Of a stretch of DNA of 64,000 bases, positions 1 to 64,000 are shown one piece after another. This stretch comes from Azospirillum fermentarium. Its GTDB lineage: Bacteria; Pseudomonadota; Alphaproteobacteria; Azospirillales; Azospirillaceae. The stretch lies in assembly GCF_025961205.1 (NCBI RefSeq), contig NZ_JAOQNH010000001.1, forward strand, positions 3,062,001 through 3,126,000. Reading direction: 5' to 3'. The position numbers and the translations under genes are program-made. The notes under the pieces were generated by a model, which saw nothing but the letters and a program-made list of their open reading frames with translations, was not told the origin of the DNA and did no database searches. Each line of letters begins with the position of its first letter. Position 1 is the first letter of the stretch.

Positions 1-426
1 GTCACCGCCGCCGCGGGCCAGCGCGCCGTTGAACCACGCCGCCACGTCGCCGGGCCGCAGCAGGGCCGCCCAGCGGTACAGCGCCGCCGCCGCCGGCCTG
101 TGCCCCCGGTCGAACAGCGCGTCCGCCGCCGCCGACACCGCCACGGCCAGGGCGCCGCCGTCCAGCCGCCGGGCCGCGGCGGCCAGATTGCCGCGGTAGC
201 CGTCCGCCGCCGGATAAAGCGCCGCCGCCTGGGCCATGGCCGTCACCGCCTCGGCGAAGCGGCCCCGCTGGGCCAGCACCACGCCGGACAGGTGCAGCGC
301 ATCGCCGTGGCCGGGGTCGCGGGCCAGCACCGCGGCGTACCCCGCCGCCGCCGCCGCCGCCCGCCCGGCGCGGTGACAGGCCACCGCGTCCGCCAGCAGA
401 CTGTCAATTGTCAATGGGCTGCTCAT
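1..426 (-). CDS. TPR-repeat protein, 3' part cut by window edge
   Basis: Reading leftward from ATG at 424-426, the frame stays open for 142 codons to the window edge, so the C-terminus is missing. The translation begins MSSPLTIDSLLADAVACHRA and is rich in Ala, Leu, Gly and Arg. It shows tetratricopeptide-like helical pairs, for example AGYAAVLARDPGHGDALHLSG and GRFAEAVTAMAQAAALYP, in which spaced Ala, Gly, Leu and Pro follow the TPR pattern. Such N-terminal TPR arrays often precede glycosyltransferase or other catalytic domains, but nothing visible here decides that. The gene diverges from the fix operon and shares its upstream region. No -24/-12 element facing this gene was seen, so NifA control of it is not supported. 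Confidence 0.6.
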   Translation of the reverse strand, partial: MSSPLTIDSLLADAVACHRAGRAAAAAAGYAAVLARDPGHGDALHLSGVVLAQRGRFAEAVTAMAQAAALYPAADGYRGNLAAAARRLDGGALAVAVSAAADALFDRGHRPAAAALYRWAALLRPGDVAAWFNGALARGGGD

Positions 427-453
427 GCCATGAGGTTATACGCACAAAGCGGG

Positions 454-469
454 TGTAGCGAAACCGACA
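454..469 (+). promoter_or_regulatory. Distal NifA upstream activator site (TGT-N10-ACA)
   Basis: The sequence TGTAGCGAAACCGACA matches the NifA enhancer consensus TGT-N10-ACA exactly. Its centre lies 28 bp upstream of the centre of a second site and about 130 bp before the predicted fixA transcription start. Tandem sites are common at strongly NifA-activated promoters. The half-sites are short, so one match alone would be weak; the nearby elements give it weight. Confidence 0.72.
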
Positions 470-481
470 CCTAACCCGCCT

Positions 482-497
482 TGTCGGCTTTGCGACA
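482..497 (+). promoter_or_regulatory. Proximal NifA upstream activator site (TGT-N10-ACA)
   Basis: TGTCGGCTTTGCGACA is an exact TGT-N10-ACA NifA enhancer with extra dyad symmetry (TGTCG...CGACA). Its centre lies about 100 bp upstream of the predicted transcription start near 593, within the usual range for NifA enhancers. Confidence 0.85.
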
Positions 498-536
498 AAG
501 GTCAAACGGTTCTGAAACTGGGGTGAAACCAAGCGG

Positions 537-549
537 AATCAAGGTTTTG
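537..549 (+). promoter_or_regulatory. IHF-binding site between NifA enhancers and promoter
   Basis: AATCAAGGTTTTG matches the IHF core consensus WATCAA-N4-TTR at every defined position. It lies between the activator sites and the -24/-12 element, where IHF normally bends DNA to bring NifA to sigma-54 RNA polymerase. Confidence 0.75.
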
Positions 550-565
550 GGATAAAATCATCCGC

Positions 566-581
566 TGGCACAGCTATTGCA
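566..581 (+). promoter_or_regulatory. Sigma-54 (RpoN) -24/-12 promoter of fixABCX
   Basis: TGGCACAGCTATTGCA is a full match to the TGGCAC-N5-TTGCA consensus, with invariant GG at 567-568 and GC at 579-580 spaced 10 bp apart. Transcription should start about 12-14 bp downstream, near 593, giving an untranslated leader of about 110 bases before fixA. Confidence 0.92.
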
Positions 582-705
582 TTTTTCCAGCCAGCCCGAT
601 CACCCCCGGATGGGCGTACCCGCCGGGGGACCGCACAAATGCCGTACCCACTTTGCCGGTTCAGGCGCGACGACCCGCGCACGTCCACGGCCGCAGGAGA
701 CCGGA

Positions 706-1557
706 ATGCACATCGTCGTCTGTATTAAGCAGGTGCCAGACAGCGCGCAGATCCGCATCCACCCTGTCACCAACACCATCATGCGTCAGGGTGTGCCGGC
801 GATCATCAATCCTTACGACCTCTTCTCGCTGGAAGAGGCTCTGCGCATCAAGGACGCGACGGGTGCCCGCGTCACCGTCCTGACCATGGGTCCGCCCATG
901 GCCGAGGCGGCGCTGCGCAAGGCCCTGTCCTTCGGTGCAGACTCCGCGGTGCTGCTGACCGACCGCAAGTTCGCCGGTTCGGACACGCTGGCCACGTCCT
1001 ACGCGCTGACCTCCGCCATCCGCAAGCTGGAGGAGGAGGAGCCGGTCTCCATCGTGTTCTGCGGCAAGCAGACGGTGGACGGCGACACCGCCCAGGTCGG
1101 CCCCGGCATCTGCACCCGCATGGGCCTGCAGCAGCTGACCTACATCACCAAGATCGAAGACGTCGATCAGAAGACGAACCAGATCACGGTGCAGCGCCGC
1201 TCCGAAGGGGGCGTGCAGGTGCTGAAGACCACGATGCCCTGCATGATCACCATGCTGGAAGGCACCAACACCATCCGCTTCGGCACCATGGACGACATGT
1301 TCCGCGCCGCCCGCACCCCGCTGAAGGTGTGGAGCAAGGACGATTGCGTCGATGACGAGAACAAGGTCGGCCTGAAGGGGTCGCCCACCGTGGTGTCCAA
1401 GGTGTTCGTGCCCAAGCCGCGCGCCGAACGCGCCAAGTTCATCGAGGTGGACGGCGGCGATCCCGTGGCGCTGGCCGCTGCCGCGGTCGATACCGTCTTC
1501 ACGGTCCAGCCCAAGCTGGCCGCCGACCTGCTCGGCGCCGCCGCCGCCGGCCACTGA
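706..1557 (+). CDS. fixA: FixA, electron transfer flavoprotein beta-type subunit
   Basis: This 283-residue ETF beta-family protein begins [20 protein letters not shown], the typical FixA N-terminus, and carries the AMP/FAD-binding fold with [15 protein letters not shown] in the middle. FixA pairs with FixB as the electron-bifurcating flavoprotein that oxidises NADH, sending one electron to quinone through FixC and FixX and one to the low-potential ferredoxin or flavodoxin that feeds nitrogenase. The ATG at 706 was chosen because AGGAGA at 695-700 lies just upstream. An in-frame TTG at 577 falls inside the sigma-54 promoter and cannot be the start. It is the first gene of fixABCX, and fixB follows after 29 bp. 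NifA/RpoN regulation is predicted from the upstream elements. Confidence 0.95.
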
Positions 1558-1586
1558 CAACCGCTAGCCCCGACGAGGCGACGACG

Positions 1587-2666
1587 ATGAGCCAACCGAG
1601 CAAGCCGCAAGGACGCCGTTTCCAGCTTCCCGAACACCTGAAGGTCTATCAGGGTGTGTGGGTGATCATCGAGCAGGAACGCGGACAGGTCCATTCCGTG
1701 TCGTGGGAGCTGGTGGGCGAAGCCCGCAAGCTGGCCGACAAGCTGGGGGTCGAGGTGGCGGCCGTGGTGCTGGGCGCCGAAGGCCCGGACCTGAACCGCA
1801 TCTGCGGCGAGTCCTTCGGCTTCGGTGCCGACGTGGTCTACAAGGTCACGCACCCGTGCCTGAAGGACTACCGCACCGACCCCTATTCCAAGGTGATGAC
1901 CGAGGTGGTCAACACCTACAAGCCGGAAATCGTTCTGCTGGGCGCCACCACGCTGGGCCGCGACCTGGCCGGCGCCATCGCCACCACGCTGAACACCGGC
2001 CTGACCGCCGACTGTACGGAACTCGACATCTACGCCGAGAACCGCAGCCTGGCGGCCACCCGCCCGACCTTCGGCGGCACGCTGCTGTGCACCATCCAGA
2101 CGCTGGCCTACCGCCCGCAGATGGCCACCGTGCGGCCCCGCGTGATGGCCATGCCCGACCGTGACGAAACCCGCATCGGCCGCGTGATCGAGGTCACCCC
2201 GACCCTGGTCGAGGACGAAATCGTCACCAAGGTGCTGAACTTCATCCCCGACAGCGCCCAGAACGAAGCCCAGCTCGCCTTCGCCGACATCATCGTGTCC
2301 GCCGGCAAGGGCCTGGGCAAGCAAGAGAACATGAAGCTGGTGTGGGATCTGGCCAAGGTGCTGGGGGCCGAGGTGGGCGTGTCCCGCCCGCTGGTCCAGG
2401 CCGGCTGGGTCGGCAACGACCGTCAGGTGGGCCAGACCGGCAAGACCGTGCGGCCCAAGCTCTACATCGCCGCCGGCATCTCCGGCGCCATCCAGCATCG
2501 CGTCGGCATGGAAAAGTCCGACCTGATCCTGGCCATCAACACCGATCCCAACGCCACCATCTTCGAATTCGCCCATTACGGCATCGTGGGCGACGCGCTG
2601 AAGATCCTGCCCGCCCTGACCGAAGCCTTCGCCAAGAAGCTGTCGGTCAACCGGCTGGCAAGCTGA
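1587..2666 (+). CDS. fixB: FixB, electron transfer flavoprotein alpha-type subunit
   Basis: This 359-residue ETF alpha-family protein has an N-terminal domain (about residues 20-200) and a C-terminal FAD-binding domain. The latter carries [17 protein letters not shown] and [14 protein letters not shown], the hallmark ETF-alpha flavin-binding segments. The N-terminal [20 protein letters not shown] is typical of FixB rather than housekeeping EtfA. It forms a heterodimer with FixA. GAGG about 10 bases before the ATG serves as ribosome-binding site. It lies 28 bp ahead of fixC in the same operon. Confidence 0.95.
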
Positions 2667-2694
2667 CCACGGGCCCGAAGGAGGACCAAGAGAC

Positions 2695-3996
2695 ATGGTT
2701 GAGAAGTTCGACGCCATCGTCATCGGGGCCGGCCCGTCCGGCAACGCGGCGGCCTACACCTTGGCGAAGGCGGGGCTGAACGTCCTGCAGCTTGAGCGCG
2801 GGGAATATCCCGGCGCCAAGAACGTCCAGGGCGGCATCATGTATTCGTCGGAACTGGAAAAGATCATTCCGGATTTCCGCGAGGACTGCCCCACCGAGCG
2901 CCACATCATCGAACAGCGCATCTGGCTGCTGGGCGACGACAGCTACATCGGCACCAACTACCGGTCCGAAGCGTTCAACAACGACGCCCCCAACCGCTAC
3001 ACCATCATCCGCGCCAACATCGACAAGTGGTGGGGCGAGAAGGTGCGCGGGGCCGGTGCGCTCCAGATCTGCGAAACCACCGTCACCGAGCTGATCCGTG
3101 ACGAGGCGGGCCGCGTGACCGGCGTGCGCACCGACCGCGTGGGCGGCGAGATCCACGCCGACGTGGTGGTGATGGCCGACGGCGTGAACGCGCTGCTGGC
3201 CAAGCGCGCCGGGTTCCAGCAGGAAGCCAAGCCGGAAAACGTGGCGCTGGCGGTCAAGGAGATCATGTTCATCGACCCGCAGCTCATCGAGCAGCGGTTC
3301 GGGATCAAGGACGACGAGGGCGTCGTCATCGAGATCATGGGCAAGGTCACCAAGGGCATGGTGGGCACGGCGTTCCTGTACACCAACAAGGAATCGCTGA
3401 CCATCGGCATCGGCTGCCTGATCTCCGACTTCAAGGCCGGCAACACCGCGCCGTACAAGATGCTGGAGGATCTGAAGAACCACCCGGTCATCAAGCCGCT
3501 GGTGGAGAACGCCGAGATGAAGGAATACGCCGCCCACATGATCCCCGAGGGCGGGTACAAGGCGGTGCCGCAGCTCTACGGCGACGGCTGGATGGTGGTG
3601 GGCGACGCCGCCCACTTCAACAACGCCGCCCACCGCGAAGGCTCCAACCTCGCCATGGCCTCGGGCCGCATGGCGGCGGAGACCATCATCGAGCTGAAGC
3701 GGTCCGGCCGTCCGATGACCACGGCCAATCTGGCCGCCTACAAGGCGAAGCTGGACGGCAGCTTCATCATGAAGGATCTGAAGAAATACCGGAACCTGCC
3801 GGGCGTGATGCACGGCAACAAGCAGTTCTTTACCGACTACCCCGACCTCATCAACGGTGCGGCGCACAATCTCTTCACCGTGGACAGCGTGGACAAGCTG
3901 ACCAAGGAGAAGGAGATCATGAAGTCCTTCGCCAAGAAGCGGTCGGTGATGGGTCTGGTGGGTGATGCGTTCAAGCTGGTGAGGGCGTTCCGATGA
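2695..3996 (+). CDS. fixC: FixC, FAD-dependent electron transfer flavoprotein-quinone oxidoreductase
   Basis: This 433-residue flavoprotein of the geranylgeranyl-reductase/ETF-QO family has the dinucleotide-binding motif GAGPSG at residues 11-16. Later come the FAD-contact segments VVMADGVNALLA and WMVVGDAAHFNNAAHREGSNLAM. It accepts electrons from FixAB and, with the ferredoxin-like FixX, reduces membrane quinone. A strong ribosome-binding site (AAGGAGG) precedes the ATG. The stop overlaps the fixX start by 4 bp (ATGA), implying translational coupling and equal stoichiometry of FixC and FixX. Confidence 0.95.
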   Translation: MVEKFDAIVIGAGPSGNAAAYTLAKAGLNVLQLERGEYPGAKNVQGGIMYSSELEKIIPDFREDCPTERHIIEQRIWLLGDDSYIGTNYRSEAFNNDAPNRYTIIRANIDKWWGEKVRGAGALQICETTVTELIRDEAGRVTGVRTDRVGGEIHADVVVMADGVNALLAKRAGFQQEAKPENVALAVKEIMFIDPQLIEQRFGIKDDEGVVIEIMGKVTKGMVGTAFLYTNKESLTIGIGCLISDFKAGNTAPYKMLEDLKNHPVIKPLVENAEMKEYAAHMIPEGGYKAVPQLYGDGWMVVGDAAHFNNAAHREGSNLAMASGRMAAETIIELKRSGRPMTTANLAAYKAKLDGSFIMKDLKKYRNLPGVMHGNKQFFTDYPDLINGAAHNLFTVDSVDKLTKEKEIMKSFAKKRSVMGLVGDAFKLVRAFR

Positions 3997-4286
3997 GCCA
4001 CATGATCAAAGTCGAAGAGAAGCTGTACCAGAACCGCTACATCGTCGATGAAAGCCGTCCGCACATCGCGATCAAGAACGAGGAGACCTGCAAGACCTGC
4101 GAAACGCAGCCCTGCACGTGGTGCTGCCCCGCGGCCTGCTATTCCAAGAACGAAGCCGGCACCGTGACCCTGGTCACCGACGGCTGCCTGGAATGCGGCA
4201 CCTGCCGGGTGGTGTGCCAGGACAAGGAAAATGTTCTCTGGGACTACCCGCGCGGCGGTTACGGCATCAGTTATAAGTTCGGCTGA
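3993..4286 (+). CDS. fixX: FixX, ferredoxin-like protein
   Basis: This 97-residue iron-sulfur protein has two cysteine clusters: C33, C36, C41, C44, C45 and C49, then C65-x2-C68-x2-C71-x3-C75. The C-terminus ends in the conserved WDYPRGGYGISYKFG of the FixX and ETF-QO ferredoxin domain. It partners FixC in passing electrons to quinone. The ATG overlaps the fixC stop. It is the last gene of the operon, followed by a strong terminator. Confidence 0.95.
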   Translation: MSHMIKVEEKLYQNRYIVDESRPHIAIKNEETCKTCETQPCTWCCPAACYSKNEAGTVTLVTDGCLECGTCRVVCQDKENVLWDYPRGGYGISYKFG

Positions 4287-4342
4287 GGCAGGCCGCCCGA
4301 CCATCCGGCGGCTGGACCCTCTCCTATCCGCCAACTCTGGAG

Positions 4343-4377
4343 ACCCCTCCGTTCTTGTGGACGGAGGGGTTTTTTTG
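4343..4377 (+). terminator. Rho-independent terminator of fixABCX
   Basis: A perfect 10-bp stem (ACCCCTCCGT at 4343-4352 pairs with ACGGAGGGGT at 4361-4370) with an 8-base loop is followed by six further T residues. The T-run is on the plus side only, so it serves fixX rather than the converging bdhA. Confidence 0.9.
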
Positions 4378-4391
4378 TGCCCGCTCCCCCT

Positions 4392-5174
4392 TTACTGCGC
4401 CGTCCAGCCGCCGTCGATCGACAGGGCCGCCCCGGTGATCTGGTCGGCGCTGGGGGAACAGAGGAAGGTGGTGAAGCCGCCGATCTGTTCGGGCGTCACG
4501 AAATCCCCCGACGGCTGCTTGGCGCCCAGCAATTCGGCCCGCGCGGCGTCGGTGGTCAGGCCACGGGCGGCGGCCAGCGCGTCGATCTGCGCCTGCACCA
4601 GCGGCGTCAGCACCCAGCCGGGGCAGATGGCGTTGCAGGTGACGCCGGTGCCGGCGGTCTCCAGCCCCACCACCTTGGTCAGCCCCACCACCCCGTGCTT
4701 GGCCGCCACATAGGCCGCCTTCTGCGCCGAGGCCACCAGCCCGTGGGCCGACGCGATGTTGACGATGCGGCCCCACCCGCGCTCCTTCATCCCCGGCAGG
4801 GCCAGACGGGTGGCGTGGAACACCGCCGACAGGTTCAGCGCGATCACCGCGTCCCAGCGCTCCACGGGGAAATCCTCCACCGGGGCCACATGCTGGATGC
4901 CGGCGTTGTTGACCAGGATGTCGATGCGCCCCCAGGCGGCCAGGGTCTCCCCCACCAGCGCTTCCACCCCGTCGGTGCGGGTCAGGTCGGCGCCGTTGTG
5001 CCGCACCCGCACCCCGTGTTCCCCGGCGATGTCCCGCACCAGCGAGGCGACCGCATCCGGCGCGCCGAAGCCGTTCAGCATCACGTCGGCCCCGGCACCG
5101 GCCAGGGCGCGGGCCGTGCCCAGCCCGATACCGCTGGTGGAGCCGGTGACGATGGCGACCTTACCCTTCAACAT
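4392..5174 (-). CDS. bdhA: 3-hydroxybutyrate dehydrogenase (short-chain dehydrogenase)
   Basis: This 260-residue SDR enzyme interconverts D-3-hydroxybutyrate and acetoacetate with NAD, the entry point to polyhydroxybutyrate monomer use. It shows the cofactor motif TGSTSGIG near residue 11, NNAG, the catalytic serine in NIASAHG, and YVAAKHG (YxxxK). The substrate-loop sequence NAICPGWVLTPLVQAQIDALA is characteristic of the PHB-linked enzyme family. AGGAA lies 7 bases before the ATG. It lies 80 bp downstream of the AsmA gene on the same strand and converges on fixX. Substrate assignment rests on family resemblance. Confidence 0.88.
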   Translation of the reverse strand: MLKGKVAIVTGSTSGIGLGTARALAGAGADVMLNGFGAPDAVASLVRDIAGEHGVRVRHNGADLTRTDGVEALVGETLAAWGRIDILVNNAGIQHVAPVEDFPVERWDAVIALNLSAVFHATRLALPGMKERGWGRIVNIASAHGLVASAQKAAYVAAKHGVVGLTKVVGLETAGTGVTCNAICPGWVLTPLVQAQIDALAAARGLTTDAARAELLGAKQPSGDFVTPEQIGGFTTFLCSPSADQITGAALSIDGGWTAQ

Positions 5175-5254
5175 GGCGCGTTCCTGCCCGTGGTTTTCGT
5201 CGAGACGGCAGGAATGTACGCCATCCCCGGCGTTCGTCCAGGGTGGCGTGCGGG

Positions 5255-8200
5255 TTACGGCGCTCCCCCCTCCCCGCCCGCGCGGCGGGTCAGGAAGGCA
5301 TGCACCGGGGCCATGTCCAGGGACCGCGACGGCGCATCCGCCGCACCCGACAGGCGCAGGGTGACCGGCGGCGCGTCGGTTTCGGTGGCGGGGGTCATGG
5401 TCACCTGCCCGGTCACGGTGCCGGCCAGCAGGTCGTACGACCCCGCCGCCGCCGCCTGCCCCAGGGGTGCCGTCATGCGGGCGTCGTCGGTGCGCAGGAC
5501 GCCGTGGTCGGCGGTGACCGTCGCGGTCAGCGTGTCGAACGGCGTCACGCCCCCCTTCATGGCCGCGGTCAGAGCCTCCAGCGCGTCCTGCGGGCGGGCC
5601 ACGCGGGGAAGCCGGTCGCGCAGGACGGCGAAATCCACCCCGCCCAGCCGCCCGTCCCGCACCGTCACCGTGCCGGTGCCGGCCATGCCCAGGGCCATCG
5701 CCTGACGGCTGCCGCCGACGGTGGTCAGGTCGAAGCTGGCATCCACCGCCCCATCGGCGATGCCGAAGGGAAAGCCCGCCGCCCCCGTCCCGTCAGGGCG
5801 CGCGCCCACCAGGGTCAGCGACAGCGCCGCCGTGGGCGATTGCCCCGGCGGTGCCGACAGGGTGCCGCTCACCCCCAGCCGCCCGCCCAGAAAGCGGGCA
5901 TCCATGGGATCGAGCGACAGAACGCCATCGGACAGCGACGCCTTCAGCGCCGCGTCGTCCAGACGCCACCCGCCCATGCGGATGGAGGAGGCGGTCAGCG
6001 ACAGCCGCCCGTCGGCGGCCCGCAGCCAGCCCAGCGGCAGCGGCTGCACCGTCTCGTGTTCCTTGGCCGGGGACGGGGACGGGGCGGCGGAGGCCGGCGC
6101 CGTGCCACCCATCAGCCGCTCCAGGTCAAGCCCGCCGGTCTGCAGCGCCGCCTCCACCCGCGGACGCTCGCCGTCCAGGGCGACCTCCACCCGGCCGGCG
6201 ACGGCGGTGTCCAGCGCATGGCCCTGGATGTTGTTCAGCGTCACCGCCGCCCCCGCGGCGGTCATGTCGGTGTAGAGATCCAGCGCCCCGCCCAGCGCCA
6301 CCGCCCCATCGGTCACCAGCGGCGCCAGCGCCGACAGGTCGGGGTGGGTGACCCGGACGGTCAGGGCGGAGTCGGGCATCTGGCCCGGCGGCGTGTGGAC
6401 GGCGTTGCGCACCACCCCGCCCGCCTGCAGCGTGCCGCCGGCGGCCTTCAGCACCACCTCCACGCCCAAGGCGGCGGCATCGCCGGTCAGCCGCCCGTCC
6501 AGCGCCACCGGCCCCAGCCGTTCGGGCGCCGGGACCGCCGCCGGCCACGGCAGCAGACGCGCCGCCGCGGCCAGATTGTCCGCCCGCGCCGTCACCGTCA
6601 GATCCGCCCCCTGGAGCGGCAGGATCCCGGCCAGCGTGCCACGGACCCGGCCCGACACACCGGCCACATCGTCCACCCGCGCATCCCGGATGGTCAGGGT
6701 GCCCCGGGCGACGGTGGCGTCCAGGGCGGCCCCCCTGACCGGCACGCCGGCCATGGTCAGCTCCCCCGCGGACAGCGCCAGATGGGCGTCGAAACCGTCC
6801 AGAAACCGCGCCGGGGCCGGGGTGGGCGCCATGCCGCGGGCGATGCCGCCGCCGTTGCGCGCCGCCGGCCGCGATTCCGCCGCGGGAGACGGGGACGGGG
6901 ACGGGGACGCCGCCGCGGTCAGGTGATAGGCATCGGCGTCCAGCCGGTCGATGGCCAGTTGCACGCCCAGCGCCGGGCGCGGGCGGTTGCCGCCCGCGGC
7001 GGCATAGGTGACGCCGCCGGTGGCGCGGGTGCCGTCCACGGTCAGGTCGAGCCCGCTGACCTCCACCACGCCGGGGCGCAGGCCCACCTGCGCTTGCATG
7101 GACGCCTTGGCCAGACGGTCCGCGGACACGGCGGCGGTGTCCACCTTCAGCCAGTCCAGCAGGCCGCGCAGATTGGCCGTGCCGGCCCCCAGCCGCAGGG
7201 CCGCCGCCGGCTCGCCGTTCTCCGCGCGCCTGACGGTGCCGGCCAGCCCCACCTCGGTCCCGCCGGGCAGCAGGGCGCCGGCCCGCTCCAGGGTGACGGC
7301 ATCCTCCCTCACCGTGCCCTCGGCCCGCAGCTTCTGCACCGCGGCCCCGTTCCAGGTCACCGATTCCACCGCCAGATCGACGCGGGTTTCCACCCCTGCG
7401 GGGAACGCCGGCCAGTCCGGGGCCGCGGCGGGGTCGCTGCGGTCCGTCCTGCCGGCGGAACCGCCGCCCAGCGCGTTCCCCAGCGACGGCAGCGCGGACA
7501 GGGACGGCAGCGCCGAGGCCGGCTTCTGCGCCGCCCGCTGCTGCCAGCCGTCCAGGTCGAGACGGTTGACCGACAGCGACACCTCCGCCTGCGCCGGGAC
7601 CGGAGCCGGGGCGCCACCGGGCGCGGCGGGGCCGGTGCGGTAGGAGGCCGTGCCGCTGGCGTGGGTGTCGCCCACCACGGTTTCCAGGGCCGACAGGCGC
7701 ACGGTGCCCGGCGATGCCTCCACCGCCGCCTTCAGGGTGAAGGGCTGGGGCGGCGCCCCGGCGGGGGCGGTGCCGATGACCGGTTGGAGCACCGACAGGG
7801 TGCGCGCCAGATCGTCGCCCTCGGCCCGCACCTCGCCCTGCAGCCGCACGCCGGGGGCGGCCTCGCCGCCCATGGCGGCCCCGGTGATGATGCCGGCGAA
7901 ACGGACGGTGGCGTCGGAGTCCACCAGCGACATCCCGACTCGCAGCGACGCGGCGGTGCCTTCGGACAGGCGCCCGACGTTGACGTCCCCCTTCATGGGC
8001 AGGCCGCGCAGGGTGAACGACCCTTGCGCCTGCAGCGGCCCGGTGATGGACGAGGCCACCACCCGCGCGTTGACCCCGCCGATGGTTTCGGTCTGGCCGC
8101 GGGCGGCGTCGCGGTAGACGATGGTGCCCTGCTCCACCGTCACCTGATCGAAGCTGATGGCCCCGGCCAGCCCGCTGCCGGCGGGGTTGGGGATGGCGGG

Positions 8201-8599
8201 GCGGGCGCGGGTGCCGTTGAAATCCCAATTGAAGCGGCCGTCGGCCAGCACCTCGAACACGAAGACCGGCTCGATCAGCGTGACGCTTTCCACCTGGATG
8301 CGCCCGCTGAGCAGCGGCCACAGCGCCACCGACACGTCCAGTTCCTTCAGCCGCGCCATCACCGGCTCGGCGGCCCCCGGCGGGCCGGCCAGCCGGGCGT
8401 CGCGCACCACCAGCGTCGGCACGGGCAACAGGCTGAGGCGGATCGGCCCGGCCAGTTCCAGCGGGCGCCCCGTCACCTCGCTCACCTGGGCGGCGATCTC
8501 GTCCTTGTATGCGGTCCAGTCGATCAGCGCCGGCGCCGCCAGCAGCAGCGCCGCCCCACCCCCCAGGACCGCCCCAACCGTGATCAGGATCTTCTTCAC
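5255..8599 (-). CDS. AsmA-family protein, large envelope protein
   Basis: This 1114-residue AsmA/TamB-like protein is anchored by one N-terminal membrane segment (KILITVGAVLGGGAALLLAA). An AsmA N-terminal domain follows (EVTGRPLELAGPIRLSLLP). The middle is long, repetitive beta-helical sequence, and the C-terminal AsmA domain includes VRDGRLGGVDFAVLRDRLPR. The family forms bridge-like proteins linked to phospholipid transport and outer-membrane homeostasis. The GTG at 8597-8599 was chosen because GGAGAT sits just upstream and it begins the membrane segment; open sequence further upstream has no signal. Two Ser-Pro/Ala-rich linkers, near 6.07 and 6.89 kb, are encoded by GGGGAC repeats. The gene diverges from the DUF4169 gene. 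Confidence 0.85.
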   Translation of the reverse strand: MKKILITVGAVLGGGAALLLAAPALIDWTAYKDEIAAQVSEVTGRPLELAGPIRLSLLPVPTLVVRDARLAGPPGAAEPVMARLKELDVSVALWPLLSGRIQVESVTLIEPVFVFEVLADGRFNWDFNGTRARPAIPNPAGSGLAGAISFDQVTVEQGTIVYRDAARGQTETIGGVNARVVASSITGPLQAQGSFTLRGLPMKGDVNVGRLSEGTAASLRVGMSLVDSDATVRFAGIITGAAMGGEAAPGVRLQGEVRAEGDDLARTLSVLQPVIGTAPAGAPPQPFTLKAAVEASPGTVRLSALETVVGDTHASGTASYRTGPAAPGGAPAPVPAQAEVSLSVNRLDLDGWQQRAAQKPASALPSLSALPSLGNALGGGSAGRTDRSDPAAAPDWPAFPAGVETRVDLAVESVTWNGAAVQKLRAEGTVREDAVTLERAGALLPGGTEVGLAGTVRRAENGEPAAALRLGAGTANLRGLLDWLKVDTAAVSADRLAKASMQAQVGLRPGVVEVSGLDLTVDGTRATGGVTYAAAGGNRPRPALGVQLAIDRLDADAYHLTAAASPSPSPSPAAESRPAARNGGGIARGMAPTPAPARFLDGFDAHLALSAGELTMAGVPVRGAALDATVARGTLTIRDARVDDVAGVSGRVRGTLAGILPLQGADLTVTARADNLAAAARLLPWPAAVPAPERLGPVALDGRLTGDAAALGVEVVLKAAGGTLQAGGVVRNAVHTPPGQMPDSALTVRVTHPDLSALAPLVTDGAVALGGALDLYTDMTAAGAAVTLNNIQGHALDTAVAGRVEVALDGERPRVEAALQTGGLDLERLMGGTAPASAAPSPSPAKEHETVQPLPLGWLRAADGRLSLTASSIRMGGWRLDDAALKASLSDGVLSLDPMDARFLGGRLGVSGTLSAPPGQSPTAALSLTLVGARPDGTGAAGFPFGIADGAVDASFDLTTVGGSRQAMALGMAGTGTVTVRDGRLGGVDFAVLRDRLPRVARPQDALEALTAAMKGGVTPFDTLTATVTADHGVLRTDDARMTAPLGQAAAAGSYDLLAGTVTGQVTMTPATETDAPPVTLRLSGAADAPSRSLDMAPVHAFLTRRAGGEGGAP

Positions 8600-8807
8600 C
8601 GGATCTCCACCGCGGTTCTCCACCCGTCGTCTGCGCCCGAACGATGCCCGCCCGGCAGCCTTCGGGCAAGGCTTCTCCGACGTGCCGTGTTCGGGTACTC
8701 TTTTGCCCCGGACGGACGGCGGCACAACAGAAGCCAAGGAATTTGGGCATTCCCGCGGCAAAGCTGCCGCCAGCGCCGGATTTTGGCGATTTCCGCAGAG
8801 GTGCTCC

Positions 8808-8984
8808 ATGGGCGACATCGTGAACCTGAACCGTTTCCGCAAACAGCAGGAACGCCGCCGCAAAGAGGACGAAGCCGCCGAGAACCGCGTGCGCTTCGGC
8901 CGGACCAAGGCCGAACGCGTCCAGGACCGCACCGAGGAGGACCGCCGCAACCGCGATCTCGACGGAAAGAAACGCGGCGATTGA
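8808..8984 (+). CDS. DUF4169 family small protein
   Basis: This 58-residue, highly charged protein begins MGDIVNLNRFRKQQERRRKE and contains ENRVRFGRTKAER, the core of the alphaproteobacterial DUF4169 family. It has no membrane segment and is probably a soluble, mostly helical protein of unknown role. AGAGGTG precedes the ATG. It diverges from the AsmA gene across a 208-bp gap and is followed by a hemerythrin gene 120 bp downstream. Confidence 0.8.
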   Translation: MGDIVNLNRFRKQQERRRKEDEAAENRVRFGRTKAERVQDRTEEDRRNRDLDGKKRGD

Positions 8985-9104
8985 CCTTTTCCCTGCGCAC
9001 GCCCTGCGGCACGGCGCCGCAAGGTCCGGGTTTGCCAAAACCGGCGGCACCCGTCACAACAGACCCGTCCCCTGACCGGCAGGAGATGGCCCGAGGTACC
9101 CGGC

Positions 9105-9548
9105 ATGACCCCTCACGATCCCATCGACGGCCTGCTGAAACCGACCGGCGTGTCGGAGGTCGATGAACAGCATACCGCCATCCTGGATTCCCTGGACGGG
9201 ATCCTGGAACAGGACACGGTGGATCTGGCCGATTTGGCCGCGCTGAAACGGCTGCTGCAGGAGCATTTCGACGAGGAGGAGGCGCTGATGCGCCAGATCC
9301 TGTCGCTGGATTACGCGGACCATTGCGAAAAGCACCGCCACTTCATCCAGTACATCGCCACGCTGGAAGCGCGGGCGGGCGAAAGCGGGCCGCTGCCGTC
9401 CGGCGACGTGCATCTGCTGCGCGCGTGGTTCGTCAGCCATTCCAACGTCCACGACCTGGACATCGCCGACGACATGAACCGGCTGGGCCGGTCGCAGCAG
9501 GTCCGCGACCTGGGCCTGTGGCTGGAGGCGCTGAAGGCCCCGTCGTAA
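9105..9548 (+). CDS. Bacteriohemerythrin
   Basis: This 147-residue single-domain hemerythrin binds O2 reversibly at a di-iron centre. All seven ligands can be read in order: H23 (EVDEQHT), H54 and E58 (HFDEEE), H73 and H77 (HCEKH), and H112 and D117 (HSNVHD). There is no fused signalling domain, so an oxygen-storage, oxygen-delivery or sensing role in the cytoplasm is likely. In a microaerophilic nitrogen fixer it could buffer oxygen, but nothing here ties it to fix regulation. It converges on the SH3 lipoprotein gene with a 5-bp gap. Confidence 0.88.
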   Translation: MTPHDPIDGLLKPTGVSEVDEQHTAILDSLDGILEQDTVDLADLAALKRLLQEHFDEEEALMRQILSLDYADHCEKHRHFIQYIATLEARAGESGPLPSGDVHLLRAWFVSHSNVHDLDIADDMNRLGRSQQVRDLGLWLEALKAPS

Positions 9549-9553
9549 GCCGG

Positions 9554-10042
9554 TTACGACGGGTCCGGCACCGGCGTGGCCTGGATGGCGGTGCCCTTGA
9601 TGGGGGCGGCCTGCACCTTGGTGCGCGGGGCGGCTTTCATGGCCGGACCGTCGTTGTCGGCGGGCTTGGGCATGACGGTGGTGGTGCCGCGGGGGCTGCT
9701 CTGGTTGGTGCCGCGCAGTTCCAGGAGGTCGAGCCGGACATAGGCCATGCCGCCCGCCGCCTGCAGCGCGAACCAGTCGGTGTTGGGCACCCGGCCCAGC
9801 ACCTTCACCGGCTGGCCCAGCGACAGGCGCCCGACCACGGCGGCGCTGGTGGTGGGGGCGGAGCGCAGGTTGGCGTTCTTTCCCGCCTCCCACTCGCCCG
9901 ACACGGGCAGCAGTCCCTTGGGCGCCGTCTCAGCCGCCGGGGGCGGCGGGGCCGAGCCGCCGAACCGCCAGCCGCAGCCCGTCACCGGCAGGCTCAACGC
10001 CAGAGCCAGAAGGACCGGAACCGCCCGAGACATCCTCACCAT
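9554..10042 (-). CDS. SH3-domain lipoprotein
   Basis: This 162-residue protein has a lipoprotein signal peptide (MSRAVPVLLALALSLPVTGCG, lipobox cysteine after VTG). A bacterial SH3 domain follows at about residues 45-110 (NLRSAPTTSAAVVGRLSLGQPVKVLG, then WFALQAAGGMAYV). The tail is disordered and rich in Ala, Lys, Pro and Thr. Such SH3b modules usually bind peptidoglycan peptides. The ATG at 10042 lies 7 bases after GAGGG; an upstream TTG is less likely. It lies 72 bp downstream of guaD on the same strand. Confidence 0.78.
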   Translation of the reverse strand: MVRMSRAVPVLLALALSLPVTGCGWRFGGSAPPPPAAETAPKGLLPVSGEWEAGKNANLRSAPTTSAAVVGRLSLGQPVKVLGRVPNTDWFALQAAGGMAYVRLDLLELRGTNQSSPRGTTTVMPKPADNDGPAMKAAPRTKVQAAPIKGTAIQATPVPDPS

Positions 10043-10114
10043 CACCAAACCCTCATATTCTTGCGGCGCAGCAGCGGCGGACTGTACGCCAGCGCGGCTT
10101 TGCCGTGAAGCCGG

Positions 10115-11428
10115 TTAAGCTGTGGTTGTAGCGATGTCACGGCATCCCTGGACATAGGTGGCCGTCACCACCCGCTCGTCGCCCAGCGTCATCAGGGCGA
10201 ACAGCTCATCCTCCAGCCCGCGGGCGGTCTTCATCCGGTGGGCCAGCGCCGGAATGGCCGACGGGTCCAACACCACCGCGTCGGCCCAGGCGCCGGGCAC
10301 GAACGTCCCGATGGCATCCCCCATCCCCAGCGCCAGCGCGTTGCCGCGGGTCATGGTGTAGAAGGCGGCCAGGGCCGGCAGGTTCTGCCCCTGAAGCTGG
10401 AGCACCTTGTAGAGTTCCGCCGCCGTGCGCAGCATGGAATAGCTGGTGCCGCCGCCCACGTCGGTGGCCAGCCCCGTGCGCACCCCGGCACCCCGCACCC
10501 GTGCGGCGTCGAACAGCCCGCTGCCGATGAACAGGTTGGACGTGGGGCACGCCACCGCCACCGCCCCCGACGCGGCCAGCCGCGCCAGCTCGCCGTCGGA
10601 CAGGTGCAGGCAATGGCCCAACAGCGACCGCGGCCCCAGCAGGCCGAAACGGCCGTACACGTCGGTGTAGTCGCGGGCGGCGGGGAACAGGCGGGCCACC
10701 TGCCGGATCTCCTCATGGTTTTCCGACAGGTGGGTTTGCAGGTAGCAGTCCGGGTGTTCCGACAGCAGCGCCCCCGCCGCATCCAACTGTTCGGGCGTGG
10801 AGGTGATGGCGAACCGCGGGGTGACGGCGTAGCGCTGCCGCCCCCGCCCGTGCCAGCGCCCGATCAGCGCCTTGGAGTCGTCGTAGCCGCGCTGGGCGGT
10901 GTCGCACAGGGGGGCCGGGGCGTGGCGGTCCATCATCACCTTGCCGGCGATCATGGCGGTGCCGCGGCGCTCGGATTCGGCGAAGAACGCCTCCACCGAT
11001 TCCGGGTGGACCGAGCCGTAGACCACGGCGGTGGTGGTGCCGTTGCGCAGCAATTCGTCGAGGAAGAACCGCGCCTGCCGGGCGGCGAAGGCCGGGTCGC
11101 CGTACTTCTGTTCCTCGGCGAAGGTGTAGGTGGTGAGCCAGTCGAGAAGCTGCGCCCCATAGGACGCGATCACCTGGGTCTGGGGAAAATGGATGTGCAG
11201 GTCGATGAAGCCCGGCATCACCAGCCGTTCCCCATGATCCTCCACCGGGGTTCCGGGCGGCAGATGGGGTTCCAGCACCGCCGCCGGGCCGACGGCGGCG
11301 ATGCGCCCGTCCTCCACCCGCAGCATGCCGTCGGGGATCAGGGTGTAGCTGGCGGCATCGCCCGCCCCCGCCGGTTCGGCGGTGAAGCTGAACAGCCGCC
11401 CGCGGATGGCGCGTACGACGGCGGTCAT
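10115..11428 (-). CDS. guaD: Guanine deaminase
   Basis: This 437-residue amidohydrolase converts guanine to xanthine. Metal ligands and family motifs are visible: [19 protein letters not shown] near residue 75, [25 protein letters not shown], and [16 protein letters not shown] (metal-binding Asp). The length matches bacterial guanine deaminases. Its ATG overlaps the stop of puuD by 4 bp (ATGA), so the two are translationally coupled in a purine-degradation operon. Confidence 0.93.
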
Positions 11429-12630
11429 CGCACCACCCCCGTCCCAACCGCCTCGGCCCAGGCGGCGAGCGTCCGCCGCTCGTCCGCCGTGATGCCGGTG
11501 ACGTTGCCGGGGGGCATGGCGTCGGTCAGCACCGCGTGCAGCCGGATCAGCGGCGCGTGGCGGCGGATGGCGGCGGGATCATCCAGCCGCACCCCCTTGG
11601 GCGGGGACGCCAGCCCTTCCCACACCGGGGTTTCGGCGTGGCACATGGAGCAGCGGGACAGCACGATCTCCTCCACCGCCGCCACATCCACCGATGCGGG
11701 AACGGGCGCAGCGGCCACCGCGTGGCGCGGGCCGGCGGCGGACAGCAGCACGATGGCCGCGAACCCCGCCGCGGCCACGCCCCAGGTCCACCACGGGGTG
11801 GGCTTGCCGGCGTGGCGGCTGTTGAAGAAATGGCGGATGGCTGCCCCCATCACCAGCACCACCGCCACGATCACCCAGTTGTAGCGGGTGGCGAAGACCA
11901 GCGGGTAATGGTTGCTGAGCATCAGGAACACCACCGGCAGGGTCAGGTAGTTGTTGTGCAGCGACCGCTGCTTGGCCTGCTTCCCCAGCGCCGGGTCGGG
12001 GATCCTGCCCGCCAGCATGGCCGCCACCGTCTTGCGCTGGTTGGGAATGATGACGAGGAAGACGTTGGCCGACATCATGGTCGCCATCAGCGCGCCGATG
12101 TGCAGCATGGCGCCGCGCCCGGTGAACAGGTGCGTCAGCCCCCACGCCACCGCCACCAGAAACACGAAGCCCGCCAGGGCCAGCGTGGTGTCGTTGCGGC
12201 CCAGCGGCGATTTGCACAGCCGGTCATAGACGGTCCAGCCCAGCGCCAGCGCAGCCACACTGATCGCCACCGCCCCCCAATGGGGCAGCGCCAGCACCGC
12301 CGGGTCGATCAGGTACAGATCCGCCCCGCGGTAATAGAGCACGCACAGCAAAAAGAACCCGCTGAGCCAGGTGCTGTAGGCTTCCCACAGGAACCACGTC
12401 AGCTTTTCCGGCAGCCGGGCGGGGGCGACCAGATACTTGACCATGTGGTAGAAGCCGCCGCCGTGGATCTGCCACGCCTCCCCCGCCGCCCCGGCGGGCA
12501 GGCCGTCGGCCCGCCGCAGGCTGGCGTCGAGGTGGATGAAGTAGAACGACGACCCGATCCACGCGATGGCCGTCACCACATGCAGCCAGCGCGCCGCCAG
12601 ATTGACCCATTCCCAAAGCACCGCGTCCAT
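11425..12630 (-). CDS. puuD: Urate hydroxylase PuuD, membrane urate oxidase with cytochrome c tail
   Basis: This 401-residue membrane protein begins with transmembrane helices ([20 protein letters not shown]). It has about seven to eight hydrophobic segments, then a C-terminal cytochrome c domain with the haem motif CSMCH at residues 327-331 and a downstream MPPGN methionine as likely axial ligand. This is the PuuD layout: urate oxidation coupled to the respiratory chain instead of making hydrogen peroxide. AAGGGG six bases upstream sets the ATG at 12630. It is first in the puuD-guaD operon; no xanthine dehydrogenase gene is in the window. Confidence 0.9.
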
Positions 12631-12717
12631 GAACCGCCCCTTCGCCATGACGATTGGGTCAGTGTAAGGCCGGCGTGTGCGCCGCGGAAAGATGGGCCGT
12701 GCGGGGACGGCGGAAAA

Positions 12718-13740
12718 TCAGTGCAGGCCCCGGTCCAGCAGGGTGGCGATGCGTGCGGCGATGCGGTCGTGAATCGCCGCGCGGGACGGCACGCCGCCAT
12801 CGCGGCACAGGGCGGGGTCTTCCCCCTCGTCCTCCAGGATGGCGGCGGCCTTGGCGGTGCAGACGCCGAACAGGCTGAACGGCGTGGCGGCGGGCAGCGC
12901 CTCCGGCTCCACGCCGGGGATCAGGGTTTTCAGCGCCCCCGCCGCCGGTCCCGTGTGCAGCAGATGCACAGGAGCCGCCGGCGGGGACAGGCTGGCGGGG
13001 GCGAAGCTGTCGGCCAGTTCGGGATCGACGGCCACGGCCAACGCCACGCGGGGATCGCGGCGGCTGGCCCCCGCCTCCGGCCCCGCGGCATCGGCGTGAA
13101 GATCGACGCCCTGGGCGGCGAACCAGCCGCAGTCCGGCCCCCGGCGTGGGGCATCGCAGGAGCCGCGGAACCGTTCCCCGTCCAGACGCCCGCCGGCCAC
13201 GGCCAGCGCCGACGTGCCGCCCATGAAGAACCCCAGCGCCGCCACCCGGCCCGGCGCCGTATGGGATGCAAGCTCCGGGTCGGCCAGCACGGCGTCGAGA
13301 GCCGCCGACAGATCGCCGGGGCGCAGCCACGCCTCCGCCACCGCCCGGCGGGCGTCGGTGGGTTTCAGGGGCGGGGGATGGGCGATGACGGCGACGGTGC
13401 CGCGCCGGGCCAGGGCCGCGGCGATCCACCCCGCCGCCCCCGGATTGGCGCGCAGCCCGCCATGGGCGATCAGCACGACGGGAAAGCGTCCGTCCGCCAC
13501 CGCCGCCCCGCGGCGCCCGGCCACGCCGGTGAAGACCGGCGATGCCCCGAACACCGCCGGATCGCCGCCGTCCTTGGCGGGATACCAGACGGTGGCCCCG
13601 ATGGCCTGTCCACGGGCGGGGGCCTCCACCGTCAGCGTGCGGAAACCGGGGGCACGGTCCGCCCCCTCGTCGGCTCGCAGGGAGGCGGCGTGCAGCCCCA
13701 ACCCCAGCGCAACGGCCATGCCGATCCCGTGATTGAGCAT
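12718..13740 (-). CDS. Secreted alpha/beta-hydrolase (dienelactone-hydrolase-like) with altered nucleophile
   Basis: This 340-residue protein has an N-terminal signal peptide ([17 protein letters not shown]) and an alpha/beta-hydrolase fold of the predicted dienelactone-hydrolase type. Visible segments are [27 protein letters not shown], and the nucleophile elbow region [16 protein letters not shown]. The elbow should read G-x-S-x-G but here is GFFMGG, with Phe172 (codon TTC) in place of serine; a single base would separate TTC from [12 protein letters not shown] and the late VHLLHTGP strand resemble later parts of the fold. It could be a non-catalytic binding protein, use another residue, or carry a recent mutation. 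The ATG at 13740 was chosen, with an in-frame ATG at 13752 as the alternative. Confidence 0.7.
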
Positions 13741-13881
13741 TCTTCCCCCCATCCAAGCCGCGAAGACATGGGGAGGCTGCCGCCGGAAACCAACACCCCG
13801 GCCTCTACCGGGCGGCATCCCCCTTGCACCGCCCCCGCCGCACCCCATCTGCGGACGGACCAACCAACGGAGGCCACGGTC

Positions 13882-14202
13882 ATGCTGCTGTCCACCACCG
13901 ATTCCATCGAGGGGCGCCGGGTCGTCCAGTATCTGGGCGTGGTGACCGGGGAAGCGATCATCGGCGTGCACATCTTCCGCGACCTGTTCGCCGGCATCCG
14001 CGACATCGTGGGCGGGCGGGCCGGTGGCTATCAGAACGCGCTGAAAGAGGCCCGCGAGGCCGCGTTTGCGGATCTGGAGGCCGCAGCATCCGGGCTGGGC
14101 GCCAACGCCGTCGTCGCCATCGACGTGGATTACGAGGTGCTGGGCAAGGAAAACGGCATGCTGATGGTGTCGGTCAACGGCACCGCCGTGCGGCTGGAAT
14201 GA
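13882..14202 (+). CDS. YbjQ/UPF0145 family protein
   Basis: This 106-residue protein matches the YbjQ family (UPF0145, once called heavy-metal-binding domain). It opens [20 protein letters not shown] and contains [19 protein letters not shown] and [33 protein letters not shown]. These proteins form small pentameric assemblies of unclear function. ACGGAGG at 13867-13873 is a strong ribosome-binding site. It lies between the divergent hydrolase gene and tex. Confidence 0.88.
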
Positions 14203-14281
14203 CCCAAGCCATTTGCCCCGGCCCGCGTATGGGAGTATAGACCCGGCCCCACAGGTTCCAACCATGAGAGGCGGGCCCTCC

Positions 14282-16651
14282 ATGCTTTCGATCACCCAGC
14301 GCATCGCCGACGAGCTTCAGGTCCGCGAGGCCCAGGTCGCCGCCGCCGTCTCCCTGCTCGACGAAGGGTCAACCGTGCCCTTCGTCGCCCGTTACCGCAA
14401 GGAGGCGACCGGCGGCCTGGACGACACCCAGCTTCGCACGCTCGACGAGCGGCTGCGCTACCTGCGCGAGCTTGAGGAACGCCGGGCGGCGATCCTCGCC
14501 TCCATCGAGGAACAGGGCAAGCTGACCCCGGAACTGGCCGGGCAGATCCGCAGCGCCGACACCAAGACCCGGCTGGAGGATCTCTATCTCCCCTACAAGA
14601 CCAAGCGCCGGACCAAGGCGTCCATCGCGCGTGAGGCCGGGCTGGAGCCGCTGGCCGACCGTCTCCTGTCCGACCCCACCCGGTCGCCGGAGGCCGAGGC
14701 CGCCGCCTTCCTGAAACCCGACGCCGTGCCCGACGTGAAGGCCGCCCTGGACGGCGCCCGCCACATCCTGGTGGAACGCTTCGGGGAAGACGCCGAGCTG
14801 GTGGGCCGCCTGCGCACCACCATGGCCGACCGTGGCCGCGTGTGGTCCAAGGTGATCGAGGAGAAGAAGGCGGAGGGCGCCAAGTTCTCCGACTATTTCG
14901 ATTTCGACGAGCCGTGGAAGCAGGTGCCGTCCCACCGGGCGCTCGCCCTGTTCCGCGGGCGCGCCCAGGGGGTGCTGGACCTGCGCCTGGACCTTGAGGT
15001 CGAAGAGGGCCAGCCCCACCCGGCGGAAAACACCATCGCCGCCCATACCGGCATCCGCGGCAACCAGGGCCGCCCCGCCGACAAGTGGCTGGGCGACGTC
15101 TGCCGCTGGACGTGGAAGCTGAAGATCGGCCCGCATATCGAAAACGACCTGATGGGCGAACTGCGCGAACGGGCGGAGGACGAGGCCATCCGCGTCTTCG
15201 CCCGCAACCTGCACGATTTGCTGCTGGCCGCCCCGGCCGGGCCGCGGGCCACCATCGGGCTGGACCCCGGCATCCGCACCGGGGTGAAGGTGGCGGTGGT
15301 GGACGCCACCGGCAAGCTGGTGGAAACCACCACCATCTATCCCCACCAGCCGCGCAACGACTGGGACGGCTCCATCGCCGTGCTGGCGGCCCTGGCCGTG
15401 CGGCACAAGGCCGAACTGGTCGCCATCGGCAATGGCACGGCATCGCGCGAAACCGACAAGCTGGTGCAGGACCTGTTCAAGCGCCACCCCGACCTGACGC
15501 TCACCAAGATCATGGTGTCGGAGGCCGGCGCCTCGGTCTATTCCGCGTCGGAAGTGGCGGCGGCGGAATTCCCCGGCCTGGACGTGTCGCTGCGCGGCGC
15601 CGTCTCCATCGCCCGGCGCCTGCAGGATCCGCTGGCCGAGCTGGTGAAGATCGAGCCGAAGTCCATCGGTGTGGGCCAGTACCAGCACGACGTGGGTGCC
15701 TCCAAGCTGGCCCGCTCGCTGGACGCGGTGGTGGAAGACTGCGTGAACGCCGTGGGGGTGGATCTCAACACCGCCTCCATCCCGCTGTTGACGCGGGTGT
15801 CGGGGCTGAACGAGACCATCGCCCGCAACATCGTGGAATTCCGCGACCGCAACGGCGCCTTCCGCACGCGCAAGCAGCTTCTCGACGTTGCTCGCCTGGG
15901 GCCGAAGACCTTCGAGCAGGCGGCGGGCTTCCTGCGCATCCGCGGCGGCGACACGCCGCTCGATTCCTCCGCCGTCCACCCCGAAGCCTATCCGGTGGTG
16001 GAACGCATCCTGAAGACAACGGGCCGCGAGCTGGGCAGCGTCATCGGCGATGCCCGCTTCCTGCGGTCCCTGAGTGCGGAGGATTACACCGACGCCCGTT
16101 TCGGCGTGCCGACGGTGGAAGACATCCTGAAGGAGCTGGAGAAGCCGGGCCGCGACCCACGGCCCGAGTTCAAGACCGCCGAATTCAAGGACGGCGTGAA
16201 CGAACTGAAGGATCTCCAGCCCGGCATGATGCTGGAAGGGGTGGTGACCAACGTCACCGCCTTCGGCGCCTTCGTTGACGTGGGCGTGCACCAGGACGGT
16301 CTGGTCCACATCTCCCAGCTTGCCGACAGCTTCGTCAAGGACCCCCACGCGGTGGTGAAGGCCGGTGACGTGGTGAAGGTCAAGGTGCTGGAGGTGGACC
16401 TGCCGCGCAAGCGCGTGGCCCTGACCATGCGCATGAGCGAGGCCCCGGCCCGCAACGCCGGCCCCCGGGGCGGCAACGGCCCGTCGCGTGACGAGCGCAA
16501 CAACAATCGCGACGACCGCAACAGCCGCCCGTCCGGCGGCAAGCCCGCCGGCGGCAAGGGCGGCCCGGCCCCGGCGCGCAAGCCGGAGCCGGCCCCCGGC
16601 AACAGCGCGCTGGCCGAAGCCTTCGCCCGCGCCCGCGCCGGCAAGAAGTAA
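14282..16651 (+). CDS. tex: Tex, S1 RNA-binding transcription accessory protein
   Basis: This 789-residue Tex/YhgF protein opens [20 protein letters not shown]. It has the N-terminal Tex core ([21 protein letters not shown]), a YqgF RNase H-like domain ([22 protein letters not shown]), helix-hairpin-helix segments ([21 protein letters not shown]) and an S1 domain at about residues 643-717 ([20 protein letters not shown]). A tail of about 70 residues rich in Arg, Asn, Gly and Pro follows and is probably disordered. Tex binds nucleic acid and assists transcription and RNA processing. The ATG at 14282 follows AGAGG; an ATG six codons earlier is possible. Confidence 0.93.
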
Positions 16652-17009
16652 GCCTCTTTCCCCCTCGATCCCCGTTGTGTGGGGAAGAGGAATTGTCCCC
16701 GGTCCCAGGCGGCGTGTTGACCGCACGCCGCCTGGCCCCTTTACCCCTGTCCGCCACAGCGCCTTCAATGCCCTTGCCATCGCCCCGCGCGCTCCGGCGG
16801 CCCGTGTTGGGGAAATTGTCAACGAACGCCGCTCCGTCACCGTCGATGCGGTTCTGCGTCCTGCCCGCCACTTCGAACCTCCAGCAGATTACGACCTGTC
16901 CATCGCCGCGGCGGAGCGGGGGAAGGAAATCGAACGGGACGCCCACCCGTGGGCCACGGAACGCCGCTCCCCCGTTGACCCCGGCCCCGCGCCGCGCCAT
17001 TGTCGCGCC
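16652..17009. other. Intergenic region tex-trmFO (358 bp)
   Basis: Beyond one terminator-like hairpin near the tex end, this stretch holds no convincing gene. Several short frames run through it but lack ribosome-binding sites and family resemblance. The trmFO promoter must lie here. A weak TTGTCA at 16817-16822 could be a -35 box, but no good -10 partner was found. Confidence 0.5.
16705..16738 (+). terminator. Hairpin downstream of tex, possible terminator
   Basis: A perfect 12-bp stem (CCAGGCGGCGTG at 16705-16716 with CACGCCGCCTGG at 16724-16735) has a 7-base loop. The downstream tract is C-rich (CCCCTTTACC) rather than T-rich, so termination efficiency is uncertain. Confidence 0.5.
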
Positions 17010-18347
17010 ATGTCCGAGATTCGTCCTGTTCACGTCATCGGCGGCGGTCTGGCCGGCAGCGAAGCGGCCTGGCAGCTCGCGTCGGCCGGTGTCCCCGTCA
17101 TCCTTCACGAAATGCGCCCCGTGCGCGGCACCGAGGCCCACCAGACCGACCATCTGGCGGAACTGGTGTGCTCCAACTCCCTGCGCTCCGACGATGCGGA
17201 CTACAACGCCGTCGGGCTGCTGCACGCGGAGATGCGGCGCACCGGCTCGCTGATCCTGTCGTGCGCCGACACGCACAAGGTGCCCGCCGGCGGTGCGCTG
17301 GCGGTGGACCGCGACGGCTTCGCCGCGGCGGTGACCCAGGCGCTGGCCCAGCACCCGCTGGTCACGCTGGTGCGCGAAGAGGTGCCGGCCATCCCGCCCG
17401 AGGACTGGGACAGCGTGATCGTCGCCACCGGCCCCCTCACCTCCCCCACCCTGGCCGACGCGGTGCGGGAGCTGACGGGCGAGGAGTCGCTGTCGTTCTT
17501 CGACGCCATCGCCCCCATCGTCCATCTGGACAGCGTGGACATGTCGAAGGCGTGGTTCCAGTCCCGCTACGACAAGCCCGGCCCCGGCGGCACCGGCAAG
17601 GACTACATCAACTGCGGCTTCGACAAGATCCCCTACAACGACTTCATCGACGCCCTGCTGGCCGCCGAGAAGGTTGACTTCAAGGAATGGGAGAAGAAGA
17701 CCCCCTATTTCGAAGGCTGCCTGCCGATCGAGGTGATGGCGGAGCGCGGGCGCGATACCCTGCGCTACGGCCCCATGAAGCCGGTGGGCCTGACCAATCC
17801 CCATGACGGGCGGCGCCCCTACGCCGTGGTGCAGTTGCGCCAGGACAACGCGCTGGGCACGCTCTACAACCTCGTGGGTTTCCAGACCAAGCTGCGCCAC
17901 GCCGAGCAGGTCCGGGTGTTCCGCATGATCCCCGGACTGGAAAACGCCGAATTCGCCCGGCTGGGCGGCCTGCACCGCAACACCTTCCTCAACAGCCCGC
18001 GGCTGCTGGACGGGGCGCTGCGGCTGAAGGCCATGCCCCGTTTGCGCTTCGCCGGCCAGATCACCGGGTGCGAGGGCTATGTGGAAAGTGCCGCCGTCGG
18101 CCTGCTGGCCGGCCGCTTCGCCGCGGCGGAACGGCGGGGCCGCGCCATCACCCCGCCGCCGTCCACCACGGCACTGGGGGCGATCCTGTCGCACATCACC
18201 GGCGGGGCCATGGCCGACACCTATCAGCCGATGAACGTGAACTTCGGCCTGTTCCCCCCCATCGACGACGCGATCCGCGGCAAGGAACGCAAACTGGCCT
18301 ACACCCGCCGCGCCGCCGCCGACCTGACGTCCTGGCTGGAGTCCTGA
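17010..18347 (+). CDS. trmFO: TrmFO, folate-dependent tRNA (uracil-5-)-methyltransferase
   Basis: This 445-residue flavoprotein makes m5U54 in tRNA using methylenetetrahydrofolate and FAD. It shows the FAD motif [13 protein letters not shown] at the N-terminus. Other TrmFO signatures are [68 protein letters not shown] and [13 protein letters not shown]. The length matches the family. The ATG at 17010 begins the flavin fold directly. It is followed by a bidirectional hairpin and a convergent gene. Confidence 0.95.
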
Positions 18348-18356
18348 CCGGAAGAA

Positions 18357-18384
18357 CCCTCTCCCCGCCGGGGAGAGGGCTTTT
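18357..18384 (+). terminator. Terminator between trmFO and the convergent NDUFAF6-like gene
   Basis: A 10-bp GC-rich stem (CCCTCTCCCC at 18357-18366 with GGGGAGAGGG at 18370-18379) has a 3-base loop and is followed by CTTTTG. It sits six bases before the stop of the converging gene. Similar CCCTCTCCCC palindromes are common dispersed repeats in alphaproteobacteria. Confidence 0.7.
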
Positions 18385-18389
18385 GACCC

Positions 18390-19244
18390 TCAATACCGCC
18401 CGCGGAACGCCGCCCACGCCAGCCGCGCGTGACGGAAGGGGTTGGGCATGTGCAGCCGCGCGGCGAACACGTCGTTCCCTTCCCGTTTCAGCACCCCCAG
18501 ATGGACCGAGGCCAGCACCGCCGGCAGCAGCGCCGGCAGGGCGTCCCTGGGCACGTCCCGCCGGGCGGCGCGGGCCTGGTCCAGATGGGTTCTGGCGGCG
18601 GCGGCGACCTCCGCCACCACCGGGCGCAGGGCGGGGGTGGGCTTGAAGTCCAGCACCTCCCGCGCCTTGGCCCCATGGGCCTCCATCCGGTCGGCGGGCA
18701 GCAGGGTGCGGCCCTGGCGGGCGTGGAACGGCACGGCGCGCAGCAGACCGGCCAGCGCATAGCCGGTGGCGGCGTGGCGCCCGGCCTCCTGCGCCGCCGC
18801 GTCACGCACGCCCAGCGCCTCCAGCGCCAGCCGGGTCAGCGGCACGGCGGTGCCGGCGGCGTAGCGCTCCAGAGCGGCCAGGGTGGCGGGCGGCTCGTCG
18901 TCCAGGTCGGATTCCCGCGCGTCGATCAGGGCGTCGAAGGCATCGCGGCTCAGCCCATGGGCAGCCACCGCCTGCTGCAACGCCTGGACCACGCCGTGGA
19001 CGGGCGCGGCCCCCTCGCCGTACAGCGCGGCCACGGCGTCGCGCCACCATTGCAGGCGGATCTGGCCCAACAGCGGCTCGCTCACCACCTCGCGGGTCTT
19101 GGCGACCTCCACGTTGAAGGCGTAGAGGGCGAACAGGGCTTCCCGGCAGCCGGCGGGGGCGAACAGGGCGGTGAGGAAACGGTCGTTGTCGTATTTCCTC
19201 ACCTCCTGTCCGCAATAGGACAGGGCGGGGGTATCTTTGACCAT
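18390..19244 (-). CDS. NDUFAF6-like squalene/phytoene synthase-fold protein
   Basis: This 284-residue protein belongs to the squalene/phytoene synthase superfamily but lacks the aspartate-rich prenyl-diphosphate motifs. Where HpnC and HpnD have DDIAD, it reads AFNVEVAKTREVVSEP. It closely follows the pattern of NDUFAF6, the mitochondrial complex I assembly factor: ALYAFNVEVAKTREVVSE, IRLQWWRDAVAALYGEG, IDARESDLDD, and LLRAVPFHARQGRTLLP. A role in respiratory complex I assembly is therefore more likely than terpene synthesis, although it diverges from hpnCDE. The ATG at 19244 is preferred over an upstream TTG. Confidence 0.8.
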   Translation of the reverse strand: MVKDTPALSYCGQEVRKYDNDRFLTALFAPAGCREALFALYAFNVEVAKTREVVSEPLLGQIRLQWWRDAVAALYGEGAAPVHGVVQALQQAVAAHGLSRDAFDALIDARESDLDDEPPATLAALERYAAGTAVPLTRLALEALGVRDAAAQEAGRHAATGYALAGLLRAVPFHARQGRTLLPADRMEAHGAKAREVLDFKPTPALRPVVAEVAAAARTHLDQARAARRDVPRDALPALLPAVLASVHLGVLKREGNDVFAARLHMPNPFRHARLAWAAFRGRY

Positions 19245-19374
19245 CGGCAATCCGGTCGGAAAAAAGGGGGTTCAGACGTGCGGGGGGACGGGAAATCCGC
19301 GCGCCGCGCTTATATTAAACTCAACGGGCCGCCGTGCCAGCCCATTGCCGCGACAAAGAGCAGGCTCACCCCCC

Positions 19375-20247
19375 ATGGCCGATTTCAACATCGCCCCGCC
19401 GACCGCCGCGAAGCCCGGACCCTTTGCCCGCAAATCGGCGGATGAGGAGAATTTTCCCGTCGCATCCCGGCTGCTGCCGCGGCATCTGCGGCCCCACATC
19501 ATGGCGTTCTACCGCTTCGTCCGTCTGGCGGACGATATCGCCGACGATCCCGGCCTGGAACCGGAAAACAAGCTGGCCTATCTGGACGCGCTGGAAAAAT
19601 CCCTGAGCAGCGGACAGGCCAAGCACCCCTATCAGCGCCCGGCCCTGGACCTGCGCCAGAGTCTGGCGGTCACCGGCCTGTCCGACCGCCACGCGCGCCA
19701 GGTGCTGCGCGCCTTCCGCCGCGACGCCATGGGGGCGCGGTGCCAGACGTGGAGCGACCTGATCCTCTATTGCCGCTTCTCCGCCAACCCGGTGGGCCGC
19801 TACCTGCTGGACCTCCATGGGGAGGGGGCGGAGGCCGGGCCGGCGGCGGACGCCCTGTCGTCGGCGCTGCAGGTGCTGAACCACCTGCAGGACGTGCGCG
19901 ACGACTGGATGGAGCTTGGCCGCTGCTACATCCCGCTGTCGTGGTTCGACGAGGCGGGCATCAGCATCGAACGGCTGGTGGAAACCCGCAGCGACGCCAA
20001 GATGCGCGCCCTGTTCGACCGGGTTCTGGACAATGTGGACCAGTTGCTGGACCGGGCATCCGCCCTGCCCGGCCTGATCCGGCACCGCAACCTGCGGCTG
20101 GAGGCGGCGGTGATCCTCAGCCTGGCGCATGCGCTGTCGCGGCGGCTGCGGGTGCGCGATCCGCTGCGGGCACGGGTGGCGCTGCCGCTGCACGTCAAGC
20201 TGTTCGCCTCGGCAAGGGGTATCGCCCGCGGGCTGCGCTCGCGCTAA
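19375..20247 (+). CDS. hpnC: HpnC, hydroxysqualene synthase
   Basis: This 290-residue squalene-synthase-like enzyme is the second step of the HpnDCE route, converting presqualene diphosphate to hydroxysqualene. It opens with the HpnC signature ENFPVASRLLPRHLRPHIMAFYRFVRLADDIADDP, giving the first Asp-rich motif. The second is LNHLQDVRDDWMELGRCYIP. The length fits the family. The ATG at 19375 is chosen where the conserved sequence begins. It starts the hpnCDE operon, with hpnD 12 bp downstream. The 130-bp gap to the divergent NDUFAF6-like gene must hold the promoter. Confidence 0.94.
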   Translation: MADFNIAPPTAAKPGPFARKSADEENFPVASRLLPRHLRPHIMAFYRFVRLADDIADDPGLEPENKLAYLDALEKSLSSGQAKHPYQRPALDLRQSLAVTGLSDRHARQVLRAFRRDAMGARCQTWSDLILYCRFSANPVGRYLLDLHGEGAEAGPAADALSSALQVLNHLQDVRDDWMELGRCYIPLSWFDEAGISIERLVETRSDAKMRALFDRVLDNVDQLLDRASALPGLIRHRNLRLEAAVILSLAHALSRRLRVRDPLRARVALPLHVKLFASARGIARGLRSR

Positions 20248-20259
20248 GATGACGGGATC

Positions 20260-21156
20260 ATGGCCTCTCCCCTGATCCCATCCCCCGGCCTGTCCCGTCC
20301 CTCCGATGCTCCGGCCTCCGGCGCGTCGGGCAGCACGTTCTATTGGCCCATGCTGCTGCTGCCACGGTCCAAGCGGGCGGCGATGTTCGGCATCTACGCC
20401 TATTGCCGGCGTCTGGACGACATCGCCGACGAACCCGGCGATCCCGCCGTCAAGCGGCGGGAACTGGACCAGTGGCGCCGGGACATCCACGGCCTGTACA
20501 GGGGCGATGCCCCCACCAGCCCGATCCTGGCGGCGCTGAAGGGCGCCATCGACCGCTATGGGCTGCCGCGGGCGGAATTCGACGCGCTGATCGACGGCAT
20601 GGCCATGGACATCCCCTCCCCCTCGGGTGACGGGGGGATGCGGGCGCCGCCCTTGTGCACCCTGCGGCTTTATTGCCGGCGGGTGGCGGGGGCGGTGGGG
20701 CATCTGGCGATCCGGGTGTTCGACCGCGCCGATTCCGACACCGAGATCTTCGCCACCTCCCTGGGCGAGGCGCTGCAGCTCACCAACATCCTGCGCGACC
20801 TGGACGAGGATGCGGCCATGGGCCGTCTCTACCTGCCGCGGGAAATGCTGGACGCCGCCGGCATTGCGGAGTCCGACCCGGCGGCGGTGCTGGCCCATCC
20901 GAAGCTGGAGGCCGCCTGCACCGCGCTGGCCCGGCGGGCGGAGGGGTGTTTCGGGGCCGCCGAACGGGCGCTGGACCGCTGCCCCCGCCGCGGGCGGCTG
21001 TGGGCGGCGCTGGCGATGATGATCCTCTACCGCCGGCTGCTGGCCCGGCTGATGGTGCGGGGCTGGGCCGGCCACCGCCGCGGTGTGCGCATCGGCAAGC
21101 GGGAAGCGGCGTGGGTGACCATCCGCTGCACGCTGGGCCACCCCCCGGCCCGCTGA
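20260..21156 (+). CDS. hpnD: HpnD, presqualene diphosphate synthase
   Basis: This 298-residue enzyme condenses two farnesyl diphosphates to presqualene diphosphate, the first committed step to squalene and hopanoids. Motifs are FYWPMLLLPRSKRAAMFGIYAYCRRLDDIADEPGD (first Asp-rich region), YCRRVAGAVGHLAIRVFD, and LQLTNILRDLDEDAAMGRLYLP (second Asp-rich region). Its TGA overlaps the hpnE ATG (TGATG), implying coupled translation. Confidence 0.94.
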   Translation: MASPLIPSPGLSRPSDAPASGASGSTFYWPMLLLPRSKRAAMFGIYAYCRRLDDIADEPGDPAVKRRELDQWRRDIHGLYRGDAPTSPILAALKGAIDRYGLPRAEFDALIDGMAMDIPSPSGDGGMRAPPLCTLRLYCRRVAGAVGHLAIRVFDRADSDTEIFATSLGEALQLTNILRDLDEDAAMGRLYLPREMLDAAGIAESDPAAVLAHPKLEAACTALARRAEGCFGAAERALDRCPRRGRLWAALAMMILYRRLLARLMVRGWAGHRRGVRIGKREAAWVTIRCTLGHPPAR

Positions 21157-22394
21157 TGGTTCCTCCGGTCATCGTGGCCGGCGCCGGGCTGGCCGGGTTG
21201 GCCTGCGCCCTGCGGCTGGCCGAAGCGGGCGTGGCCGTGACGGTGGTGGAGGCCGCCCCGCGGGCGGGCGGGCGCACGCGCTCGTTCCACGATCCCCACC
21301 TGGACCGCACCCTCGACAACGGCAGCCATCTGGCGCTGAGCGGCAACGGTGCCCTGGTGGATTACCTGCGGCGGTGCGGGGCGGAGGACCGCATGCGGGC
21401 GGTGCGCCCGGCCCGCTTCCCCTTCCTCGACCGGCGGGACGGGACACGGTGGACGCTGCGGCCCGGCGGGCTGTGGTTCCTCGACCCGCAGCGGCGGGTT
21501 CCCGGTGCCGGGGCCTGGGCGCATCTGGCCGCCCTGCGGCTGCTGACGGCACCGCCCGGCGCCACCGTCGCCGACGTGCTGCCCCCCGGCGGTCCCCTGT
21601 TCACCCGTCTGTGGGAACCGCTGGCGGTGTCGGTGCTGAACGGCGCCCCCCACGCGGTGTCCGCCCGGCTGATGGGCGCGGTCCTGCGCCTGACGCTGCT
21701 GCGGGGGGAGCGGGCCTGCCGCCCGCTGCTGCCGGTGCGCAGCCTGTCCCACGCGCTGGTCGAGCCGGCCCTGGCGCGGCTGGCGGCGCTGGGCGTGCCG
21801 GTCCGGTGCAACGCGCGGGTGGACGCGCTGGAGCGTGACGGGGACCGGGTGACCGGCGTGCGGGTGAACGGGGCCGTGATGCCCGCCGGCCGGGTGGTGC
21901 TGGCGGTGCCGCCGTGGGCGGCGGCACGGCTGGTGCCCGGCCTGACGGTGCCGCCGCCGGGGCCACCCATCGTGAATGTGCATTACCGCCTGCCCCCTGA
22001 CCTTGGACTGCCTGATGACGCGCCGCTGCTGGGCCTGTGCGGCGGCACGGCGGAATGGCTGTTCCAGCGGGGCGATGTGCTGTCGGCCACCGCCAGCAAC
22101 GCGGGCGCGCTGGCCGAGGAGCCGGCGGACGCCATCGCCGCCCGCGTCTGGGGAGATGTGCGCGCGGCGCTGGGAACCGCCGCCCCCCAGCCGCTGTTCC
22201 GCGTGGTGAAGGAGCGGCGGGCCACTATCGCCCAGACTCCGGGGGCCGAGTCGCTGCGTCCGGGGCCGGACGGACCGTTGGTGGGGCTGACGATGGCCGG
22301 GGACTGGACCGCCACGGACCTGCCCGCCACGATGGAAGGTGCCATTGTGTCCGGCAACCGGGCGGCACGGGCCATAATCGATCCTGGCAAGTAG
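21156..22394 (+). CDS. hpnE: HpnE, hydroxysqualene dehydroxylase
   Basis: This 412-residue FAD amine-oxidase-type enzyme reduces hydroxysqualene to squalene, completing the HpnCDE route. It shows the N-terminal dinucleotide motif AGAGLAGLACALRLAEAG, then VEAAPRAGGRTRSFHDP, and the C-terminal FAD contact GLTMAGDWTATDLPATMEGAIVSG. The start overlaps the hpnD stop by one base. Downstream squalene-hopene cyclase genes are not in this window. Confidence 0.93.
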   Translation: MVPPVIVAGAGLAGLACALRLAEAGVAVTVVEAAPRAGGRTRSFHDPHLDRTLDNGSHLALSGNGALVDYLRRCGAEDRMRAVRPARFPFLDRRDGTRWTLRPGGLWFLDPQRRVPGAGAWAHLAALRLLTAPPGATVADVLPPGGPLFTRLWEPLAVSVLNGAPHAVSARLMGAVLRLTLLRGERACRPLLPVRSLSHALVEPALARLAALGVPVRCNARVDALERDGDRVTGVRVNGAVMPAGRVVLAVPPWAAARLVPGLTVPPPGPPIVNVHYRLPPDLGLPDDAPLLGLCGGTAEWLFQRGDVLSATASNAGALAEEPADAIAARVWGDVRAALGTAAPQPLFRVVKERRATIAQTPGAESLRPGPDGPLVGLTMAGDWTATDLPATMEGAIVSGNRAARAIIDPGK

Positions 22395-22529
22395 AGAAAA
22401 CAGCCAAGGTTGCGATTTCCCCCCTTTCCTTCGCCGGGGTCACGACATATCTCACCCACGGGGGCGCATTGCCGCCCGCCCAAGTGTGTCCAAACAGGCA
22501 AACCAAACTCGAACAGAGGGATAGGACTG

Positions 22530-23129
22530 ATGGCGTTCGAACTTCCGCCGCTCCCCTACGGCTATGACGCTCTGGAACCCGTGATGTCGGCGCAGACCCT
22601 GCATCTGCACCACGACAAGCATCACCAGACCTACGTCACCAACCTGAACAACCTGACGAAGGACACCCCGCTCGCCGACGCGTCGCTGGAAGACATCATC
22701 AAGCAGACCGTGGGCGACGCCTCCAAGATCGGCCTGTTCAACAACGCCGGTCAGGTGTGGAACCACACCTTCTACTGGAACTGTATGAAGCAGAACGGCG
22801 GCGGGGATCTGCCGGCCGAGCTGCAAAAGCGCATCGTCGCCGATTTCGGCAGCGTGGAGAAGTTCCGGGAAGAGTTCACCCAGGCCGCCCTGACCCAGTT
22901 CGGCTCGGGCTGGGCGTGGCTCTATGTGGATGGCGGCAAACTGAAGGTGGGTAAGACCGCCAACGCCGACAGCCCGCTGGCCCACGGCCACACCCCGCTG
23001 CTGACCGTTGACGTGTGGGAACACGCCTATTACGTCGATTTCCAGAACCGCCGCCCCGATTTCGTGAAGGCGTTCCTGGACAGCCTGGTCAACTGGGATT
23101 TCGTCGCCGAACAGCTCGCCAAGGCGTGA
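22530..23129 (+). CDS. sodB: Superoxide dismutase, iron type
   Basis: This 199-residue Fe/Mn superoxide dismutase has metal ligands readable in the usual order: H27 region in LHLHHDKHHQTYV, H in QVWNHTFYWNCM, and D and H in LLTVDVWEHAYYVDF. The GQ.WNHTFYW and GSGWAWLY contexts favour the iron enzyme. It removes superoxide in the cytoplasm. Purine-rich AGGGATAGGA precedes the ATG at 22530. It is monocistronic, followed by a strong terminator. Confidence 0.94.
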   Translation: MAFELPPLPYGYDALEPVMSAQTLHLHHDKHHQTYVTNLNNLTKDTPLADASLEDIIKQTVGDASKIGLFNNAGQVWNHTFYWNCMKQNGGGDLPAELQKRIVADFGSVEKFREEFTQAALTQFGSGWAWLYVDGGKLKVGKTANADSPLAHGHTPLLTVDVWEHAYYVDFQNRRPDFVKAFLDSLVNWDFVAEQLAKA

Positions 23130-23154
23130 GCCTGACGCCGCACGGCTGACACGC

Positions 23155-23191
23155 AAAACCCCCGCCGGACGCCCGTCCGGCGGGGGTTTTT
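23155..23191 (+). terminator. Bidirectional terminator after sodB
   Basis: A 16-bp stem (AAAACCCCCGCCGGAC at 23155-23170 with GTCCGGCGGGGGTTTT at 23175-23190) has a GCCC loop and ends in TTTTT. The A-run on the other arm makes it usable by the converging coiled-coil gene as well. Confidence 0.92.
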
Positions 23192-23214
23192 GTTTCATGG
23201 CCGAGAGTGGATGA

Positions 23215-23577
23215 TTACGCCGCCGGCTTCTTCGGGGTTGGCGGGACCACCGGGGCCATCAGGGCGCTGAAACGCAGATCCATGGATTGCAGCCACTGCA
23301 ACATGACGCTGAGTTGCCCTTCGCTGCGAAGCTGGCTGGCTTCCACCATCGCCATCCGGTCCTTGGTATCCCGCAGGTCGCGTTCGACGGTCTGCAAACG
23401 GACATCAATCCCGTCGATCCGCTTGTCGATCCCGTCAAGGCGCCCATCAATTCCATCAAGGCGCTTGTCCATTCCATCGAGGCGCTTGTCGATCCCGTCA
23501 AGGCGCACCTCCTGCCGCTGCTGAATGCCGAGCAGGATATCGAGTTTCGCAAGGATCTCGTCGTCACGGCTGGACAT
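23215..23577 (-). CDS. Heptad-repeat coiled-coil protein of unknown function
   Basis: This 120-residue protein is not assigned to a known functional family. Residues 25-59 are five tandem seven-residue units of the form RLDGIDK (variants RLDGMDK, RLDGIDG, RIDGIDV), a regular coiled-coil stalk with Leu/Ile every 3-4 residues. Flanking parts are also helical (DDEILAKLDILLGIQQRQE before; RLQTVERDLRDTKDRMAMVEASQLR after). The C-terminus is proline-rich (VVPPTPKKPAA). It has no signal peptide. It probably oligomerises. The gene lies between sodB and the mcm operon, both also ending here. Confidence 0.6.
   Translation of the reverse strand: MSSRDDEILAKLDILLGIQQRQEVRLDGIDKRLDGMDKRLDGIDGRLDGIDKRIDGIDVRLQTVERDLRDTKDRMAMVEASQLRSEGQLSVMLQWLQSMDLRFSALMAPVVPPTPKKPAA
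23401..23505 (-). repeat. 21-bp tandem repeats encoding heptads
   Basis: Five near-identical 21-bp units (plus-strand form around CGCTTGTCGATCCCGTCAAGG) encode the RLDGIDK heptads. Units differ by one to a few bases, so copy number could change by slippage or recombination in multiples of one heptad while keeping frame. Confidence 0.8.
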
Positions 23578-23677
23578 GCGGCACCCCCATGAACATCGCA
23601 GCCATCATACGGTACACCCCGCCTCATGCAAGTGTACTTTTTCGCGCATAACGCGAAGCCATCTCCCCAAACGCAGC

Positions 23678-23709
23678 GGGGGCGCCCGGACCTTCGCCCG
23701 GACGCCCCC
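23678..23709 (-). terminator. Hairpin after mcm, possible terminator
   Basis: On the minus strand GGGGGCGTCCGG pairs with CCGGGCGCCCCC across an 8-base loop, beginning 25 bases after the mcm stop. Only a short GTTTG follows, so it may be a weak or Rho-assisted terminator. Confidence 0.45.
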
Positions 23710-23733
23710 GTCCGCAACCCATGCCCGTCTGGC

Positions 23734-25887
<2,154 letters not shown>

Positions 25888-25968
25888 GACACCTCTCCTT
25901 GAACGTCCGCCGCCGGCCATGATTGGGCACCGGCGGCCAAGTCTATCGCATGTTTCTTATAATAAAGG

Positions 25969-26559
25969 TCAGGGGCCGTGGCGGCGCCCCACCCCCCACC
26001 ACGCGGCCTGCATGATGGCAGCGCCCAGCGCGGTCTTCAAAACCGTGGCGGCCAGGAAGGGCACCAGCCCCACCGCCACCGCCTTTTCCGCGCCGAACAA
26101 GGTGGCGAGCCACCCCACCCCGGCACCCAGGATCACGGCATGGCCCACGAACATGGCGGCCAGCGCCTTGACGGCGGAGCGGTCCCAGCCGCGTTCGGCC
26201 AGCCAGCCGGTGACGAAGGCCGCGGCCACGAACCCCGCCAGATACCCCGCGGTCGGCCCCGCCATATAGGCCGGGCCGGCGCCGGTTCCGGCGAAGACCG
26301 GCAGGCCCGCCAGACCTTCGGCCAGATAAAGGAGAACCGCCGCCGCACCCAGCCGGCTGCCGTAGGCCAGACCCAGCACCAGCACGGCCATGCTCTGCAT
26401 GGTCATGGGGACGGGCCAGAACGGCACCTGCACCTTGGCCGAGGCGATGAGCAGCAGGCTGCCCAGCACCACGGCCAGACCGGCGGTGACCACGCCGCCC
26501 TGCGGGCGGAGCCTGGTCAGCAGCGGCACGGCGGGGGCGGCGGCGGTTTCTTGCACCAT
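25969..26559 (-). CDS. bioY: BioY, biotin transporter substrate-binding component
   Basis: This 196-residue membrane protein has about six hydrophobic helices. Family motifs include ASAKVQVPFWPVPMTMQSMAVLVLGLAYGSRLG, AYMAGPTAGYLAGFVAAAFVTGWLAERG and a late VPFLAATVLKTALGAA helix. BioY binds biotin as the S component of an ECF transporter and can work alone in some bacteria. No BioM or BioN gene is nearby. It lies between pccA and mcm, 110 bp after pccA, so biotin uptake appears co-expressed with the biotin-dependent carboxylase. Confidence 0.9.
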   Translation of the reverse strand: MVQETAAAPAVPLLTRLRPQGGVVTAGLAVVLGSLLLIASAKVQVPFWPVPMTMQSMAVLVLGLAYGSRLGAAAVLLYLAEGLAGLPVFAGTGAGPAYMAGPTAGYLAGFVAAAFVTGWLAERGWDRSAVKALAAMFVGHAVILGAGVGWLATLFGAEKAVAVGLVPFLAATVLKTALGAAIMQAAWWGVGRRHGP

Positions 26560-26669
26560 AGGAAGCGTCCCAATCCTTTGATGGACCGGCGGCCCTCGTT
26601 GAAGGCCGGGGCCGCCTGATCCGTTTGCTTTTTGTTTTTACAGCGTTTCTTGAGGCTTTTTTATCAGAC

Positions 26670-28670
26670 TTACGCGAACTCGATGATCTTCTGGTCCACC
26701 GCCAGGCTCGACCCGGCCTGGGCGTGGATCTTGCCGACGGTGCCGTCCTGCACGGCGCGCAGGATGTTTTCCATCTTCATGGCCTCGACCACCGCCAGCA
26801 CCTCACCGGCCTTCACCTCCTGACCCTCGGTCACGGCGATGGAGACCAGCAGGCCCGGCATGGGCGACAGCAGGAACTTGGACATGTCCGGCGGCGCCTT
26901 GAACGGCATCAGCGCGTCAAGCTGGGCCGCCCGCGGGGTCAGCACCTTCACATTGGCCTGGGAGCCTGAGTGGAACAGGCGGTAGCCGATGCCGTGGCGG
27001 TCGATCTGCACGCACACCGGGCGGCCATCGACGGTGCCCTGGAACAGCGGCTGGCCGATCTGCCAGTCGCTCCACACCTTGTGAACCTTGCCGGCGATCT
27101 CCACGCCGTACCCGATGCGCTGCGGGCTGTCGGCCAGGGGGTGCAGGTGCACCGGGTGGGCGTTGCCTTCCACCACGACAACCCAGTCGTTGCGGACCTT
27201 CACCGGGGCCGCCGGGATCTTGCCCGAAATCTGGATGTCGCGGTCGTTGAGCACCCGGTGGGCCACCGCGGCCACCGACACCAGCACCGCGGGATCGTCG
27301 GGGGGCAGGTCGGCGGCGTGGAAGCCGTTGGGGTACTCTTCGGCGATGAAATTGGTGGTCAGACGTCCGTCCACGAAGCACTGGTTCGCCATCAGCGAGG
27401 CCAGGAACGGGATGTTGTGGCTGACGCCGCGGATGTAATACTGGTCCAGCGCCTCCCGCATCCGCGCGATGGCGGCGTCGCGGGTGGACCCCCAGGTGCA
27501 CAGCTTGGCGATCATGGGGTCGTAGTACATGGAGATCTCGCCACCGTCGTACACGCCGGTATCGACGCGCACGTGGGGATCTTCCGCCGGCGGCTGGTAG
27601 TGGGTCAGACGGCCGGTGGAGGGCAGGAAGTTGCGGTACGGGTCTTCGGCGTACACGCGGGCTTCCAGCGCCCAGCCGTTCAGGCGGACGTCTTCCTGTT
27701 TGATGGCCAGCTTTTCGCCGTTGGCGACGCGGATCATCAGCTCCACCAGATCCAGGCCGGTGATCAGCTCGGTGACCGGGTGCTCCACCTGAAGACGGGT
27801 GTTCATCTCCAGGAAGTAGAAGTTGCGGTCGGCGTCCACGATGAACTCGACCGTGCCGGCGGACTTGTACTGCACCGCGTTGGCAAGCGCGCACGCCTGC
27901 TCGCCCATGGCCTTGCGGGTGGCTTCGTCCAGGAACGGCGACGGCGCTTCCTCGATCACCTTCTGGTGACGGCGCTGGATCGAGCATTCACGCTCGCCCA
28001 GGTACAGGGTGTTGCCCTGGCCGTCGGCGATGACCTGGATTTCGATGTGGCGCGGCTGCTGGATGTATTTTTCGACGAACACCCGGTCGTCGGCGAAGCT
28101 GCTGCGCGCTTCGTTCTGGGCCGAGATGAAGCCTTCGCGGGCCTCCTCGTCGTTCCAGGCCACGCGCATGCCCTTGCCGCCGCCGCCGGCCGACGCCTTG
28201 ATCATCACCGGATAGCCGATGTCGCGGGCGATCTTCACCGCCTCGTCACCGTCGGCGATGACGCCGAGGTAGCCGGGCACGGTGGAGACACCGGCTTCCT
28301 TGGCCAGCTTCTTGGATTCGATCTTGTCGCCCATGGCCTGGATGGCGTGGGCGTCGGGACCGATGAAGGTGATGCCTTCCTTGGCCAGCGCTTCCTGGAA
28401 GTCGCGCTTTTCCGACAGGAAGCCGTAGCCGGGATGGACGGCCTGGGCGCCGGTCTTCTTGCAGGCATCGACGATGCGGTCGATCAGCAGGTAGCTCTGG
28501 GCGGACGGGGCGGCACCGATGTGCACGGCCTCGTCGGCCATCTCCACGTGCAGCGCGTTGCGGTCGGCGTCGGAATAGACGGCGACGGTCTTGATGCCCA
28601 TGCGCCGTGCGGTCTTGATGACGCGGCAGGCGATTTCGCCACGGTTGGCGATCAGGATCTTGGAAAACAT
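26670..28670 (-). CDS. pccA: Propionyl-CoA carboxylase, biotin-containing alpha subunit
   Basis: This 666-residue subunit has a biotin carboxylase domain (MFSKILIANRGEIACRVIKTARR, the ATP-grasp loop KASAGGGGKGMR, EMNTRLQVEHPVTE). The PCC-specific BT linker lies in the 450-580 region, and the C-terminal biotin carrier motif is AMKM with biotinylated K632. It carboxylates biotin with bicarbonate and ATP, passing CO2 to PccB for propionyl-CoA. It lies 13 bp downstream of pccB. PccA could act on other short acyl-CoAs, but the linker and neighbours (mcm, pccR) favour propionyl-CoA. Confidence 0.94.
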   Translation of the reverse strand: MFSKILIANRGEIACRVIKTARRMGIKTVAVYSDADRNALHVEMADEAVHIGAAPSAQSYLLIDRIVDACKKTGAQAVHPGYGFLSEKRDFQEALAKEGITFIGPDAHAIQAMGDKIESKKLAKEAGVSTVPGYLGVIADGDEAVKIARDIGYPVMIKASAGGGGKGMRVAWNDEEAREGFISAQNEARSSFADDRVFVEKYIQQPRHIEIQVIADGQGNTLYLGERECSIQRRHQKVIEEAPSPFLDEATRKAMGEQACALANAVQYKSAGTVEFIVDADRNFYFLEMNTRLQVEHPVTELITGLDLVELMIRVANGEKLAIKQEDVRLNGWALEARVYAEDPYRNFLPSTGRLTHYQPPAEDPHVRVDTGVYDGGEISMYYDPMIAKLCTWGSTRDAAIARMREALDQYYIRGVSHNIPFLASLMANQCFVDGRLTTNFIAEEYPNGFHAADLPPDDPAVLVSVAAVAHRVLNDRDIQISGKIPAAPVKVRNDWVVVVEGNAHPVHLHPLADSPQRIGYGVEIAGKVHKVWSDWQIGQPLFQGTVDGRPVCVQIDRHGIGYRLFHSGSQANVKVLTPRAAQLDALMPFKAPPDMSKFLLSPMPGLLVSIAVTEGQEVKAGEVLAVVEAMKMENILRAVQDGTVGKIHAQAGSSLAVDQKIIEFA

Positions 28671-28683
28671 GGTACGCCGGCCC

Positions 28684-30216
<1,533 letters not shown>

Positions 30217-30356
30217 CAGGCGTATCCCACGATGACCGGCCATCCCACGCCGCGCTGTAAGCCGCAGCGGATGTTACCTTCAGACGGCCCGAATTATTCA
30301 CAAAGTTAGAATGTGGGCAATTGCGCCGCGGGCGTAGGCCGGCAAAATCGTGCGAA

Positions 30357-30406
30357 CTTGCAAATGCCTTTGCCAACACAGGGGATAATTTGCAACAGTT
30401 GCGAAC
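30357..30406 (+). promoter_or_regulatory. Candidate PccR-binding boxes (TTTGCAA-type) in the pccB-pccR divergent region
   Basis: Four related boxes lie in 50 bases: CTTGCAAA (30357-30364), CTTTGCCAAC (30368-30377), AATTTGCAAC (30387-30396) and GTTGCGAAC (30398-30406). The last two form a near-perfect inverted repeat around one base. Characterised ScfR-family regulators bind TTTGCAAA-like palindromes. The cluster is 40-90 bp before the pccR start, consistent with autoregulation and control of pccB. The assignment is by motif resemblance only. Confidence 0.6.
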
Positions 30407-30445
30407 CCATCCGTTCCCCCTGCCCGGCCCCTGTTCCGCGTCCCG

Positions 30446-31906
30446 ATGCAAAAGAAACTCTTTCTCGGTTACAAGCTCCGCCGGCTGCGCGAACAGCGCG
30501 GCCTGACCCAGGCGGCCCTGGCCAAGACGCTGGAACTGTCGCCCAGCTACCTCAACCAGTTGGAAAACAACCAGCGTCCGCTGACGCTGGCCGTGCTGCT
30601 GAAGGTCAGCGCGGTGTTCGAGGTGGAGCTGACCAACTTCATCGAGGACGACGAGGCCCGGCTGGTCTCGGACCTGCGCGAAGCCCTGGCCGACCCCATG
30701 TTCGCGGGGGCGCCGCTGGGCATGGCGGAGCTTCGCGGGGTGGTGGGCGCCTCGCCGGAGCTGGCCCGCCGGGTGCTGGCGCTGCATCAGGCGTACCAGA
30801 AGCTGCACGAGCGGGTCCAGTCCCTGGCCGACAGCCTGTCGAGCCAGGAACGCAGCGGCGACCCGGCCAGCGCGCAGTTCCCCTATGAAGAGGTGCGCGA
30901 CTATTTCCATTACTGCAACAACTACATCGGCCCGCTGGACGAGGCCGCCGAACGGCTGTGGGAGACGGAGGGCTTCCGCTCCGCCGACCTGACCAACGAT
31001 CTGGCGGCGTACCTGAAACGGCGCCACGACGTGCGGGTGACCCTGGCCACCGACGACGACGAGGGCACCACCGCCATGCGCTCCTACGACGCGCGCACCG
31101 GCACGCTCAGGCTGTCGTCCATGCTGTCGGAACCGTCGCGCGCCTTTCACATGGCCCACCAGATCGCGCTGCTGGGGTTCCGCGACGTGATCGAGGCGCT
31201 GATCGTGGAGGCGGGGTTCGCCAGCGACAACGCCCGGTCCATCTGCCGGGTGGGGCTGGCGAATTACTTCGCGGGCGCGCTGGTCATGCCCTACCGCCCG
31301 TTCCTGCACCAGGCCCGCGCGCTGCGCCACGACGTGGAAAAGCTGCAAAGCCGCTTCAACGCCAATTTCGAGCAGGTGTGCCACCGGCTGTCCACACTCC
31401 AGCGGCCCGGCGCCCGCGGGGTGCCGTTTTACTTCGTGCGCGTGGACATGGCCGGCAACATCACCAAGCGCCACTCGGCCACCCGCTTCCACTTCGCCCG
31501 CTTCGGCGGCGCGTGCCCGCTGTGGAACGTGCACGAAGCCTTTGCCCAGCCGGGCAAGATCCTGGTGCAGTTCGCCCAGATGCCCGACCGCACCACCTAC
31601 ATCGGCATCGCCCGCACGGTGACCAAGCGCGGCGGCGCCTATATGCGCCCGTCGCGCCAGTTCGCCATCGGGCTGGGGTGCGAGGCCACATACGCCAACG
31701 AGCTGGTCTATTCCGCCGGCATCGACATCGCCAGCGAGGAGGCGGCGGTGCCCATCGGCGTCAACTGCCGCATCTGCGAGCGCACGGATTGCCAGCAGCG
31801 CGCCTTCCCGCCCATCGGCAGCAAGCTGTCGGTGAACGAGAACCACCGCAGCTTCGTGCCCTACCTGTTCACCCAGGCCGGGCACGCCAGCGACGAGGAC
31901 GCCTGA
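30446..31906 (+). CDS. pccR: ScfR/PccR-type short-chain acyl-CoA regulator
   Basis: This 486-residue regulator has an N-terminal XRE helix-turn-helix (residues about 8-62: LRRLREQRGLTQAALAKTLELSPSYLNQLENNQRPL). A central IrrE-like domain has a degenerate metallopeptidase helix (AFHMAHQIALLGF). The DUF2083-type C-terminus has the conserved cysteine cluster NCRICERTDCQQRAFPPIGS. Relatives PccR, MccR and RamB sense propionyl-CoA or related thioesters and control the matching pathway. It diverges from pccBA-bioY-mcm, which supports PccR over the other family members. Confidence 0.88.
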   Translation: MQKKLFLGYKLRRLREQRGLTQAALAKTLELSPSYLNQLENNQRPLTLAVLLKVSAVFEVELTNFIEDDEARLVSDLREALADPMFAGAPLGMAELRGVVGASPELARRVLALHQAYQKLHERVQSLADSLSSQERSGDPASAQFPYEEVRDYFHYCNNYIGPLDEAAERLWETEGFRSADLTNDLAAYLKRRHDVRVTLATDDDEGTTAMRSYDARTGTLRLSSMLSEPSRAFHMAHQIALLGFRDVIEALIVEAGFASDNARSICRVGLANYFAGALVMPYRPFLHQARALRHDVEKLQSRFNANFEQVCHRLSTLQRPGARGVPFYFVRVDMAGNITKRHSATRFHFARFGGACPLWNVHEAFAQPGKILVQFAQMPDRTTYIGIARTVTKRGGAYMRPSRQFAIGLGCEATYANELVYSAGIDIASEEAAVPIGVNCRICERTDCQQRAFPPIGSKLSVNENHRSFVPYLFTQAGHASDEDA

Positions 31907-31958
31907 TGCCCTTGCGTGTGATGGACGTTCGAACAGTCCTGTCTGAACCGATCACACC

Positions 31959-32267
31959 CTAGCCGAAGGCCGGGACCGGGCGGCGCATGTCCGGCCCCTC
32001 GTTCTGCACGGTGATGGTCAGCGTGCCCTGCACATCGCCTTCCATCCCTTCGGGAATGGTGAAGCCGGTGACGGCGATGTGCCGTTCCTCCAGCGCCGTG
32101 GTCAGGATGCCCACCTGATCCGCCGGCACCTCGAACGCCGCCATCAGCATCACATTGGAAAAGAGCTGGTGGTTGACGATCCAGCCGCCGGCCGTGCCGA
32201 TGGCCTCCGCCACCTCCATCAGAACGGCGCTGAACGGGCGGTGGGTCACCGCTTCCAGGCGGATCAT
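31959..32267 (-). CDS. Hypothetical protein, 102 residues
   Basis: This small soluble protein (MIRLEAVTHRPFSAVLMEV...) does not match a family I recognise. It has predicted alpha/beta character: a helix at residues 10-25, a strand-rich middle (MLMAAFEVPADQVGILTTALEE) and a strand pair at the end (GDVQGTLTITVQ), somewhat like ACT-type ligand domains. GAGGAG before the ATG is a good ribosome-binding site, and coding bias fits. It is last of three leftward genes with 50-64 bp spacing and converges on pccR. Confidence 0.6.
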   Translation of the reverse strand: MIRLEAVTHRPFSAVLMEVAEAIGTAGGWIVNHQLFSNVMLMAAFEVPADQVGILTTALEERHIAVTGFTIPEGMEGDVQGTLTITVQNEGPDMRRPVPAFG

Positions 32268-32331
32268 GATCCGGTCTCCTCACGGGGATTGGTCCGGGAA
32301 GAAGCGTCCTCCATCCCCGGCCGCCGATCAA

Positions 32332-32853
32332 TCAGAAAGCACCGTCCGGCACAGCCAGAAATGGCAGGCGCGGCGTCATCAGCAAACCCGCCAGCCCCAC
32401 CGCCATGGCATAGGGCACGGGCGCGCCGGGGGCGAACAGCCGCGGCAAGGGTGCCTCGCCCTGCCCCATCACGCGGAACAGCGGCGGCAGCACCAGCCGG
32501 GTGCCGAACACCCCGAACGCCAGCAGCGCCCCCAGAATGCCGGCCAGCATGGCAAAGGACAGGATCTGGTCCATCCCCTGCCACCCGGCCACCAGGGCGG
32601 CGAGAACGGCGGTCCGGCGGTTCATGGCGCGGGCCAGGATCAGCAGCGCCGCCGCCGCGGCCCCCAGCCCCAGCGCCTCCCCGTGGCCCAGCCATGCCGC
32701 CGGGGCCTGGCCCAGCAGGGCCGCCACCGGCAGCCCCGCGGCGAACGCCGCCACCACCACCCACGGGATGCGGGCGAACATCAGGTCGGTTCCCATCGCC
32801 AGCAGCAGCGGCAGCGCGTACAGCGCCACGATCACCGGCTCGCCCCATGTCAT
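32332..32853 (-). CDS. A24-type prepilin peptidase-like membrane protein
   Basis: This 173-residue protein has about five membrane helices and a CpaA/TadV-like layout. DLMFARIPW near residue 23 offers the first catalytic aspartate, AGWQGMDQILSFAMLAGILGAL is a possible degenerate second motif (usual form GxGD), and PYAMAVGLAGLL is a typical closing helix. With the second motif altered, activity is uncertain. No Tad or Flp pilus genes are next to it. The two flanking small genes are on the same strand. Confidence 0.6.
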   Translation of the reverse strand: MTWGEPVIVALYALPLLLAMGTDLMFARIPWVVVAAFAAGLPVAALLGQAPAAWLGHGEALGLGAAAAALLILARAMNRRTAVLAALVAGWQGMDQILSFAMLAGILGALLAFGVFGTRLVLPPLFRVMGQGEAPLPRLFAPGAPVPYAMAVGLAGLLMTPRLPFLAVPDGAF

Positions 32854-32903
32854 GGCCGTCGTCCGCGTTCCGTTGTGGTTCCGCCGCCTTTATCGCCCCA
32901 TCG

Positions 32904-33161
32904 TCAGCGCAGGGCAATCACCACCGGCAGGGCCTGAAGCACCGGAGGGTACATCAGCAGCAGCGCCAGCAGCGGCACCGCCGCCACCATCAGCGTGATT
33001 CCCCGCCGCCACATCCCCACCGCCGCCACGGCGACGGCGACGATGGCCAGCGCCAGCCATTCCACGGGGCGCCGCCCCGGCGCGTCGGGAACCGCCCAAT
33101 CCAGCGTCAGGGTCAGCAGAACATCCACCAGCCGGGCCGCAACAGCGGTCATATCGCCCAT
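32904..33161 (-). CDS. Small hypothetical membrane protein, 85 residues
   Basis: This short protein has two hydrophobic helices (ALAIVAVAVAAVGMW and LMVAAVPLLALLLMY) and a short charged loop. No family is recognised. GGGAGGG lies just before the ATG. It appears first in a three-gene leftward cluster with the A24-like protein and the 102-residue protein, which suggests shared expression but not function. Confidence 0.55.
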   Translation of the reverse strand: MGDMTAVAARLVDVLLTLTLDWAVPDAPGRRPVEWLALAIVAVAVAAVGMWRRGITLMVAAVPLLALLLMYPPVLQALPVVIALR

Positions 33162-33359
33162 GGCACCCTCCCCGCACGGTCATCCACGGGGGAAACGGAT
33201 GGAACGGGCACACGGCCCCGCCGAAGCCGTAAAATCAGCGCGGGCGAAATTGGGACAAACCGGCGTATCCGGGTTATACTCTTTCGCATACCGGATTATT
33301 CCTGTCCCCGGCGGCCCGGCCGCCGCTCGGGACGGAGAGCGAGGAAGGAGGGGGAACAC

Positions 33360-33734
33360 ATGCCGTTCAGCGTGATCGAAATCGCCGTCTACGCCATGGT
33401 TCTCAGCGCTTCCCAGCCACGGCCCTTCGAATGCGTGGAGGTGCAGCCCCAGGGGGTGAACTGCACCAACGGCATGGCCGCAGATCCCCTGCCCGACGAC
33501 GGGCTGCGCTTCAACACCGGGGTGACCATCAGCCGCGGGCGCAACCGCGATCTGATCTTCAGCAACGGGCTGCAGGTCCATCTGGACGCCTCCGCCTGGG
33601 CGCAGTTCCAGAAGGACGGGGCCACCATCGTCTCCGTCCGCCGCATGGACGCCCGCGGCAGCCGCTTCGTGTTCAACAACGGCTACGCCTGCCAGTCGGT
33701 GGACAAGGGCACCGCCCGCTGTTACCGGCAATAA
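33360..33734 (+). CDS. Hypothetical protein, 124 residues, possibly exported
   Basis: The protein starts MPFSVIEIAVYAMVLSASQP, a short hydrophobic N-terminus that could be a signal peptide. FECVEVQPQGVNC and YACQSVDKGTARC follow, two cysteine pairs near the two ends that could form disulfides outside the cytoplasm. The middle is beta-rich (LIFSNGLQVHLDASAW, ATIVSVRRMDARGSRFVFNNG). No family is recognised. A purine-rich AGGAGGGGG before the ATG supports the start. It faces a 325-bp gap without a gene. Confidence 0.6.
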   Translation: MPFSVIEIAVYAMVLSASQPRPFECVEVQPQGVNCTNGMAADPLPDDGLRFNTGVTISRGRNRDLIFSNGLQVHLDASAWAQFQKDGATIVSVRRMDARGSRFVFNNGYACQSVDKGTARCYRQ

Positions 33735-33752
33735 CCCCCGGCCGCCCCCCAC

Positions 33753-33786
33753 CGGGGAGAAGGTGGCGCGAAGCGCCGGGTGAGGG
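33753..33786. repeat. Dispersed intergenic palindromic repeat (GGAGAAGGTGGCGCGAAGCG type)
   Basis: The segment GGAGAAGGTGGCGCGAAGCG followed by CCGGGTGAGGG resembles a palindromic intergenic repeat widespread in alphaproteobacterial genomes, centred on GGCGC-GAA-GCGCC. It lies just after the preceding stop and may fold at the mRNA 3' end. Only one full copy is visible in this window. Confidence 0.6.
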
Positions 33787-34027
33787 CGGGATGTCGCGCA
33801 AACCACCCGGCATCCGGTGCCAAGCAACGTCAAACCTTGAGCTTGAAGAGCCTTGCGGCTCGATTCTTGGGCCAACGCGCGAAGAAACGCCGACCATAGG
33901 ACGGCAGGATACACCGCTGGCGAGGACCAGCCGAGGCCAACAGCCGCCCAGAGGGCGGACGCCCGCCAGCGAGGCGCCTTGACAGGATGACCCGCGGTTT
34001 ACGCGCTTTTTATCCTCATCAGGGTTG
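33787..34027. other. Structured intergenic DNA, possible RNA or dispersed element
   Basis: No convincing gene is seen. CGCTGGCG at about 33917-33924 can pair with CGCCAGCG at about 33964-33971 (8 bp), enclosing a CCGCCC-AGA-GGGCGG hairpin. Upstream lie AGCTTGAAGAGCC and GCGAAGAAACGCC stretches. The minus strand has a short frame, but it lacks a start signal. It could be a dispersed repeat, a small RNA, or the remnant of a lost element. Confidence 0.35.
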
Positions 34028-34047
34028 CCCTCCCCGGTGGGGGAGGG
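34028..34047 (-). terminator. Hairpin after cysS, possible terminator
   Basis: CCCTCCCC at 34028-34035 pairs with GGGGAGGG at 34040-34047 across a 4-base loop, 13-32 bases beyond the cysS stop. No T-run follows on the minus strand, so it may only protect the mRNA 3' end. Confidence 0.4.
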
Positions 34048-34059
34048 TTCCTGCGTGCA

Positions 34060-35439
<1,380 letters not shown>

Positions 35440-35473
35440 GGGTCAGGCTCCTTCCGGCAGGTCGGACGGGGTA

Positions 35474-36823
35474 TCAGGCGGTTTCGCCGGCCAGCCGCTT
35501 CACGGCGCGCTCCCGGCCGATCAGGGGTAGCAGGTTCTTCAATTCCGGTCCATGGCCGCGGGCGGTCAGCGCCAGACGCAGGGGCAGGAACAGCGCCTTG
35601 CCCTTGGCCCCCGTGGCGTTCTTCACCGCGGCGGTCCAGGCCCCCCACGTGCCCTCGTCCCACGGTTCCGGCGGCAGCAGGGCGGCGGCGGCGGCGGTGA
35701 AGGCCGCGTCCTCGATCACCGGGGTGACGGGGGCGTGGGTCACCTCCCACCATTCGGCCACACCGTCCAGCCGCGACAGGTTGGGGCGCACCGTCTCCCA
35801 GAAGATGCGATCGGCACCGGCAAAGCCCATGGCCTCCAGCCGCCCGGCCACCGCGTCGAACGGGGTCGCGTGCAGCACGCGGGCGTTCAGGCGCACCAGT
35901 TCCTCGGGGTCGAACTTGGGCGTGGCGCGGGAGACCTTGGCGAAATCGAACTCGGCGGCCAGCGCCTCCAGGCTCGGGCGCGCCTCGATGGGGTCGGAGG
36001 TGCCGAGCTTGGCCAGCAGGCTGGCCAGCGCCAGCGGCTCGATCCCCTCGTCGCGCAGGGAATTCACGCCCACACTGCCCAGCCGCTTGGACAGCCCCTG
36101 CCCCCCCGCATCGGTCAGCAGCGGCAGATGGGCGAAGGTGGGCACCGCGGCCCCCAGCGCCTGCCAGATCTGGATCTGCACGGCGGTGTTGGCCACGTGG
36201 TCCTCGCCGCGGATCACGTGGCTGATGGCGAAGTCGGCGTCGTCCACCACCGAGGTCAGGGTGTAGAGCGGGCGCCCGTCCTCGCGGATCAGCACCGGGT
36301 CGGACAGGGCCGCCCCTTCGAAATGCACGGCCCCGCGGACCAGATCGGTCCATTCCACGGGGGTGTGGTCGAGCTTGAAGCGCCAATGGGGCCGGCGGCC
36401 CTGGGCCTCCAGCTTGGCCCGCGCGTCGTCGCTCAGGCGCAGGGCGGCGCGGTCGTAGATGGGCGGGCGGCCCTGGGACATCAGCGACGTGCGCTTGAGC
36501 GCCAGTTCCTCCGGCGTCTCGTAGCAGGGGTAGAGGCGCCCGGCGGCCTTCAACTGCGCCGCCACCGCGTCGTACCGGTCATAGCGGTCGCTTTCGCGGG
36601 CGAAACGGTCCCAGGTCAGGCCCATCCAGGTCAGGTCCGCCTCGATCGCCGCGGCGTATTCGGGGCGGGAGCGTTCCTCGTCGGTGTCGTCCAGGCGCAG
36701 CAGGAAGCTGCCGCCGGTGCGGCGGGCGTAGAGCCAGTTCACCACCGCCAGCCGCAGGTTGCCCACATGCAGCAGGCCGGTGGGGCTGGGGGCGAAACGG
36801 ACGGCGGCGGGGGCGGTGCTCAT
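35474..36823 (-). CDS. gltX: Glutamyl-tRNA synthetase
   Basis: This 449-residue class I synthetase has the HIGH-type motif [21 protein letters not shown] at the N-terminus and a KMSKS-type loop [12 protein letters not shown]. Conserved segments include [10 protein letters not shown] and [14 protein letters not shown]. Many alphaproteobacteria carry two glutamyl synthetases, one acting on tRNA-Gln; the sequence alone does not tell which this is. It forms a likely operon with cysS. Confidence 0.93.
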
Positions 36824-36932
36824 GATCGGGCGGGCTTCGCTGACAAGGTACGGGAAAGGGTGTCAGCGATAGCACGGCCCGCCCCCTGGGGGAAGACGCC
36901 CGCCGCGGGCGCCCTCCTGCACCGATGCCACC

Positions 36933-37127
36933 TTATTTCAGCTTGGGATCGTGGGTGTGGTGGCGGTCGCGTTCGCCGCCGCCGCCCGACACGCGGCTGT
37001 GGTCGGGGTTGGTGGGTTCGCCCGGCATGGGGCCGGTGCGCTTGGGCGGGGCGGGCTTGTCGGCGTTCTGGTGGCTGCTGCCCGGCCCGCCATGGCTGCG
37101 GTCGGTATGATCGGTGTCTCGGGCCAT
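36933..37127 (-). CDS. Small charged hypothetical protein, 64 residues
   Basis: The reading frame begins MARDTDHTDRSHGGPGSSHQ and is rich in Asp, His, Gly, Pro and Lys, with no hydrophobic core and likely disorder. AAAGG lies about ten bases before the ATG. It diverges from elbB and sits upstream of gltX. No family is recognised. It could be spurious, but the composition differs from the shadow frames of its neighbours. Confidence 0.45.
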   Translation of the reverse strand: MARDTDHTDRSHGGPGSSHQNADKPAPPKRTGPMPGEPTNPDHSRVSGGGGERDRHHTHDPKLK

Positions 37128-37269
37128 GGGAAAAGCCTTTGCCGTGGTTGGTCCTGCCCCTTCCAACAGGCGGTTTTCCCGGCGGGTTCCCCCTTGCCGC
37201 CGTGGCGGGGGGCCGGGGGCTTGGGGTACAGTCCGCACGGCAAAACCCGTGGGAGGAGTCACCAGAACC

Positions 37270-37938
37270 ATGAGCAAGAAGCCTGTGCGCATCGCCGTCA
37301 TCCTGTCCGGCTGCGGCGTCTATGACGGTGCGGAAATCCACGAAGCGGTGCTGACCCTGCTGGCCATCGACCGGGCGGGGGCCGAGGCGGTGTGCTTCGC
37401 CCCCGACGTGCCCCAGGCCCACGTCATCGACCACCGCACCGGCACCGAGACGGGCGAAACCCGCAACGTGCTGACCGAGGCGGCGCGCATCGCCCGCGGC
37501 AAGATCGCCGACCTCGCCACCTTCGACGCGGCGGATGTGGATGCGCTGATCCTGCCCGGCGGCTTCGGGGCGGCCAAGAACCTGTCCAGCTTCGCCTTCG
37601 ACGGCCCCGGCTGTACCGTCAACGCGGATGTGGAAAAGGCCATCGCCGCCATGCGCGCGGCGGACAAGCCCATCGGCGCGCTGTGCATCGCGCCGGCCAT
37701 CCTTGCCAAGCTGCTGGGCGGCCAGGGGATCACCCTGACCATCGGGTCCGACGCCGGCACGGCGGAAGCGCTGGAATCCCTGGGCGCCCATCACACGGTC
37801 ACCACCCATGGGGAGATCGTGGTGGATCGGGGGCTGAAGGTCGTCACCTCCCCCTGCTACATGCTGGACGCCGGCATCGCACAGATCGCCGACGGGGCGG
37901 CCAACACGGTCAACGCGCTGATCGAGATGGCCGGCTGA
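37270..37938 (+). CDS. elbB: ElbB, isoprenoid biosynthesis-linked glyoxalase (DJ-1/PfpI fold)
   Basis: This 222-residue protein begins KPVRIAVILSGCGVYDGAEIHEAVL, the ElbB signature. The nucleophile-elbow region DKPIGALCIAPAILAKLLG contains the catalytic-type cysteine (ALCIAPA). ILPGGFGAAKNLSSFAFDG is also typical. The family shows weak glyoxalase activity and is linked to isoprenoid metabolism. It is monocistronic or leads toward the VUT gene, 171 bp downstream. Confidence 0.9.
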   Translation: MSKKPVRIAVILSGCGVYDGAEIHEAVLTLLAIDRAGAEAVCFAPDVPQAHVIDHRTGTETGETRNVLTEAARIARGKIADLATFDAADVDALILPGGFGAAKNLSSFAFDGPGCTVNADVEKAIAAMRAADKPIGALCIAPAILAKLLGGQGITLTIGSDAGTAEALESLGAHHTVTTHGEIVVDRGLKVVTSPCYMLDAGIAQIADGAANTVNALIEMAG

Positions 37939-38109
37939 CGCAAGCGGACGCGGTGGAGAAAACGGGCGGGGGCCATTCCCCGCCCTTTTCTTTTTCCGCG
38001 GCCTTCGGCTATAGGTGCGCGGGTTCGGGGCGCCCGTTTTTCCGCGGGGCCTGCCCCTTGTCTGTCATCAGCGCCCGTTTTCCCGCGGGTTGCCTTGGAG
38101 GATACCGCC

Positions 38110-38577
38110 ATGCTGTGGGCCGCCGCCTATATGGGCAGCGTCATCGCCATCAATTACGCCTTCAGCCTCGCTCCCCACCTGGACCTCGTGTGGTCCTGCT
38201 GGGTCGGGCTGATCTTCATCCTGCGCGATATGGTGCAGGTGCGCTTCGGCCACTGGTCGCTGCTGGCCATGGCCGCCGGCACGGTGGTGTCGTACCTGCT
38301 GGCCGACCCCATGGTCGCCACCGCCAGCGTTCTGGCCTTCGCGGTGTCGGAGACCATCGACTGGCTGGTCTTCACCGTCACCCGCCGCCCCTTGCGCGAC
38401 CGGCTGTGGCTGAGTGCGGCCCTGTCGGTGCCGGCGGACACGGCGATCTTCTTCGGCCTGCTGGACATCTGGGATCCCACGGTGTGGACCGCCAGTGCGG
38501 CGTCGAAGCTGGCCGGCGTCACCGTGGTGTGGGTGCTGATGCGCACCCGCGCGGCCCGCGCGCCCCTCCCGGCGTAA
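38110..38577 (+). CDS. VUT-family (YhhQ-like) membrane transporter
   Basis: This 155-residue membrane protein has about five helices and belongs to the VUT/YhhQ family of queuosine-precursor and vitamin uptake proteins. Typical segments are LDLVWSCWVGLIFILRDMVQVRFG, AVSETIDWLVFTVTRRPLRDR and SVPADTAIFFGLL. Substrate is unclear: preQ0/preQ1 for YhhQ, other small vitamins for relatives. The strong site TTGGAGGAT supports the ATG at 38110. No preQ1 riboswitch was recognised upstream. Confidence 0.8.
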   Translation: MLWAAAYMGSVIAINYAFSLAPHLDLVWSCWVGLIFILRDMVQVRFGHWSLLAMAAGTVVSYLLADPMVATASVLAFAVSETIDWLVFTVTRRPLRDRLWLSAALSVPADTAIFFGLLDIWDPTVWTASAASKLAGVTVVWVLMRTRAARAPLPA

Positions 38578-38690
38578 CCCGCCGCCACCGCCGTTCCGGC
38601 CTAAACGCCCCGCCCGTCTTGCCGCCGCCCCGCACGCATCATACATGATGATCAAGGGGCAATGCGGGCAAGAACGAGTGGAGCCGCCGG

Positions 38691-38999
38691 ATGACCGACC
38701 TGTTTTTGGCGCTGGCCGCATGGTACGCCTGCGGCGTGGCGGGCTATAGATACTGGTGTTTCGACGGCTGGCGCCCGGAACGGGCGTCGGACTGGGGTGT
38801 CGCCCTGGCCCTGGGCGTCCTGGGGCCGGTGGTGCCGCTGGCCGGATGGCTGGTGCGCCTCGTCTCCGGCGACGACACCCCCGACGACCACAACCACCAT
38901 GACCGTGGCCCCGATGACCGGGACGGCGGGTGGCAGGACGACGGCCGCCGCCTGATCCCCATCCGCATCGATGACCGCCGGCGCCGCCGGCGCCGGTAA
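38691..38999 (+). CDS. Small membrane protein with charged C-terminal tail
   Basis: This 102-residue protein has two hydrophobic helices (DLFLALAAWYACGVAGY and GVALALGVLGPVVPLAGWLVRL). The hydrophilic tail is very rich in Asp, His and Arg and ends in a run of seven arginines. No family is recognised; the tail could bind metal or nucleic acid. It converges on the histidine kinase gene with a two-base gap. Confidence 0.55.
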   Translation: MTDLFLALAAWYACGVAGYRYWCFDGWRPERASDWGVALALGVLGPVVPLAGWLVRLVSGDDTPDDHNHHDRGPDDRDGGWQDDGRRLIPIRIDDRRRRRRR

Positions 39000-39001
39000 G
39001 G

Positions 39002-40870
39002 CTACATCCTCTCCCCCTCCCCCTTCCCCTCCGTTCCCGGTCCCGCCGGGCCATGGAGGGACGGGCGGTGGGGAATGGTGATGGTGAAGACGGCCCCGTG
39101 CCCGGACCGCGACAGCAGCCCCAGCCGGTAGCCCAGCAGCCGCGACAGCCGCGACACGATGGACAGCCCCAGCCCCAGCCCCTTGGACCGGTCGCGTTCG
39201 GGGTTTCCCACCTGATAGAAATCCTCGAAGATCAGATGCTGACGGTCCGGCGGAATGCCGGGACCGGTGTCCTGCACCTTGATCACCACCCCGCCGCGGG
39301 CGGGACGGCAGGCCAGCAGGATCACGCCGGACACGGTGTATTTGACCGCGTTCTGCATCAGGTTGCGGACCACCCGGTCCAGCATGGCCGGATCGGTGCG
39401 CACCGACAGGTCGGCAAGCTTCATCCGCACGTCCAGCCCCTTGATGGCCGCCTCCGCCGCGGTGTCGGTGCCGATGCGGGTCAACAGCGGGGCCAGCGCC
39501 ACCATCTCTTCCTGCGGCTGGGCCACACCCAGTTCCAAGGCCGCGATGTCCATGATGGAATTCAGCATGCGCTGGGCGGTGTCGAACGCCTCGTTCGCCG
39601 CGGTCATCAGCGCCGACATGCCGTCCGCCCCCGGCTGGCTGCCCAGCAGGTGCAGATAGATGCCCAGCGTCTGCATGGGCTGGCGCAGGTCGTGGCTGGC
39701 CGCGGCCAGGAACCGGGTCTTGGCGGCGTTGGCGTGCAGCGCCTCCGTCCGGGCGCGGGCCAGTGCGTTGTAGCTGCAGCGCAGCGCCGCCGCCCGGCGC
39801 CGCTCCGCCAGCAGCGAGCCGGTGATGATGACCATCAGCCCGGTGATGACCAGCCCGGCGGCCAGCACCACCAGGGCGGTGGTGCGGTTGGTTTCCCCCT
39901 CGAACGCCGCCGTGGTGGCGATGTCCAGCAGCCAGGAGCGCCCGAACACCGACAGGGCCATCTGCCCGGTGAAATGCCCCTCCGCCTCCTGGGGTGCCCG
40001 TTCGGCGCCATCGCTGGCGTAGAGCAGACGGCGGGACGGAGGATCGATCCCGTCATAGAGGGCGACGTCGAGAGCGCCGGCGAACGGCGGCCCCAGGATC
40101 GCGCGCATCAGGTCGCCCATGCGGAACGGGCTGTAGACGAAACCGCGGATGGCCCGCCGCCGCTCCGCCGCCGTATCCGCCGGCATGCCATAGGTGTAGA
40201 CGGGCAGGTAGATCAGGAACCCCGCCTGCACGTCGTGCCCGTCCTCCTGCACCAGCCGCACACGCCCGGTGGCGGCGGGAACGGCGGAGTCGCGCGCCCG
40301 TTCCATGGCCGCGCGCCGCTCGGGTTCGGAAAACATGTCGAAGCCGAAGGCCCGCAGGTTCCGCCCGGTGAACGGCTCCAGGAACACAATGGGGTATGCG
40401 TCTGGCAGGGTGGAGCGGGGAGAGACGGCATAGGCCGGGAACCCCTCGGCCCGCACCGCGGCTTCGTGAAGGGCGATGCCGTCCCGCGGCACGCGGGGGG
40501 AATAGCCGATGCCCAGAATGCCGGGATAATGATCCTCGACCCGCAAACCGGCGACATAGGTGCTCCACGCCTGCCGGTCGGGGGTGGCGCCGCGTTCGGC
40601 CTGGGCGTCGATCAGCGCCACGCCGCCGCGCAGGATCTGTTCGTAGCTGGCCAGCCGGACCGTCAGGGTTTCCGCCAGTTCCTGGCCCATCTCGTGGAAG
40701 CGCTGACGGGCCTGCCTGTCCGCCTGCCGCTCCAGCAGGGCCCAGGCCAGCAGGGTCAGCACCAGACCGGCCAGCGCCACCACCGCCGGCTGCCAGTACC
40801 ACAGCCGTCCACGGGCGAGCGGCGCCTGGGGATCCTTCACGGGATCGTCAGGGAAAGCGCCCGCCCCCAC
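39002..40870 (-). CDS. Membrane histidine kinase with CHASE sensor domain
   Basis: This 622-residue kinase has one N-terminal helix (VVALAGLVLTLLAWALL) and a periplasmic CHASE domain at about residues 60-280 (LRVEDHYPGILGIGYSPRV, FLEPFTGRNLRAFGFDMFSEP). A second helix follows (ALVVLAAGLVITGLMVIITG), then a HisKA domain with phospho-acceptor H393 (AASHDLRQPMQTL) and a HATPase domain (N-box RNLMQNAVKYT; G-boxes DTGPGIPP and GLGLGLSIV). The sensed ligand is unknown. The start is a GTG four bases after the response-regulator stop, so the two are one operon. Confidence 0.88.
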   Translation of the reverse strand: MGAGAFPDDPVKDPQAPLARGRLWYWQPAVVALAGLVLTLLAWALLERQADRQARQRFHEMGQELAETLTVRLASYEQILRGGVALIDAQAERGATPDRQAWSTYVAGLRVEDHYPGILGIGYSPRVPRDGIALHEAAVRAEGFPAYAVSPRSTLPDAYPIVFLEPFTGRNLRAFGFDMFSEPERRAAMERARDSAVPAATGRVRLVQEDGHDVQAGFLIYLPVYTYGMPADTAAERRRAIRGFVYSPFRMGDLMRAILGPPFAGALDVALYDGIDPPSRRLLYASDGAERAPQEAEGHFTGQMALSVFGRSWLLDIATTAAFEGETNRTTALVVLAAGLVITGLMVIITGSLLAERRRAAALRCSYNALARARTEALHANAAKTRFLAAASHDLRQPMQTLGIYLHLLGSQPGADGMSALMTAANEAFDTAQRMLNSIMDIAALELGVAQPQEEMVALAPLLTRIGTDTAAEAAIKGLDVRMKLADLSVRTDPAMLDRVVRNLMQNAVKYTVSGVILLACRPARGGVVIKVQDTGPGIPPDRQHLIFEDFYQVGNPERDRSKGLGLGLSIVSRLSRLLGYRLGLLSRSGHGAVFTITIPHRPSLHGPAGPGTEGKGEGERM

Positions 40871-40874
40871 CGCG

Positions 40875-41258
40875 TCACCCCCCCGCCTGCCGCAGCGCCT
40901 GGGTCACCATGCTGTGCAGGTAGGGCGGCATCACCGGCTTTTGCAGCACCGGCACGCCACGGGCCCGCGCCTCGTCCAGAGCCTCGGTGCTGGTGTCGCC
41001 GGTGATGATGATGCTGGGGATGGGATGGCCGGCGGACTCAAGGATGCGCTGGATCGCCTCCAGCCCCGTGCGCCCCTCGCGCAGGCGGTAATCGGCCAGG
41101 ATCAGCGACGGCGGTTCGCCCGCGTCGGCGATGCGGTCGATGGCATCGGTCTCGCTTTCCGCCGCCAGCACGCGGAACCCCCACGCCTCCAGCAGGATGT
41201 GAAGCGCCTGAAGCACCGAACGCTCGTCGTCGATGACCATGATCAGGTCGTTGGGCAT
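40875..41258 (-). CDS. Single-domain response regulator
   Basis: This 127-residue CheY-like receiver has no output domain. Phosphorylation residues are visible: acidic pair D10/D11 (MVIDDERS), acceptor D56 (SLILADYRL), T86 (SIIITGDTS) and K107 (VLQKPVM). With no DNA-binding region it must act by protein contact or as a phosphate relay. The start at 41258 begins the receiver fold; a longer frame to 41348 is possible. It leads the operon with the CHASE kinase and diverges from cimA. Confidence 0.88.
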   Translation of the reverse strand: MPNDLIMVIDDERSVLQALHILLEAWGFRVLAAESETDAIDRIADAGEPPSLILADYRLREGRTGLEAIQRILESAGHPIPSIIITGDTSTEALDEARARGVPVLQKPVMPPYLHSMVTQALRQAGG

Positions 41259-41428
41259 TGCCGTGTCGCCTCGTGGCCTTTCGTCACCATGTCGCCGCTC
41301 CCCTGTTTTACGCAGGAATCGGTTGAGAAGCGCAAGCGCTTCCGCCATTCTCCGCCTTTCGGCGGGGGGCTATGCCACCCGGATATAACCCCCGGAAAGT
41401 TCCGGGAACAGGTCATGAAGGTCGAGCG

Positions 41429-43066
41429 ATGACGGGCGAGCGGATCTACCTCTACGACACCACCCTGCGCGACGGGGCACAGACCCAGGACGTGGATTTC
41501 ACGGTCGCCGACAAGATCGCCATCGCCCGCGATCTCGACGCGCTGGGTATTGATTATGTGGAGGGCGGGTGGCCCGGTGCCAACCCGACCGACGACCAGT
41601 TCTTCGCCGATCCCCCGGCCTTTTCCCGCGCCATCTTCACCGCCTTCGGCATGACCCGCCGGCCGGGGCGCAGTGCCGCCAACGATCCCGGCCTGGCCGG
41701 GCTGTTCAACGCCCGCTGCGCCGCCGTGTGCATGGTGGGCAAGACGTGGGACTTTCACGTCGATGTGGCGCTGGGCATCCCGCGCGACGAGAACCTGGAG
41801 CTGATCCGCGACAGCGTTGCCGCCGCCCGCGCGGCCAAGGGAGAGGCGCTGTTCGACGCCGAACACTTTTTCGACGGCTACAAGCGCAACCCCGCCTATG
41901 CCGCGTCGTGCATCAAGGCGGCGTACGAGGCCGGCGCCCGCTGGGTCGTGCTGTGCGACACCAACGGCGGCACCCTGCCCCACGAGGTGGAGGCCATCGT
42001 CCGCGAGGTGGTCGGGACGCACGGCATCCCCGGCGACCGGCTGGGCATCCATTGCCACAACGACACGGAAAACGCCGTCGCCAATTCGCTGGCCGCCGTG
42101 CGGGCGGGGGCGCGGATGATCCAGGGCACGCTGAACGGCCTGGGCGAGCGCTGCGGCAACGCCAACCTCGTCTCCCTCATCCCCACGCTGATCCTGAAGA
42201 TGGGATTCCAGACGGGGGTGAAGGCCGAAGACCTGCCCCGCCTGACCGAGGTCAGCCGCAACCTGGACCGCATCCTCAACCGCGAATCCAACCGCCACGC
42301 CGCCTACGTCGGCGCCAGCGCCTTCGCCCACAAGGGCGGGCTGCACGTCTCGGCCATCGAGAAAGACCCCGACACCTATGAGCATGTCCGCCCCGACGCG
42401 GTGGGCAACCGCCGCCGCATCGTGGTGTCGGACCAGGCCGGGCGGTCCAACGTGCTGGCCCGCCTGCGCGATTTCGACATCCAGGACATCGACCCCGCCG
42501 ACCGCCGCATCGGGTCGCTGGTGGATCTGATCAAGCGCCGCGACACCGAGGGGTATGCGTACGACGCCGCGGAAGCCTCGCTGGAGCTGCTGATCCGCAG
42601 CCATTTCGGGTCGGTGCCCAGCTATTTCACCCTGGAACGCTTCTGGGTGACGGACGAGCGGCGCTACCGCCTGAACGGTGCCATGATCACCGAATCGGAA
42701 GCGGTGGTGAAGATGACCCTGCCCAACGACGATTCCCGCCTGGAAGCGGCGGAGGGCAACGGGCCGGTCAACGCGCTGGACAACGCGCTGCGCAAGGCGC
42801 TGGAGCCGTATTACCCGGCGTTAAAGGCCATCACGCTGACCGATTACCGCGTGCGCATCATCGCCAACGAACGGGGCGAACGGGTGGGCAGCGGCACCCG
42901 CCCGCGCGTGCTCATCACCACCCGCGACAGCGCCACCGGCAAGGAATGGGCGACGCTGGGCGTGTCCACCGATATCATCAACGCCTCCGTTGACGCCCTG
43001 CTCGACGCCTATGGCTTCAAGTTGCTGAAGGATGGGGTGGAGCCGTGGCGGGGCACCGCCCCCTGA
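41429..43066 (+). CDS. cimA: (R)-citramalate synthase
   Basis: This 545-residue enzyme of the LeuA/CimA family condenses pyruvate and acetyl-CoA to citramalate, a threonine-independent route to isoleucine. It has YLYDTTLRDGAQTQDVDFTVADKIAIA, the metal-binding HCHND motif (GIHCHNDTENAVAN), and the LeuA dimerisation domain at the C-terminus. The DGAQTQDVD start, YVEGGWPGANPTD and the C-terminal layout match CimA rather than 2-isopropylmalate synthase. The ATG at 41429 is used. It lies 43 bp before trmJ. Confidence 0.9.
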   Translation: MTGERIYLYDTTLRDGAQTQDVDFTVADKIAIARDLDALGIDYVEGGWPGANPTDDQFFADPPAFSRAIFTAFGMTRRPGRSAANDPGLAGLFNARCAAVCMVGKTWDFHVDVALGIPRDENLELIRDSVAAARAAKGEALFDAEHFFDGYKRNPAYAASCIKAAYEAGARWVVLCDTNGGTLPHEVEAIVREVVGTHGIPGDRLGIHCHNDTENAVANSLAAVRAGARMIQGTLNGLGERCGNANLVSLIPTLILKMGFQTGVKAEDLPRLTEVSRNLDRILNRESNRHAAYVGASAFAHKGGLHVSAIEKDPDTYEHVRPDAVGNRRRIVVSDQAGRSNVLARLRDFDIQDIDPADRRIGSLVDLIKRRDTEGYAYDAAEASLELLIRSHFGSVPSYFTLERFWVTDERRYRLNGAMITESEAVVKMTLPNDDSRLEAAEGNGPVNALDNALRKALEPYYPALKAITLTDYRVRIIANERGERVGSGTRPRVLITTRDSATGKEWATLGVSTDIINASVDALLDAYGFKLLKDGVEPWRGTAP

Positions 43067-43109
43067 CCCCCGTTCCCGCATCTTCCGCTGTCACCCGTAT
43101 CGGCCTGTC

Positions 43110-43916
43110 ATGACCTCCGGCAAAGATCCCAACCGCCCGTCCATTCTGGGCGGCCCCACCGTCATCCTGGTTCATCCCCAGATGGGGGAGAACATCGGCG
43201 CCTGCGCCCGCGCCATGCTGAACTGCGGCCTGACCGACCTGCGTCTGGTCAAGCCGCGCGACGGCTGGCCCAACGAGAAGGCGGTGTCCGCCTCCTCCGG
43301 TGCCGACATGGTGCTGGAAAACGCCACGCTCTACGAGACCACCGCCGAGGCGGTGGCGGATCTGGAGGTGGTGTACGCCACCACCGTGCGCACCCGCGGC
43401 ATGATCCAGGAATTCGTCACCCCCCGCGTGGCCGCCACCGAAATGCGCGGCCATTACGCCGCCGGGCACAAGGTGGGCATCCTGTTCGGGCCGGAACGCA
43501 CCGGGCTGGTCAACGACGACCTGACGCTGGCCCACCGGCTGATCACCGTGCCGCTCAACCCCTCCTTCTCCTCGCTCAACCTGGGGCAGGCGGTGCTGCT
43601 GATGGGGTACGAGTGGTTCCAGACCGGCGAGATCCCGCCCGACCGGGTGCTGCACACCGGCGCCACCCGCCCGGCGACCAAGGCGGAACTGCTGAACTTC
43701 TTCGATCATCTGGAAGGCAAGCTGGACACCACCGGCTTCTTCACCACCCCGGAAAAGCGCCCGTCCATGATCCGCACCATCCGCAACGCGTTCGAGCGCA
43801 TGCAGATGACCGAGCAGGAGGTCCGCACCTTCCACGGCATCCTGACCGCGCTCACCGGGCGGCCCAAGGTGTCGCGCCGTGACGGCGGGGACGGCAACGG
43901 CGAGGGCCAGGGCTGA
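43110..43916 (+). CDS. trmJ: TrmJ, tRNA (Cm32/Um32) 2'-O-methyltransferase
   Basis: This 268-residue SPOUT methyltransferase has GPTVILVHPQMGENIGACARAMLNCGL at the N-terminus. The SAM-binding knot follows (VGILFGPERTGLVNDDLTLAHR, LITVPLNPSFSSLNLGQAVLLMGYEW). The helical C-terminal extension (PEKRPSMIRTIRNAFERMQM) is typical of TrmJ. It methylates position 32 of the anticodon loop. It is followed by a strong terminator and converges on an acetyltransferase gene. Confidence 0.92.
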   Translation: MTSGKDPNRPSILGGPTVILVHPQMGENIGACARAMLNCGLTDLRLVKPRDGWPNEKAVSASSGADMVLENATLYETTAEAVADLEVVYATTVRTRGMIQEFVTPRVAATEMRGHYAAGHKVGILFGPERTGLVNDDLTLAHRLITVPLNPSFSSLNLGQAVLLMGYEWFQTGEIPPDRVLHTGATRPATKAELLNFFDHLEGKLDTTGFFTTPEKRPSMIRTIRNAFERMQMTEQEVRTFHGILTALTGRPKVSRRDGGDGNGEGQG

Positions 43917-43936
43917 GCGGAGCCCGCCCCCAACGG

Positions 43937-43968
43937 AAAAGCCCCTTCCCGGCGGGAAGGGGCTTTTT
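43937..43968 (+). terminator. Bidirectional terminator between trmJ and the acetyltransferase gene
   Basis: AAAAGCCCCTTCCC at 43937-43950 pairs with GGGAAGGGGCTTTT at 43954-43967 around a GGC loop, followed by another T. The A and T flanks on both sides let it serve both converging genes. Confidence 0.9.
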
Positions 43969-43971
43969 GTT

Positions 43972-44583
43972 TTACGCAACCACCCGGTTGGCGGCGGCCC
44001 GGCTCATGGCGACCCACAGGCCGCCGGCCGGCCGGCTTTCGGTCAGACCGCCTGACGGAACGGGAAACCCGGCGTCAACCGCCTCGGCCCTCCCCACCAT
44101 GCCGGTGACGCCGGTCAGGGCACCCGGCACCATCTCCAGCCCCAGGAACCGGTCGAGATCCACCGGCCCCGGCAGCGACATCCCCAGCGTCAGGCCGCGG
44201 GTGAAGCCGAACCGGTTGTAATAGGGCGCATCCCCGACCAGCAGCACGGCCCGGTGGCCCGCCGCCGCGGCCTTGTTCAGGCTCATGCGGATCAGCTTGC
44301 TGCCCAGCCCGCCGCCCTGCCAGTGGGGGGCCACGGCGATGGGGCCCAGCAGCAGGGCCGGCGTGGTCCCGCCGATGGTCACCGGCCAATAGCGGATGGT
44401 GCCTTCCAGGGTTTCGTTGCCGTCCTCGTCATGGTCGATGGCGACGAGGCACAGATCCTTCACCGGTTCCACGCCGTCGCGCAGCCGATAGGCGGTCTTG
44501 GTGAAACGGCCAGGGCCGAACGCCTTGTCGAGCAGGGCTTCGATGGCGGCAGCGTGCTGCGGCCCTTCGGTCGTGATGATCAT
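43972..44583 (-). CDS. GNAT-family N-acetyltransferase (YhbS-like)
   Basis: This 203-residue enzyme has a GNAT core with the acetyl-CoA motif A at VAPHWQGGGLGSKLIRMSLNKA (Q-x-x-G-x-G). DAPYYNRFGFTRG, a YhbS-type segment, follows. The start MIITTEGPQHAAAIEALLDKAFG at 44583 begins the domain; the open frame further upstream has no signal. The substrate is unknown. The converging terminator is shared with trmJ. Confidence 0.82.
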   Translation of the reverse strand: MIITTEGPQHAAAIEALLDKAFGPGRFTKTAYRLRDGVEPVKDLCLVAIDHDEDGNETLEGTIRYWPVTIGGTTPALLLGPIAVAPHWQGGGLGSKLIRMSLNKAAAAGHRAVLLVGDAPYYNRFGFTRGLTLGMSLPGPVDLDRFLGLEMVPGALTGVTGMVGRAEAVDAGFPVPSGGLTESRPAGGLWVAMSRAAANRVVA

Positions 44584-44834
44584 CGGTACGGGTCTCCCGG
44601 CGTTCGGGGAAGAGGAAGGGGGACGAAGCCGCGCCTTCAGCCGGACGGAGACGGATGGTGAGGGGATCAGCCCTGACCGAAGCTCCCGGCGTCTGCACGC
44701 GACCCAAGGACCGCCGCGCCCGCGCTGAGCGCGGCGTGCGTACGTCGTCGGATGCGTATGGAATGCAGACGCAGCATGGACCGATCTTTCGGTCGTTTCG
44801 GGGAAGCCTGATATAACAGCTTCGTGACAGCCCT

Positions 44835-45731
44835 TCAATGGCCTCTATGACGTTCGGCGGCGCGGGGGAGATCTTCGCTTTTTGCCGGGCGGCCCATGAC
44901 CGGCTGGGCCGGGCGGGCCGCCCAATCCTCCACACCGTAGCGGGCCAGGATCGCCGCCAGCGCCCCGCTGGACCGCAGACGGGCGATGCCGGCGTCCAGC
45001 AGCCCCACATAACCGCTGGCCCGTGGATCGACGGGGGAAAAGGCGATGTAGACCGGCACCGCCGCGCCGATCTCCACCACCGCCACATCGCCCTGCAGGC
45101 CCATGTCGGTGATGGCCTGAGACAGGACGGCGGCGGAATCCAGCACGGCATCCACCTGCCCCGCCATCAGCCGGCGCAGGTTGGCGGCGATCACATCCTC
45201 GCCGCGGGCCGACACCACGCGGCCCGATCCGGCGTTCTCCTCCTCCCGCAGATAGGCGTCCAGGGGGCCATTGTCGTAGGTGTAGCCCATGGCCACCCCC
45301 AGCCGCAGCCCGCGCAGGGAGTCCGGCCCGGTGTACCGGAACCCCGCCCCCGCCGCCAGCCGGGCGGCGGGCAGGGCCAGCGCGTTGATCTGCATGCCCA
45401 CGGGTTCGCGCCCGAAGACCAGATCCCGGCCATCGGTGACCGTCGCCCCGATGGCGCCGCCGAACAGGCCACGGCGCACCCCTTCCAGCGCCCGCGGCCA
45501 GGGGAGAAGGCGGTAATCCACCGTGTGCCCGGCCGTGGCGAAGACGGCACGGGCCATTTCGACCACATAGCCGGGCTCCTCGGAATCGGGTTCGCAGGTG
45601 TACGGACACCACAGGTCCGAGCGCAGGGACACCACATCGCCCCGCACCGGTGCCGCCGCCAGGATGCCCAGCAGCGCCACCAGCAGCCCGGCCGCCGTCA
45701 GCCTCTTCACCGCCCGTGCCCCTGCCGCCAT
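44835..45731 (-). CDS. Periplasmic solute-binding protein, family 3
   Basis: This 298-residue protein has a clear signal peptide (RLTAAGLLVALLGILAAAPVRG) and the family 3 two-lobed fold. Visible strands include DLWCPYTCEPDSEEPGYVVEMARAVF at the start of the mature protein and LRGLRLGVAMGYTYDNG in the hinge region. Such proteins bind amino acids or sense ligands for signalling. No permease or ATPase is adjacent. The ATG at 45731 was chosen because GGGGA lies eight bases upstream; an ATG five codons earlier is possible. An IS lies about 156 bp upstream of its start. Confidence 0.72.
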   Translation of the reverse strand: MAAGARAVKRLTAAGLLVALLGILAAAPVRGDVVSLRSDLWCPYTCEPDSEEPGYVVEMARAVFATAGHTVDYRLLPWPRALEGVRRGLFGGAIGATVTDGRDLVFGREPVGMQINALALPAARLAAGAGFRYTGPDSLRGLRLGVAMGYTYDNGPLDAYLREEENAGSGRVVSARGEDVIAANLRRLMAGQVDAVLDSAAVLSQAITDMGLQGDVAVVEIGAAVPVYIAFSPVDPRASGYVGLLDAGIARLRSSGALAAILARYGVEDWAARPAQPVMGRPAKSEDLPRAAERHRGH

Positions 45732-45883
45732 CGACCGAATCCCCATGCCCCTGCCCGCGGCGCTCCCGACGCGCCGCCGATCTTGCGTGGACCGGCTTAT
45801 GTTGTGCATTAGTAATTGTTATTACGCACCGCTTCCAATTGACACACCCCCGTGCCCACACCACCAAAGGGGGGACCGGCGCA

Positions 45884-45902
45884 TTAGCAGGGCGCGGAAA
45901 AA
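45884..45902 (+). repeat. TTAG target duplication and left inverted repeat of the IS
   Basis: TTAG at 45884-45887 is one copy of the 4-bp target duplication. CAGGGCGCGGAAAAA at 45888-45902 is the left terminal inverted repeat, matched exactly on the opposite strand at the right end. Confidence 0.9.
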
Positions 45903-45967
45903 GGCTATGCCCGGCTGGCCGGTCGTGATTCTCTCATTTCGTAGAGAATGAGGCCGGCGAGGGGGCG

Positions 45968-47044
45968 ATGCGGGGTTCGGACGAACGCAGCGAGGGTCTG
46001 TTCAGCTACGTGAGCTGTGAGGCTCGGGTTCCGGCCAACCACCCGTTGCGGGCGATCCGGGCCATCGTGGATGAAGCGCTGGAGGTGATGTCGCCAGCCT
46101 TCGAGGGTCTGTACTCGAAGATCGGGCGGCCGTCGATCGCACCGGAGAAGCTGCTGCGGGCGCTGCTGCTCCAGGCCTTCTACTCGGTGCGCTCGGAACG
46201 CCAGTTGATGGAGCAGCTTGATTACAACCTGCTGTTCCGCTGGTTCGTCGGGCTGTCGATGGACGCCCCGGTGTGGGACGTGACGGTCTTCACCAAGAAC
46301 CGTGAGCGTTTGCTGGCGGGGGATGTGGCGGCCACGTTCCTGGCCACCGTGCTGGATCAGCCGCGGGTCAAGGCGCTGCTGTCGGACGAGCACTTCTCGG
46401 TGGACGGCACGCTGATCGAGGCGTGGGCCAGCGTGAAGAGCTTCCGGCCCAAAGATGGCAGCGGTGAGCCGCCGGGGCCGGGCCGCAACGGCGAGCGCGA
46501 CTTTCACGGTGAGAAACGGTCCAACGAAACGCATGCCTCCACAACCGATCCCGAGGCGCGTCTCTACCGCAAGGGCAACGGGCAGCCGGCGAAGCTGGCC
46601 TTCATGGGCCACGCGCTGATGGAGAACCGCCATGCTCTGGTGGTGGATGTCCGGCTGACGGCGGCTACGGGCTTGGCCGAACGCGAGGCGGCGGTGTCGA
46701 TGGTCGAGGCCATCTCCGGCTGCCACCGCATCACGCTGGGCGCCGACAAGGCTTACGACACCAAGGATTTCGTGGCGAACATGCGCCGCCTGGGCGCCAC
46801 CCCGCACGTTGCCCAGAACACCAGCAACCGCCGCTCAGCCATTGATGGCCGGACCACCCGTCACCCCGGCTATGCCGTGTCCTTGCGCATCCGCAAGCGG
46901 ATCGAGGAGGTCTTCGGCTGGATCAAGGGGGCGGGGCTGCGCAAGACCCGCCACCGCGGCACCGCCCGCGTCGGTTGGATGTTCACGCTGACTGCCGCCG
47001 CCTATAACCTGATCCGTCTGCCCAAGCTGCTGACAACGGCATAA
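45968..47044 (+). CDS. IS5-family transposase
   Basis: This 358-residue DDE transposase shows its catalytic residues in context: D146 (SVDGTLIEAWAS), D260 (LGADKAYDTKDF) and E313 or E314 (RIEEVFGWIKG). The N-terminal GLFSYVSCEARVPANHPLRAI and RPSIAPEKLLRALLLQAFYSVRSERQLMEQL match the IS5-type layout. The ATG at 45968 follows a GAGGGGG ribosome-binding site. It is uninterrupted. The 147-bp tail after the stop includes a third end-like sequence. Confidence 0.92.
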   Translation: MRGSDERSEGLFSYVSCEARVPANHPLRAIRAIVDEALEVMSPAFEGLYSKIGRPSIAPEKLLRALLLQAFYSVRSERQLMEQLDYNLLFRWFVGLSMDAPVWDVTVFTKNRERLLAGDVAATFLATVLDQPRVKALLSDEHFSVDGTLIEAWASVKSFRPKDGSGEPPGPGRNGERDFHGEKRSNETHASTTDPEARLYRKGNGQPAKLAFMGHALMENRHALVVDVRLTAATGLAEREAAVSMVEAISGCHRITLGADKAYDTKDFVANMRRLGATPHVAQNTSNRRSAIDGRTTRHPGYAVSLRIRKRIEEVFGWIKGAGLRKTRHRGTARVGWMFTLTAAAYNLIRLPKLLTTA

Positions 47045-47084
47045 TCATCCCGGAGTCCGCCTGAATGGCGGCTCCAGGAGCCTG

Positions 47085-47101
47085 AGGGCGCGGAAAAAGG
47101 C
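47085..47101 (+). repeat. Internal third copy of the IS end sequence
   Basis: AGGGCGCGGAAAAAGGC is identical over 17 bases, and in the same orientation, to positions 45889-45905 at the left end. With the right inverted repeat it bounds a 107-bp unit resembling a miniature element nested in the IS tail. The outermost base differs (G instead of C). Confidence 0.75.
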
Positions 47102-47176
47102 GCCATCCAGACCAAAACAGGCCCCGAAAACACCATTTCCAAGCTTCAGCGGAGACAATGCCACCGCATCGGTCCG

Positions 47177-47195
47177 TTTTTCCGCGCCCTGTTAG
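47177..47195 (+). repeat. Right inverted repeat of the IS and TTAG target duplication
   Basis: TTTTTCCGCGCCCTG at 47177-47191 is the exact reverse complement of the left repeat, followed by TTAG at 47192-47195, the second copy of the 4-bp target duplication. Confidence 0.9.
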
Positions 47196-47222
47196 GCGGT
47201 CCTTAACCGTTCCGGCGGTCCC

Positions 47223-48488
47223 ATGGTTGGAAACGTGCTTTTCCGTCCGGTGCTTCCCGTGATCCACCCTGCCCACCCCTCCCCGTCCACCACGCTCCCG
47301 GCCCTGCCGGCGCCATTGGATTCCGTCCCGGCGGATCATGGCCATGAGGACGGCGGCAGCGCAGGGCTGGAACCCGAGGCGCTGGATTACCTGTTCGCCG
47401 ACGCAGCATCGGCACCGGCATCCCCCGCCGCCCTGCCGGTTCCCGCCGGCCCCATGGCGGCCACCCCGGCGGCGGATGGCAGCGTCCGCGCCGCCCTGGC
47501 CCGCAAGCTGTGCCGGCTGCTGCCCGGCCTGCCCGCCGACACCCGCTCCGCCGCCACCCAGGCCGTGTGCCGCACGCTGGAGGCGCTGGCCCGCGACCAC
47601 ATCGTCCATGTGCGCGCGGCGTTGGCCTCCGCCATCAAGGACGTGGCGTGCGCGCCGCCGCCGGTGGTGCGGCAGTTGGCCCAGGATGTGGAGCGGACGG
47701 TGGCCGAACCGATCCTGCGCTGCTGCGCCGCCCTGCCCGACCGCGACCTGCTGGACATCATCGCCGCCCATCCGGCGGGGTGGGCGCTGGCCGCCATCGC
47801 CGGGCGGGCACGGGTCAACGGGCCGGTGTCCTCGGCCATCGCCGGGGCGGGCGATGCGGCGGCCACCGGCATTCTGCTGGACAACACCGGAGCCATCATC
47901 CCCGAACCGGTGCTGGAACGGCTGACGAGCGAGGCCCGCCATCACCCCGATTGGGGGGACAAGCTGGCCCGCCGCCCGGCCTTTCCCCCGCGGCTGGCGG
48001 TGAAGCTGGCGGCCTTCGTGGACCGCGCGGTGGTGGAGGCGCTGAAGGCCCGCCCCGATTTCGACGACGCCACGGTGGCTGAAATCGCCGTCACGGTCCG
48101 CCGCCGGGTGGACTGGATCGAAAGCCGCGACCCGGCGGAGGGGCCGGAACGGCGCGCGGTGCGGCTGCACCGTCTGGGCCGGCTGGACGAGGCGTCCATC
48201 GGCGATGCCCTGTCGTGGGACGAGGCCGGATTCGTCCATGCCGCCCTGGCGCTGGCGTCGGGGGTGGACCCGGCGGTGGTCACCCGCATCCTGGAATCGG
48301 GAAATCCGCGGGCGGTCACGGCGCTGGTGTGGCGCTGCGGATTTGGCATGCGCTGCGCCATGATGGTGCAGGCGCGGGTGGCGCGCATCGCCCCGCGGTC
48401 GATGCTGAACGCCCGCATGGGGACCGAGTTTCCCCTGTCCCCCGCGGACATGCGCCGGTCACTGGCCCATTACGGGGCCATGTGCTGA
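47223..48488 (+). CDS. DUF2336 family protein
   Basis: This 421-residue protein has a disordered Pro/Ala-rich N-terminus (about residues 1-85). A helical repeat region of the DUF2336 type found in alphaproteobacteria follows (VRAALARKLCRLLPGLPADTR, then DHIVHVRAALASAIKDVA and VERTVAEPILRCCAALPDRDLLDIIAAH). The helices suggest a HEAT-like scaffold. Function is unknown. The IS ends 31 bp before this start, so the native promoter has probably been displaced; expression may depend on the IS. No strong ribosome-binding site was seen. Confidence 0.75.
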   Translation: MVGNVLFRPVLPVIHPAHPSPSTTLPALPAPLDSVPADHGHEDGGSAGLEPEALDYLFADAASAPASPAALPVPAGPMAATPAADGSVRAALARKLCRLLPGLPADTRSAATQAVCRTLEALARDHIVHVRAALASAIKDVACAPPPVVRQLAQDVERTVAEPILRCCAALPDRDLLDIIAAHPAGWALAAIAGRARVNGPVSSAIAGAGDAAATGILLDNTGAIIPEPVLERLTSEARHHPDWGDKLARRPAFPPRLAVKLAAFVDRAVVEALKARPDFDDATVAEIAVTVRRRVDWIESRDPAEGPERRAVRLHRLGRLDEASIGDALSWDEAGFVHAALALASGVDPAVVTRILESGNPRAVTALVWRCGFGMRCAMMVQARVARIAPRSMLNARMGTEFPLSPADMRRSLAHYGAMC

Positions 48489-48500
48489 CCGGAACCGGGC

Positions 48501-48905
48501 TTACTGGATCGGCGGTGCCATGGCGCGGCGCAGTTCTTCCTCGGACTGCTCGCGCACCGGGGTGACGATTTCCTCGTTGGACCCGGCGGGGCTGAAGACG
48601 GCGACCGCCTGATTGCGGGTTTCCAGGCACGCGGCGCGGCGGGCCTCCAGATCGGGATCGTCGGAACCGCCGCCGGGCAGCAGCGACAACAGCCACGGGC
48701 GCTTGATCTCCCCGTCCGGCAGGGATGAGGCCGCGTAGTTCAGCAGCGGGCGGCAGGCGCTCTGGGCCTGGAGCAGCGGCACATCCACCACCGGCGCCGC
48801 CTTCAGCGCGGCGTGGTAATCGGCCACGGTCTGGGCCTGCGCCGGCAGGGCGGCCAAGAGTCCCAGGCCGAAAAGCGCGGCGCCGGCAGTTGCGAGGCGA
48901 GACAT
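48501..48905 (-). CDS. Secreted hypothetical protein
   Basis: This 134-residue protein has a signal peptide (MSRLATAGAALFGLGLLAALPAQAQ) with a clear AQA cleavage site. The mature domain of about 110 residues has two cysteines (SACRPLLNYA, AACLETRNQ) that could form a disulfide. No family is recognised. AAGGAG eight bases upstream sets the ATG at 48905. It converges on the DUF2336 gene with a 12-bp gap and diverges from mdh. Confidence 0.65.
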   Translation of the reverse strand: MSRLATAGAALFGLGLLAALPAQAQTVADYHAALKAAPVVDVPLLQAQSACRPLLNYAASSLPDGEIKRPWLLSLLPGGGSDDPDLEARRAACLETRNQAVAVFSPAGSNEEIVTPVREQSEEELRRAMAPPIQ

Positions 48906-49057
48906 CCTCTTTCTCCTTTTTGGTATGACCACGGGTCATATAAAGCGCTACAGCGTAGCATTTTGGAACGATTTATCGGAATTGATACCTCGTTCCTGTT
49001 CCGTGCGCCCTTCCGCCCTTGCCCTGAACACGGATTCGCGGTACGAAGCCGGCCTAA

Positions 49058-50113
<1,056 letters not shown>

Positions 50114-50222
50114 TAAGGCGCTCCATCCCCTTTTGCCCGTCAGGGGGGATACGTCAAGGGACCATCATGGGTGCGGACGGTTGAACCTCCCGCCCATGGT
50201 GGTACACTGGCGCCGGCTCGGC

Positions 50223-50253
50223 TTGACGAACGGATTAGAACCGTTCGTACAAA
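50223..50253 (+). promoter_or_regulatory. Inverted repeat overlapping a candidate promoter before sucC
   Basis: TTGACG at 50223-50228 is a good -35 box with CGTACA or TACAAA as a weak -10 about 17 bp on. Between and overlapping them, ACGAACGG (50226-50233) and CCGTTCGT (50241-50248) form a perfect 8-bp inverted repeat with a 7-base spacer. The position suits a repressor operator for sucCDAB; a hairpin role is also possible. Confidence 0.5.
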
Positions 50254-50325
50254 GGCTGTGCCGCGCGGCGTAGTCCCCCGCGTCCTGCCATCGTCAGCCG
50301 ACCTAATAAACAAGATGGACGCCCA

Positions 50326-51522
<1,197 letters not shown>

Positions 51523-51523
51523 G

Positions 51524-52399
51524 ATGGCTGTTCTCGTTAATTCCAATACGAAGGTCATCTGCCAGGGCTTCACCGGCGCCCAGGGCACCTTCCACTCCGA
51601 ACAGGCCATCGCCTACGGCACCAAGATGGTCGGCGGCGTGACCCCCGGCAAGGGCGGTTCCAAGCACCTCGACCTGCCGGTGTTCGACACCGTGGCCGAC
51701 GCGGTGGAAAAGACCGGCGCCAACGCCTCCGTGATCTATGTGCCGCCTCCCTTTGCGGCCGACGCGATCCTGGAAGCCATCGACGCGGAAATCCCGCTGG
51801 TGGTCTGCATCACCGAAGGCATCCCGGTGCTGGACATGGTGCGCGTGAAGCGCGCGCTCGCCAACTCCGCCACCCGCCTGATCGGGCCGAACTGCCCCGG
51901 CATCATCACGCCGGACGAATGCAAGATCGGCATCATGCCCGGCCACATCCACAAGCGTGGCAAGATCGGCATCGTGTCGCGTTCGGGCACGCTGACCTAT
52001 GAAGCCGTGGCGCAGACCACCGCGGCCGGCCTGGGTCAGACCACCTGCATCGGCATCGGCGGCGACCCCGTCAACGGCACCAACTTCGTCGATTCCCTCC
52101 AGCTCTTCCTGGACGACCCGGAGACCGAGGGCATCATCATGATCGGCGAAATCGGTGGCGACGCCGAGGTCAAGGGCGCCCAGTTCATCAAGGATTCGGG
52201 CACCAAGAAGCCGGTGGTCGGCTTCATCGCCGGGCGTACCGCTCCTCCGGGCCGCCGCATGGGCCATGCCGGTGCGGTGGTGTCGGGCGGCAACGACACC
52301 GCCGACTTCAAGATCGACTTCATGAAGAGCGTGGGCATCGCCGTGGCGGACAGCCCGGCAAGCCTCGGCTCGACCATGCTGAAGGTCATGAAGGGCTGA
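51524..52399 (+). CDS. sucD: Succinyl-CoA synthetase alpha subunit
   Basis: This 291-residue alpha subunit has the CoA-binding N-terminus ([23 protein letters not shown]) and the phospho-histidine loop near the end ([17 protein letters not shown]). It carries the phosphoryl group from succinyl phosphate to the nucleotide bound by SucC. The spacing from sucC (one base) implies strict co-translation. A 127-bp gap with a hairpin precedes sucA. Confidence 0.96.
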
Positions 52400-52445
52400 T
52401 GGCGATGGCGCGGAAGACACCCTCTTCCGCGCCGTTCCATTTGCG

Positions 52446-52475
52446 GGCGCCGCCCTACGCTGGCGGCGCCTGTTT
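52446..52475 (+). terminator. Hairpin between sucD and sucA, possible partial terminator
   Basis: A perfect 9-bp stem (GGCGCCGCC with GGCGGCGCC, 52446-52470) has a 7-base loop and is followed by TGTTT. The short, broken T-run suggests attenuation or RNA processing that would lower sucA relative to sucCD rather than full termination. Confidence 0.5.
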
Positions 52476-52526
52476 CACGTCAACGGACGCAAAAGGGAAC
52501 CGGGCGCTTTCGCCCGAGGCAAAACC

Positions 52527-55424
<2,898 letters not shown>

Positions 55425-55462
55425 CGTCACGCCCAAGTAAAAAAGAAAGCTAAGAGGAACAC

Positions 55463-56698
55463 ATGGCTACCGAGATCAAAGTTCCGACTCTGGGTGAATC
55501 GGTGTCCGAAGCCACCGTCGCCCGCTGGCTGAAGCAGCCGGGGGCCGCCGTCGCTCTCGACGAGCCGCTGGTGGAGCTGGAAACCGACAAGGTGACGCTG
55601 GAAGTCAACGCCCCGGCGGCCGGCACCCTGGCGGAAATCATCGCCGCCGAAGGTGCCAACGTCGAAGTGGGCGCCGTGCTGGGCATTCTGTCCGACGGTG
55701 CCGCCAACGCCTCGGAAGTGGCCAAGCCGATCCAGGCCAAGCCGGAACCCACCCCGGCGGCGGCCCCGGCTGCCGCTCCGGCCAAGGGCGGCCACGAGCC
55801 GATGCCCGCCGCCAAGAAGCTGATCGCCGAAAAGGGCCTGGACGCCGGCTCCATCGCCGGCACCGGCAAGGACGGGCGCGTGACCAAGGGCGACGTCATC
55901 GACGCCGCCAAGAAGCCCGCCCCGGCCCCGGCTGCCGCCGCCCCGGCCCCCGCCAAGTACCAGTGGGCCGCCGGCACCGCCGGTGACCGCCCGCGTGCAG
56001 GCCAGGAAGAACGGGTCCGCATGACCCGCCTGCGCCAGCGCGTGGCCGAACGCCTGAAGGAAGCCCAGAACAGCGCGGCCATGCTGACCACCTTCAACGA
56101 GGTGGACATGACCAACGTCATGGCGCTGCGCAACGAATACAAGGACTTCTTCGAGAAGCGCCACAAGGTGCGCCTCGGCTTCATGTCCTTCTTCGTGCGC
56201 GCCGCCATCCAGGCGCTGAAGGAAATCCCGGCGGTCAACGCCGAGATCGACGGCACCGACATCGTGTACAAGAACTACTATGACATCGGTGTCGCCGTCG
56301 GCACGCCGCAGGGTCTGGTGGTTCCCATCGTGCGCGACGCCGACAAGATGAGCTTCGCCCAGATCGAAGGGAAGATCGGCGAGCTGGGTAAGAAGGGCCG
56401 CGACGGCAAGCTGTCGATGGAAGACCTGACCGGCGGCACCTTCACCATCTCCAACGGTGGCGTGTACGGCTCGCTGATGTCCACGCCCATCCTGAACCCG
56501 CCGCAGTCGGGCATCCTGGGCATGCACAAGACCATGGACCGCGCGGTCGTGGTCAACGGCAAGGTCGAAGTCCGCCCGATGATGTATCTGGCGCTGTCCT
56601 ACGACCACCGGATCATCGACGGCAAGGAAGCGGTGACCTTCCTCGTCCGCATCAAGGAATGCATCGAAGATCCGCGCCGTCTGCTGCTGGACGTGTAA
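55463..56698 (+). CDS. sucB: Dihydrolipoyl succinyltransferase, E2 of the 2-oxoglutarate complex
   Basis: This 411-residue E2 has one lipoyl domain with the lipoylated lysine in [12 protein letters not shown]. An Ala/Pro linker, a peripheral subunit-binding domain ([30 protein letters not shown]), another Ala/Pro linker and the acyltransferase core follow, the last ending in [13 protein letters not shown] (catalytic H and D). It transfers the succinyl group to CoA. An E3 gene (lpd) does not follow in this window; a terminator closes the operon. Confidence 0.95.
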
Positions 56699-56774
56699 TC
56701 GGTCAAGAAGGACGCGGGAGGGCGCTGCCCTCCCGCACCCCTCCCGCCAAAGGCCGGGGGGCCTTTGGAAACCC

Positions 56775-56818
56775 AAAAGAAAAGGGCCGGAAGCATCAGC
56801 CTCCGGCCCTTTTCTTTT
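56775..56818 (+). terminator. Bidirectional terminator after sucB
   Basis: A perfect 17-bp stem (AAAAGAAAAGGGCCGGA at 56775-56791 with TCCGGCCCTTTTCTTTT at 56802-56818) has a 10-base loop. A and T flanks make it work for both sucB and the converging lipoprotein gene. Confidence 0.93.
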
Positions 56819-56832
56819 GACGGAAAAACCCC

Positions 56833-57426
56833 TCAGCGCATGACGGCGAAGGACAGATCCTTGCGGATGCCGCCGTCCAGGCGGGCGTTCAGGTCGTCCA
56901 TCATGCGCGACACCAATTCCTGCAGCGTCGCATCCCGGTTGGCCGGGGTGATGTTCTCCGCCGTGGTGGTGGAGCGGGTCACGAACGCCTTGGTCGAGCC
57001 GCGGTGGGTGGCCGCACCCGACACTTCCGCCGAAATCTCCACCTCGATCCGGCCGTCGTAGCGCATGGCCTGATCGTTGGTGAAATAGCCCTTCACACCG
57101 CTGGTGGCCTTTTGCAGCGGCACGGCGACCAGGCTGGCATCCTTGATGGTCACGCGGGCCGAACCGCCGGTGCCGGCGGCGCGCAGGCGCTGCTGCGCCC
57201 ACAACTGCACCGCCTGCGACGGCGACACCGGGGCCGCCGCCTGTCCCGCCGGAATGCGGGCGGCATCGACCACGTTCACCGACGCCACCGACAGCATGAT
57301 CGGCGCGTAGTTGGAGAAATCCACGGGCCGCGCCGTCACCGGCGGCTGGCTGGTGGAACAGGCGGCCAGGGCCGCCACCATCATCGCCCCCAGAACCGAG
57401 CGGCGGAGCACAAAAAGGCGGGTCAC
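56833..57426 (-). CDS. Hypothetical lipoprotein
   Basis: This 197-residue protein has a lipoprotein signal (LRRSVLGAMMVAALAACSTSQ, lipobox LAAC). The mature domain contains LMLSVASVNVVDA-like strands and a helical end (LQELVSRMMDDLNARLDGGI). It resembles small alphaproteobacterial envelope lipoproteins of unknown role. It is last of the argD-argF-hslO leftward run, 37 bp after hslO. Confidence 0.7.
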   Translation of the reverse strand: MTRLFVLRRSVLGAMMVAALAACSTSQPPVTARPVDFSNYAPIMLSVASVNVVDAARIPAGQAAAPVSPSQAVQLWAQQRLRAAGTGGSARVTIKDASLVAVPLQKATSGVKGYFTNDQAMRYDGRIEVEISAEVSGAATHRGSTKAFVTRSTTTAENITPANRDATLQELVSRMMDDLNARLDGGIRKDLSFAVMR

Positions 57427-57463
57427 GACAAGGATACTCCCGGCTTATAAGACCGCCGGGGGC

Positions 57464-58420
57464 TTAGGCCCCCGGCGCGGTTCCGTAAAGCTGATCCAGA
57501 TCGGCGTCGGAAAAGCGGTAGGCGGTGGAGCAGAACTGACAGGTCACTTCCACCTGTCCATCCTCGGTCTTCAGCCCCGCCACCTCGTCCCGCGGCAGCC
57601 GACTCAGCATGTCCGTCACCTTCTGTCGCGAACAGCGGCAGCCGAAGCGCAAGGAATGGGGCGCCCACGCCCGCACGCCGTCCTCGTGGAACAGGCGGTA
57701 CAGCAGATCGCCGGCCTTGAGCGCCGGGTCCAGCATCTCGTCGGCGGTGGCGCTGGCCAGCAGCGCCATGGCCCGGCGCCACCCGTCCTCGTCGCCGTCC
57801 GACAGCACCGCCTGCTGCCCCGGCTGGGGTTCGGGCAGGCGCTGGACCATGATGCCGCCGGCACGCCACGGGCCACCCTCCCCGTCCCGGTCCACCGCCA
57901 CCGTGATGCCGGTGTCGATCTGTTCGGACTGGCGGAAATAGTGCTGGACGCAATCGGTCAGGGTCTTGCCCGACAGCTCCACGATGCCCTGATAGCGGTC
58001 GGTGTTCGGCCCCTGATCGACGGTGAAGGCGATGTAGCCCTTGTTCAACAGCGCCGGGGCCGGGGCGATGGCGATATCCTCCGCCGCCGTCTCCACCGCT
58101 TGCGCGTCGAACTGGGCATAGGCGCGCACGTCGCCGGTGGAGGTGACGTCGGCCACCACCAGTTTCATCGGCCCGTCGCCCTTGGCCTGAAGGGTGAAAA
58201 TCCCCTCGTACTTCAGCATGCTGGCCAGCAGCACCGCCAGGGTGGCGGTTTCCGCCAGGAAGCGGGCCACGGTGTCGGGATAGGCGTGCCGGGTCAGGAT
58301 CTCGTCCAGCGTCGGTCCCAGCCGCACCATGCGCCCGCGCAGGGCGGACGCTTCGATCTGGAACGGCTGGACCAGATCATCCAGCGCCGAGGGGGTGGAC
58401 ACAGAAGAAGGTTCGGTCAT
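57464..58420 (-). CDS. hslO: Hsp33, redox-activated chaperone
   Basis: This 318-residue Hsp33 has the zinc-binding redox switch: CRCS in the linker region (LRFGCRCSRQKV) and CQFC near the C-terminus (QVEVTCQFCSTAYRF). Oxidation of these cysteines activates the holdase. The N-terminal DLVQPFQIEASALRGRMVRLG and the middle ELSGKTLTDCVQHYFRQSEQ match the family. It lies 27 bp after argF, a common alphaproteobacterial order. Confidence 0.93.
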   Translation of the reverse strand: MTEPSSVSTPSALDDLVQPFQIEASALRGRMVRLGPTLDEILTRHAYPDTVARFLAETATLAVLLASMLKYEGIFTLQAKGDGPMKLVVADVTSTGDVRAYAQFDAQAVETAAEDIAIAPAPALLNKGYIAFTVDQGPNTDRYQGIVELSGKTLTDCVQHYFRQSEQIDTGITVAVDRDGEGGPWRAGGIMVQRLPEPQPGQQAVLSDGDEDGWRRAMALLASATADEMLDPALKAGDLLYRLFHEDGVRAWAPHSLRFGCRCSRQKVTDMLSRLPRDEVAGLKTEDGQVEVTCQFCSTAYRFSDADLDQLYGTAPGA

Positions 58421-58447
58421 CCGTACATCACACGAAGGATAAGGAGA

Positions 58448-59362
58448 TCAGAGGCCCAGGCACCAGGCCAGGACCGCCTTTTGCGCGTGGAGACGGTTTT
58501 CCGCCTCGTCCCAGACGGCCGACTGATGGCCATCCATGACCGAATCGGTCACCTCTTCCCCACGGTGCGCGGGCAGGCAATGCTGGAATATGGCGTGCGG
58601 CGCGGCCAATGCCATAAGCGCATCGTTCACCTGATAGCGGCCCAGCACTGCGTAGCGCTCGGCCATCTCCTCTTCCGTGTGGTTCATGGACACCCAGGCG
58701 TCGGTGACGACGCAATCGGCGCCGCGCACCGCCTCTGCCGGGTCTTCCAGCAGGACGATGTTCCCGCCCTCGCTCTTCGCCCACTGCACCAGACTGTCGG
58801 ACAGGCACAGGCTGGGCGGACAGGCCAGGCGCAGTTCGAACCCGAACCGCACCGCGGCGTGAACCCAGCTTGCCGCCACGTTGTTGGCGTCGCCCACCCA
58901 CGCCACCGTGCGCCCGGTGATGGTCCCCAGACGTTCCTCGAACGTCTGGAGATCGGCCATGATCTGGCAGGGGTGGGATTCGTTGGTCAGCGCGTTGATG
59001 ACCGGCACCGAGGCGTATTTCGCCAGCTCCAGCAGGCGCTGTTCGGCGCCGGTGCGGATCATGATCGCATCCACGAAACGGGACAGCACGCGGGCGGTGT
59101 CGGGGATCGTCTCCCCGCGGCCCAACTGCATCTCGTCGCTGCGCAGCACCACGGGCGTGCCGCCGAGCTGGGCCATGCCCACCTCGAACGACACGCGGGT
59201 GCGGGTGGACGGCTTTTCGAACAGCATGGCCAGCGTGCGCCCGGATGCCAGCGTGCGATAGGCCGCCGGATCACGCTTCATCGCCACCGCGCGGTCGAGG
59301 ATGCCGCGCAGCGTGGCCGTGTCGAAATGATGGATGTCGAGAAAATGCCGGGGCGACGTCAT
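58448..59362 (-). CDS. argF: Ornithine carbamoyltransferase
   Basis: This 304-residue enzyme makes citrulline from ornithine and carbamoyl phosphate in arginine biosynthesis. It shows the carbamoyl-phosphate motif [24 protein letters not shown], the ornithine-side MNHTEEE region, and [13 protein letters not shown] near the end. Its ATG overlaps the argD stop by 4 bp (ATGA), so the two are translationally coupled. The start at 59362 begins [13 protein letters not shown]. Confidence 0.95.
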
Positions 59363-60531
59363 GCGGCGAACTCCTGCGCCGTGCGGTCCAGAATGGCGAT
59401 GGCTTCGTTCACTTCCCCCTCGCCAATGATGAGCGGCGGCAGCAGACGGACAACATTGTCCCCAGCCGGAACCGACAGCATCCCGTTGGCGCGCAGCTTC
59501 GCCACCACGTCGCCGTTGGCGGGCACGCACTTCAGGCCCAGCAGCAGCCCCTTGCCGCGCACCTCGCTGAACACGGCCCCGCGGCGGCTCACCAGCTCTT
59601 CCAGCTTGGCGTGCATGTACGCACCGACCCGCTCCACGTTTTCCAGGAATCCGGGGGCCAGCAGATGATCGAGAACGGCGTTGCCCACGGCGGTGGCCAG
59701 CGGGTTGCCGCCATAGGTCGAACCATGGGTGCCGGCGGTCATGCCCACCGCCGCCTTTTCGGTGGCAAGGCAGGCCCCCAGCGGGAATCCGCCGCCGATG
59801 CCCTTGGCCGAGGCCACCACGTCCGGCGTGATGCCGGCCCATTCATAGGCGAACAGCTTGCCGGTGCGGCCCATGCCGGTCTGGATTTCGTCCAGGAACA
59901 GCAGCAGGCCGAATTCGTCGCACACCGCGCGCAGGCCCCGGAGGAAGTCCACCGAACCTTCGCGGATGCCGCCCTCGCCCTGGATCGGCTCCAGGCAGAT
60001 GGCGGCGGTCTCGTCGGAGACGGCGTTGCGCACCTCGTTCAGGTTGCCGAACGCCACCTGATCGAATCCGTCGGGCATGGGGCCGAAGCCCTTGACCAGC
60101 TTTTCCTGTTTCGCGGCGGCGATGGCGGTGGTGGTGCGCCCGTGGAACGCCTGTTCAAAGGTGATGACGCGCCACTTCTGCGGATTGCCGGTCTCGTAAT
60201 GGTACTTGCGGCAGACCTTCAGCCCGCACTCCCACGCTTCCGCACCGGAATTGGTGAAGAACACGGTGTCGGCAAAGGTGTTTTCCACCAGCCGCTTGCC
60301 CAGCGACTCCTGCCCCGCCACCCGGAACAGGTTGGAGGTGTGCCAGATCTTCTTCGCCTGCTCGGTCAAGGCGGCGACCAGAGCGGGGTGCGCGTGACCC
60401 AGCGCGTTCACGGCCACACCCGCGGCGAAGTCAAGGTATCGTCGGCCCGCCGTGTCGAAGATATACGGACCTTCCCCCCGCTCGAAAACGACGTCCGCAC
60501 GGGCATAGGTGGGCATGACGACGGGAATCAC
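59359..60531 (-). CDS. argD: Acetylornithine aminotransferase
   Basis: This 390-residue class III aminotransferase converts N-acetylglutamate semialdehyde to N-acetylornithine. It shows [41 protein letters not shown], and the PLP lysine in [14 protein letters not shown]. The GTG at 60531 ([19 protein letters not shown]) was chosen because GGGAG lies eight bases upstream and homologues start [11 protein letters not shown]; an internal ATG at 60516 is the alternative. It leads argD-argF-hslO. A full promoter and leader hairpin lie directly upstream. Confidence 0.94.
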
Positions 60532-60550
60532 GGCACAAACTCCCAAAAGC

Positions 60551-60583
60551 AAAAAGGCCCGGCGGGCACCCTTGCACGCCGGG
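60551..60583 (-). terminator. Terminator-like hairpin in the argD leader
   Basis: On the minus strand CCCGGCG (60583-60577) pairs with CGCCGGG (60564-60558) around a 12-base loop, followed by CCTTTTTGC. It lies 20 bases before the argD GTG and starts almost at the predicted transcription start. It could end permease transcripts, attenuate argD, or protect the argD mRNA 5' end. Confidence 0.6.
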
Positions 60584-60590
60584 GACGGGA

Positions 60591-60619
60591 ACTATCGGGG
60601 GATTACCCCCTTCTGTCAA
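60591..60619 (-). promoter_or_regulatory. Sigma-70 type promoter of argD-argF-hslO
   Basis: On the minus strand TTGACA (60619-60614) and GATAGT (60596-60591) are separated by 17 bp. The spacer contains GGGGGTAATCCCCC, a 5-bp inverted repeat that could serve as an operator. Transcription should begin near 60584, giving a leader of about 53 bases. Confidence 0.65.
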
Positions 60620-60642
60620 TCGCACCGCACCGATTTCGGCGG

Positions 60643-61446
60643 TCAGGCCTTCAATTTGTAGCCGCTGCGCACCATGCGCCACGCCAGCCACCACAGGGCC
60701 ACGTTGATGCCCAGCATCACCGCCACACCCACACCCAGCGTGCCGTCCGACCGCCCGATGAAGCCGTAGCGGAACCCGTCGATCATGTAGAAGAACGGGT
60801 CGAAATGGGCCACCCACCAGAACGGAGTGGGCAGGTTCTCCACCGAATAGAAGGTGCCCGACAGGAACGACAGCGGCGTGACCACGAAATTGGTCACCGC
60901 CGCGATGTGGTCGAACTTCTCCGACCACACCCCGCCGATGAAGCCCAGCAGCGCCAGCAGCGAGGCCGCCATCACCGCGTGGTACACCACGAAGAAGGGG
61001 TGCGCCACGTGCACCGGCACGAACAGCGCGATGGCGACGGCGGTCACCAGCCCCACCACCAGGCCGCGGGTCACCCCGCCCAGCACGAAGCCGGCCACGA
61101 ATTCCATGGGCGACAGCGGCGGCATCAGGATATCGACGATGTTCCCCTGCACCTTGGAAATCACCACCGAGGACGAGGTGTTGGCAAAGGCGTTCTGGGC
61201 CAGCGCCATCATGATCAGGCCGGGAGCCAGGAATTCCATATAGGGCACGGTGCCCACCGTGCGCACCGCCCCGCCCAGCGCGAGCGCAAAGACGGCGTAG
61301 AACAGCAGCGTGGTCACCACCGGCGCCCAGATGGTCTGCTGATGGACCTTGACGAACCGCCAGACCTCGCGGGCATAGAGGGTCCACAGCCCGATCCAGT
61401 TGACGGAACCGATGGTGCGCGGCATGGGAGGAAGCGGGTGAGTCAT
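60643..61446 (-). CDS. ABC-2 type transporter permease
   Basis: This 267-residue membrane protein has about six helices of the ABC-2 permease type. Visible segments include TLYAREVWRFVKVHQQTIWAPVVTTLLF near the start, YMEFLAPGLIMMALAQNAFANTSSSVV, and SGTFYSVENLPTPFWWVAHFDPFFYMIDGFRYGFIG, a typical export-permease signature. The partner ATPase is not adjacent. The ATG at 61446 begins MTHPLPPMPRTIG. It diverges from recX and lies upstream of argD on the same strand. Confidence 0.85.
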   Translation of the reverse strand: MTHPLPPMPRTIGSVNWIGLWTLYAREVWRFVKVHQQTIWAPVVTTLLFYAVFALALGGAVRTVGTVPYMEFLAPGLIMMALAQNAFANTSSSVVISKVQGNIVDILMPPLSPMEFVAGFVLGGVTRGLVVGLVTAVAIALFVPVHVAHPFFVVYHAVMAASLLALLGFIGGVWSEKFDHIAAVTNFVVTPLSFLSGTFYSVENLPTPFWWVAHFDPFFYMIDGFRYGFIGRSDGTLGVGVAVMLGINVALWWLAWRMVRSGYKLKA

Positions 61447-61538
61447 CGCCTGTCGGAACCCAACGCATCGTGTCGAACGGGACGGGAACCTAGGCCGGTC
61501 CCCGGTTCGGAGCAACCTTTACCAACGGAAGGGCCGCC

Positions 61539-62099
61539 ATGCCATCCCCCCGCCAGCCCCCCCGCCCGCCCAGACCCGTGACCCCGGACTCGCTGGAACG
61601 CTCGGCCCTGCGCTACCTGGAACGCTTCGCCACCTCGGCGGAAAATTTCCGCCGGGTGCTGATGCGCAAGGTGGATGCCGCCGCCCGCGCCCACCCGGGC
61701 CTGGACCGGGAGCAGGCCGCGGGATGGGTGGAGGCGCTGATTCGCCGCTACACCGGGGCCGGGCTGCTGAACGACGCCGCCTATGCCGACATGAAGGCCG
61801 GCAGCCTGCACCGCCGCGGCACCTCCACCCGCGCCATCCGGGAAAAGCTGGCGGCCAAGGGCGTGGACCGCGGTGCGGTGGACCGGGCACTAGACGGTCT
61901 GGACGCCGACACCGACGGGCCGCTGGACCGCGCCGCCGCCCTGGCGCTGGCCCGCCGCCGCCGGCTGGGCCCCTTCCGCGCGCCGGACAAGCGGGCCGCA
62001 CTGCGCGACAAGGATCTGGCGGCCCTGGGACGCGCCGGCTTCGATTACGCCACCGCCCGCAGCGTCATCGACGGAAACACGGACGGGGAAGAGGAGTGA
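61539..62099 (+). CDS. recX: RecX-family recombination regulator
   Basis: This 186-residue basic helical protein has a three-helix repeat pattern typical of RecX: LERSALRYLERFATSAENFRRVLMRKV, then GLLNDAAYADMKAGSLHRRGTSTRAIREKLAAKGVDRGAV, and a late FDYATARSVID. RecX binds RecA filaments and limits their activity. recA is not in the window. It diverges from the ABC-2 permease. An AT-richer 126-bp gap with a GCGGAC/GTCCGC inverted repeat (62178-62198) separates it from the next gene. Confidence 0.85.
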   Translation: MPSPRQPPRPPRPVTPDSLERSALRYLERFATSAENFRRVLMRKVDAAARAHPGLDREQAAGWVEALIRRYTGAGLLNDAAYADMKAGSLHRRGTSTRAIREKLAAKGVDRGAVDRALDGLDADTDGPLDRAAALALARRRRLGPFRAPDKRAALRDKDLAALGRAGFDYATARSVIDGNTDGEEE

Positions 62100-62225
62100 C
62101 GCCGAAACGAATACCTATGAATTCCAACGCACCACTCCATTCGATAACAATTCTATTTTGTGGACTTGGGCATTACAGCGGACTTTATTACCGTCCGCCG
62201 TGATTGACGTTCGGGATCGTGTCCG

Positions 62226-63251
62226 ATGATTGAAATTCTGGCCGGATTGGGGGCGGCGGCGGGGACCGTCTATGCCGCCGCCTATGTTTTCCTGCCGCGC
62301 TATTTGTCCAAGAGCATTCCCACCCCGGAAAAACGGTCGGACAGCGAAGACCGCAACCGCGCCATCATTTCGGCCACCTTCGCCGCCATCGGCGCCGTCG
62401 CCGCCTTTCTCTACAACGTCTACGACGACTCGGAGAAAGAGAAGCTGCGGATCGAGAACGAGGCCCGCAAGACCCGCAGCGACTACATCGCGCGGCTGAA
62501 CGGCTACACCCGCGACATCTTCCACGCCAACCCCGCCGAGGTGGTGTCGATGCTCTATTCCGTCGGCCTGATGGCCGCGGAGGACGAGGACATCCACCGC
62601 ATCATGACCGAGGTGATGCGCACCTACCTCCATGCCCAGGTTCCCCTGCCCACCGACGTGGATTTCCACAGCGTCACGCCCGTTGCCGGCATCACCATGG
62701 GGCCGCAGACCGCCATCAACGTGCTGGGCTGGCGCCATCTGGCCTATGACCCGCCCCATCACACCCCGGACCTGAGCCATCTGATGCTGAAGGGCGCCAC
62801 GTTCCGCGGCATGAACGGCTACGCCAAGGCGCTGTTCTACGGATCCATGCTGCCGGCCACCGATTTCCGCTACGGCGATTTTTCGGGCACCCGGTTCGAC
62901 GGCGCCGTCTTCGACGATTGGGTGGCCTATCAGACCAGCGGCACGGGCGGGCCCTGGAACAGCGGCATTCCCCAGCGGCCCGGCTGGACGTGGGAGCGCT
63001 ATTCCTACGCCGCCAACTTCTTCAGCGCCAATCTGGAACGGGCCCAGTTCAGCGGAGCCCGCCTGTCGGGGGCCATCTTCACCAACGCCCGGCTGGCCGG
63101 CGCCCGCTTCGACGGCGCCACCCTGACGCGCGCCGATTTCACCGGCGCCATCGACATCGACAAGGCGGTGTTCGACGGCGCCTGTTCCGATGACATGGCC
63201 CATTTCCCCGCAGCCCTGAAGAGCAACCCCGCCATCCGCAACGGGTGCTGA
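62226..63251 (+). CDS. Membrane protein with pentapeptide repeats
   Basis: This 341-residue protein has two N-terminal hydrophobic helices (ILAGLGAAAGTVYAAAYVFLP and AIISATFAAIGAVAAFLYNV) and a charged helical segment. C-terminal pentapeptide repeats (A(D/N)Lxx type) run from about residue 180, including LKGATFRGMNGYAKALFYGS, FSANLERAQFSGARLSGAIF and ARFDGATLTRADFTGAI, forming a right-handed beta-helix. The membrane anchor places the helix on one face of the membrane. Role is unknown. Confidence 0.75.
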   Translation: MIEILAGLGAAAGTVYAAAYVFLPRYLSKSIPTPEKRSDSEDRNRAIISATFAAIGAVAAFLYNVYDDSEKEKLRIENEARKTRSDYIARLNGYTRDIFHANPAEVVSMLYSVGLMAAEDEDIHRIMTEVMRTYLHAQVPLPTDVDFHSVTPVAGITMGPQTAINVLGWRHLAYDPPHHTPDLSHLMLKGATFRGMNGYAKALFYGSMLPATDFRYGDFSGTRFDGAVFDDWVAYQTSGTGGPWNSGIPQRPGWTWERYSYAANFFSANLERAQFSGARLSGAIFTNARLAGARFDGATLTRADFTGAIDIDKAVFDGACSDDMAHFPAALKSNPAIRNGC

Positions 63252-63344
63252 GCCGCATCGCCGAGCCCGCCCTTGGCGGCGGCGGGCCGGGCGGGTATGG
63301 TTGGGACACGCCCCTGTTTTTCCATAAGGAAAGGCCCCACGCCC

Positions 63345-63467
63345 ATGAAGGCGATGCTCCTCGGCTTTGCCGCCGCCATCCTGATCGCCGCCGGTGCCGC
63401 CGCGGTGCTGACCACGGCGGACCATTCCAGCGCCCAGCGCTACGCCACCCCGTCCGCCCGGCTGTGA
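63345..63467 (+). CDS. Small single-pass membrane protein, 40 residues
   Basis: MKAMLLGFAAAILIAAGAAAVLTTADHSSAQRYATPSARL has one transmembrane or signal helix and a short soluble tail. Similar 40-residue proteins recur in alphaproteobacteria, though no function is known. AAGG about twelve bases before the ATG supports translation. It follows the pentapeptide gene after 93 bp and converges on the phytase-like gene. Confidence 0.6.
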   Translation: MKAMLLGFAAAILIAAGAAAVLTTADHSSAQRYATPSARL

Positions 63468-63479
63468 CCGCGGCCCCGC

Positions 63480-64000
63480 TTACGGGTCGAGGCTGAACAT
63501 CAGCAGCAGGGTCCGCTGCAGCGGGCTGAAATTGTCGTCGGAGACGAGGTAGACCAAAAGCCGCCCGTCGGGGCCGGTGCGCACCGACAGCCCTTCGTAA
63601 TTGTCCAGCGGCAGGGGCGGGCCGATCCGGGCCACCTCCTCCCCCTCCAGCACGGCGCCGGGGCGCACGGCGGCGGCGGGCACCCGCACCAGCCGCGACC
63701 CCCAGCCGCCCAGCAGGGAAAAATACCGCTCCAGCACCAGAAGGCCGCCATCCGGCAAGGCCGCCGCCGAGGTCGGACGGTAATGGGGCCGGGCGCGGTA
63801 GGTCACCCGTTGCCAGCCGTCCGCCGTGGCCGGCAGCGACGGCGCCAGCCAGCCGCGCCGTTCGGGTACCCCGTCGTCCTCCCCCTCCTCCAGCAGCAGG
63901 AAGCGGCCGTCGGGAAACAGGGCCATGGCCTCCAGCCCGCCGTTGGGGGGCGAGGTGGCGGTGTCGGCCGGAACCGGCACCGGAACCGGCAGGGTGCCGG
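63480..64000 (-). CDS. Phytase-like esterase domain protein, 5' part cut by window edge
   Basis: The open frame runs off the right edge, so the N-terminus is missing. The visible part has EAMALFPDGRFLLLEEGEDDGVPERRGWLA, PTSAAALPDGGLLVLERYFSLLGGWGSRLVRV, and DNYEGLSVRTGPDGRLLVYLVSDDNFSPLQRTLLLMFSL near the C-terminal end, fitting the esterase-like domain of phytase family (beta-propeller). Members are usually exported. An internal GTG at 63978-63980 is not a likely start because the frame stays open beyond it. Confidence 0.75.
   Translation of the reverse strand, partial: GTLPVPVPVPADTATSPPNGGLEAMALFPDGRFLLLEEGEDDGVPERRGWLAPSLPATADGWQRVTYRARPHYRPTSAAALPDGGLLVLERYFSLLGGWGSRLVRVPAAAVRPGAVLEGEEVARIGPPLPLDNYEGLSVRTGPDGRLLVYLVSDDNFSPLQRTLLLMFSLDP

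Follow-up and report, generated by a model that had tools for sequence, protein, structure and literature searches.

A predicted NifA-activated, sigma-54-dependent promoter upstream of fixABCX in an Azospirillum-like diazotroph

FixABCX delivers low-potential electrons to nitrogenase. The fixABCX operon considered here lies in a stretch of DNA of 64,000 nucleotides, hereafter the window, which corresponds to C1:3062001-3126000 of a genome of 5.89 Mb in four contigs. The original prediction had proposed that the operon is directly controlled by NifA and linked to diazotrophy, although it found no nif gene in the window. The locus raises the question of whether the promoter of an operon standing apart from the nif genes keeps it linked to nitrogen fixation.

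We confirmed the identity of the operon. Four genes, fixA, fixB, fixC and fixX, are present in this order at 706-4286, and the surroundings are as follows.

1-426, minus strand: divergent TPR-protein gene, 553 aa, extending beyond the window edge
593-705, plus strand: 5′ leader, fold z 0.5, nothing unusual
706-1557, plus strand: fixA, electron transfer flavoprotein beta-like
1587-2666, plus strand: fixB, electron transfer flavoprotein alpha-like
2695-3996, plus strand: fixC, FAD-dependent oxidoreductase, FixC/ETF-QO-like
4002-4286, plus strand: fixX, ferredoxin-like, ATG at 4002 and a second in-frame ATG at 3993

The nearest named relatives of FixA are those of Skermanella and Azospirillum, with 82-84% identity for the best four. 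FixC and FixX were matched in all 21 related loci searched, and a homolog of the TPR protein in just three of them. Divergent control of the TPR gene was ruled out because the minus strand near 426-566 contains no -24/-12 element within two mismatches. Nor was there support for structure or a riboregulator in the leader at 593-720 (z 0.5), and a simple consensus scan of 300-4500 detected no sigma-70 promoter. By eye, we noticed a leader ATG that starts a short frame (639-728) extending beyond the fixA start.

The region 5′ of fixA (454-592) was then examined for promoter elements.

454-469, plus strand: UAS1, putative distal NifA enhancer, exact TGT-N10-ACA, TGTAGCGAAACCGACA
482-497, plus strand: UAS2, putative proximal NifA enhancer, exact TGT-N10-ACA, TGTCGGCTTTGCGACA
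537-549, plus strand: IHF consensus site, exact, AATCAAGGTTTTG
566-581, plus strand: sigma-54 -24/-12 promoter TGGCAC-N5-TTGCA, exact, TGGCACAGCTATTGCA
592 (591-593), plus strand: predicted transcription start, placed by sigma-54 geometry 12 nt past the C of the -12 element

NifA enhancers are expected roughly 80-150 bp upstream of the transcription start, and an IHF site between the enhancer and a NifA-activated sigma-54 promoter is common, not obligatory. The ends of UAS1 and UAS2 are 96 and 68 bp from the -24 element, their centers are 28 bp apart, and the plus-strand IHF site begins at -29 relative to the -24 element. With the geometry of sigma-54 promoters, transcription would start near 592, which would place the enhancer centers near -131 and -103. 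The sequence thus contains the features sought in a NifA promoter: two exact enhancers, an exact TGGCAC-N5-TTGCW and an exact IHF site between them. The two exact enhancers and the exact IHF consensus claimed in the original prediction are present at precisely 454-469, 482-497 and 537-549, and enhancers, IHF site and -24/-12 element do follow one another in the textbook order. Its description of 566-581 as a consensus -24/-12 element holds for TGGCAC-N5-TTGCA, which is exact, but not for the longer consensus TGGCACG-N4-TTGCW quoted in a passage of PMC4999443; position 7 is A, leaving one mismatch to the seven-base form TGGCACG. Among 41 same-genus fixA promoters, G at position 7 was absent only here and in genome G044, and the ending TTGCA was seen only here, the others having TTGCT. 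PMC4999443 and PMC7962754 give forms compatible with the TGT-N10-ACA, -24/-12 and IHF strings used here.

Short motifs of this kind could have matched by chance and be without function. Lone TGT-N10-ACA matches indeed occur at chance frequency in the window (6 against 5.0 expected). The exact IHF match at 537-549 is the only one in the 64 kb, and at least one exact match somewhere in 64 kb was obtained in 19 of 100 shuffles. The element at 566-581 is the only mismatch-free -24/-12 in the 64 kb. We resampled 427-705 20,000 times with a first-order Markov model, without demanding the IHF site. An exact -24/-12 element appeared in three of the resamples, two or more enhancers in 14, and the promoter together with two enhancers in range in none. 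Single motifs are therefore unremarkable, but the combination of promoter and two enhancers is beyond chance. As the combination is also conserved in 40 of the 41 genomes described below, a fortuitous arrangement is extremely improbable.

Conservation of the promoter was examined in a genus set of 45 genomes. The fixA upstream region was readable in 41 of the 42 genomes with nifH, genome G030 being excluded because only a 5′-truncated fixA was found. All 41 regions carried the -24/-12 element (40 exact, one with a single mismatch) and an exact UAS1. An exact UAS2, and hence both enhancers, was present in 40, UAS2 having been lost in G041. Outside the genus, one enhancer and a one-mismatch promoter were found in 5/5 members of g13 and 3/3 of g11. 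In g10, one enhancer was present in 7/7 and a promoter within one mismatch in 3/7, and the enhancer and promoter arrangement was found in 1/1 of g9 and 0/1 of g12. Among 63 distant named fixA loci (L022-L084), 14 combined a promoter of at most one mismatch with an exact enhancer located 40-130 bp upstream of it; the other 49 lacked such an architecture directly before fixA. The promoter is retained whether fixABCX lies about 20 kb from nifH, as in some relatives, or about 140 kb from it, as in this genome and other relatives.

The partners that such a promoter would need were then sought in the same genome. A profile search identified nifA on the minus strand of C1 (674.5 bits; cut-off 528.85). 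Its product has GAFTGA and C-X11-C-X19-C-X4-C, an exact spacing that we take to be a hallmark of alpha-proteobacterial NifA. Part of PMC10590331 describes four conserved redox cysteines in alpha-proteobacterial NifA. Genes for rpoN and for the IHF alpha subunit (ihfA) were also found. Concerning nitrogenase, nifD is at C1:767-2164 and each end of contig C1 holds one piece of nifH (C1:3200121-3200387 and C1:2-556; L093, L094). As the break in C1 falls inside nifH, neither piece alone reaches the family cut-off. A single replicon carries fixA and nifH, 137 kb apart. As nifA and the matches to nifH and nifD all fall outside the window, the absence of nif genes from it held for those tested.

We next considered how FixA and nitrogenase genes are distributed in the family (82 genomes, FixA called at E <= 1e-60). 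FixA was present in 59 genomes. With matches of about 220 bits, which are other members of the superfamily, left out of the count, nifH was present in 65, made up of 61 above the cut-off, three with partial copies (G046, G047 and G050) and the present genome with its split copy. Of the 59 genomes with FixA, 58 had nifH. Seven genomes (G046-G050, G055 and G056) had nifH without FixA at E <= 1e-60, and 16 had neither. Within the genus of 45, FixA was present in 42/42 genomes with nifH versus 0/3 without it; these three, which are drafts of 100-220 contigs, were also without matches to nifD (E <= 1e-30) and nifA (E <= 1e-120). Together with the presence of nifH, nifD and nifA in this genome, the distribution supports the proposed link to diazotrophy.

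G078, which belongs to another genus, was the sole genome with FixA and without nifH. Its best nifH-family match reached 224 bits (cut-off 394), and no nifD match was found. It retains nifA as well as fixABCX, before which stand one enhancer and a promoter with one mismatch (L129, L211, L269). G078 would represent either a loss of nitrogenase or FixABCX put to another use.

A sigma-54 promoter might also be served by an activator other than NifA, such as NtrC or the product of another activator gene of the genome. Many other activator-type stretches were indeed detected in the nifA profile search, all below the cut-off. Moreover, 12 exact -24/-12 elements are present genome-wide, and eight of these are without an exact TGT-N10-ACA within 220 bp upstream, so that they probably serve other activators. 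The remaining four have such sites 45-130 bp upstream: two each before fixA, nifH and a nitrate ABC transport operon, and one before an iscA/hesB-nifU operon. Pairs of non-overlapping enhancers separated by 5-30 bp were counted at eight places in the genome, three of which precede one of the 12 exact promoters. The enhancers before fixA fit the NifA consensus and are of the kind also present in this genome before nifH and hesB-nifU, and fixA, nifA, nifH and nifD are jointly absent from the three genus genomes mentioned above. We therefore regard another activator working these enhancers as very unlikely.

The paired exact TGT-N10-ACA and exact -24/-12 upstream of the nitrate ABC transport operon (C1:2638117-2638266, L104; operon L115) make this operon a possible strain-specific NifA target. 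Its membership in a conserved NifA regulon was not supported, as the full arrangement (promoter with no more than one mismatch and an exact enhancer) was found in none of the 12 relatives examined among the 43 bearing a homolog. In these relatives, G029 had two enhancers and G011 one, both without a promoter within one mismatch, and in G032 and G044 an upstream promoter with one mismatch lacked an enhancer.

The IHF element is the least secure component. The original prediction had called the architecture complete; all elements are present here, but the IHF element is not recognizable in many relatives. In the genus, an IHF match with 0-1 mismatches was found in the linker of 14 of 41 fixA promoters (three exact, including that of this genome) and in none of the other 27, and the best match was at -29 to -31 on the plus strand in 16 of 41. 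At the nifH promoters (L094, L271-L310), the best match was at -29 or -30 on the plus strand in 37 of 41 genomes. A clade of 19 genomes displayed the difference most clearly, with matches of 0-1 mismatches in 0/19 at fixA and 14/19 at nifH and a mean A+T content of the scanned stretches of 46% at fixA and 60% at nifH, a comparison slightly biased toward nifH by the scan lengths (70 bp against 55 bp at fixA). To judge from the genus counts and from this contrast between fixA and nifH, the fixABCX promoters of relatives do not consistently include the IHF element. These results raise the possibility that NifA and sigma-54 drive fixABCX with an incidental or dispensable IHF element, the DNA being bent intrinsically or by HU, as the sites missing at fixA in the 19-genome clade would suggest. 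On the other hand, the site is exact in this strain, and only 7 of 5,000 base shuffles of the 68-bp linker contained an exact match. Its position at -29 on the plus strand also agrees with the 37 nifH promoters and with fixA promoters of other genera, in which the match was at -28 or -29 (2/3 readable in g10 and 3/3 in g11). Taking both sides into account, we consider dispensability of IHF rather unlikely for this strain, and the element at 537-549 is probably real here.

The comparison also revealed variation in enhancer spacing. Between the end of UAS2 and the -24 element of fixA there were 56-58, 67-70 or 78 bp, as measured in the 40 genomes of the genus that carry UAS2; the proximal enhancer of nifH stood at 58, 68-69, 79 or 87 bp in 41 genus genomes, 40 of whose nifH promoters have one mismatch and that of this genome none. 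On a fixAB tree constructed by a quick method, at least three changes of spacing class are needed; with directions inferred from the tree, these would be from 68 to 58 bp, to 56 bp (G023) and to 78 bp (G017). Nine lineage spacing values, which were hand-picked, represent few independent events and include nifH values without a tree of their own, followed a period of 10.5 bp with a resultant of 0.84 (p 0.0002 versus uniform 50-90; p 0.0015 with the period left free). Activation by DNA looping requires the enhancer to be on one face of the helix, and the clustering at about 10.5 bp fits activation of this kind. Off-pattern spacings were observed outside the genus (54, 71 and 73 bp in g10, 66-67 in g11, 90 in g13 and 98 in g9), and among the 14 distant loci with the architecture, nine were at 66-70 bp and the others at 54, 62, 74, 98 and 104 bp. 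The values give a weak suggestion of stepping by helical turns. Tentatively, and with somewhat less than even confidence, we propose that in this genus the enhancer module slides by whole helical turns and that one clade has lost the IHF site of fixA and kept that of nifH. If so, fixA in that clade would be an evolved IHF-independent NifA promoter, and the present strain would represent the IHF-using state. Neither the helical-turn pattern nor the IHF loss at fixA was reported in the titles and abstract openings of the open-access papers searched, which does not prove that they are unpublished.

The own nifH promoter of the strain (C1:3199871-3200010) resembles that of fixA in that its two enhancers and its -24/-12 element are all exact. 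It differs in that the proximal enhancer is 79 bp from the -24 element, about one turn further than at fixA, and that the best IHF match has one mismatch and is at -45, whereas that of fixA is exact and at -29. In two loci named A. brasilense (L020, L021; strains BR 11026 and BR 11650), two enhancers are likewise arranged before an exact -24/-12 element, but their distance from the promoter is shorter by one helical turn (58 vs 68 bp here), the element ends in TTGCT rather than TTGCA, and there is no IHF match within one mismatch, compared with the exact one here.

NifA-dependent fixABCX is not new, as it is already published for A. brasilense, in which operon and regulator are the same as those proposed here. 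A passage of PMC3169532 cites reports of fixABCX regulation by NifA in A. brasilense and Rhizobium, and its reference list gives the title of the A. brasilense report, Sperotto et al. 2004. The same source describes predicted NifA and sigma-54 (sigma-N) sites before fixABCX of Azospirillum amazonense, as here; that operon, however, is located behind nifW in the nif cluster, whereas the present one is 137 kb from nifH. The portion of PMC4999443 concerned with NifA regulons reconstructed in Alphaproteobacteria counts fix operons among the known targets. It also names A. brasilense nifE as the sole experimentally studied NifA target outside Rhizobiales, a statement at odds with the report of 2004 that PMC3169532 cites.

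Considering these results together, we are highly confident in predicting that 454-581 is the NifA-activated, sigma-54-dependent promoter of fixABCX in this Azospirillum-like diazotroph. Conservation of the promoter, the partner genes and the co-occurrence with nif genes support direct NifA control, which for this strain is still a prediction. Weighing against it are the scarcity of good IHF matches at fixA in the genus, the case of G078, the seven family members with nifH but without FixA, the 49 distant loci lacking the architecture and the one-base departure of the -24 element from the genus consensus. Sigma-54 RNA polymerase would wait at 566-581 as a closed complex. In a presumed response to ammonium and oxygen, NifA would be active at low levels of fixed nitrogen and oxygen and bind both enhancers, near -131 and -103. 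A bend in the DNA, probably brought about by IHF at 537-549 in this strain, would bring NifA to the polymerase, and ATP hydrolysis would open the promoter for transcription from about 592, leading to FixABCX.

For this strain alone the result is an ordinary one, a switch of a known kind that is well conserved. The fixA and nifH promoters of the genus provide a natural experiment on enhancer phasing and on the need for IHF at NifA promoters. The results support the view that fixABCX, when located apart from the nif genes, stays tied to nitrogen fixation through its promoter.
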